Shown here: in pieces, positions 1-44,986 of the stretch
Layout of the letters: each line of letters begins with the position of its first letter
Position numbering within the stretch: the stretch's first letter is position 1
Source: an uncultured Clostridia bacterium
GTDB lineage: Bacteria > Bacillota > Clostridia > Christensenellales > CAG-917
Assembly (NCBI GenBank): GCA_947589395.1
Contig: CANQAA010000003.1
Coordinates: forward strand, 1 to 44,986
Direction of reading: 5' to 3'
Length of the DNA stretch: 44,986 nt
Program-made: the position numbers and the translations under genes
The notes under the pieces: generated by a model
What the model saw: only the letters and a program-made list of their open reading frames with translations
Databases searched by the model: none
Told to the model about the DNA's origin: nothing

Positions 1-83
1 AATGAGTTGTTCGTTGAACAATGCCCTCCGGACTTGCGCTTTGCAAGTCCTTACGAGGGCGGCGCGGTTTTTGAGCGGAATTT

Positions 84-410
84 TCAGCGATTTTTGTCGC
101 CCCAATCGCACATCATGTCGAGAATTGGCATGAGCGATCTGCCTTTTTCGGACAGGCTGTATTCAACCTTTGGCGGAATTTGCGGATATTCCTTGCGCAC
201 GATGAGTTTGTCGGCCTCGAGCTCTTTCAAAGTGAGACTCAGCGTCTTGTATGAGATCCCTTTGATGTAGCGTTGCAATTCATTAAAACGCACTACGGAA
301 AACTCCATGAGCGTGTAAAGTATCGTCATCTTATATTTGCCGTTTATCAACGACAATGTGTACGAAAATCCCGTATCCGCAAGATTTTCATTGGCGATGC
401 AGCGTTCCAT
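84..410 (-). CDS. HxlR-family winged-helix transcriptional regulator
   Basis: Protein from MERCIANENLADTGFSYTLSLINGKYKMTILYTLMEFSVVRFNELQRYIKGISYKTLSLTLKELEADKLIVRKEY matches the HxlR pattern (GKxK...L...RFNEL.R.i.GIS.K.L...L+ELE.D.L+.R). Start at 410 chosen in place of the ORF-track start at 473 because the HxlR domain begins there. Confidence 0.88.
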   Translation of the reverse strand: MERCIANENLADTGFSYTLSLINGKYKMTILYTLMEFSVVRFNELQRYIKGISYKTLSLTLKELEADKLIVRKEYPQIPPKVEYSLSEKGRSLMPILDMMCDWGDKNR

Positions 411-519
411 ACGCCCTCCTTCACTATCTAAACTGTAAGTACCCAACATAAATGTGCGTACTTCACAAGTCAATTATACTATGTTAAAATGCATTCGTCA
501 ATAAATTCAGGAGGCTACT

Positions 520-903
520 ATGAGAGCAACGATCAAAGATTATCAAGAAGTGGAACAAGCGGCAATGAACTTTGTAAAAAGCGTCGCAGAAGGCAACAGC
601 AAATACGCAAAAGCGCTCTTCAGAGAGGACGCGGTGCTGTTTGGAGTCCTGAACGGCGAGCTCGAGCATGGCTCTATCGAGCAATTCTACAAAAACGTGG
701 ACTCCGTCGGCGCAGACAAAAACTTCAAAGCGCGCGTGGACGTCGTTGACGTTGAGGAGACGCTCGCGGTGGTGCGCGTGCTCGAAGAAGGATGGGGAGG
801 CAGCATAGACTTCACGGACTATCTGCTGCTTTTGAAACTGAACGGCGAGTGGAAGTGCGTAGCAAAAGCCTACAATCAAAACTCCGACACTGTAAAGCGC
901 TGA
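520..903 (+). CDS. NTF2-like / putative lumazine-binding-like small protein
   Basis: 127-aa ORF with strong RBS (aggagg) before ATG; VEQAAMNFVKSVAEGNSKYAKALFREDAVLFG...WKCVAKAYN resembles NTF2-like (SnoaL/Lumazine_bd_2) proteins. Divergent from HxlR gene. Confidence 0.7.
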   Translation: MRATIKDYQEVEQAAMNFVKSVAEGNSKYAKALFREDAVLFGVLNGELEHGSIEQFYKNVDSVGADKNFKARVDVVDVEETLAVVRVLEEGWGGSIDFTDYLLLLKLNGEWKCVAKAYNQNSDTVKR

Positions 904-922
904 CCTCGCCTTACAAACAAAG

Positions 923-946
923 ATCCCCGAAATTCGGGGATTTTTT
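923..946 (+). terminator. Rho-independent terminator
   Basis: ATCCCCGAAATTCGGGGAT followed by TTTTT just after the 520-903 gene. Confidence 0.8.
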
Positions 947-1118
947 GCATATATAAGCATATAAAAGACCCTTTCAAAGTTAAATTTGTTTGCTTAAATG
1001 AAAAGCGGCGGGATGAAAAATTTGTTGTCAAACGGCAAGCTTGATGATATTATGATAATATATTTATTTTTTATCAAGATATAATCAAGCTATATATAGG
1101 CTAAATAAAGGAGGCCTT

Positions 1119-3356
1119 ATGAAAAGAAAAACCGTAATTTCGATCTTGGGCGCGGCGATGATTTTGATGATGCTCGCGACGCTGTTTACGGCGGGCGACC
1201 CAAAAGAAAATCTGTTCAAAGTCAATTATGACTTGGGCGAATATGTCGGCGAGGGCGCGCCGCCAAAGGGCATCGAGGTGGAGAGCGAAGTCACTTTGCC
1301 TCAAGTCGGCGTTGAGTGGAGCGAGCACGAGTTCACGGGCTGGAAGGCGGACGGCGAAGGCGAGCTCATCATGCCCGGCGACGTCGTGGCGGTCACAAAG
1401 GACGTGACGTTTGTGGCGCAATGGGAGTCCGCGCTGCCGCCGCCGTCGGACAAGATCGCGCTGTTCATGTACGGCGACCTTTACGAGAACAAAATGCGCA
1501 CGATCTACGCTCAGCTTAACGGCGTAGAGGGCAACCTCAATTGGGAGTCCGACAACATAGAAGTCGTGGAAGTGTCCGATATCGTCTACGAACAAGGCGA
1601 CATGCCCGAGATGTTCCTGACGGCAAAGGGCGTCGGCAAGGCAAATATCAAGTGCTATCTGCAATCCGATCCAACAATATACGCCGTCTATGAGATCGAA
1701 GTCAAGGCGATAGACGACGGAGAGACGCTGCCGAAGTCAATTTACGACGGGATCGGAGGCGGAGTTAAGGTGACTTCCATCGACAGCGGCCTCGTGTTCA
1801 ACAAACGCTATAACGAGAGCGTGGCGTTTGAGGATAAGCTGACGAACGTATACGCCAACACCGTTATCGAGGGCGATCCCGACCTCACGGACGCTTTTTA
1901 CTTCGAAGCGGAGACCGACGGCGTCGTGAGCGCAAGCTACTCTTTCGTCAACAGCGAAGGCTACGTCGCAAGACAAAGCCTCGACTATCACAACCGAGTG
2001 GTGAGCGAGCGCGCCAAAAACAGCGACGGCTTCAATATCGCATGGAACGAATCCATTTACTTCAATCCTTTCTCGGGATACGATCCCTGCTACGCGGCGG
2101 ACAATTGGAGAAGCTACGACGGCGGCAAGACCTACCACTTCGTCGGCTACGACCTCGACGCGGGCGAGCTAAGCAGGATCTTGTATCTGATAAACGGACT
2201 TTCGCCCGACGATATGTACTTCACGGTCGAGGACGGCGAGATCGTCTCGTTCACGACTTTCATCGACCCATCGAATTACAATCGCGGCACAAACCAAAAG
2301 TACGGACGCAGGATCGTCTCCACGTTCACCGAGCGCGGCACTGCCTCAATTGAAGCGCTTGAGCCATACGCTCACGAGGACTTTCACGATCAAATTGCAA
2401 CCGTTATAGAAAATATGGCGAATCTAAAGAGTTACAAGGCGACCTACAATTTTCAATCCCTGTTCAACGGCGAGCAAACGTTCATCTACACCTTCACTCC
2501 CGACACGGTGGACGTCGTCGTAAAGCAAGCGGGAAGGACCAAACAGCATACGGGCGCGCACGTCTATCAAAACAGCGACGGCTACACCTACTATAGCTAC
2601 GACTATAACGACGAGACCAAAGAGCTCAAGGTCACCGAGCTGCACGACACGGCTTGGGACAACGACACCGTTCACCGCTACCCCACCTTCAACTTTGCCG
2701 CAGAAATTTTTGTCGCGACTGCAAATCCCAACGAGTTCGTGACCCGCGCTGCATTCGGAGCGTTCGTGCAAGAGACGATATATGCGAGTTGGTACGGCGT
2801 ATCCTGCCTCGACGTAGGCAAAATCAAGATAGACGGCGACTATATCACTGAAGTTTCGACCACCACCACGATCACGGACGAGGACGACTCTTACACCTAC
2901 AATCTGCGGGTCGCCTTCAGCGAGTTCAACGAGACCTCGATCGATATCGACTTCGACACCGCAATATTCCCGACCACGCCCACAAATTGGCAGGACGGCT
3001 CGGCAGAATTGTTTGAAGATATGCAGGCATGGAATATACCAGAACTACCCTACTTGCATCCTGAGGAGGGATGGACATCTTACATTACAAGAGATTCCGA
3101 CGATCCGACCCACGCAAGTTTCACTACCGACTCATTCAGCAAGGACGAATTGAGAGATCAATATATAGAAGACTATCAACAGTTGTTGCTATCTTCTGGC
3201 TGGATAGACACCAACACGACGGACGCAGACGGCAATAAACTCTATCAAAAGGGAGATTATCAAGTGTCGGTGGGATTGGAAATAGGTTGGTGGAGTTCCG
3301 CTCCGACAGGAAGAGTTCAAATCAACGTGTACAGCAATCTTTTGACTCCAAACTGA
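1119..3356 (+). CDS. Secreted/anchored protein with InlB B-repeat-like domain and Big-like region
   Basis: N-terminal signal/anchor (MKRKTVISILGAAMILMMLATLFTAG), then FKVNYDLGEYVGEGAPPKGIEVESEVTLPQVGVEWSEHEFTGWKADGEGELIMPGDVVAVTKDVTFVAQWE (Listeria-Bacteroides/InlB repeat pattern). RBS ggagg upstream. Confidence 0.75.
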   Translation: MKRKTVISILGAAMILMMLATLFTAGDPKENLFKVNYDLGEYVGEGAPPKGIEVESEVTLPQVGVEWSEHEFTGWKADGEGELIMPGDVVAVTKDVTFVAQWESALPPPSDKIALFMYGDLYENKMRTIYAQLNGVEGNLNWESDNIEVVEVSDIVYEQGDMPEMFLTAKGVGKANIKCYLQSDPTIYAVYEIEVKAIDDGETLPKSIYDGIGGGVKVTSIDSGLVFNKRYNESVAFEDKLTNVYANTVIEGDPDLTDAFYFEAETDGVVSASYSFVNSEGYVARQSLDYHNRVVSERAKNSDGFNIAWNESIYFNPFSGYDPCYAADNWRSYDGGKTYHFVGYDLDAGELSRILYLINGLSPDDMYFTVEDGEIVSFTTFIDPSNYNRGTNQKYGRRIVSTFTERGTASIEALEPYAHEDFHDQIATVIENMANLKSYKATYNFQSLFNGEQTFIYTFTPDTVDVVVKQAGRTKQHTGAHVYQNSDGYTYYSYDYNDETKELKVTELHDTAWDNDTVHRYPTFNFAAEIFVATANPNEFVTRAAFGAFVQETIYASWYGVSCLDVGKIKIDGDYITEVSTTTTITDEDDSYTYNLRVAFSEFNETSIDIDFDTAIFPTTPTNWQDGSAELFEDMQAWNIPELPYLHPEEGWTSYITRDSDDPTHASFTTDSFSKDELRDQYIEDYQQLLLSSGWIDTNTTDADGNKLYQKGDYQVSVGLEIGWWSSAPTGRVQINVYSNLLTPN

Positions 3357-3409
3357 GTTAAACTACGCTCCTTCAAAATGAGGAGCGAAGCCGCTTAACG
3401 CATACAACA

Positions 3410-3434
3410 AAAATCCCCGAAATTTGGGGATTTT
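3410..3434. terminator. Bidirectional rho-independent terminator between convergent genes
   Basis: AAAATCCCCGAAATTTGGGGATTTT. Confidence 0.75.
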
Positions 3435-3470
3435 CGTTTGCATTTTTACGGATTTTTCAATACATGTGCG

Positions 3471-5528
3471 TTAAATTGCCGATATCTCAATATAAATCAT
3501 GTTTCCGGATTGAATCCAGATCTCGATCTTATATTGACTTGCAGGCGACACATAGAACACATAGTCGGAAAGGTCGTCGGTATAATCGTCGGATTGCGTA
3601 AAGCCCGCCGCTTTAAGAGCTTCCTCATATGCCGCTCTTTGCTGTTCTGCCTCGTCTGAATCTGCGCATTCCACGCTTATTTGCAGGCAATCGGGATTGT
3701 ACATCGTGCCGAATTTATATTCATACGTCGCCCCTGCGACCTCGAGGGCGGGAAGTTCATCGGTGAAGCCGCGCTTAAGCAGTTCTCCGCTCACCACGTT
3801 TGAAGGCCAAACTTTGGGTGAAGCCGCGCTGAAGTAAACGTATATCGCGCCGTCCTCTTCAAATGACGGCAAGACATAAAGCTGTCCGTTTGGCGAAAGA
3901 TAGAGACCTTCGTCGCCGTACACAGTGTATCCCGCCTTTATAATCGTTGCCTCATATGCCGCGAGCGCCGCTTCCTCCTCGCCGACCGGAACAAATATCT
4001 CAACATACGCGCTGCTTAATATCCACGCCTCATGTACGGCATATCCCGAAGCGTTCGTGCCCTCGTAGGCAGGAACTACGTCCGTGATGTACGGGTCCGC
4101 AATGAGCTCGACAATGTCGTCATAAGGCCAAGCGGGCAACGGCTTGTCCTTCAAATAGAGATAGACGTTGATATGGACCGCCTCATCCGTATATTCGATG
4201 TCGATAGTCGCAATTTTGCCTTCGATCTCTTTATTATATACGCTCACGTCGCCTTCGTCGGCAAGCGTCCATCCGTTGTCTTCAAGTTCCTCAAGATATG
4301 CGTTGTAGATAGCCTCGTCCGCGCCGTACGCCTCGATGACGACCCTCATCAAAGTCTTGTCAGTTATATAATAAATGAGGTCGTTTTCATCTTCATAGCC
4401 GATATACAGAGCTCCCTCGAAGTCAAAGACGGGAATGTCGAACGCCGGCCAATTGTACGCGGCAAACACGTCGGGCAACCACTCTCCCGGCCATTCGGCT
4501 TCGGGAATGAGCTTTGGAATGATGATGTAAATTGCAAGGCCTCTGAGCGACGTGTTATACTTGAACGACACGCCAAACGCGTTATCGCTTGTGTACGCGT
4601 TGACAAAGCCGCCCTCGTCCTTTTCCTCGTCAACGCTCCAATTTGCATTTGTCAGGATGTCCTTATATTTTTTCTCGGCGGCGGCGTCCGTCGTGTAGCA
4701 AAGGACCGCGATGAGCTCGTTGTTGTAAGAATCGGAGTATTGAGTCATAAGGTAATGATCGGACTCGAATGCGGGGATTTCCTCGTTCGAGCCGAACATA
4801 TCCGACGTGAAAATTGCAAATATATCCGTCGGAAACTCATACAAATACGGATCGTAAGCTGTGAGAGCAAAAGACCCGGTCGCGGTGAGCGCGGGATCGC
4901 CCTCCTCATCGAGCGCTCCAAACTCGGCATAGACATACCTTATGCCGTCATCGGTCTGCACTTGTTTTTCAAACGCGTACCAACCGACGGGCATGCCTCC
5001 TTCGTACATATCCGACGCGTCCTTCCACTCGCCCGACGTCATATATATTGCGGCATACGCTTTCACTTCTTCAAAAGTCACGGTCGCGCCCGCAACGACG
5101 AGCTCGCCCGAATCGTCGTCAAAGTCAACTTTGTTGTTGTCCTTGTCAAAATACGGCAACACGACGCCATGCAAATGAGCCCGCATTATCTCCTTTTCGT
5201 CCTCACGCCAATCGGGAAGAGGCGTATGAAATACGGCAAGAACCGACACGGACGCTTTGGGCTCATAGCCCTCTTGCACCTGTTCATCGCCGACAAACCA
5301 ACCGTCGAAAATCTCATCGTCATGCCCGCCCGGAGCTACGGGGATCTGCTCCGCAGTCAGTTTGTCGCCTTCAGTCACGTCGACATGACTCACTTCGTTC
5401 GCGCCGTCCAAAAACCTGACGGTGTATATCTTTGGGTCGGGAGTCTTGTCTTTTTCGCCGCACGCGACAAGACATATCGCGCTGATCAAAAGCGCCAACG
5501 CTATCAATATGATTTTTGACCTTTTCAT
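3471..5528 (-). CDS. Lipoprotein with InlB-like repeat and tandem copies of an uncharacterised ~110-130 aa domain
   Basis: Start MKRSKIILIALALLISAICLVACGEKD: signal peptide with lipobox LVAC; RBS aggagaaag upstream; repeated WP..+...(I/L)PA.E...A.Y...L...G(W/F/Y)T pattern in the body. Confidence 0.75.
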   Translation of the reverse strand: MKRSKIILIALALLISAICLVACGEKDKTPDPKIYTVRFLDGANEVSHVDVTEGDKLTAEQIPVAPGGHDDEIFDGWFVGDEQVQEGYEPKASVSVLAVFHTPLPDWREDEKEIMRAHLHGVVLPYFDKDNNKVDFDDDSGELVVAGATVTFEEVKAYAAIYMTSGEWKDASDMYEGGMPVGWYAFEKQVQTDDGIRYVYAEFGALDEEGDPALTATGSFALTAYDPYLYEFPTDIFAIFTSDMFGSNEEIPAFESDHYLMTQYSDSYNNELIAVLCYTTDAAAEKKYKDILTNANWSVDEEKDEGGFVNAYTSDNAFGVSFKYNTSLRGLAIYIIIPKLIPEAEWPGEWLPDVFAAYNWPAFDIPVFDFEGALYIGYEDENDLIYYITDKTLMRVVIEAYGADEAIYNAYLEELEDNGWTLADEGDVSVYNKEIEGKIATIDIEYTDEAVHINVYLYLKDKPLPAWPYDDIVELIADPYITDVVPAYEGTNASGYAVHEAWILSSAYVEIFVPVGEEEAALAAYEATIIKAGYTVYGDEGLYLSPNGQLYVLPSFEEDGAIYVYFSAASPKVWPSNVVSGELLKRGFTDELPALEVAGATYEYKFGTMYNPDCLQISVECADSDEAEQQRAAYEEALKAAGFTQSDDYTDDLSDYVFYVSPASQYKIEIWIQSGNMIYIEISAI

Positions 5529-5774
5529 ATTCTTTCTCCTTGTATAAAGAGTATCAACAATTATATTATGTTTTCTATAAATATAACCCCCCCCCCAACG
5601 TTTTGTCAACGCATTTTGCATAAATATTTGAAAGCGCACTTAAATATTGAAGAAATATTGCATAAAATCGTTATATATGCAACATTTTATGCAAAATTAT
5701 GCATAAAATTGCAGACTTCCGTTTTCCCCGAATTGAGAGCTGCGCTGAAAGGTGTAAAATCGGCTCAAACGGTG

Positions 5775-5803
5775 TTGAAAACTGCGTTAAGTCGATGTAT
5801 AAT
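5775..5803 (+). promoter_or_regulatory. Sigma-A-type promoter of the bile-salt-hydrolase gene
   Basis: TTGAAA - 17 nt - TATAAT, followed by RBS ggaggg at 5810. Confidence 0.7.
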
Positions 5804-5819
5804 ATAGGCGGAGGGCAAT

Positions 5820-6794
5820 ATGTGCACAGCGGTAAGTTACAAAACAAAAAGTCACTATTTCGGAAGAAATCTGGACTATGAATATTCCTATCACGAGACG
5901 GTCACGATCACGCCGCGCTCCTATCGATTCAGCTTTCGCCAAGCGGGCGAGAGCCGTCGTCACTACGCGATGATCGGCATGGCGTTTTGTCAAAACGACT
6001 ATCCTCTTTACTACGACGCGACAAATGAGAAGGGGCTAAGCGTCGCGGGGCTCAACTTCCCCAAAAACGCCTGCTACAAGGACGCCGATCCGAACAAGGA
6101 AAACGTAGCGCCGTTTGAGTTTATCCCGTATATCCTCGCGGACTGCAAAAGCGTCGAAGAAGCGCGAAAAAAGCTGAAAAACGTCAACCTGTATTGCGAA
6201 AACTTTTCAAATGAGCTTCCGCACTCCCCTTTGCATTGGATAATTTCGGATCGAGACGAGAGCGTCACAGTCGAGCCGCTCGCAAGCGGACTCAAGGTGT
6301 ACGACAATCCGGTCGGCGTGCTCACAAACAACCCGCCGTTTGACTTTCATATGCTGAATCTTGCAAATTACATCAATCTGACCCGCGACGAGCCCACGAA
6401 CCGCTTTGCAAAGGACTTCGACCTCGCCCCGTACAGCAGAGGCATGGGCGCGATAGGACTGCCCGGCGACCTCTCTTCCGCGTCAAGATTCGTCAAGGCG
6501 ACGTTCACAAAGCTCAACTCCGTCTCAAAGGACGACGAGACGTCAAGCGTGAGCCAATTTTTCCACATACTCGGCTCGGTCGAGCAACAGATGGGCTGCT
6601 GCCGCGTCGAAAGGGGCTTTGAACATACGATCTACTCCTCTTGCTGCAACACCGACTCGGGCGTCTACTATTACACCACCTACAACAACAGCAAGATCGT
6701 GGGCGTGGACATGTTCAAAGAAGACCTCGACTCCGCCTCGCTCATCTCCTACCCCCTCCTCACGCAGAACTCCCTCTTCATCCAAAACGCATAA
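5820..6794 (+). CDS. bsh: Choloylglycine hydrolase / bile salt hydrolase family (linear amide C-N hydrolase, Ntn)
   Basis: MCTAVSY...FGRNLDYEYSY (Cys2, Arg, Asp), NEKGLSVAGLNFP, VLTNNPPFDFHMLNLANY, GLPGDLSSASRFVKA: all characteristic CGH/BSH motifs. Confidence 0.9.
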   Translation: MCTAVSYKTKSHYFGRNLDYEYSYHETVTITPRSYRFSFRQAGESRRHYAMIGMAFCQNDYPLYYDATNEKGLSVAGLNFPKNACYKDADPNKENVAPFEFIPYILADCKSVEEARKKLKNVNLYCENFSNELPHSPLHWIISDRDESVTVEPLASGLKVYDNPVGVLTNNPPFDFHMLNLANYINLTRDEPTNRFAKDFDLAPYSRGMGAIGLPGDLSSASRFVKATFTKLNSVSKDDETSSVSQFFHILGSVEQQMGCCRVERGFEHTIYSSCCNTDSGVYYYTTYNNSKIVGVDMFKEDLDSASLISYPLLTQNSLFIQNA

Positions 6795-6807
6795 ATTTTG
6801 TAAGCAC

Positions 6808-6843
6808 AAAAAAAAATCGACGCTTGTACGTCGATTTTTTTAT
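6808..6843. terminator. Bidirectional terminator
   Basis: AAAAAAAATCGACGCTTGTACGTCGATTTTTTTATT between convergent genes. Confidence 0.8.
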
Positions 6844-6864
6844 TAGCTTATGATTTTTATATAA

Positions 6865-8928
6865 TTACTTGTTGATTTGCATAGCCGTCTCGTACGCGCC
6901 CCAGATGACGGATCTCAAATTGCCGACGCTCTTGCAATCGCCCACGAGATAGACGTTTTTGCCGCTTTCGACGACGGGCGCGGGGACGTAACCTGCGGAA
7001 CTTATCACGCTGTCGCAGGCGATCTCGACCGTCTTGCCGTCCTTGTCCTTGCAAACGACCGAGCCGTCCTTGACCTCCAAAAGCGATGTCTCGAGATACA
7101 CGGGGACTTTGTGAAGCTCAAACCACTCCCTGAGATAAGAGCTGTTTGCAAGGCAGACGCCCTTTTGCGCGATGAGGTCGTTTTTCATTTCCACAATGAC
7201 GGGTTTTTTGCCCATGAGCGCGAGTTCATAGGCTATCTCGCACCCCGTGAGGCCGCCGCCGACGATGACCACTCTCTCGCCGATCTCGGATTTGTTGTTC
7301 AAAAAGTCGCACGCTTCGATCATCTTTTCGTGACCGGGAACGCTCTTCAAAATTCTCGGCACGGCGCCTGTTGCGACGACCACGTCCTTGCCCGCAAATT
7401 GGGATATGTCTTTGATTTCGGCGTTGAGATGCACCTCTATATCCAACTTTTGCATTTGCGAGATATACCACTTGAGCAACGCCCTCAACTTGCCCTTGTA
7501 GCTCTCCGCGCTCGCGGGGATGAACGTGCCGCCAAGCTCGCCGCTCTTTTCATATATGACGGGATTGTTGCCCTGCAACTTCAACACTCTTGCCGTCTCC
7601 ATGCCGCCGATGCCGCCGCCGATGATGGCAACTGTTTTTGGCGATGAGGTCTTGTCTATGTGGTGCTTGTTCCATTGCATCATCTCCGCGTTTACCGCGC
7701 AGCGAGCGAGATGAAGGCTGTCGCTGAGGTCCTGATCGTTTGGCACGCCCTTGTAGTGGCACATATTGAAGCAGCCGTTGTGGCACAAAATGCAGGGACG
7801 GATGTCGTCCTCCCTCTCCTCGATGAGCTTTGTGACCCACTCAGGATCGGCAAGAAATTGTCTTGCAAAGCCCGCGCCGTCCAACTTGCCCGCCGCGATC
7901 TCCCCTGCGGCGACGGCGGGATCGAGCCTGCCCGCGCACACGACGGGAATGTTGCAGAAGTTTTTGATGTGCTCAACGTCCTCGAGATTGCAATTTTCCG
8001 GCATGTAAATGGGCGGATGCGACCAATACCACGCGTCATAAGTGCCGTTGTCGCAGTTGAGCATGTCGTAGCCCGCCTCCTCGAGCAGCTTGACCGCCTG
8101 TTCGCTCTCCTCCATATCGCGCCCGACCTCTTTGAACTCCTCGCCGGGCAAAGCGCCCTCTCTGAAGCCTTTGGTCTTTGAAACCACGCTGTATCTCAGC
8201 GACACCGGGAAGTCCTTGCCGCACTCGGCTTTTATCGCCTTGACGATGTCCGTTGCAAACCTATATCTGTTTTCGAGCGAGCCGCCGTATTCGTCCTTGC
8301 GCTTGTTGACGTACTTGAGGGTGAATTGATCAAGCAGATACCCCTCATGCACCGCGTGGATTTCAACGCCGTCCACGCCCGCGTCCTTGAGCTTTTTCGC
8401 GCACTTGGCAAACGCCTCGACAAACTCCTTGATCTCCGGCACGGTCATCTCTCTCGACGGCACTTTGTCCGACCAACGATTGGGTGAGGCGGAAGCGGAA
8501 GCAGTGATCTTGTCAAGGTCCATGACCGGCTTTGCGAGCGCCCTGAGCACGGGATTGACGTAGAGCTTTTCCATCATCTCGGAAATGGTGAACGACCTGC
8601 CAAAGCCCGCCGTCAGTTGCACGAAGAGCTTTGCGCCCGTCTTGTGAAACTCGGGCGTCCACTCGGCAAGTTTTTGATACATCTTATCGTTTTTGAAAAG
8701 CCACTGCCCAAACATCGGGTTGTAAACGGGCTGGCAGCCGGGAAGCACAAGTCCCGCATTGTTTTTTGCGACTTCGAGTATAAAGCGCGCGCCCGCCTCG
8801 TCAAAATGGTTTTTCTCCATCCACCCCAAAAGGTTCGTGCCGCCCATAGAGGTCAACACTATGCGGTTTTTGATCTCGCAATTGCCGATTTTCCAAGCGG
8901 TGAACAGCGGTTCGTAAACTTTTTTCAT
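6865..8928 (-). CDS. NADH:flavin oxidoreductase (old-yellow-enzyme domain + Fe-S + FAD/NAD(P) domain; BaiCD/BaiH / 2,4-dienoyl-CoA reductase-like)
   Basis: MKKVYEPLFTAWKIGNCEIKNRIVLTSMGG..., GVDGVEIHAVHEGYLLDQFTLKYVNKRKDEYGGSLENRYRF, CILCHNGCFNMCH...RCAVN cluster, VAIIGGGIGGMETARVL dinucleotide-binding motif. Confidence 0.9.
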   Translation of the reverse strand: MKKVYEPLFTAWKIGNCEIKNRIVLTSMGGTNLLGWMEKNHFDEAGARFILEVAKNNAGLVLPGCQPVYNPMFGQWLFKNDKMYQKLAEWTPEFHKTGAKLFVQLTAGFGRSFTISEMMEKLYVNPVLRALAKPVMDLDKITASASASPNRWSDKVPSREMTVPEIKEFVEAFAKCAKKLKDAGVDGVEIHAVHEGYLLDQFTLKYVNKRKDEYGGSLENRYRFATDIVKAIKAECGKDFPVSLRYSVVSKTKGFREGALPGEEFKEVGRDMEESEQAVKLLEEAGYDMLNCDNGTYDAWYWSHPPIYMPENCNLEDVEHIKNFCNIPVVCAGRLDPAVAAGEIAAGKLDGAGFARQFLADPEWVTKLIEEREDDIRPCILCHNGCFNMCHYKGVPNDQDLSDSLHLARCAVNAEMMQWNKHHIDKTSSPKTVAIIGGGIGGMETARVLKLQGNNPVIYEKSGELGGTFIPASAESYKGKLRALLKWYISQMQKLDIEVHLNAEIKDISQFAGKDVVVATGAVPRILKSVPGHEKMIEACDFLNNKSEIGERVVIVGGGLTGCEIAYELALMGKKPVIVEMKNDLIAQKGVCLANSSYLREWFELHKVPVYLETSLLEVKDGSVVCKDKDGKTVEIACDSVISSAGYVPAPVVESGKNVYLVGDCKSVGNLRSVIWGAYETAMQINK

Positions 8929-9392
8929 ATATTCCTCCCTAATCTCAAATCGCAATTATTATAACATTCCAAAAACGATAAGTAAATACGCAAATTTCAA
9001 TTTTTTCCTCTGTTTTGCCATAATATTTCAAACGAGCGAACGCAAAATTTCGGTTATCTAATGCTGTGGTTTTCAAAAGATGCGACAAAGGTTCATCTTC
9101 TTTTTCAAAAGGGATTCAGTCACAAATTGAACGACAGTCCGACTTGGTTTGTGAAGACATCTTAAGTAGGCGTTATTCATATTCCTTTTTCTTTCCTTTT
9201 GAAATTTTCCTTTCTTTTTTAATATAAGATATAATATAATTCTCGCTCAATGTTTGCAAAATTTCGGCTATCTAAACGGGCAGTTTTCAAAAGTTGCCGC
9301 ACGCTTTTTCACTCCTCTCATATGCGCGCAAGAAAAATCAAAAAAACCTTGTGCAATTTGAAAATTTGCGGTAAAATTTTGTCGGAGGGCTT

Positions 9393-9815
9393 ATGTACAC
9401 CGACCTGAACGAGTTTTTGAAAGCCAACAAAAAAGAGGACAAGCAAATTTACGCGTTCGTGCGCGTAAAGTTTTCTTTGAACGGCTACGGCTATTGCTAT
9501 CTGACGGACTCCGACGCGAACGCGGGCGATTTTGCCCTCATCAAGGTGGAAAACGGCTTCAAGATCACCGTCGTCACGGAAGTCATCTACGCCACTCAAA
9601 GCGAAGCGCCGTACGACTTTGCAAAGATAAGCAAAGTGGAAAAGATCGTCCCCTACGGCGCTCCCGCGCACAAAAAACTCCTCGCCCTGCTCTTCAAGGA
9701 CGGCAACTTTTTGAGATCCCTTCCCGACGACCTCGCGAGCCCTGCGTCAAACGTCCCCGACGACGAAGGCGAGGACTTCGACGAGGACTTTGACCCCGAA
9801 TCTTTTGAAGAATGA
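9393..9815 (+). CDS. Hypothetical protein with acidic C-terminal tail
   Basis: 140-aa ORF with RBS (ggagggc) and downstream terminator; no recognised family. Confidence 0.6.
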   Translation: MYTDLNEFLKANKKEDKQIYAFVRVKFSLNGYGYCYLTDSDANAGDFALIKVENGFKITVVTEVIYATQSEAPYDFAKISKVEKIVPYGAPAHKKLLALLFKDGNFLRSLPDDLASPASNVPDDEGEDFDEDFDPESFEE

Positions 9816-9837
9816 TCTTTCAGATCGCCCAAAACCT

Positions 9838-9878
9838 CACTCGCCTATCTACTTAAAAGAGCGGCGAGTGATTTTTTA
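9838..9878 (+). terminator. Rho-independent terminator
   Basis: CACTCGCC ... GGCGAGTG then ATTTTTTA. Confidence 0.75.
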
Positions 9879-10043
9879 ATTTAGCTCCGCTCCTGCTTAC
9901 GTCAAGCAGGTATCTCGTCAAAGCACGCCTTTAGATCGCTTGACCATGCACTTTTTCCAGAAACTCTCGTTTTCAAGCGAGCTTGTTTGAGTCAAAACGC
10001 TTGTCTTTCAATGCGCTTCGCTTCCCTATTGAGCCTCACTGCG

Positions 10044-10158
10044 TTTGCCGTTATCGGCAAAAATCACTTGATTTTAACTTAATATTGCACATATTTTTGC
10101 CGTTATCGGCAAATATTATCATTTTTATCGGTATATATCGTTGCGTTTTTGCCGATAA
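10044..10158. promoter_or_regulatory. Putative operator array: two perfect palindromes and one half-site at exact 52-bp spacing
   Basis: TTTGCCG-TTAT-CGGCAAA at 10044-10061 and 10096-10113; TTTGCCGATAA at 10148-10158. Confidence 0.75.
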
Positions 10159-10169
10159 TGTGATATACT
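10141..10169 (+). promoter_or_regulatory. Putative promoter of fic gene
   Basis: TTGCGT - 17 nt - TATACT with extended TG; third operator half-site lies within the spacer. Confidence 0.6.
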
Positions 10170-10184
10170 ATGTCAGGGTGAAAT

Positions 10185-11054
10185 ATGAACTATATATCCG
10201 TAGCCGAAGCGGCAAAAAAATGGAATATCTCCGAGAGGAGCGTGCGAAACTACTGCGCTCAGGGCAGGATCGAGGGCGCTTTTGTCACGGGCAAGACCTG
10301 GAACGTCCCCGCCGACGCGCAAAAGCCCTTGAGGGCAACGGCAGACCTTCTTGACGTCCTCACGCACGAGATGCAAGCTAAGATTGCGGGCGGGATCTAC
10401 CACAAGGTGCAAATCGAGCTCACCTACAACTCCAATCACATCGAGGGCAGCAAGCTCACGCAAGACGAGACGCGCTGCATCTTCGAGACCAACACCGTCG
10501 GCTTGAACGGCGCGGTCAGGGTGGACGACGTGGTGGAGACGGCAAATCACTTCAAATGCGTGGATCTGATCCTTCAGAACGCCAAAAAACCGCTCACGGA
10601 AGCCTTCGTCAAGACCTTGCATCTGTCCTTGAAAAACGGCACTACGGACTCCCGCGAGGGTTGGTTTAACGTCGGCGAGTATAAAAAACTTCCAAACACC
10701 GTCGGCGGGCGCGAGACCGCAAGCCCACAAGAGGTCGGGGACAAAATGCGAAACCTCCTCGCCTCCTACAACGCGCAAAAGGTCAAAACGTTTGAGGATG
10801 TCGTCGCCTTTCATTGGAACTTCGAGCGCATACATCCCTTTCAGGACGGCAACGGCAGGATAGGACGCCTTTTGCTCTTCAAGGAGTGTCTGAAGCATGG
10901 CGTCGTGCCTTTCATCATCGACGAGGAGCTGAAACTCTATTACTATCGCGGGCTCAAGGAGTGGGAAAACGACCGCGCCTACCTTCTCGACACCTGCCTC
11001 GCCGCTCAGGACAAGTTCAAAACCTGGCTGGACTATTTCAAAATAAAATATTGA
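10185..11054 (+). CDS. Fic family protein with N-terminal helix-turn-helix
   Basis: N-term MNYISVAEAAKKWNISERSVRNYCAQGRIEGAFVTGKTWNVPADAQKP (MerR/excisionase-like HTH); SNHIEGSKLT inhibitory-motif-like helix; FIC core HPFQDGNGRIGR. Confidence 0.93.
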   Translation: MNYISVAEAAKKWNISERSVRNYCAQGRIEGAFVTGKTWNVPADAQKPLRATADLLDVLTHEMQAKIAGGIYHKVQIELTYNSNHIEGSKLTQDETRCIFETNTVGLNGAVRVDDVVETANHFKCVDLILQNAKKPLTEAFVKTLHLSLKNGTTDSREGWFNVGEYKKLPNTVGGRETASPQEVGDKMRNLLASYNAQKVKTFEDVVAFHWNFERIHPFQDGNGRIGRLLLFKECLKHGVVPFIIDEELKLYYYRGLKEWENDRAYLLDTCLAAQDKFKTWLDYFKIKY

Positions 11055-11092
11055 TCTATCCATTTAGAATGCTTTTTTGAAAAGTTTGTAAG

Positions 11093-11122
11093 AAAAATCC
11101 ACTCGGGTCGGGTGGATTTTTT
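11093..11122 (+). terminator. Rho-independent terminator
   Basis: AAAAATCCAC TCGGGTCGG GTGGATTTTTT. Confidence 0.75.
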
Positions 11123-11153
11123 GATGTGGAATTTTTTGAGATATGGGCGGATA

Positions 11154-12992
11154 TCAGAGGAACATGAGGAGCATGATTACGACGGCTATGCCCATCACGC
11201 CGCTCTCGCGCACGCTTTGCATGAGGGATTGCGCCTCATCTTCGGTCATCTCGCCCTCGAAGATCGGCTGTTTTGCAAACTCCTCGAGTTTTGTGCCTTC
11301 CCCACCGTAATAGTCCTCGATGAACAAGTTGATGTCCCTGACGGAGAGGTCGAGATAGCTTGTCATCATGCTTCTGACCGCGTCGTTGCCCCTGTTGATG
11401 TAGTCCTCATACCACGCCTCGAGCAAGGTCTTGTTGTTGTCGTCCGGGCAGGGGAAGGAATAGTTGTACTCCGTGACGGCGTACTTGCCCTCCACGCCGA
11501 ATGTTTCAAACGAGCATCTGTCAAAGGCGGAATACAGCTGATAGAAGGTTATCTGCCCTTGATTGAACTCGTAGTACGCCTGCTTGAACTTTTCAAACCG
11601 CGAGGGATAGCCGAGCATGCTCGCGATCTTCATGAGCTTGTTCACGCCGTTCTGCCCGTAGCCCCAGACCTCAGGATGCACGGCTCGCACGTCCTCGTCG
11701 CTGAGCTCTGCGCTCGAGAGCATTTTCGAGAGGTTGAGGGTGAGAGCGAGGGCATACATCGGCACTGCCCTTTGCTCGTCCAGCCTGCCGTCATGTAGCG
11801 CAGAGCTTTTTGCGTCGTCGAAGATTTGCTTTAGGGACGCGGCGTCGTAGCGCTGTGCGACTTTCACGATCGCCCTTGACGAGAGTATCAGCACGTTGAT
11901 GAGCTTTGTTGTGTCGTCGCCCGCAAATGACAGCTTGAGGTCGTCGAAGAAGCCCTCGTCGGTCGTTATCTCGCCCGCGTAAGTGATGACGTCGCAAATT
12001 GTGGGAATGAGCTCAACGACCATGTTGGCGTATTTTGCGTACGAGACGATCTGCGCGTAAAGAGCGGAATTGATCACGTTCACGTCAAACGCGTCGATGA
12101 TGCGGGCAAGCGCGTTCGAAAGTTTTTTTGTGTTCTCCCCCTCGACGGCGCTCTTTAGCTCCGACACGTTGGACAAGAGCGCCCGAACTATCGTCGAAAG
12201 CTCGCCGTCCGAGATGTTTTGCAGCGCTCCCGCACCGTTTTCAGAGCCGAATATGGCGCTGTTGAGCTCGTCCGTGATGAGGTCAAGCGACATGTTGTAC
12301 GCAAACGCGACCACAGCCTCAAAAGCCCCGCGAGCCTCCTTGAAGGCGTCCAAAGTTTGCTGTTTTTTTGTGGGAGTCAGCGAAAATCTGATGAGGGTGA
12401 GCGCGGAATTGACGGACGCGCGCGACGCGTTGAGACTGTCCTTTGCCTCAAGCGAGACGTTTTTGTCGTTGATCAAAAGCTGAAGCCGCCTGAACATCGC
12501 GTCCAGCGTCTCCTCCCCCTTGTCCACTACGGCGACGAGCAAGTCGTACACCAAGTTCGAAACGTCGCTTTGCGTGAAGCCGACGCTCCTTAGCAGCGGA
12601 ATAAGCAGCTCCGCGTTCTCGGAAAAATTGTCAAAGAGCTTGTCCGCGTCTTGAGAATTGAACGCGTTGCCGAGCGCCTCGAGCTTTGCCGTTTGAAGGG
12701 AGGAATCCTTGACGACTTTCAAAATGAGCTCCGCCCAACCGCTGCTCACGACGTACTCGCCCGCGCTGTCCATGTTGAGAAGCTCCCCGTCGCTCATCTC
12801 GCCCGTCCAGTCCTCGTTGAACTTTGAAAGCACGACGTCGCGAATGGAGTTGACGGCGATCGTGCGCCGCGAGACGTCCTCATCCCGCTTGTCGTTGCAC
12901 GCCACAAGCGAGATAGCCGCGATCGCAACTATCAGCGCGACCAAAACCAAAATCAAAATCCGTTTGCCTTTCACTTTCATCTTTTTATCCAT
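11154..12992 (-). CDS. Hypothetical lipoprotein, third gene of an ABC-transporter cluster
   Basis: MDKKMKVKGKRILILVLVALIVAIAAISLVACNDKRDE lipobox; begins 4 bp after the end of the permease ORF. Confidence 0.7.
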   Translation of the reverse strand: MDKKMKVKGKRILILVLVALIVAIAAISLVACNDKRDEDVSRRTIAVNSIRDVVLSKFNEDWTGEMSDGELLNMDSAGEYVVSSGWAELILKVVKDSSLQTAKLEALGNAFNSQDADKLFDNFSENAELLIPLLRSVGFTQSDVSNLVYDLLVAVVDKGEETLDAMFRRLQLLINDKNVSLEAKDSLNASRASVNSALTLIRFSLTPTKKQQTLDAFKEARGAFEAVVAFAYNMSLDLITDELNSAIFGSENGAGALQNISDGELSTIVRALLSNVSELKSAVEGENTKKLSNALARIIDAFDVNVINSALYAQIVSYAKYANMVVELIPTICDVITYAGEITTDEGFFDDLKLSFAGDDTTKLINVLILSSRAIVKVAQRYDAASLKQIFDDAKSSALHDGRLDEQRAVPMYALALTLNLSKMLSSAELSDEDVRAVHPEVWGYGQNGVNKLMKIASMLGYPSRFEKFKQAYYEFNQGQITFYQLYSAFDRCSFETFGVEGKYAVTEYNYSFPCPDDNNKTLLEAWYEDYINRGNDAVRSMMTSYLDLSVRDINLFIEDYYGGEGTKLEEFAKQPIFEGEMTEDEAQSLMQSVRESGVMGIAVVIMLLMFL

Positions 12993-12996
12993 ACAA

Positions 12997-15435
12997 CTAT
13001 AATTTTTTTATGCTGTAGCCCCTCTTGAAGCGCATGACGAGCGGGACGATGGAAAATAGCGCCGCCATAACCGCGCCCACCGCGACGGTCACCCAAATCT
13101 CATACATATAGCCAAAATACAGCCCGAAGAGCCTGAGAGCAACGATGAGACAATATGTGAGAGGCGCGCTCGCGATCAGCGCTACCGAAAACGCCGCAAA
13201 CGAAACGATGATATGCTCCGCTATCTCCTCTTTCAGTAACGCGTTTTTTGACATGCCGGCGTTGAGCAAGGCGTTTCTTCTCTTTTCTTCCGTCCCTCTT
13301 CCAACGAGGGTCGCCGCCACCGTGATGACGAGTATGAACAGCGCGACCACCGCCGCATACGTCCCCACGAGGTCGAACACGGACTGCGTCGACTGCATCT
13401 CCCACTTGTAGGCGTCAAGCGTTTTTATCACATAAAAGTTGCGGGAGGCGAACTTCGAGCGAAGGGCGTTTGAAATTTCGTCTATGTCCCCTTTCACGCT
13501 CAAAACGACCGTGTCGGGCTTCACGCCCAACGTCTTTTCAAGCGCGACTTCGGATATGACGATATATTGCCCGTTGAACAGCCTGTGGCTCAAAATTCCG
13601 CCGACTTTAACGCGCTTCGTCTCGTTTTGCAAAGTCAGTTCTATCTCGTCGCCCTCATTGACGCCGTAGAGCTTTGAAAACGCCATATCAGCAAAAACGT
13701 AAGGTTCATCGGACGAAATGCGCTGATAAACCGTCTCTTTTGAAGTTACAAATTCAAAGTCCACAAGCTCGAGCGCGTCCTTTGAGCCGAGCACGTTGAC
13801 GGTTTTGTCAAATCCGTCGCCCTTTAGTTTCCCCTGTTGCCAGACGATCTTCGCCGCAAGCTCGACGCCGTCGAACTCCTTGAACTCGTCCACGTTCGTG
13901 CTCGCCTGAACGTTGTTGACAAAGATCATGTTGCTGAAGTCGTCGACGTAGGACGAGAAGATGCTCGTTGTCAGCGACCATGCCATGAACAGCAACATGC
14001 AAACCGTCATGCCGACGGCAAGCAGCGTCGCCGAGCGCGCGTGGCGCTTTATCCTCGTCACGCTCGCGCATGAGATAACTCCTATTTTGCCCGTCCGCTT
14101 TGCCACGTTGCCAAAGAGCTTCATGACGGGCGACGCAAAAAGTCCCACCGAGACGAGAAGCGCGGCAAGTCCCGCAACTCCCAATATTGCCTGCGCCGTG
14201 ACGGAAATATCACCAAAGGCGCTCACGGCGAGCAAGACGACGTCGCAAATCGCCATGACGGCGCATGCGATGTATGAAGATTTGGAGGGCTTTTCCCCTC
14301 CCAATTGGTTGCTGCGTATGCTGCCGCCAAGCGCCCCGACGATTGGCAAAAGCGAGCTCGCCACCGCCGCGACAAGCCCGATGAGCGCGGCAACAAACAG
14401 CAATATCAACGGGATCTTATAACTCACGACGCTTGACAACGTGACCTTCAAAATGAGGGTGAACGCGCCCGCCGCAAGTCCGAGACCTATGAGCGCTCCC
14501 GCCGTAGACAAGAGAAGGCTCTCCGTCAAAAAGATGAACACAAGTTGCTTTTTTGTCGCGCCGATCATTCTCAACTTCGAGATGAGAGCCACCTTCTCGG
14601 GCTCGCTCATGAAGAACAAGAGGAAGATGATCGCCAAACTCAGCACGAGCACCGCCGCGCCCGCAAGCACGATGGGGGCGGTCAGCGAGTCGACCTCGTT
14701 TGAGATGTAGCCGTCGTCGCCCGCGAGTCGCACGAGCATGTCGGAATATATTTCGGATATCTTGTCGAGGGCGAGGAGTTTGTCCACTCCGGGCTTTAAT
14801 TTGACGTAAATTTCGTTGCAGACGTCCCTGAGTCCCACGCTTGAGAGCAGCCTCGCCACGCCGTCCGTGATATGTCCCACAAAAAGATAGGGCGCGTCGC
14901 TCAAAAAGTAGCCGTCGCCCTTTGCCACTCCGCCTATGATCAGGGGCGCGGAATTTGCGCCGAGCGTGAGCTCCACCCTGTCGCCGGGCTTGAGTCCGAA
15001 GTGCTTTGCGGCGGACGTCGAGATGACGACGTCGTCCTCGCGAAGATCACCCACGCTTGAGACCCCCTCCCTGAAGGAGACTATGTCCAGCTTTTGCAAG
15101 TCCTCGATATGCCCTTTTTCAAACCCGCGCACGCGGACGTATTCGTCGTTGTACGTCGCATAAAGCGACAGCGACGCCGTCATGCGCTCTATCTCGTCCA
15201 TTTCGTACAGCGGCTCGGCGACTGAGGTTATCCTGTCCGACGAGGAGTTCACCCCGACAAGGATGTCGCTCTCGCCCGATATTGCCGTTTCCGATGAAAA
15301 AATGTAGTCGTAGATCGCGCCCTTCATAGAGAGCATACAAAAGATCATCGCAACGGCGACCGCAATGGCAAGCGCCGTAGCCACCGCCCTGAAGGGCCTG
15401 TAGACTATGTTTTTTAGCGCAAGTCTGAAAGTCAT
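12997..15435 (-). CDS. ABC transporter permease, FtsX/MacB-like
   Basis: MTFRLALKNIVYRPFRAVATALAIAVAVAMIFCML..., two FtsX-like membrane regions with MacB-like periplasmic segments. Confidence 0.85.
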   Translation of the reverse strand: MTFRLALKNIVYRPFRAVATALAIAVAVAMIFCMLSMKGAIYDYIFSSETAISGESDILVGVNSSSDRITSVAEPLYEMDEIERMTASLSLYATYNDEYVRVRGFEKGHIEDLQKLDIVSFREGVSSVGDLREDDVVISTSAAKHFGLKPGDRVELTLGANSAPLIIGGVAKGDGYFLSDAPYLFVGHITDGVARLLSSVGLRDVCNEIYVKLKPGVDKLLALDKISEIYSDMLVRLAGDDGYISNEVDSLTAPIVLAGAAVLVLSLAIIFLLFFMSEPEKVALISKLRMIGATKKQLVFIFLTESLLLSTAGALIGLGLAAGAFTLILKVTLSSVVSYKIPLILLFVAALIGLVAAVASSLLPIVGALGGSIRSNQLGGEKPSKSSYIACAVMAICDVVLLAVSAFGDISVTAQAILGVAGLAALLVSVGLFASPVMKLFGNVAKRTGKIGVISCASVTRIKRHARSATLLAVGMTVCMLLFMAWSLTTSIFSSYVDDFSNMIFVNNVQASTNVDEFKEFDGVELAAKIVWQQGKLKGDGFDKTVNVLGSKDALELVDFEFVTSKETVYQRISSDEPYVFADMAFSKLYGVNEGDEIELTLQNETKRVKVGGILSHRLFNGQYIVISEVALEKTLGVKPDTVVLSVKGDIDEISNALRSKFASRNFYVIKTLDAYKWEMQSTQSVFDLVGTYAAVVALFILVITVAATLVGRGTEEKRRNALLNAGMSKNALLKEEIAEHIIVSFAAFSVALIASAPLTYCLIVALRLFGLYFGYMYEIWVTVAVGAVMAALFSIVPLVMRFKRGYSIKKL

Positions 15436-15436
15436 A

Positions 15437-16108
15437 TCAGATGATTTTGCCGTCCTCCATTCTCACGATCCTATCTGCATAAGCCGCGTGCGCTTCGGAG
15501 TGCGTGACCATGATGAGAGCGACATTCGTGCGCTTGTTGATGTCGATCAAAAGTTCCATGACTTGTCTGCCCCGCTCCTTGTCGAGACTGCCCGTCGGCT
15601 CGTCGAGGAAGATGACCTTCGGCGATGTCGCAAGCGCGCGGGCGATCGCGCAACGCTGTTGCTCGCCACCGCTTAGCTGACGAGGATAACTTGAAAGTCG
15701 CTCGCCAAGCCCGAGATATTCGAGAATTTCAAGCAACTTGTCTTTGATCTCGCCCTCCTTTTTTCCGTCCAACAGGAGAGGCAGGGAGACGTTTTCGTAC
15801 ACAGTCAGGTTTGGGACGAGATTGTCAAATTGATACACAAACGAAAAGTCCCGCCTGCGCATTGCGGCAAGTCGCTCGTCAGAGAGAGTCAAAAGGCTCT
15901 CGCCAAGCAGTTTGACGTCGCCCTCGTCGGGCTTGTCTATGCCCGCGAGAATATAAAGAAGGGTGGATTTGCCCGATCCCGATTCGCCGAGAATGGCCAC
16001 AAACTCCCCCTCGTCCACGCAAAAATCCACGCCGCGCAACACTTGCGTTTGAACGTCGCCGCTCAAAAAGCTCTTTTTGACGTTTTGGGCTGTCAACACG
16101 TTTTTCAT
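15437..16108 (-). CDS. ABC transporter ATP-binding protein (LolD/MacB type)
   Basis: Walker A GESGSGKST, signature LSGGEQQRCAIARALATSPKVIFLDEPTGSLD. Confidence 0.95.
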   Translation of the reverse strand: MKNVLTAQNVKKSFLSGDVQTQVLRGVDFCVDEGEFVAILGESGSGKSTLLYILAGIDKPDEGDVKLLGESLLTLSDERLAAMRRRDFSFVYQFDNLVPNLTVYENVSLPLLLDGKKEGEIKDKLLEILEYLGLGERLSSYPRQLSGGEQQRCAIARALATSPKVIFLDEPTGSLDKERGRQVMELLIDINKRTNVALIMVTHSEAHAAYADRIVRMEDGKII

Positions 16109-16200
16109 AACCGCCTCGTCCTCTTTATTAAAAAAATTATATCATATACGTTTCAATTTAACAACAGGAAAAAAATCCGCCCTCAAAATTAATGTATTTG

Positions 16201-16230
16201 TTGAAAAGACTTGGCAAGTTATGCTATACT
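16201..16230 (+). promoter_or_regulatory. Putative promoter of queH
   Basis: TTGAAA - 18 nt - TATACT. Confidence 0.5.
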
Positions 16231-16236
16231 CATTTT

Positions 16237-16821
16237 ATGCAAACAGTGGACGAAGTCATAAATCAACAAAAAAATCCCCGCCTTCTTCTTCACGCGTGCT
16301 GCGGGCCCTGTCTCGCGGGAGCGCTTTCGAATATTGCGCGGCATTTTGACGTGACCGTCTACTTTTTCAATCCCAATATTATGCCGAACGAGGAGTTTAT
16401 CAGGCGATTTGAGGCGCTTAAAGTGGTCGTTGAGCATTTTGGCGTCAAACTCGTCTTGCCAAAACAAGATGTAAGTCAATATCTCGAGCTCGTGCGCGGG
16501 CTTGAAAACCAACCTGAGGGCGGAGATAGATGCGCGAAGTGTTTTGAACTAAGACTGAGATCTACGGCGGAATATTTTTTGAAGACGGCGGAGTTTGACT
16601 TTTTTGCGACGACGCTTACTTTAAGCCCGCACAAGGACGCAAAGCTCATAAACTCCATCGGCGAGCAAATAGAGCGCGAGACGGGCGCAAAGTATCTCGC
16701 CTCCGACTTCAAAAAGCACGACGGATTTTTGCACTCCGTGCAACTTTCAAAAGAGCTTGACATATATCGCCAACGCTATTGCGGATGCAAATTTTCGGAC
16801 AATGCTTCTCAAAACGATTGA
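16237..16821 (+). CDS. queH: Epoxyqueuosine reductase QueH (DUF208)
   Basis: LLLHACCGPCLAGAL, FFNPNIMPNEEFIRRFE, DRCAKCFELRLRSTAEYF, TLTLSPHKDAKLIN, RQRYCGC. Confidence 0.92.
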   Translation: MQTVDEVINQQKNPRLLLHACCGPCLAGALSNIARHFDVTVYFFNPNIMPNEEFIRRFEALKVVVEHFGVKLVLPKQDVSQYLELVRGLENQPEGGDRCAKCFELRLRSTAEYFLKTAEFDFFATTLTLSPHKDAKLINSIGEQIERETGAKYLASDFKKHDGFLHSVQLSKELDIYRQRYCGCKFSDNASQND

Positions 16822-16860
16822 ATTTTTGCATATTTATGATATGATGATGAAAAGGTGAGT

Positions 16861-17877
16861 ATGGACATTTTCAACGTAAGCGGCAACAATTACCAAATGG
16901 GGTTCACGATCGGCGAACATTTCAAGTCATATCTCAAGTTTGCGACGCGCGAGTTTGAGACGCCGCTTTCAAGTTGCATTGAGCGCATAAGGCTGCTCGA
17001 GGGCAAGCTGAAGAGCTCTCTTCCCGGCTGTCTTGACGAGCTGTACGGCAGAGCGGACGGCGCGGGAGTGGACAAAGACGTCATGCTGCTCTATATGTTC
17101 CCGGAGATCTTGGGCAGGACGGACGGCTGCACCACCTTGACTCTCAAGACCCGCGATAACGTGCTGTTTGCTCACAATGAGGACGACAGGGGCTTTTCAA
17201 AGGACAACGTCGCGCTCGTGAAATATTGCTACGACGACGGCTTTACCTTTGCGTACACTATGGCGAGCCGCATGGCGGGCAGCGCGTACGCTTTCAACAG
17301 CTACGGCTTGGCGTTTTCAAGCAACTATATCTTCGGCGGAAGGCTGGAGCTCGACAACGTCTCCCGCTATATCATTCTTCGCGACGTCATCAACGCAAGA
17401 TCCATTTGCGAGGTCGAAAAAAAGCTCAACGCGTTCAGCGCCGCGTCGCCTTTCAGCCTCAACGTCATAGACCTTCGCACCCTCGAGGCGAAAAACTTTG
17501 AAAAGGACATCGAAACGCTGTATCAATTTGACGTGCAGGACAGGTTTGCAAGAAGCAACCACTTCGTTTTGAAGGACGCGCCTCTCACGAGAGTGCCGAA
17601 AAACTCCGTCTTTCGCCGCGAAAAGTCCAAAGAGTTGCTTGACGCGCTCAAGGACGAGAGCGTGGAGGCGCTTCTTGACATACTCGCGTTTGAGCAGGAC
17701 GAGATGGACAACTCCGTCTTCCAAAATCCCGACAAATATCCCGACAAGATCGTCACCGTCTCTAACTTCGCCGTCGACGCGAAGGCGGGCAGGTTTATCG
17801 TCAACGACTTCATAGAAAAAAAGCGCTACGTCTTTGACTCCTCCGCCACTCTCCTTGACGAGCAAAACATAATGTAA
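16861..17877 (+). CDS. C45-type peptidase / acyl-CoA:6-aminopenicillanate acyltransferase-like Ntn hydrolase
   Basis: GCTTLTLKTRDNVLFAHNEDDRG nucleophile region; GNNYQMGFTIGEHF N-terminus; ATG at 16861 preceded by AAAAGGTGAG. Confidence 0.75.
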   Translation: MDIFNVSGNNYQMGFTIGEHFKSYLKFATREFETPLSSCIERIRLLEGKLKSSLPGCLDELYGRADGAGVDKDVMLLYMFPEILGRTDGCTTLTLKTRDNVLFAHNEDDRGFSKDNVALVKYCYDDGFTFAYTMASRMAGSAYAFNSYGLAFSSNYIFGGRLELDNVSRYIILRDVINARSICEVEKKLNAFSAASPFSLNVIDLRTLEAKNFEKDIETLYQFDVQDRFARSNHFVLKDAPLTRVPKNSVFRREKSKELLDALKDESVEALLDILAFEQDEMDNSVFQNPDKYPDKIVTVSNFAVDAKAGRFIVNDFIEKKRYVFDSSATLLDEQNIM

Positions 17878-17889
17878 AATCCACTTCCC

Positions 17890-17913
17890 GCCCCATTTCG
17901 GGGCTTATTTTTT
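17890..17913 (+). terminator. Rho-independent terminator
   Basis: GCCCC ATTTC GGGGC TTATTTTTT. Confidence 0.7.
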
Positions 17914-18059
17914 ACCCAAAATCAAAACCGACGAGCGCTTTTTCAAAGCATAAGACGTGCACTCTTTGAAGACCTGCTTGAGCATGATGTTCCCCATTTG
18001 AAACATAATTAACGCACACTTAATAGAGGACGCCTTTAGCCGAAGTATAGTTTGACAAA

Positions 18060-18372
18060 CCCCTCAGTCTATCGACAGCTCCCCTAACTTTACCCCACAA
18101 AAACACAAAGTATTTTTGCGGGGACCCCATAAGGGCAGCCTTGCTATGGGAATATTAAGCGTGTTCTCTGTTTAGGCAAAGTTAGTCAATTAGTTTTATT
18201 TTCAAGATTTCTCAAGCAGGAATAGCTAATTTCAAAAATCTTCTATTTTCTCATTTGGTCATCAAAGTTAGCTTCAACTCGGTTACTTGGTGGTTTTCCA
18301 AAAGCCTCCTTTCGAGGCCGCCCTTAGTAAGGGGAACTGGCTGCGCCGCTTAGGCGGTCGCAGACTGAGGGG
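18060..18372. mobile_element. MITE-like non-coding element with terminal inverted repeats
   Basis: CCCCTCAGTCT (18060-18070) and AGACTGAGGGG (18362-18372), extended outward as ACAA(A/T)CCCC; subterminal AGCTCCCCTAACT versus AGTAAGGGGAACT; no ORF inside. Confidence 0.65.
18093..18123 (-). repeat. Solitary 31-nt hairpin unit, same architecture as the 41.0-41.4 kb array
   Basis: CCCCACAAAAACACAAAGTATTTTTGCGGGG followed by ACCCC. Confidence 0.85.
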
Positions 18373-18606
18373 ATTGTAAGCGAAAACATATTACGGGTTG
18401 AAAACTTTTTTCAAACTAAAACTCAGAGCGAGTGTAAATCCAATCACACAAAATAGCAAGCGGGCGATAACAAGCAAAATGAGTGGAAATTGACCTTAAT
18501 ATCGTAAAGCGAAGCGTATATTTTGCGTGCGCGGAGTGGCGATAAAATTGCGGTGCGCTCATAACCGCTTTCGACAGGAAAGCGTTGATCGCTGAGCAAT
18601 TTTGAG

Positions 18607-19002
18607 CTAATTATGCATTGGATTTTTGTAGCGTTTGCCGCAATTTGGACAGACGAGGGTGGGATCTTTTGTGACATCTATGGGTGCGCCGCACTCCGGG
18701 CACTCCACGACGTCGACTTGCGCGTCATTGCCCTGCCCTTCGTAGTTGTCGGAAAGCTGCATATATTTCGCCGCCTGACGGGCGCGTGCTTCGCGATTGA
18801 TCTCGGTCAGCTTCATGCCGTAAATAATGGTTCTTGCAAGCGCGCTTGCCAAAAGCCCTATCGAAAGGACGATAATTTCTACGCTATTCGAACGCCAATA
18901 GAAACGGCCTGCGGTGTAAATAATCAATGTCAAAGCGACCGCCATCCATATAACGCTCAACGCGAGCTTGAACCTAACTTTTTCCTTGTTATCGTTTTTC
19001 AT
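18607..19002 (-). CDS. Small membrane protein with C-terminal zinc ribbon
   Basis: IWMAVALTLIIYTAGRF..., VECPECGAPIDVTKDPTLVCPNCGKRYKNP. Confidence 0.65.
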   Translation of the reverse strand: MKNDNKEKVRFKLALSVIWMAVALTLIIYTAGRFYWRSNSVEIIVLSIGLLASALARTIIYGMKLTEINREARARQAAKYMQLSDNYEGQGNDAQVDVVECPECGAPIDVTKDPTLVCPNCGKRYKNPMHN

Positions 19003-19075
19003 AGTCCACCTGCCTTTTATATTTCGCACGATATATCATCGAACGAGATTTTGCCGTGCGCTCCTCACCCACAAA

Positions 19076-19423
19076 TCAGTTTGTTTTCTCGCCCTCTTCG
19101 TCGTCTTCGGGCACGAGACGGATGTAGCGCTTCGCCGCTTTTACGCTCTCAACTCGCGCAAGCTCTGAGATCTTCATGCCGTAGATAATGGTTCTTGCAA
19201 GCGCGCATCCGAATATTCCTATCGAGACGATTATCACGACCGCCATGACGTAAACGCCGTAAGGGTCGGTCGTTTTTATGGAATAGCCGCCAATGTTGAC
19301 CATATCGTAGTTTTTTTCTTCCATACAAGCTGAAAAAATGATCAAAGTCAAAGCGACCACCATCCAAATTATGCCGGAAAAGAGCTTGGTTTTGATTTTT
19401 TCTTTACTCTCATTCACTGTCAT
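19076..19423 (-). CDS. Small membrane protein, paralog of the 18607-19002 product without zinc ribbon
   Basis: IIWMVVALTLIIFSA...ALARTIIYGMKISELAR parallels ALARTIIYGMKLTEINR of neighbour. Confidence 0.65.
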   Translation of the reverse strand: MTVNESKEKIKTKLFSGIIWMVVALTLIIFSACMEEKNYDMVNIGGYSIKTTDPYGVYVMAVVIIVSIGIFGCALARTIIYGMKISELARVESVKAAKRYIRLVPEDDEEGEKTN

Positions 19424-19430
19424 GATCCAC

Positions 19431-19484
19431 CTACCTTTTTTATTATAATCGTACAATCTACCTTTTTTATTATAATCGTACAAT
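19431..19484. repeat. Perfect 27-bp direct tandem repeat (2 copies)
   Basis: CTACCTTTTTTATTATAATCGTACAAT at 19431-19457 and 19458-19484. Confidence 0.97.
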
Positions 19485-19497
19485 ATGCGATTGTCAA
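19469..19497 (-). promoter_or_regulatory. Fully consensus sigma-A promoter with palindromic spacer
   Basis: Minus strand TTGACA-ATCGCATATTGTACGAT-TATAAT, 17-bp spacer; AATCG-N9-CGATT inverted repeat spans the spacer. Confidence 0.85.
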
Positions 19498-19540
19498 GAC
19501 AGAAATCACCTTATATGCGATTATTGCAAGGGGTGATAAT

Positions 19541-19753
19541 ATGGAACTGAAAGACATTCAGCAAAGGTTAAGACAAGCGATAAAACAAAGCGGCTTGCAA
19601 CAAAATTACATTGCAAAGTGCGTGGGCGTGTCCGCTCAAACGGTGTCAAAGTATATGCGTGAGGATATCTTTCCCGCCCTCGATACGTTTGCAAAACTTT
19701 GCGCTCTCATAGACGTGTCCGCCGATTACATTTTGGGAATAAGCAAAAATTAA
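19541..19753 (+). CDS. XRE-family helix-turn-helix regulator (70 aa)
   Basis: LRQAIKQSGLQQNYIAKCVGVSAQTVSKYMREDIFPALDTFAKLCALIDVSADYILGI. Confidence 0.9.
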   Translation: MELKDIQQRLRQAIKQSGLQQNYIAKCVGVSAQTVSKYMREDIFPALDTFAKLCALIDVSADYILGISKN

Positions 19754-19856
19754 CGCGCAACTCGTTTTGCGATTTGCGCGCCGATTTCATTTTTAAGCAA
19801 TGTTTGTTTTAAAAGAGTTTTTGTAAACTCAAAATGCTCTCGCTTTGACGCAAAAC

Positions 19857-20540
19857 TTATTCGCCCGGCGAGACTTGATTTTCGGGCGAGGTTTGAATTT
19901 CGCAAGAAGCGCTTTTTTGCGCGGGCTTCTTCAGATTGCCAAGCCACTTGAGCGAGGGAATGACGAGCCCTCCGATGGAATTCCCCAAAATGATGAGCAC
20001 GATAAAAACCAACACTTTCCAAAATACGAGCCCTTTGATCGTGGCGGAAAAATAGAACATATCCGCGATGGAGTGCTCAAAGCCGCTCATGATGAAGGCG
20101 GGAATGCCGAGAATCACGCCAAGCGGGGACTTGTGATTTGCAAAGATGTCCACCGCGACGTAGATGAGCACGCCGCAGAAGACAGCGCGGATGAAGCTGC
20201 TGAGATACCCCTGCTCGAGCTTTGCCGTGCACACGCTAAGCGCCGCGTCGTGAAGCTGAGGTATGGCATATCCAAGCAGATATCCAACGACGAGCGACGC
20301 CACGCCGTTGCCCAAAAGCCCGAACACGAGCACGAGGATGTCGTCCTTAGAGTGCTTTTCAAAGAGCAGCCCTATCTTGCCCGTGTAAAGAGAATAGCCC
20401 TTCAGACACACAGTGAGCAGTCCTATCGTGAACAAAAAAGCGCCCACCGCCTTGTAGCCGTCCAAGCACATCAAAAACGCCGCGCCGCCGATCGAGATCA
20501 TCAAGCCCGCAAGCAGGCCGTCCACAAATTTTTTTATCAT
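19857..20540 (-). CDS. Formate/nitrite transporter (FNT) family channel
   Basis: [23 protein letters not shown]..., [54 protein letters not shown]. Confidence 0.88.
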
Positions 20541-21178
20541 TGTCCGTTTTCCTTTTGTTGTTCGAGCATGGCTTTGACCTTCATGAGTCTTGTGGTCGCC
20601 CCCCTCTCGTTTTCATCGAGTTTCATGGTGATATACTTTATGGTCTCCTCAAGCTGAGGGATCATGACGTACTCGAGCGCGTTGACCCTGCGGCGGTTTT
20701 TTTCTATCTCATCCGCAAGCAGATTGCAGGTTTTTTCGACTTCGGCGAGCTTCAAGAGCTTTGGGATCAGCTCGGAGAGCGACGCGATAGAGCCGTCCAG
20801 CTCCCCCGTCACGCTCGCAAAAGAATACGGATATTTCTCGTCTCCCACGATCGAGACGTCAAAGACGGGCACTTCCACGCTCATTTCGCTCTTCGACGAG
20901 GCTTTGAGCATGGCCCTCGTGCCCGGCATGGACACCGCCTCCTCGAGCGCGTCGTCCGACGACACGGCGCGGGCGAGCATAAAGGACTTCATCGCCGCCT
21001 TAAGCTCCACCTCCACCTCTTCTCTCAGTCGCCTGTTCTCTTTGACGTAAAGCATAAAGCGTCTGATCATTTCGTCAGATTTATCCTTCAACAGCTTGTG
21101 TCCGCGCACGGCGGTCCTCAGCCTGTTTTTGAGAAGCCTGAGCTCCATTCTTGTGGGATTGACGTTGAGCTTTGCCAT
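20537..21178 (-). CDS. atpD: V-type ATP synthase subunit D
   Basis: [68 protein letters not shown]. Confidence 0.95.
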
Positions 21179-21179
21179 A

Positions 21180-22556
21180 TCAGTCCTTGTCTTTGTCGAG
21201 ATACTTTTCGAGATATTCGTCTCTTATCCTCTTGAGTTCTCCTCTTGGAAGCAGTCTCAAAAGTTTCCAGCCCAAATCAAGGGTCTCCTCGATGGAGCGG
21301 TTGACGTTGAAGCCCTGCGAGATATATTGTTTTTCAAACTCGTCCGCAAACGCCGCAAACTTTTTGTCCGTGTCCGTGAGCGCCGCGTCGCCGAGAATTG
21401 AGCTGAGCTCCTTTGCCTCCTTGCCCTGAGCGTACGCGCTGAAGAGCTGGTTCATCGTGTCCGCGTGATCCTCTCTCGTCTTGCCCTTGCCGATGCCCTT
21501 GTCCTTTAGACGACTGAGCGACGGCAAAACGTCGATCGGCGGCACGATCCCGCGTTTATATAGCTCTCTTGATATGATTATCTGCCCTTCCGTGATATAG
21601 CCGGTGAGGTCGGGGATAGGGTGAGTCTTGTCGTCTTCGGGCATCGTGAGGATGGGAATTTGCGTGATAGACCCTTTTTTGCCGACGATGCGCCCCGCCC
21701 TTTCGTACATGCTCGCAAGGTCGGTATACATATATCCGGGATAGCCGCGCCTGCCGGGAACTTCCTTTCTTGCGGCGGAAATTTCCCTCAAAGCCTCAGC
21801 GTAGTTGGTGATGTCGGTGGTGATGACGAGCACATGCATGTCCTTTTCAAACGCGAGATATTCCGCTGCGGTGAGCGCCATTCTCGGCGTGGAGACGCGC
21901 TCGACTGCGGGGTCGTTTGCGAGGTTTATAAACATGACCGCGCGCTCGATAGCTCCCGTCTTTCTGAAATCGTTGATGAAAAAGTCCGCTTCCTCAAAGG
22001 TTATGCCGACTGCCGCGAATACGACCGCAAACTTCTCGTTTGAACCCAAGACCTTTGCCTGTCTTGCGATCTGCGCCGCGAGTTCCGCATGAGGCATGCC
22101 CGACATGGAAAACACGGGGAGCTTTTGCCCTCTGACGAGGGTGTTGAGCCCGTCTATCGCGCTTATGCCCGTTTGAATGAACTCGTTTGGATAGTCGCGA
22201 GAGACGGGGTTGATGGGCTGACCGTTGATGTCAAGCCTCATTTCGGGAATGATCGGCGCGCCGCCGTCGCGCGGATTGCCCATGCCGTCAAAGACTCTGC
22301 CCAGCATATCCTCGCTGACGCCAAGCTCAATGCCGTGTCCCAAAAAGCGCGCTTTTGCGGACGTCATCTTGATGCCCTGCGACGGCTCGAAAAGCTGAAC
22401 GAGCGCCTTGTCGCGGTTGATCTCGAGCACTTTGCCGCTGCGGATCTCCTCGCCGCATCTTATCTCGACAAGCTCGTTGTACTTCACGCCCTCAACGCCC
22501 TCGACGAGCATGAGAGGTCCGACTATTTCCCTAACGGTGTTATATTCCTTCAGCAT
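21180..22556 (-). CDS. atpB: V-type ATP synthase subunit B
   Basis: [29 protein letters not shown]; full-length B subunit motifs. Confidence 0.97.
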
Positions 22557-24322
22557 CAGATCTGTCCTCCTTCGCTAAGCGCGGACATCTCGCTCTTGAT
22601 TTGTTTTTTGAGTTCCTCAAACTTGTCCATTTCCTCTTCGGGGATATATTTCGCCCTGCCTATGCTCTCTCTCACCGGCAACTCGAGGATGTCCTCGATG
22701 TCGATGTTCTTTTCAAGCGCGTCCAACGCGAGATAGTGGAAAGTCATTATGCACGAGAGCATGTTCTCCTGCTTTTTGAGGGAGGAATATGTGTCCACCT
22801 CGTGGAAAGCGTTTTGATGCAGATAGTCTTCTCTTATCGACTTTGCGGTCTCCATCGTCAGCCTGTTCGAGGGGGAGAGCGCGTCCATGCCCACGAGGCG
22901 CACGATCTCGTTGAGTTGCGCCTCCTCTTGCAATATCTTCATGCACTCGGCGCGAAGTTTGAGCCACTCGTCGCCCATATTTTCGGCGTACCACTCCGAG
23001 AGCCTGTCCGCATAGAGGGAATAGCTCGTGAGCCAATCTATCGCCGGGAAATGACGCCTGTACGCAAGCGAAGCGCTAAGTCCCCAAAACACTTTGACTA
23101 TCCTCAAAGTCGCCTGAGACACGGGCTCGGAAAGGTCGCCGCCCGGAGGAGACACCGCGCCTATCGCCGTGATAGAACCCGTCTCGCCCTTTCCGCCAAG
23201 CACTTTGACGACGCCCGCGCGCTCATAAAACTCCGCAAGTCTCGAGCTGAGGTACGCGGGATAGCCCTCTTCGCCGGGCATCTCCTCGAGCCTGCCCGAC
23301 ATCTCTCTGAGTGCCTCCGCCCAACGCGAGGTGGAGTCCGCCATGATCGCGACGGAATATCCCATGTCGCGGAAATACTCCGCTATCGTGATGCCCGTGT
23401 AAATGGACGCCTCTCTTGCCGCAACGGGCATATCCGATGTGTTTGCGATGAGCACCGTGCGCTTCATGAGGGGCTGTCCGCTCTTTGGGTCGATGAGCGC
23501 GGGGAACTCGTTGAGCACGTCAGTCATTTCGTTGCCGCGCTCGCCGCAACCGATATACACGATTATGTCCGCGTCCGCCCACTTCGCAAGCTGATGCTGA
23601 ACGACGGTCTTGCCGCTTCCAAACGGTCCGGGAACTGCCGCGACGCCTCCGCGAGCAATGGGAAAGAGCGTGTCGATGACGCGTTGCCCCGTGACAAGAG
23701 GAGAGGACGGGGAGAGTTTTTCCGCGTAAGGTCTGCCCTTTCTGACAGGCCATTTTTGCAACATGCATACGTTTTTGTCGCCTTTTTCGGTCGAAATGAC
23801 GGCGATGGTCTCGTCAACCGTGAACGAGCCCCTTTTGATCTCCTTGACGACGCCCTTGACTCCGTAAGGGACCAATATCTTGTGTTCAATGAGCACGTTT
23901 TCCTGCACCGAGCCGAGCTTTGTGCCCGCTTCGACTGTCGCTCCCACGCTCACGCACGGGACGAACTCCCACTTTTTTTCGTGGTCGACGGCGGGCGCGT
24001 ATACGCCCCTCTCTATTCTGTCGCCCGCGATCTCTTTGAGCTTTGCAAGCGGACGCTGAATGCCGTCGTAGATGCCCTCGATAAGTCCGGGAGCGAGCTC
24101 GACCGAAAGCGGCTCTCCGAGCGAATACACTTCCTCGCCCGGACCGAGACCGCTGGTCTCCTCATAAACCTGAATTGACGCTTTGTCGCCTCTCAGCTCG
24201 ATGATCTCGCCGATCAACCTCTTTGCGCTGACCTGCACGACGTCGTACATCTTGCAGTTCGCCATGCCCTCAGCCACGATCAAAGGACCGGATACCTTAA
24301 CAATTCTGCCTGTTTCCATCAT
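22556..24322 (-). CDS. atpA: V-type ATP synthase subunit A (catalytic)
   Basis: Walker [36 protein letters not shown]; 588 aa. Confidence 0.98.
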
Positions 24323-24654
24323 TTTTCCTCTTTGTCAACGAATATATCTGCGCCGATCGCCTTTTCTATATTCTCTTTTATCAATTTCATTCCAAGTCCC
24401 GTGCCGCCGTCCGCTGCGGGAATGGGCACTATCACGGGATAGGGACGGGAGCGATATCTCTTTATATACGCGTCCGCCCAAAGCGCCACCTGCTCGGTGA
24501 CGAAAATGACCGAATACGTCCTCGCAAGCGCGTGCACGGTGTTTGCCGCCTCGACCTCGTCGCTCACGGCGTATACGTCCACTCCGACCGCCTTGAAAGC
24601 AAGCACGGAATCTTTATCCCCGACGACGGCGATCAACCCTTCACGCATAGACAT
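24319..24654 (-). CDS. atpF: V-type ATP synthase subunit F
   Basis: [23 protein letters not shown]...[11 protein letters not shown]; position between A and C. Confidence 0.92.
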
Positions 24655-25594
24655 CTCTCAACCTTTCCCTTATAAGTTCGCTCTCGACGCCGTTTTTCAC
24701 GCCCGCCACGATGACCTTTGCAACTTTCAGCTCCGCCACCTTCGACATATAATACGCGACGATGGGCGCGACCTCGAAGAGCTCGTTTTTCATGCCCTTC
24801 CAATAGGCGAAAAGCGCGTTGTCGCAAGCTGTCTCAAAAGCGGCTATATTGCCCGAATCGAGGGTTTTTAGCGCCTCTTCTTCAAGTTCAAACCCCTTTA
24901 TGCGCTCTTTGAGCTTTTCGTCGCTCTCGCCGTACGCGTCGTCGAGTTTGAGCCTTCCGCCCTCGATATAGCCCTCGTGATAAAAGTTCGCCGAAAGAGC
25001 GAGCCTTTTGCATCTCAAAAACGAATCGAGGTTGACAAAGTCGACGTTTCTCACGAGATACTCCCTCATCAACTTGTCTTTTTTCTTCAGCCTCGAAAAG
25101 CAGTACGCATACATCGCCTTGTCCATGAGCGAGTCGATAAGATGCGGACTGCACTTGCCATCTTCGGCATTCTTTCTCAAAAATTTTATGGGATCTCCAA
25201 AGCCGCTCAGCACTTTATCCGGCTCGTCGGACTCTATCGCGCAAACGAGCTCGTCCGCCTTGAATATCCCCTCGACGGCGATCTCGGGATAGGGCTTTGA
25301 AGAGAGCTTCGCCTTCAAAAGTTTTTTGATGTTCACGAGGTCGAACTTCAGCAAAATGAGCGCGTCGAGCGCGCCGCCCACGTTGAACTCGTCCAAAAAC
25401 TCCCGCTGCTTTTTTTCCTCCGTCACGAACATCTTCTCAAACCCTTCTTCCAAAGAAAAGCCCATATCGGCAAGCGCATGCTCGAGCGCGTCGAGGTTTT
25501 TGCACTCCAAAAGCCTCTGCGCGGACTGAGCAGACATTAGCTTTGCCTCCATAGACTTGATTCTTGCATTGTTGAAGACGAACTCTGACGACAT
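24641..25594 (-). CDS. atpC: V-type ATP synthase subunit C
   Basis: AC39-like FVFNNARIKSMEAKLMS..., operon position. Confidence 0.88.
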   Translation of the reverse strand: MSSEFVFNNARIKSMEAKLMSAQSAQRLLECKNLDALEHALADMGFSLEEGFEKMFVTEEKKQREFLDEFNVGGALDALILLKFDLVNIKKLLKAKLSSKPYPEIAVEGIFKADELVCAIESDEPDKVLSGFGDPIKFLRKNAEDGKCSPHLIDSLMDKAMYAYCFSRLKKKDKLMREYLVRNVDFVNLDSFLRCKRLALSANFYHEGYIEGGRLKLDDAYGESDEKLKERIKGFELEEEALKTLDSGNIAAFETACDNALFAYWKGMKNELFEVAPIVAYYMSKVAELKVAKVIVAGVKNGVESELIRERLRDVYA

Positions 25595-26169
25595 CAGGCA
25601 AAAATTTCTCCCGCGATTTTTGTTTCGTACTCTTCTTTCAAGAGTTGCACCTCGACCTCGAAGGTGAGGTTTTTGTCGACTCCTCCGCCTCTTAGGATCA
25701 TTCCGCCCAAAAAGCTTTCCGCGTCCTCGCAGAGAGTCACTTTCACTCCCCTCTTTGCCGTCGCCCTGTCGACGGCGGCCTTTGTGAGAAGCGCCTTGCC
25801 CCTCTCGTTCAGCACAATTACGTCGCCGTCTTCGGCAAACTTGAGCATGCCGAGCAACAGCTTTTTCATTTGCGCGTCGGGAAGTTGCGTGAGCTTTTCA
25901 AGCGTTCTTGCAAAAATGGAGTCCAAAATTTCCTGCTTCTTTTTCAAAAGCAGTTTTCTTGCGTCAAGTTCCGCTACGGTCTTCGAGCGCGAAAGGATAT
26001 CCTCACTCTCAAGCGCGATCTCCGCTTGGGAGCGATAAAGGATATCTTTGCACTGCTCGGCGGCTTCGGATATGAGCCGCTCCGCTTCCCGATTCTGCTC
26101 CTCGAGGAAGCTGTCCGCCTTGAGCTTGGCGTCGTCAACGATCTTGTCGATTATGGCTTGTTTACTCAT
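25594..26169 (-). CDS. atpE: V-type ATP synthase subunit E
   Basis: Coiled N-terminus KIVDDAKLKADSFLEEQNREAERLISEA and operon position. Confidence 0.9.
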   Translation of the reverse strand: MSKQAIIDKIVDDAKLKADSFLEEQNREAERLISEAAEQCKDILYRSQAEIALESEDILSRSKTVAELDARKLLLKKKQEILDSIFARTLEKLTQLPDAQMKKLLLGMLKFAEDGDVIVLNERGKALLTKAAVDRATAKRGVKVTLCEDAESFLGGMILRGGGVDKNLTFEVEVQLLKEEYETKIAGEIFA

Positions 26170-26171
26170 AA

Positions 26172-26660
<489 letters not shown>

Positions 26661-26667
26661 TTACCTC

Positions 26668-28722
26668 CTAACTGAGATATGTATATTTTGTTTTCGTTCC
26701 GTAGGGCATGAACATGTGTCCGCCGCCCTCGTAAAACTTTCCGTAAAATTCGATGTATTGCAACCTGCAATTGTGCACATACGCGCCAAGCGTGGATATG
26801 GCTATGTTGAAGACGTGCCCCACGATGAATATCGGAACGCAAATCACATACCCTATCGCCGTGAACGCGCCGCCCGCAGGCAACAAGCCTATGACCACTT
26901 GGCAGATCTGATTCACGACGAGCGCAACGACGCTGCCGGACAGTCCCAACCCGAACAGTCTCGCGTACGAGAGGATGTCGGAGAGTATGTTCATGCCGTC
27001 GTACAGCTTTCCGAATCCGCCGAAAAATCCCATTATCTTTTTTGCGCCCTTCTTGCCGCGCATGTTGGATATCGGGATCAAAATCGCGCCCACCGCAGCG
27101 ATCGCAATGCCCAAAAACTTCACCCATGTCGCTTTTTTGAGGAAAATGAGCCCGATCGCAAGGATGATTATACCGGCAAAGACGAGATACCAAGTGCCAA
27201 CTTCGCTCAAGGCGTCAAGCACTCTCTTCTTTCTTATCAAGTTGATCGCGTTGAGCAACATTCCGACCACTATGTGCACGAAGCCTATGCCAAACGAGAT
27301 GCCGAGCAAGATGAGAGGTCCGTTGCCCTCGAGGGGATTGATGAGCCTTATCGCGCTCAAAACGCCGTCAAGGTGCAGCCACTTCATTATGTTGCCGTCA
27401 AATTGCAAGCCGAACCAGCCGCCGAATATCGCGCCCCAGATGACCGTGCTCAGCCCTCCCATCGCGATGACGAGAAGAAGTCTGCCCTTGCCCGGCACGG
27501 GTTTTTTGATTTTGTACAGGATCAACCCGCCGAGCGCCAGAAGTATGCCGTACGCGGCGTCCGCGATCATCATGCCGAACATCAAAAAGTAGAAGAACGA
27601 CATCACGGGGTTGGGGTCGAGGTCCACGCCGTACTTTGGCACGCTATAAAGATTTGTGACGTCCTGATACGGCTCGACGATCTTGCTGTTTTTGACAAGA
27701 CTCGGCACTATCTCGCCCTCTTTCGGTTCTTCGAACTCATAGACGAGATGTTCGGACACTCCGTCGAGCGTCTCCTTGAGCTTGTCCTCGAAGTCCTTTG
27801 GATACCACGCCTCCATAACGAAAGCCAGGTCCGTCGTCGCAAACTTGTCCGTTGACGAAAGCGCGTCAAGCTCTATCATATAGTAGTCGTAAAGGAGTTT
27901 GAGATCGCGAATGAGCGGTTGCTTGACGAGCGCGCGGGTGAGGAGCTGTTCGTATTCGAAGTCGAGTTTTTTGAGCTCGCAAAAAAGCCTCTCTTCCTCC
28001 TGCTTGGGGGTGAGGTTTGAAACAATATTTATCCTTGTCGCGTCAAAGCCCTGCAACGCGCTCAAAACGTCCGCCGCCGCGTCCTTGTGCGCAACGAGCA
28101 CGAATGCTTGAATGCTTCCGGACTCTTTGAGAACATACTCGGATAGCTCGCATCCGTCGAGATATGCCTTCATCTCGGCGCTCCTGTTTGATGGAACGCT
28201 GCCGATGACCGTGACGGTCTTGACTGTGTCCGAATAGAAAGAATACGGCTCTCTCAAAAAGCCGTAGAGGTCGTGAAGCTCCCTTTGCGCTTTGATATTT
28301 TGTTTTTCCTTTTCAATTTCCTTGAAGCGGCGGTCGATGTCCTCGAGATCCGCCACGTTCGCCATGAGCTCGACCTCTTTTGTGGAGATCAAAGAGAAGT
28401 CGTCGAATGACATTCTGTTGATCTGTCCGAGAGCCTCGCCCTTCAGCGGCGTATAGATGTAGGGATGCTCCGTCTTTTCGGTGCGTTTGGCGCGAATTTG
28501 CGCCTTTGACGCGACGTCCTTCAAAAATGAAAATGCAAAACGTATGCGAGAAAGCTCGAGGTTGATGTGCTCAACGTCCCGAGTGTGGTCGAGCCGCGCG
28601 GTGTTTTCTATCTCCCGCGTCCTTGCTATCTCGACGTTTTTTGTTTTGAGCAGTGCGTCGAACAGTTTTTGCCGCACACTGCGGTGCCCGATCAGCACCA
28701 GTTTTTTCATTTCGGCGATCAT
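26668..28722 (-). CDS. atpI: V-type ATP synthase subunit I
   Basis: MIAEMKKLVLIGHRSVRQKLFDALLKT..., FGMMIADAAYGILLALGG, SDILSYARLFGLGLSGSVVA. Confidence 0.95.
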   Translation of the reverse strand: MIAEMKKLVLIGHRSVRQKLFDALLKTKNVEIARTREIENTARLDHTRDVEHINLELSRIRFAFSFLKDVASKAQIRAKRTEKTEHPYIYTPLKGEALGQINRMSFDDFSLISTKEVELMANVADLEDIDRRFKEIEKEKQNIKAQRELHDLYGFLREPYSFYSDTVKTVTVIGSVPSNRSAEMKAYLDGCELSEYVLKESGSIQAFVLVAHKDAAADVLSALQGFDATRINIVSNLTPKQEEERLFCELKKLDFEYEQLLTRALVKQPLIRDLKLLYDYYMIELDALSSTDKFATTDLAFVMEAWYPKDFEDKLKETLDGVSEHLVYEFEEPKEGEIVPSLVKNSKIVEPYQDVTNLYSVPKYGVDLDPNPVMSFFYFLMFGMMIADAAYGILLALGGLILYKIKKPVPGKGRLLLVIAMGGLSTVIWGAIFGGWFGLQFDGNIMKWLHLDGVLSAIRLINPLEGNGPLILLGISFGIGFVHIVVGMLLNAINLIRKKRVLDALSEVGTWYLVFAGIIILAIGLIFLKKATWVKFLGIAIAAVGAILIPISNMRGKKGAKKIMGFFGGFGKLYDGMNILSDILSYARLFGLGLSGSVVALVVNQICQVVIGLLPAGGAFTAIGYVICVPIFIVGHVFNIAISTLGAYVHNCRLQYIEFYGKFYEGGGHMFMPYGTKTKYTYLS

Positions 28723-28725
28723 ATG

Positions 28726-29055
28726 TCAGCTATACTTTTCCAACAAAATTTCCACGAGTTTGTCTGCCGTCTCCTCTATCACGGAGTTTTTTTGTTCCGC
28801 GAGTTCGCTTGCCGCCTCCTCGCCCTTTTTGAGTATGACTTTTCTTCTTTCCGCCGCAAGGTCGTTTGCGTCTTTGAGCGCCTTTTTTCTGTCCGCTTTG
28901 ACGGATTCCTTTGTGAGGGCGAGCTGCCTTTGCGCTTCGGCTTCGGCGGACAAGACGGCGTTTTTGCCGTCCTGATACGCTTGCTTTTCAAGGTCGTCGG
29001 CAAGTTTTTCCGCTTCCCTTATATCCTTCAAAACGTCCTCAATCATGTTTTCCAT
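28726..29055 (-). CDS. V-type ATPase subunit G/H-like (peripheral stalk)
   Basis: Charged coiled-coil MENMIEDVLKDIREAEKLADDLEKQAYQDGKNAVLSAEAEAQRQL; first V-ATPase gene in operon. Confidence 0.8.
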   Translation of the reverse strand: MENMIEDVLKDIREAEKLADDLEKQAYQDGKNAVLSAEAEAQRQLALTKESVKADRKKALKDANDLAAERRKVILKKGEEAASELAEQKNSVIEETADKLVEILLEKYS

Positions 29056-29497
29056 ACATAGCCTCGATGTCGCTTATCTGATCTATGCGGCGCTGATGCC
29101 TGCCGCCCTCGAACTGCGCGTTATACCATATTTTCACAAGCTCTTTTGCATATTCGGGCGTTATCACCCTGCCGCCCAAAGCGATCATATTGGCGTCGTT
29201 GTGCCGCTTTGTCATCTCTGCCATAAATTCGTTTGTGACGACGGCGCATCTGACGCCCGGCACTTTGTTCGCGGCAATGGAAATGCCGATGCCCGTGCCG
29301 CACATCACCACGCCCAGATCGCACTGTCCGCTTGCGACAGCCTGAGCCGCTTTCAAACCGTATTCGGGATAATCCACCGAAACCTCCGCCCCGAAGCAAC
29401 CGAGATCGACCACTTCCGCGCCGAGTTCTTTCAATGCGGCTTCGACCGCTTCCTTCAAAACGTAACCGCCGTGATCGGCGCCTACAGCGACTTTCAT
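29039..29497 (-). CDS. rpiB: Ribose-5-phosphate isomerase B
   Basis: MKVAVGADHGGYVLKEAVEAAL..., CGTGIGISIAANKVPGVRCAVV, RHNDANMIALGGRVI. Confidence 0.95.
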   Translation of the reverse strand: MKVAVGADHGGYVLKEAVEAALKELGAEVVDLGCFGAEVSVDYPEYGLKAAQAVASGQCDLGVVMCGTGIGISIAANKVPGVRCAVVTNEFMAEMTKRHNDANMIALGGRVITPEYAKELVKIWYNAQFEGGRHQRRIDQISDIEAMYGKHD

Positions 29498-29649
29498 ACC
29501 CCCTCCGATATCCTTAATATTATACACCCATACTTTTAATTAAGCAACACATTTTTTTGCAGCCCTATATAACATTAGAATACAGTATATAAATATATGA
29601 TATAACAATATAAAACGGACTGAAGAACACATATTTTAAGACAAAAATC

Positions 29650-29675
29650 AAGCGCGGCAAAGTATTGCCGCGCTT
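29650..29675 (-). terminator. Rho-independent terminator of the giant gene
   Basis: AAGCGCGGCAA-AGTA-TTGCCGCGCTT, T-rich on minus strand. Confidence 0.85.
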
Positions 29676-29707
29676 GGATCGGAGTTGCATTTTGCATGTG
29701 AATTTTG

Positions 29708-32700
29708 TCACCTGTATTTCTTTTTGTCGAGGCGCCCGAGTTTGGACTTTCTCGCGATGAAGGCGACGAGCACTCCGAGCACAAACACGATGATCAAGCT
29801 GCCCGCGCCGATGATCAGATAGTTCAACCAGTTCGGGAGCGTGGGCTGTTCGACGTTGACGAACACGAGCGCGCCGAGATAATCCGTCTCATACACGATG
29901 CGTCCTTCCTCAAGATCGTACTCCAACTTTTCAAGGCCGCCTTCTGAGGTCTGCTTGTAGACCACAGTGCCGCTCATATCCTCTTTCACGCTCGAAGGCA
30001 ACGCCACGCTGAGTTTGAGCTTGACGCCCGTCGTGTTGACGATCTTTGCGTCGTAGTAGAGCGCGATCTGCAAGATGGAACTGACTCTGGCGTACTCATG
30101 GATCTTTGGCATATACGCCGCGATCGCGTTGTACACCGCACTGTCGTTCGCCGTGCCCTCTTGGGTGACGCTGTGCACGATGATCCTGTTGGCGATGAGC
30201 CTGGAGTCGTCCATGACCTCGACAGTCGCTCCGACCGCCACGTCGCCGTTTTTGTCCACGTTGTCATCGCCTGAGATGTCCAGCTTCTTTGCGAACAGCT
30301 CGAGCACGCCGGACTCGCCCGTCAACCTGTAGTTGCCCTGAATGTCGTCGGGCAAGGTCACTCTGAAGGTGTATCTGCCGGGCGCGTTGACGACCGTGCC
30401 GTCCTCCTGTTCGCGCATGAACTTCACGCTGAAGTCCGTCTTTTGGAGCTTGCCGTAGTTTTTGATGTTCAAATCGGGCTGATTGAAGGTGAAGTCGACG
30501 GTATATTCCTTGTCTTCGTAATATGTGCCGACAAACCTCTTGACAGCGCCTGAGTTCGCGTCCTCTTCGAGCTCCGAGCCGCCCGTGATGGAAATTTCGA
30601 CCACCGACGGCAACACGCTGTAGTCCGCGCTGACATAATACGCTCTGCCTTCGCTCTCGGTGATGAAGTTGCGCGCGAGCATATTTTCGCCGCCCTCGAT
30701 ATAGGAGAACTTGTCGCTGTTGATTGAAATCTCGACCCTGTACGTTCCCACATTCGCTTCCTTGAAGGCTTGCTCCGTGAGACGGCTCTCGCCTTGATAG
30801 AAGTTGACGTCGAACATCTCCGCCGTGATATTTGCGGCAAGAGGAATGTCGCTTCTCCAGGACACGAGGTCTGCCACGTCATACGCCTGTTCGAGCCCGT
30901 ACGAGCTGCTGACGGGAAGCGCCGAAAGCCGGATGTCCGCCTTTTCGACGATGAATGTGACGATCGCGTTGCCGTACCACACGACCTCTTTGCCCTCGTC
31001 GCCGTCGTCTATTTTGATCTTTCTTGTGAGCTTGACGGTGCCCGCGTTGCTGCCAACGTTGACGGTGTCAAACGCGACGTCCTCTTCACTCACGAGCCCG
31101 ATTTGATCGCCCTCGATATAGCCCATGATCGCGCTCGCAAGCTGATCTTGACCGTTATATGTGAATGTATACTCCGTGTTTGGCACGGACACGCCGAGCG
31201 TGCTCGGATCGGGCAAGGTCAGATTGAGCGTCGCTGTGGGGACCGTCTCATAATCCACGTTGTTGCCGAAATACGCTTCGCACTTATACTTGAGATAATA
31301 TTTTCCGTCTTCAAACTCAATGCCGCTGTCAAAGAAGGTGAACTCGTCGCCGAAGATGGTCGAGTCGCCCTCATATTCGTTTTCGCCGATGTGGAAGTAA
31401 TAGTTGATTATCTTATCCCTGTAGGCGTCAAGTCCGCCCGCGACGGAAGGCAGCCTCAACCTTGCAACGTACGCGCAATTTTCATCGAGTTCGGACGTGA
31501 GCTTGGGATATGCGCCGACGGATGTTATCTCGCCGCTCGCGCTGTTGAAGATCACCCACTCCACAACGGGGCTGTAGTCCACGCCGTCGATGATGAACAC
31601 GTTTGAGATGTTGTCCCACGAGGCGAGCGGCGTCAAGTTGCCGTTGCGGTCGTAGAACACGATGTTGTATGCGGGTCTCCAAGTTGCGCCGTAGCTCGCT
31701 TGATACTCCGTCTTTGAGACGACGTCGATCGAAACGTACAAGTGTCTCCTCTCGACGGTGAGCGAGCCCTCGTTGACGTAGGCGAACGTGAAGAATTGAC
31801 TCTCGCCGCCGTTGAGCACAAAATGTTCGTTGTCAACGACAGTGCCCGCGTTTGGCCTTGCCGTATCAAACGTTGCGGTCGCGTACGGCAGGCTCATTAT
31901 CGCGCCCTCGAGACGGATATATTCTCCGCTTTCGCTGTCCACTCTCTCGCCGCTTTCTCCGAAATTAAATCTGAATGCGTTGAGGCGCTCGTAGGAACTC
32001 TCCTTGCCGGTAAATTTATCGTCCGTCTTATAGCCCATTGCCTCGCAGAAGTCCTCATACTTCATATAGAAGTACATCTCGCCGCCGTTGCTGAACAGCG
32101 TGACTTCTTTGTCGCCGAGCTTATACGCTATCGTATAGTTGCTCTCGGCGATCCTGTTGTTGTCATAAAGCAACGTGCCGTACTCTATGCTGCCGTCCTG
32201 CAAGATCGCGCTGAGGTGCAGTTTTGAGATCGATCCTTGATAGGAAGCGCTCAGCCTCGAGCCCGCTTCGATGACCTTGTAGTTTGCGGACTCGTCCTCG
32301 CCTGTCTCCTGATTGCCGAAGATCTCATCGATGTTGAACGTGACAGCCGAAGCGTCCGTACCCGCGCTGTTGAAGCTTGCGACGATCGACTTGATCTTGA
32401 CCTTGCCAAAGTCGCACTCGACCAATCCCTTGATCGCGTCGTCACTGAAGAAGTAGTCCTTATATCTTTCGCCAAAGAACAGATCCGTGCCGTCGTAGAC
32501 CTTGTGGAAGGGCGCGGGATTGATGATGTGAAGTTTGTTTGCGTCAAGATAAACTTCCTTTTGCTCTATCTTGCCGCTCTCAAACGCGAGATACGTCACC
32601 GTGCTTGAAAGCGTCCCTTCGCCTCCGTCGCCAAGATACACAGTGCCGCCGCCGTAGCTGTACGCGCTGATTATCTTGTTCGCGTTGTCTTTATTATATT

Positions 32701-35700
32701 CACTATAGTAGTTGCCGACGATGGGAAGCGGATAATAGTAGACTATGCTCTGCCCGCTCGCCAAGCCCATTTCGGGAGCAGTGCCGGAAACAGTTCCTTG
32801 CGGATTGACATAGCTGCCATTCTGAACAGCCTCCTCTTCCTCTTTGGTCGGGAATCTATAGTACGCTCTGAGGAGCACCTCGCCGCTTGCAGAGACGATC
32901 TCGAACATGTCGGGAGCGACTTCCCTCTTTTCGCTTATCACGACGAGCTCATAGTCCATATCGCCCGTGCGGTTGTTGCGAAGCGTCGGGTCGATGACCG
33001 CGCCGCGTTTTGCGATTATGTTGCCTTCCGCGTCAAATTGCACGTTCTTGTCCGTGAAGTACGCGCCGCCTCTTGCCCACAGCGAATATTTCGCCTGATC
33101 TCCCGCGATGAAGTGAGCGGAGTTGAACTCATAGCTCACCGCCGACGGGTCGATGTTGGGCGTGCTGTCGTAGACCTTGTCCTGCACGACGACTGTTGCG
33201 CTGACGGGGCGTTGCTTGATCGTGCCCGTCTTTTCGCGGCTGTAGGTCAACGGCTCGTAGTTTTTGAGCATGATCTCGCCTGCCGCCGCGTCCTCGCCCG
33301 TGTAGTTGAGTTTGGGCATTTCGGTGAAGCGGATGGGGATGTTCGTGCCTGCGTTTGCGTACACGAAGTTTGCCGCCGCCATGATGGACAGATACGGTCT
33401 ATCCTTGTCCGCGACGAAGAACCTGTTCTCCTCGTCGAGGTCGTTTTCGGGGATGATGACCGTTATATCCACGCTCGTCGTGCCGTCGTAGACCTTGTCC
33501 GGGATGATGATGGACTCCTCGAGCACCTGGAAGGCGCGCCTTGTCAAGGTCATGACGCCCTCGAGCTCGAAGTCCGCGATCGGCTCTTCTCCAAACGTTT
33601 CGTTTTCTATCTCTTGATACTCGCCGTCCGCAAATCTCACGCCGTCGAGGGTGTAGTTTTTGAGATAACCGTTTTCATCTTTTATGCTCATGCCCTTGAA
33701 GATGACGTTGTGCTCCGCAACCGCCTCGCCGTCAAACATGACGTTGGGGTTTATCTCGCCCTTGTCGGAGAGGAAGATTCCGCCGTCGTCTGCAAAGGAA
33801 ACGACGAGTTTTTTAAGCTCCGCCCTCAACTCGGTGAAATCGTTTTCCGAGTCGTCTATCAGTCCGTGCTCGTGGCCCGCGAGCGTGAGGGTGAAAGACT
33901 TGCGGTCTGCAACTTTGACGTCGTACAAGACGTTGCCCTGCTCGTCCTTTTGGATCGCGCCGTCAACGCGCTTGGGAGTGAAGTAATAGATCGGCTCGCC
34001 GTTTTCGTCAAGAAGCGTGACGTACGTTAGACCGTCGTACATCCTGTTCTCAAAGCGTCCCAATATGCGGAGTTTTGCCTTTGAGATGACGACGTCGAAG
34101 AAGAGGCTGTCATCGCCCTCGTTCTTTATGTCGCTTCCGTCTTTTTGGACATACGCCGAGAACACTCTGCAGATGGAGTCCATGTCGAACTCAAAGTCGC
34201 TCGCGTTTGCGCCGACGGCCTCGACCTTGTCGATGACGACCATCCATGTGCCCGCGTCTTGGGTGTGCTCGCCCTTCTCGTCGACGGGGTGACCCGTGAC
34301 CCTGATCCTTCTTGCCGCGTTCGCGAAGTCGGGAAGTTTGGCGTTGAAGGTCGGCACGACGTTGATGCCGTCTTTGGCGTTGTACTCGCGATCTTCCGCG
34401 TCCATCTTGTCAAAGTAGCTCGCGTCGACCATGAGCGGCGTTATCTGCGCGGACATATTTGTGAAGATGACGTTGATGTACTCGCCCTTGTCGTCCGTTG
34501 TGCCCGTCCTGTAGGCTATGCCGCTGTCAGGGATGAGTCTTGAGCCAAAGTGCGTCGCGTTTTCGACGTAGAAGCGGAGGGTGAAGCCGATGTGGTAGTT
34601 GCCGAGTGCGTGCACGTCGGAGTATGCCGGGACGCCCACGTTATGCGCGACTTCCGCGCTTCCCACGAGATACACTTCGCCTATCCCGCCTTCCTTGTTG
34701 AACTCGTTGTAAAGCACGGCGTTGCTGCCGCTCTCCTCCTCGCGCAGGTAGGTGAACGTGATGTTGCCAATATACAGCAATCCGTTGTTGTCGTAAACCT
34801 TTGTTATTGTGAAGTCGCTCTGTTTCAACACGATGTTGACGCCGGTGATGACGATCGCCTCCGTGTTGTCCCCGTTTTTCATATAGAAGATGATCGCGAT
34901 GATGTCGTCGTTTTCGGCAAACTTGAGCGAAGGTTGCTTTTCGCCCGCCTCGCCGTTTTTGAGCGTTGCGTTGAACGAGACCTCGCCCGCCGCGTTGGGG
35001 TTGACGATCTCAAAGAGCTCGTAGTTCATCACTCTTGCGCCATTGAGGCGGATATTCGAGATGATGATGCCGACGTTTGTGTCCTCGTGAGCGACGCCCG
35101 CTTGGTCGTACACCGCGTCAAAGACGAGTGTGATCGCGTCGTTGTTGAGGATGTCGCCGTCATCAAAGATATACGTCACGGGGTTGGGGATGACGGCGTC
35201 GCCGTTGTACATCTTGCCCGCGCCCCTGAAGTTGTTGAGGGTGATGGTGAGCTGCTTTTGTTTGATCTGCAAGCGCGTGGTCTTGCCCTCGTCCGCCGTG
35301 ACGGAGAGGTTGGAGTCGTTCGAGCGGATGCCGTTGTTGTACAGCGCGTAATAATAGTCGTCCGAGACTACCTCGCCGCCCTCGAGCTTGAACGCGACGC
35401 CCATATCGTCAGACGCGTTGTCGAATTGGCTGCTGCCCGACCTATAGCCGTCGCCCGCCACGTTGTAAAGCGCGCGGACGTAGCTGCCCGTGATCTTGCT
35501 CTTCAGAGTCGCGTAGCCCATATCCGCGAGAGTGCTACCCTCGTTGAACTCCTCGCCGTTGACCTCGTAGATCTCAAAGTTAATGCCGTAGGCGCTTTCC
35601 TGCTCGCCGTAGGTCTTGAAGTTTTGCGAAAGTGTAGCTCTCACTTTGACCGCCGCCGGGTTGTAGGTCACGGGGACTGCCACGACGTTGACCGTGACGG

Positions 35701-38700
35701 CTTGAGTTTTCGCGTCGTTTTGGACATCGACGCCGCCCAAATACATGTGCGCGTTGACAAATCTCGCCTCGTATGCGCCGACGGTGGGATATTGCTCGCT
35801 GTAAGGCGCGTTACGGCTGTACAATTGCACTTCCCAAGTTATTCTGTCGTACTTGGGCATCTTTGACTCGTCGCCGTCCGCCCTTTCGAGGGTGAACGCG
35901 CCCGCGACGAACTTGAGCCAATCGTTGTCCCACGCCATGCCGTAGTTTTTGACGAGCGCGCCTTCGTTAAATCTGACGAGGATAGCGTCGCCCGCCGAGA
36001 AGAGGAACAAATAATATTGTTCTTGTTCTATAATATACTTTACATTCGGTGTAATATAGGTGTGACCGTCATCGTCGACGCTGTCGCCCGCCGCAAATGT
36101 GATGAGGGATCTGAGCACCGCGCTGTAGTCGTCGTAGCCGACGGGATTTTCCCATCTTATGGCTTCTCCGAGCATGATTTTGCCCTTGACCTGCTCTAAG
36201 ATCGTATTTTGCATGGCCACGCTCAAGCTCAATTCCTTATCCGAAAGCGACGGGTCCGGAATGTACTTGCTCACATCATCGACGCTCGGCTCTGCCATAT
36301 AGCCCATGACCGTTGAGCCGCCGACGACCAAGACGACCTCTCTTTGCGTGATGGTGAACTTGCCCGTCGAGCTCACGAATGTTATCGGCAAAATGGCGTT
36401 CGCGCCCGCGAAGTTTGCGGTCTCGGCATAGTCATACGACTTGACGTCCTTTGTCGCGAAGTCCTTTCTCTTGATAATGCTGTTTTCGCTGCCCTCCACC
36501 TCGAAGACGAAGTAGCCTGTATCTTCGTCAAAGTCATATCTCGTCGAAAGTTCGTGGTTGCCGGGATGCGGCGCGTAGTTTGAAAGCGAGAGGTCGAGGA
36601 TAAACAAAATGCACTCGTCGATGTTCCCCGCGTCCTTAAGGCAGCTCCAAGCGGGGCTATTTTCAAATTGCGATCTCTTCACGCCGTATTTGTAGACCTC
36701 GACGGGGTCGCCGTACACGCCTTGCGCGTTGAGGGCGTCCACTTTGAGCTCGTTTGGCGTGATGTTGAAGTTGTAGACTTTGTCAAGCGTGACGGTGTAG
36801 TTGTTGCAATTGAACGAGAGCAAAATCTGATAGCTTGTTTTGCCAACGCCGAGCTTGAGGATCTCGAGCGCGTTCTTTGCCTCTATCTGCTCCCAATCTA
36901 TGCCCGTACCCGTGAGGTCGAGGCTCAAATCGAATTTGAAACCTTCCGCCTCCGCGATCTCGGCTGTGAAGTTGTCGTCCGTGTATCTGATCAAGCCGTT
37001 CAACATATCGGGGTCGAATTTCCCGTAGACGGCCTTCGCGTTCTCTTCGTTTATGGACGCGGTCACGGCAAGAGGCGCAATGACAAAATCCCATTCGCTT
37101 ATGCCGTCAAAAGTGAACGCGCCATCGCTAAATGCGTACGACCAATCCATGACCAAGCCGCTTTCGCCCTCTTCCTCTTCCCTGAGCTTCAACTTCGCGC
37201 CCTTGAAGACGTAGCTCGTGTTTGCGGTTACTTTTTTGCCTTCCTCGTCAACTTCGCCGTTTGGGATATATGCGAGCACATAGTATGTGCCGCTGTCTTT
37301 CATATTGTCTTTGTCTATTTTCGTTAGCTTCTCGCCGTCAACTTTGAAGTACAAGAACTCGAACGCCTTCCTCAAATTTTCCGTGTTATCGGCAATGCCG
37401 GAGATCGGGTTCACTATAAATCTTGGCTCTTGCGAATTTCTGTTGTAGAACACGTTTCGTGAGCTCGCGTCCATGAGATACCAATCGATAGGGGCGGTGG
37501 TTTCGTCCACTCGATAGGTTTCGTCCACGATCAACCTGCACGCGAGGGTGAATGTGACGGCGTTGCCCAACTTGCCATAGCCGTTGTTGTCGAGGACATA
37601 GGAGAAGGAGCTTGTTCTGCTCGTATCGTCAAAGCCATCGTTGGCTCCCGAGATGAGCGAATCATACCCCTCCGCAATTTGCCACTTGCACGCCGCCGAA
37701 TAGTTGAACAAGATGACGTCGCTGTTGAGCATGAGTTTGAATGGGGCGTACATGCTGCCAAACGTCATCGTGACATTGACGGTCCCTCCCCTCTTGACAG
37801 ACGTTTTATTCGCCGTTATGCTCGCAATCCCCGCATTGTCGGCAATGTCGTTTTTCTCGATCGCCGTGCTCACATCATAATCATTCGCGTCCGCGAGGAT
37901 GACGTAGGAGCTGCACCCCGAGTACAATCCCGCCTGGTCCTTTGCAAACAGCACGACGAGCTTTATGCCCACGCTATTTATTGAGTTGAGCGCGACGGAA
38001 GCGGTCGTGTCGTTGCCTAAGTTGAGTTGTTGCTGATTATCGTTTATTGCATGTCCGAACAATTGCCATGCGTTTTTTTGCATGTCGTCAAACGAGTCTG
38101 CCGTCTGAAAGAAGGTTTTGTTATCTTTGTTGGCTGTTATGAACGTTTTGAATTCATCGAGGGTGGCGAACGTCTTCACTCTCCAGCCGACGTAGAAGTT
38201 GTTCTTGTACGCCTTGTCCTCCGCTTCGCTTGCCAAAAACGCGTCCGCGTATGCCTTGACGACGGTTGAGAACGTCACGGAGTCCGTATACCACAATTTG
38301 TCAATGGAAAAGTCCTCGCCGAACACGCTGTTTTCTTTTGTTTGCAACTTCTCCGTCTCGCCAAACGTGGGAGTGTCGGGGGCGTGCCTGTCTATGAGGA
38401 CGTAAACGCCCGTGTCCATATATTTCGAAACAGTGTGTTTGTCATTGCTTGGGTTTACAAGACTTTCAATAGGCGTCCAGCCTGTGGGAGCTTGCCAAAC
38501 GCCGGGCAAGCTGTTGCCGTTGCCGACCGTCAAGCCGCCGCTCTCCAAGCCTTTCTTGGCGACGTAAGTCGTGTTGAAGTCGACAAAATCAAATTTGTCG
38601 CTGTCCTTCACGCCCAATTTCAACTCGTACATTCTGTCTTCCGACCCGCTTTGAGTGAACTTTAGCGTTATGATTATATCATGATTTGCGGAGTCCGTGC

Positions 38701-41017
38701 ACTTGAGCTCATACGTCCCGTCCGTAGCAGGCTCAACGGAAGTTGTGCCGCTAAACACTTTTATGTCCGCGCTCCAAGTGCCGCTTTTTTCCGAGACGGT
38801 GTAGCTGCTTGTGAGGATAATGGTGAAGGAAGAGTCTCCCACCTTGAAGTACACGGTGTTGCCCATATAGTTGAGTTCCACCTTGAAGGTCATGGAGAGC
38901 TCTCCCGTCGCCCACACGCGACTTTGAACGTTCGCGTCGGACGCGTTTTGCGGCAGCGGGCCGTTTGTTGAAGACAAGATTTGCACATTCCTCCCGCTCG
39001 CGTCGTCATCATATGACATATTGTAGTCAATGCTCAAATTTTTGTAGTCCACCTTGACAAAGTAGCTCTTGACGCGCGACATGGTCGTATCCGTCGTGTT
39101 GTTGCCCGCGAGGTCGTATGTGTAGAAGTCAAAGCGATAAAATCCGTCGCCCGTGACCGGATTGCTGTCTAAATTGCCGGATTTGTCATACACAGTTCCG
39201 CTTGACGACTTTGCGCCCGCTTTGCCGTCCGTAAAGCTGTACACAAAACTCATGCTGTCAAACGAGAGCACGTCCAGCTTGCCCGTTTTGACGTATGTAT
39301 CGTAAAAATCTTTTGCCGAGATGTCCGCAAGCGCTTTTAGCGCCGCCAAATCGTTTGTCCTGCGCACCGCGTAGTACCAAACCTGTTGCGAAACGCCGCC
39401 GTTGCTGTTGTTTGCAATTGAGAGCTCGTCAAAGACAGTCGTTTGCAGCCAATTTGCGGACTCAATGTTCTTGTCCTGTTTTGCAGTGCTGTTGTTGTTC
39501 AACGTAACTTCGGTTGTCGGATCGTTGGGGTCAATGCCGTCCACATTCAATGTGAATGATATCGAAGTTTTGTCCGGACCGAATTGCGTAATAGAGATAG
39601 CAACTCCACCATTTTTGGTTTCGCTGTTGTACGGCGCATTATCCGCAAAATATAACGTTGCCTGCACTGTCGCGTAATCGGTGATTTCAATCTTTATCCT
39701 GCCAACTTCTTTGTTGTTGGCTCTTAGTGGCAGCACTTTATTTTTTCCTGTGGATAAACTGCTTGCCACATAAATCGTGGCGTCGCTTCCGTCGCCGATT
39801 TTTATCACCCTCAAGCAGTTTTGTTTGTTTGACCCGCTATTCAATGTCAAAGCGGCTTGTTTATACCAATTATAATCTTCTCCATTGAGGTTCACGGTTT
39901 GTTTATCTTTGTTACCAACATAAGAAATCATGTTGATGACTGTCGAATCGGATATTGAAGGTAAATTGTCTTTTTTTTCATTAATAGCGGCGATGATTTC
40001 ATCGTTTGGCGCATAAAAAGAATAATTGTCTTTGTTGCTTTCGGTTACGTCCTCTGTCCTTGTGTTTGGAGTATAAACGCCCGTTGCCTTTGGATCGTTA
40101 GTGTTGCTTGTATTGTTCAAGGTCACGGTATACTTTATTGTCAATTCGGACAGATAGATCCACACGTCATCACCGGACGCTATAAACGACGGTTTACTGT
40201 GTGATACCTTTCCTCCCGCCAAAATGTATCCGGCGCCATTATAGTCATTAATTGTATAGGTATAGCTCACATTATCCGATTCTCCGGCACTGTTATTGTT
40301 TTTAATATCTTTTAAATTTTTCGTGCTAAGATTTTCAAATTCCTTTCCTTCATGGCTTGCCGACGATGAGGTTGAAAAACATGCATACACATGCTTTGAA
40401 GCCCCACTCCATCTTATATTGCCAAATGTAACTTCGATTTTAATCGTAAAAAGATTGTTTTTATCTTCTTTTGCAAGTTGATTGAGTTGCGTCGGCACTT
40501 GATACAATATTCCTATTGCAAAGTGCAATTCACTCGTGAATGGTTCTTTATTTCCGATTTCCCACATGTTATATTGTGTATTTTTATCGGTAGAAGATCG
40601 CACATAGGTATTGTTACAATTGCTTTTGTAAGCGCCTTGATTGTCCAAAGTAACTTTATGATTGTTGAATGTTTCCGTAAACGTCCAGGATGTCGATGTG
40701 GATTGTTCAAGACCGACGCCGCTATCATCTTTCAATGTGTTCAGATCAAAATCCCCATTGTCGCCTTGAATTGGGCTCATGGTCAAAAAACTGCCGGCAG
40801 TGCCCGATTGCCAGCCCGGAAGACTACCATTTGGAACCTCATCGCCGGGCGTATGTGTTGCCTCCGCGACATTGCCGACCGAAGCGTCGGGAGCGTCAAA
40901 AACCCCCTCGCCAAACGCAAGCGACAGCGTGAACACCGCAACAAAGCATACCGCGATAAGCGCAAGCCTCAATGCATTGAAAAGTCTGTTCCTCTTTTCA
41001 CCAACGATCCTCATCAT
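29708..41017 (-). CDS. Giant (3769 aa) secreted surface protein with many MBG/YDG-type repeats and a C-terminal TM anchor
   Basis: N-terminal signal (LFNALRLALIAVCFVAVFTLSLAFGEG); repeated VYDG/VYG/MYNG modules (DKVYDGTTSVDI, DKVYDSTPNIDPS, NRMYDGLTYVTL, HKVYDGTDLFF, AVYGKFDPD); C-term LPNWLNYLIIGAGSLIIVFVLGVLVAFIARKSKLGRLDKKKYR. Confidence 0.9.
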   Translation of the reverse strand: MMRIVGEKRNRLFNALRLALIAVCFVAVFTLSLAFGEGVFDAPDASVGNVAEATHTPGDEVPNGSLPGWQSGTAGSFLTMSPIQGDNGDFDLNTLKDDSGVGLEQSTSTSWTFTETFNNHKVTLDNQGAYKSNCNNTYVRSSTDKNTQYNMWEIGNKEPFTSELHFAIGILYQVPTQLNQLAKEDKNNLFTIKIEVTFGNIRWSGASKHVYACFSTSSSASHEGKEFENLSTKNLKDIKNNNSAGESDNVSYTYTINDYNGAGYILAGGKVSHSKPSFIASGDDVWIYLSELTIKYTVTLNNTSNTNDPKATGVYTPNTRTEDVTESNKDNYSFYAPNDEIIAAINEKKDNLPSISDSTVINMISYVGNKDKQTVNLNGEDYNWYKQAALTLNSGSNKQNCLRVIKIGDGSDATIYVASSLSTGKNKVLPLRANNKEVGRIKIEITDYATVQATLYFADNAPYNSETKNGGVAISITQFGPDKTSISFTLNVDGIDPNDPTTEVTLNNNSTAKQDKNIESANWLQTTVFDELSIANNSNGGVSQQVWYYAVRRTNDLAALKALADISAKDFYDTYVKTGKLDVLSFDSMSFVYSFTDGKAGAKSSSGTVYDKSGNLDSNPVTGDGFYRFDFYTYDLAGNNTTDTTMSRVKSYFVKVDYKNLSIDYNMSYDDDASGRNVQILSSTNGPLPQNASDANVQSRVWATGELSMTFKVELNYMGNTVYFKVGDSSFTIILTSSYTVSEKSGTWSADIKVFSGTTSVEPATDGTYELKCTDSANHDIIITLKFTQSGSEDRMYELKLGVKDSDKFDFVDFNTTYVAKKGLESGGLTVGNGNSLPGVWQAPTGWTPIESLVNPSNDKHTVSKYMDTGVYVLIDRHAPDTPTFGETEKLQTKENSVFGEDFSIDKLWYTDSVTFSTVVKAYADAFLASEAEDKAYKNNFYVGWRVKTFATLDEFKTFITANKDNKTFFQTADSFDDMQKNAWQLFGHAINDNQQQLNLGNDTTASVALNSINSVGIKLVVLFAKDQAGLYSGCSSYVILADANDYDVSTAIEKNDIADNAGIASITANKTSVKRGGTVNVTMTFGSMYAPFKLMLNSDVILFNYSAACKWQIAEGYDSLISGANDGFDDTSRTSSFSYVLDNNGYGKLGNAVTFTLACRLIVDETYRVDETTAPIDWYLMDASSRNVFYNRNSQEPRFIVNPISGIADNTENLRKAFEFLYFKVDGEKLTKIDKDNMKDSGTYYVLAYIPNGEVDEEGKKVTANTSYVFKGAKLKLREEEEGESGLVMDWSYAFSDGAFTFDGISEWDFVIAPLAVTASINEENAKAVYGKFDPDMLNGLIRYTDDNFTAEIAEAEGFKFDLSLDLTGTGIDWEQIEAKNALEILKLGVGKTSYQILLSFNCNNYTVTLDKVYNFNITPNELKVDALNAQGVYGDPVEVYKYGVKRSQFENSPAWSCLKDAGNIDECILFILDLSLSNYAPHPGNHELSTRYDFDEDTGYFVFEVEGSENSIIKRKDFATKDVKSYDYAETANFAGANAILPITFVSSTGKFTITQREVVLVVGGSTVMGYMAEPSVDDVSKYIPDPSLSDKELSLSVAMQNTILEQVKGKIMLGEAIRWENPVGYDDYSAVLRSLITFAAGDSVDDDGHTYITPNVKYIIEQEQYYLFLFSAGDAILVRFNEGALVKNYGMAWDNDWLKFVAGAFTLERADGDESKMPKYDRITWEVQLYSRNAPYSEQYPTVGAYEARFVNAHMYLGGVDVQNDAKTQAVTVNVVAVPVTYNPAAVKVRATLSQNFKTYGEQESAYGINFEIYEVNGEEFNEGSTLADMGYATLKSKITGSYVRALYNVAGDGYRSGSSQFDNASDDMGVAFKLEGGEVVSDDYYYALYNNGIRSNDSNLSVTADEGKTTRLQIKQKQLTITLNNFRGAGKMYNGDAVIPNPVTYIFDDGDILNNDAITLVFDAVYDQAGVAHEDTNVGIIISNIRLNGARVMNYELFEIVNPNAAGEVSFNATLKNGEAGEKQPSLKFAENDDIIAIIFYMKNGDNTEAIVITGVNIVLKQSDFTITKVYDNNGLLYIGNITFTYLREEESGSNAVLYNEFNKEGGIGEVYLVGSAEVAHNVGVPAYSDVHALGNYHIGFTLRFYVENATHFGSRLIPDSGIAYRTGTTDDKGEYINVIFTNMSAQITPLMVDASYFDKMDAEDREYNAKDGINVVPTFNAKLPDFANAARRIRVTGHPVDEKGEHTQDAGTWMVVIDKVEAVGANASDFEFDMDSICRVFSAYVQKDGSDIKNEGDDSLFFDVVISKAKLRILGRFENRMYDGLTYVTLLDENGEPIYYFTPKRVDGAIQKDEQGNVLYDVKVADRKSFTLTLAGHEHGLIDDSENDFTELRAELKKLVVSFADDGGIFLSDKGEINPNVMFDGEAVAEHNVIFKGMSIKDENGYLKNYTLDGVRFADGEYQEIENETFGEEPIADFELEGVMTLTRRAFQVLEESIIIPDKVYDGTTSVDITVIIPENDLDEENRFFVADKDRPYLSIMAAANFVYANAGTNIPIRFTEMPKLNYTGEDAAAGEIMLKNYEPLTYSREKTGTIKQRPVSATVVVQDKVYDSTPNIDPSAVSYEFNSAHFIAGDQAKYSLWARGGAYFTDKNVQFDAEGNIIAKRGAVIDPTLRNNRTGDMDYELVVISEKREVAPDMFEIVSASGEVLLRAYYRFPTKEEEEAVQNGSYVNPQGTVSGTAPEMGLASGQSIVYYYPLPIVGNYYSEYNKDNANKIISAYSYGGGTVYLGDGGEGTLSSTVTYLAFESGKIEQKEVYLDANKLHIINPAPFHKVYDGTDLFFGERYKDYFFSDDAIKGLVECDFGKVKIKSIVASFNSAGTDASAVTFNIDEIFGNQETGEDESANYKVIEAGSRLSASYQGSISKLHLSAILQDGSIEYGTLLYDNNRIAESNYTIAYKLGDKEVTLFSNGGEMYFYMKYEDFCEAMGYKTDDKFTGKESSYERLNAFRFNFGESGERVDSESGEYIRLEGAIMSLPYATATFDTARPNAGTVVDNEHFVLNGGESQFFTFAYVNEGSLTVERRHLYVSIDVVSKTEYQASYGATWRPAYNIVFYDRNGNLTPLASWDNISNVFIIDGVDYSPVVEWVIFNSASGEITSVGAYPKLTSELDENCAYVARLRLPSVAGGLDAYRDKIINYYFHIGENEYEGDSTIFGDEFTFFDSGIEFEDGKYYLKYKCEAYFGNNVDYETVPTATLNLTLPDPSTLGVSVPNTEYTFTYNGQDQLASAIMGYIEGDQIGLVSEEDVAFDTVNVGSNAGTVKLTRKIKIDDGDEGKEVVWYGNAIVTFIVEKADIRLSALPVSSSYGLEQAYDVADLVSWRSDIPLAANITAEMFDVNFYQGESRLTEQAFKEANVGTYRVEISINSDKFSYIEGGENMLARNFITESEGRAYYVSADYSVLPSVVEISITGGSELEEDANSGAVKRFVGTYYEDKEYTVDFTFNQPDLNIKNYGKLQKTDFSVKFMREQEDGTVVNAPGRYTFRVTLPDDIQGNYRLTGESGVLELFAKKLDISGDDNVDKNGDVAVGATVEVMDDSRLIANRIIVHSVTQEGTANDSAVYNAIAAYMPKIHEYARVSSILQIALYYDAKIVNTTGVKLKLSVALPSSVKEDMSGTVVYKQTSEGGLEKLEYDLEEGRIVYETDYLGALVFVNVEQPTLPNWLNYLIIGAGSLIIVFVLGVLVAFIARKSKLGRLDKKKYR

Positions 41018-41034
41018 ATTTCACCCCATTTGTA

Positions 41035-41384
41035 CCCCACAAAACCACTTCGTAATTTTGCGGGGACCCCGATTTTATTGCCCCACAAAAACATTGCATA
41101 TTTTTGCGGGGACCCCGAATTTTTGCCCCATAAAAACAGACAAGCTGTTTTTGCGGGGACCCCGATTTTTGCCCCACAAAACCACTTCGTAATTTTGCGG
41201 GGACCCCGATTTATTACCCCATAAAAACAGACAAGCTGTTTTGATGGGGACCCCGATTTTTGCCCCAACAAATCGACAAAGCAATTTGTTGGGGACCCCG
41301 ATTTATTACCCCACAAAAACATTGCATATTTTTGCGGGGACCCCGATTTTTTCCCAAAAAAATTATCGCATAATTTTTTTGGGG
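41035..41384 (-). repeat. Tandem array of eight 31-34 nt hairpins, 44-46 nt period, upstream of the giant gene
   Basis: Units at 41035-41065, 41081-41111, 41126-41158, 41172-41202, 41217-41249, 41263-41294, 41309-41339, 41353-41383; linkers ACCCCGAT... ; possible ninth degenerate unit 41411-41439. Confidence 0.93.
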
Positions 41385-41577
41385 AAAATCTCAATCTTTT
41401 TGTTTTTGTTCCCACAAAACATTTTATGCTTTTGCAAGGAAAGTTTTTTTGTTCTTCCCTTTTCGGGAAATTTGATCTATTTTTCAAACTCTTCAAACTT
41501 TAGTAAATCATCTTGGGTCTTATGCGCGCTTGCGTGAGAATTCATGCCTTGCACCGCGCAACAATTTGTCTCCCTCT

Positions 41578-41735
41578 CTCACGCGCTTTGTGACTCGTCT
41601 CTCTCGTTGTTCGCACGCGCTGTGACTCGTTCTCGTATTCGCACGCGCATGCTTTTATAACTCGTTTTTCACGCGCCTTTGTAGCTCGTCCTTCTCGTTT
41701 CTTTCAAGCGTTTTGCAACTCGTTCCCGCACGCGC
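41578..41735. repeat. Degenerate tandem repeat (about 28-35 nt period) with CACGCGC ... ACTCGT(T) cores
   Basis: CACGCGC at 41580, 41614, 41642, 41670, 41729; ACTCGT at 41593, 41625, 41660, 41718. Confidence 0.65.
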
Positions 41736-41895
41736 TTGCGTGAGCATAGGCGCGCACATAATTATGCAATAATATATTACAACAACATATCGACCTATGT
41801 CAATACCCAATTTTTTCCGCGCGGTAATTATTAAATTTTTCCTGCGCGAAAATCGCCGCCTGCAGACGGCTGAAATCTTTCTTTGAAAAGAAAAT

Positions 41896-43155
41896 TCACC
41901 AATTCAAAGTTTTTTCGGGGTTGAGGAGGAAGTCCGAGAGGGAGGCGATCAAAATGCCCTGTTCGTTGTAGCCCGTCATCACCTCGTCGCCGACGATGAT
42001 GATCTTTTTGAACGCGTCGCCGATGGAGAGCAAAGAGGCTTGTTCCTGCTTGCGCTTTAGCTCGTCCGGCATGCGATAGGCGCATTGAATGTAATATCTG
42101 CGATCTCCCAAATTTGCGACGAAGTCCACTTCAAGCTGTTTGCGGGACGACTCGCCGTCGAGATTTACGCTTGCCTCGACCACGCCCACGTCGACGGAAT
42201 ATCCGCGCAACTTCAATTCGTTGAAGACCACGTTTTCCATGATGTGATTGTACTCCTGTTGACGGAAAGAGAGCCGCGCGTTTCTCAGCCCCATATCCAC
42301 AAAATAATATTTCGACGGGGTGTTGATATACTTTTTGCCCTTGATGTCGTAGCGCACGGCGCGCTCGATGAGGAAGGAGTCCTGCAAACAGTCGAGATAT
42401 GAGGATATTGTGTTTGCGGAGATCTTCACATTCTTTTGCGAGTTGAATGTGTTTGAGAGCTTCAGCGGGTTCGTGAGAGACCCTATCGACGAGGCGAGAA
42501 CGTCCGTCAGCTCGCCTATCTCGGCGTTGCCGCGCAAGTTGTTGCGATTGATTATGTCCGCAAGATAGGTCGTCGAAAACAGGTCTTTCAAATATTTCAT
42601 CTTGTCCTGCTCGGACTTCATCGTGAGGCAAAGCGGCATTCCGCCGTACGTCGCAAAGTTGCGCCACGCCCTGCCAAACGGCGTGTTGGGGTCGAGAGTG
42701 GAGCTGTATTCCGCAAAACAAATCGGATAAACGCGTATCTCGTCCCCCCGCCCGCGAAACTCCGTGATTATGTCGCTCGAGAGGAACTTCGAGTTGCTGC
42801 CCGTCACATAGACGTCCGCGTTCGGAATGTGCAAAAACCCATTGACCACGCTCTCGAAATCGGGCACGAGCTGTATCTCGTCCAAAAGGATATAATACAT
42901 CTCGCCGTCCTTGATCTGCCCCTTGACAAACGCGTAAAGCTCGTTGGGGTCTTGCAACTTTTTGTTGCCGTAATCCTCGAGCGAGACCTTGACGACGTGA
43001 TCCTCGCGCACGCCCTCTTTCAAAAGATGCCGATAAAACAACCCGAACAAAAGATACGACTTGCCGCATCTGCGCACGCCCGTGACGATCTTGACCATGC
43101 CGTTAAGCTTGTGGTCTATGAGTTTGTTGAGATACAAGTCCCTTGCAATTTCCAT
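41896..43155 (-). CDS. AAA-family ATPase with DUF4143 domain
   Basis: MEIARDLYLNKLIDHKLNGMVKIVTGVRRCGKSYLLFGLF (Walker A), YYILLDEIQLVPDFESVVNG, VYVTGSNSKFLSSDI, C-terminal KLRGYSVDVGV...EVDFVANLGDRRYYIQCAY. Confidence 0.92.
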   Translation of the reverse strand: MEIARDLYLNKLIDHKLNGMVKIVTGVRRCGKSYLLFGLFYRHLLKEGVREDHVVKVSLEDYGNKKLQDPNELYAFVKGQIKDGEMYYILLDEIQLVPDFESVVNGFLHIPNADVYVTGSNSKFLSSDIITEFRGRGDEIRVYPICFAEYSSTLDPNTPFGRAWRNFATYGGMPLCLTMKSEQDKMKYLKDLFSTTYLADIINRNNLRGNAEIGELTDVLASSIGSLTNPLKLSNTFNSQKNVKISANTISSYLDCLQDSFLIERAVRYDIKGKKYINTPSKYYFVDMGLRNARLSFRQQEYNHIMENVVFNELKLRGYSVDVGVVEASVNLDGESSRKQLEVDFVANLGDRRYYIQCAYRMPDELKRKQEQASLLSIGDAFKKIIIVGDEVMTGYNEQGILIASLSDFLLNPEKTLNW

Positions 43156-43206
43156 ATATCCCTCGCATTTAACATTGTAGCAACCAAAATAGCCCCTGTC
43201 AACCCT

Positions 43207-43248
43207 CTATTGAGAATTTTTCGCAAAATGTGCAAAAATTCTCAATAG
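43207..43248. promoter_or_regulatory. Perfect 15-bp inverted repeat upstream of the AAA/DUF4143 gene
   Basis: CTATTGAGAATTTTT - 12 nt - AAAAATTCTCAATAG. Confidence 0.85.
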
Positions 43249-43292
43249 AAAAACGTTTCACCTTTGGTGAAATTGGAATGAAATTTCGCATT

Positions 43293-43322
43293 AAAAAAGC
43301 TCCCCGAGCGGGAAGCTTTTTT
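43293..43322. terminator. Terminator of the DUF2804 gene (bidirectional)
   Basis: AAAAAAGCTCCCCGAGCGGGAAGCTTTTTT. Confidence 0.8.
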
Positions 43323-43357
43323 CCTTTCCAAAATGCGGAAAAATCAATTCTGAATTT

Positions 43358-44485
43358 TTACCACTTGTTTTCAACATACTCGCAAAATGCGTACATGTCT
43401 TTGATTTCAAGCTTCGTGCCGTCCTCAAGCTCCACTTTTCCGCTCCAAAGTCCGTGCACTTGATGAGCGTGCATGCGGAAGAGATTGATGACGTTCGTGT
43501 CCGTGTGATGAACATAGAAGGGCTTCATGACCATGTCGAATTTGCCGTCATCCGAGATGAAGTGCCAATCTTTGTCCCACTTGTCGTCCTTTGGGAAGAC
43601 CTCCACGTCAACAGAGCCTATCTTGCTCGCCTTGCCGTCGTAAAAGAGACAGGTCTCGGTCGCGTTGGACTCGTCGCCGATCGCCCAAGTGATCTCAAAA
43701 CCGAAGATGTGATCCTTGCCCTCCGCGTCCTTGATGTGCTGAGCGCCGTTGCCCCAATACCACACGTTTTTGTACGGCCACACGCCTCTGCCCCAGTCCA
43801 GCACGGCGAATGTGTCCTGCTTGTCAAACGCGACCGTCTCCTCGCCGACTTTGAAATAACCCGAAGCAGGCATGCAATTTTGCTTCATCGTCATGAAGAA
43901 ACGGGTGGGCTTGTAGTCGCCCTTCTTGTTTTTGAAGGGGGTGACGATTGTGATGTTTTCATGATCGTCAAACAAGTCCATCTCGAACTTGGTCTCCACC
44001 GTCTTGCCCTTGTACGGGCCCGTGAAGAAGATCGTGCGCTTTTTGTCCGTCGTTTCCGCGCGGAAATGGAATTTGCCCTTTTTGTACTCCGATACGTTCG
44101 GGTGCCCCTGATCGCAATTTTCAGCCATCACGACCTTGTTTTTGCCGCCCAGCCACAACGCCATGCTGCTGATGACAGGCTTGCTCTTGTCCGTGAGGTC
44201 CACGAGCACCGCCGACGCGTAGCCGCCGATGGAAATGTTCGCCATCGAGATCTGCACCATGTATCTTCCGTCTGACACCTGATAGAAGTCCCACTCCTTG
44301 CCGCGCCATTGAGGACGCGCCGCAGTGCGATCGTACTCGAATACGTTGTGCCTTGCCCAGCCGCCCTTGACGAGCAAATTGCCCTTTTCGTCAAGCAACT
44401 TTGTGGGCTGCTTGTACTCGATCTGTTTGCGCTTTTCGGGTAGCTCTTGCCAACCGACGTAAGTTTTTTTGCACGCTTTTGCCAT
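43358..44485 (-). CDS. DUF2804 domain-containing protein
   Basis: MAKACKKTYVGWQELPEKRKQIEYKQPTKLLDEKGNLLVKGGWARHNVFEYDR..., DWGRGVWPYKNVWYWGNGAQ; RBS GGGAGGAA upstream of ATG at 44485. Confidence 0.85.
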   Translation of the reverse strand: MAKACKKTYVGWQELPEKRKQIEYKQPTKLLDEKGNLLVKGGWARHNVFEYDRTAARPQWRGKEWDFYQVSDGRYMVQISMANISIGGYASAVLVDLTDKSKPVISSMALWLGGKNKVVMAENCDQGHPNVSEYKKGKFHFRAETTDKKRTIFFTGPYKGKTVETKFEMDLFDDHENITIVTPFKNKKGDYKPTRFFMTMKQNCMPASGYFKVGEETVAFDKQDTFAVLDWGRGVWPYKNVWYWGNGAQHIKDAEGKDHIFGFEITWAIGDESNATETCLFYDGKASKIGSVDVEVFPKDDKWDKDWHFISDDGKFDMVMKPFYVHHTDTNVINLFRMHAHQVHGLWSGKVELEDGTKLEIKDMYAFCEYVENKW

Positions 44486-44730
44486 AAATTTTCCTCCCAA
44501 TTACAATAGCCGCCGACATTTTCCTGCCGCGCTTTAAGTTGTGATATAATTGTATAATATTTCGTCGGATATTTCAACCTAATTTTTTTATTTGCGAAAA
44601 ATAATTACTTTCCTTTGAAAATTTTCAACGGAAAAATTTGACGGTACGGGGCGGGCAATCGCGCTCAGCGCCTTGAAATGCGCGCCGTGCTTTGCTATAA
44701 TATATCAGGCAATGGAATATAGTAGGCAAT

Positions 44731-44986
44731 GGCGACATATTGCGTTACGGCGACATATTGCGACAAAATCCGACATGATGCGACAATCCATTCGCTCCTG
44801 TCGACATAGTTCGACACAATATGGCAAAATGCGGCAATCTAATCGCTTGCTTCAACATAAAACGACATAAATCGACGAACTAACTGCTCGTTTCGGTAAA
44901 ATTCGACATAAATCGACTTAATGCGACCGACCCGTTCGCGCTTGTCGACATAAATCGACATAATATGACGAAATGCAACAATCTAA
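44731..44986. repeat. Hierarchical short-period repeat: 10-nt units (CGACATAAAT-like) grouped into 51-nt (once 41-nt) super-units
   Basis: Unit starts 44751, 44761, 44771, 44781 | 44802, 44812, 44822, 44832 | 44853, 44863, 44873 | 44894, 44904, 44914, 44924 | 44945, 44955, 44965, 44975, separated by 11-nt TCGCTCCTGT-like spacers; runs off window end. Confidence 0.85.

Follow-up and report, generated by a model that had tools for sequence, protein, structure and literature searches.

The REP-like hairpins known so far fall mainly into GTAG- and CGTC-tagged families. Their layout is a tag plus an imperfect hairpin (PMC3733652, PMC8266576, PMC6006769). The GTAG REPs, with BIMEs, REPINs and RAYT, are short imperfect palindromes that carry an unpaired conserved tag (GTAG or GTGG, 0-2 nt 5' of the hairpin foot). 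Copy number is high, structure is strand-specific and stem sequence is variable; RAYT/TnpA-REP is flanked by the repeats, and neighbouring units of BIMEs and REPINs are inverted. Tandem REP arrays are known in one Pseudomonas genome, where the units are inverted pairs at longer spacing (PMC3116915). The CGTC REPs, including Neisseria dRS3 and rickettsial RPE, have stems of 8-9 bp and form mainly head-to-head dimers, with head-to-tail arrangements negligible (PMC3733652).

The window (the whole stretch analysed, 44,986 nt from an uncultured Clostridia bacterium) contains an array of hairpins tagged CGGGGT. Like the GTAG REPs, each is a short, variable palindrome with an unpaired 5' tag, present in many dispersed copies and with a strand-specific fold of the single-stranded DNA type. 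Unlike them, it has a different consensus tag, head-to-tail neighbours, a conserved GGGG-TA 3' foot, a G.T pair after the CCCC/GGGG clamp, and a range of many phyla. With the CGTC REPs it shares a tagged palindrome without a dedicated transposase, but it has neither their tag (CGTC, TGTC or CCTC) nor their stem length. The terminal inverted repeats of TIRYTs (Y1 subclass 2.1) likewise start with GGGG[AT][CG]; those repeats, however, are termini around a Y1 gene, whereas the present elements are lone hairpins in which CCCC directly follows GGGGT. Very small dispersed repeats and MITEs are also non-autonomous, dispersed and nested in other repeats, but the hairpin does not consist of an interior bounded by terminal inverted repeats, and the target-site duplication of classical DDE-type elements was not seen at two clean pairs of filled and empty sites. 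By anatomy, then, the element would be called REP-like, a likeness that does not establish membership in a described REP family.

Rfam returned only matches below gathering for the window region (E-value scan) and no match for 11 loci scanned at gathering. Searches of the open-licence literature found no description of GGGGTCCCC/GGGGACCCC or of matching tagged palindromes. A preliminary description of this DNA had named no known element, and that still holds: the element is apparently undescribed so far.

The array and its units

The array takes up positions 41035-41440, with a period of 44-46 nt, and comprises seven hairpins with the tag, one without it and a last unit that has decayed (Table 1; TRF scores 282-420). 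Start-to-start distances are 46, 45, 46, 45, 46, 46, 44 and 58. These mapped starts bear out the positions, near-constant period and wider last gap reported in the preliminary description, and its unit pairs (1 with 4, 2 with 7, and the CUUGU-loop pair 3 and 5) were recovered as well. Its CGGGGU before each CCCC applies to the seven tagged units; it is missing from unit 8, and unit 9 has degenerated.

Table 1. Hairpin units of the array, a dispersed copy and the adjoining open reading frame, in window coordinates
Feature	Position	Strand	Description
Hairpin unit 1	41035..41065	(-)	CCCCGCAAAATTAC-GAA-GTGGTTTTGTGGGG; tag CGGGGT at 41066-41071, before the hairpin on the minus strand
Hairpin unit 2	41081..41111	(-)	CCCCGCAAAAATAT-GCA-ATGTTTTTGTGGGG; tagged; core also dispersed in contigs C1 and C6
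Hairpin unit 3	41126..41158	(-)	tagged; loop CTTGT
Hairpin unit 4	41172..41202	(-)	tagged; exactly as unit 1
Hairpin unit 5	41217..41249	(-)	tagged; loop CTTGT; identical core at G000:C1:54656
Hairpin unit 6	41263..41294	(-)	CCCCAACAAATTG-CTTTGT-CGATTTGTTGGGG; tagged; one-base variants in C17 and C1
Hairpin unit 7	41309..41339	(-)	tagged; exactly as unit 2
Hairpin unit 8	41353..41384	(-)	stem nearly all A/T; without CGGGGT tag
Unit 9	41411..41440	(-)	degraded
Dispersed copy (tag and hairpin)	18091..18131	(-)	within MITE-like repeat; core also in C15, C64 and C85
3769-aa ORF	29708..41017	(-)	weak YDG domain match; neighbour, outside the element

Read on the tag strand, the element is 5'-(CA)TCGGGGT-CCCC-stem-loop-stem-GGGG-TAA(GG)-3', or in a second rendering 5'-TCGGGGT-CCCC-stem-loop-stem-GGGG-TAAA-3', and measures about 47 bp; the other strand reads T(T/A)TA-CCCC-stem/loop-GGGG-A-CCCC-G-A. 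Units form arrays of a single orientation: of 60 neighbouring pairs, 56 lie head-to-tail and 4 are inverted, and the gap between adjacent units is 11-17 nt in all pairs but one.

Other repeats occur in the window. Degenerate tandem repeats around CACGCGCTTTGTGACTCGT lie just upstream of the array (41580-41740), and short perfect or near-perfect tandem duplications are present at 19431-19484 and 44699-44732 (27 bp x2 and 17 bp x2).

A dispersed family

The same hairpins are scattered through the genome, so the array is not a natural unit. The sequence TTTTGCGGGGACCCC has 13 exact occurrences in the own genome. Searched with a covariance model of 22 own-genome units, the same genome gives 49 matches. 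The preliminary description had proposed such a search of related genomes, and it located the family widely: the model matches 17 of 19 same-genus genomes, with more than 80 copies in four (G004, 117; G005, 113; G017, 93; G003, 86). Outside the genus, matches are few in other genera of the family, plus one genome elsewhere in the order.

The cores of array units 2/7 and 5 are identical to those of dispersed copies, and unit 6 differs from one by a single base. At least three dispersed subfamilies thus make up the array as a mosaic, and the differences among its units are largely older than the array itself. The array is probably a local group, arranged head-to-tail, of copies of a mobile hairpin that is dispersed, non-autonomous and REP-like, measures about 47 bp and has a CGGGGT tag.

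Many copies are nested in other dispersed repeats. One such host is a MITE-like repeat at 18055-18375 with ends CCCCTCAGTC.../...GACTGAGGGGATTG, whose left arm holds a tagged copy; related repeats elsewhere in the genome contain other hairpin subfamilies. At locus L079 (about 1547-1616), the loop of one tagged unit is very long, about 40 nt; a normal unit lies next to it.

Folding of the tag strand

The array region folds 8.4-9.6 standard deviations below dinucleotide shuffles, for the tag strand as DNA and as RNA and for the other strand as DNA. Stems covary: among the 22 own-genome units, 95.8% of stem cells are paired (80.4 +/- 1.6 in shuffled controls), the covariation score is 0.433 (0.160 shuffled; at most 0.103 slid), and both-sided changes occur at six stem pairs. 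The covariation that had been claimed for the array is thus borne out on these 22 units, but the differences between array units largely reflect subfamilies that existed beforehand. A general caution follows: covariation inside one array can reflect mixed mobile subfamilies and not a local functional RNA.

Folding is also strand-specific. Among 152 distinct hairpins, the tag strand shows 163 G.T against 19 A.C oppositions, and the excess persists without the outer five pairs (94 versus 18); many of the G.T pairs lie just inside the CCCC/GGGG clamp. This identifies the tag strand as the conserved folding strand. Single-stranded DNA accounts for it better than a cruciform, which would be symmetric. 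The DNA cruciform array suggested earlier is therefore kept in its DNA-level character, as the better reading, while its symmetry agrees less well with the one-strand fold.

An immobile double-strand site, such as one for chromosome organisation or for binding a nucleoid protein or gyrase, would agree with many dispersed copies in either orientation. It appears highly improbable, however: stems drift yet continue to pair, G.T far exceeds A.C, pairing and not sequence is what is conserved (largely on the covariation of the 22 units), and the family is patchy in its phylum, with filled and empty sites.

Orientation and neighbouring genes

The array lies in sense orientation to the surface-protein gene, with 18 nt separating unit 1 from the start codon that follows it. 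A promoter-like site (TTGACA-18-TAATAT, 41803-41774) stands about 760 nt upstream of the ORF start, so the array may lie in the 5' UTR, and it may affect this 5' region. These features, along with an RNA folding z-score of -9.0 for the array region, speak for a structured 5' leader, noncoding RNA or attenuator array regulating the 3769-aa surface protein. The preliminary description had favoured a leader or ncRNA of this kind, and had proposed looking for similar arrays beside surface-protein genes elsewhere. Neither idea fared well. Most copies lie elsewhere, genome-wide and across phyla, beside ordinary and diverse genes; between tandem genes, the tag strand is sense in 24 cases and antisense in 28 (p=0.68); and no Rfam family matches. 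A leader function is accordingly very unlikely, and a sense-RNA role at most copies is unlikely, given the random orientation and the ordinary neighbours. For these, folding of single-stranded DNA is probably the simpler reading. With the hairpin scattered both in this genome and in unrelated phyla, REP-like mobile DNA looks likelier than a control switch for the surface gene. Nothing suggests that the array arose to serve that gene, and any effect on it would be a by-product of location.

Copies number 33 between convergent and 19 between divergent genes; the majority coding strand is not favoured (37 versus 48), and no lagging-strand bias was seen. Within 700 bp, 104 copies lie between called ORFs, and 55 fall in open frames of 90 aa or more, the frames being mechanically called. 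Two further candidates were rejected. One is a sense RNA element or terminator, in view of the random orientation and the absence of a T-tract after the stem. The other is a preference for the apex of host palindromes as insertion site: a few cases were striking, but a permutation test on 185 sites gave no support (p=0.21).

Filled and empty sites

Some sites match each other except that one has the hairpin and the other does not. In two clean pairs (L058 filled and L122 empty; L104 filled and L130 empty), the insert is identical, CCTTACCCC...GGGGACCCC(G/T)ATG, about 47 bp, and no target-site duplication was found in either. In a third pair (L071 and L155), flank identity is about 85%.

Both clean pairs fall at one and the same point of a single dispersed host repeat, and some of the copies may therefore have travelled with their host. 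Spread by replication slippage or template switching, or as cargo of larger (MITE-like) repeats, would dispense with a dedicated enzyme and would account for tandem arrays and for the many copies inside other repeats. Set against this are copies whose surroundings are unrelated, such as tRNA clusters, positions after 23S rRNA and ordinary intergenic sites, as well as the fixed tag and the identical insert ends of the two clean pairs, which suggest a defined unit. As a general explanation, enzyme-free spread is unlikely.

For a REP-like mobile hairpin, a plausible sequence of events can be proposed. The tag strand would fold once single-stranded, during replication or repair; a putative endonuclease or transposase, specific for single strands and supplied in trans, would recognise the GGGGT tag and the hairpin; and the unit would move to a new site without target duplication. 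Arrays would grow by landing in the same orientation beside older copies, or by unequal exchange.

Copies at L073 (1501-1536), L153 and L162 adjoin partial or duplicated tRNA gene halves, which suggests that insertions or rearrangements once took place at tRNA genes.

Search for a mobilising enzyme

A more specific form of the preferred explanation is a genuine REP family moved by a Y1 enzyme of the RAYT/TnpA-REP type, with GGGGT replacing GTAG as guide and the enzyme lost or encoded in missing parts of the genome. The tag-plus-hairpin layout is that of a REP. TnpA-REP/IS200 enzymes act strand-specifically on folded single-stranded DNA (PMC8266576), and TIRYT terminal repeats have the consensus GGGG[AT][CG]A[CG] (PMC6006769). 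Moreover, Y1 genes are present in 14 of 24 hairpin-bearing distant genomes.

The distribution of Y1 genes fits less well. GTAG REPs flank RAYT/TnpA-REP; here no RAYT was found. No Y1_Tnp was found in the own genome (92.7% complete), nor a Y1 transposase in the high-copy G003, G005 and G009, and most high-copy relatives lack one. The Y1 genes of other genomes are not generally flanked by the hairpin; a Stahlbacteria genome (G067) has two or three Y1 loci with a hairpin within about 1.5 kb, but it contains about 80 copies. In the same genus, a 262-aa Y1 gene (G011, locus L205, contig C4) has different GGGGACGGGGC terminal repeats of its own (GGGGACGGGGCAAAAATGTT... inverted repeats), reminiscent of TIRYT repeats. 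A Y1-driven REP family thus ranks as a tentative possibility. So, to a like degree, does a third cross-phylum superfamily: CGGGGT-tagged mobile palindromes forming directional head-to-tail arrays, spread by a putative single-strand DNA enzyme that is neither Y1 nor RAYT.

Y2_Tnp gave no match, with an uninformative control that matched nowhere either. Reverse transcriptase occurs in four of six high-copy genomes (G003, G005, G009, G017) and in none of five low-copy genomes of the genus, an association that is no more than suggestive, because genome size is also greater in the high-copy group. With the CGGGGT-tagged family there is a defined substrate with which to look for an enzyme that may move REP-like hairpins lacking a transposase of their own.

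Distribution across phyla

A specific 20-base pattern, with an estimated chance expectation of about 15 matches, was scanned over GTDB representative genomes. At least 117 loci are found among the matches listed, although a few resemble coding sequence matched by chance. The same architecture recurs in Pullulanibacillus, Paenibacillus, Carboxydothermus, Dethiosulfatarculus, WOR-3/Stahlbacteria, Dehalococcoidia and others. Several carriers are isolates, so contamination does not explain the spread across phyla.

Per-genome counts with the pattern ACCCCN{18,46}GGGGACCCCG and a reversed control, inflated in array-rich genomes by overlapping matches inside arrays, include (pattern/control): Pullulanibacillus pueri, 117/0; an uncultured goat Clostridia MAG, 112/0; WOR-3 and Stahlbacteria MAGs, 85/1 and 80/0; Dethiosulfatarculus sandiegensis, 59/4; Paenibacillus mesophilus, 40/0; and the own genome, 39/0. 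The family is patchy in its own phylum: about 4 of 200 evenly drawn genomes, the own genome included, have convincing stem-forming hairpins. A phage source was also considered and rejected, there being one viral-contig match in all.

The wide spread could partly represent convergence of short GC-clamped hairpins; yet tag, linker and A-rich stem recur together. One fixed tag and one fixed array geometry extend across gut Clostridia, Bacillales, Desulfobacterota, WOR-3, Chloroflexota and others.

Finally, an apparently multi-armed version of the hairpin, 58-60 nt long, directly follows the 23S rRNA 3' end at six loci (L099, L105, L127, L132, L136 and L146), in six species of Paenibacillus and relatives.
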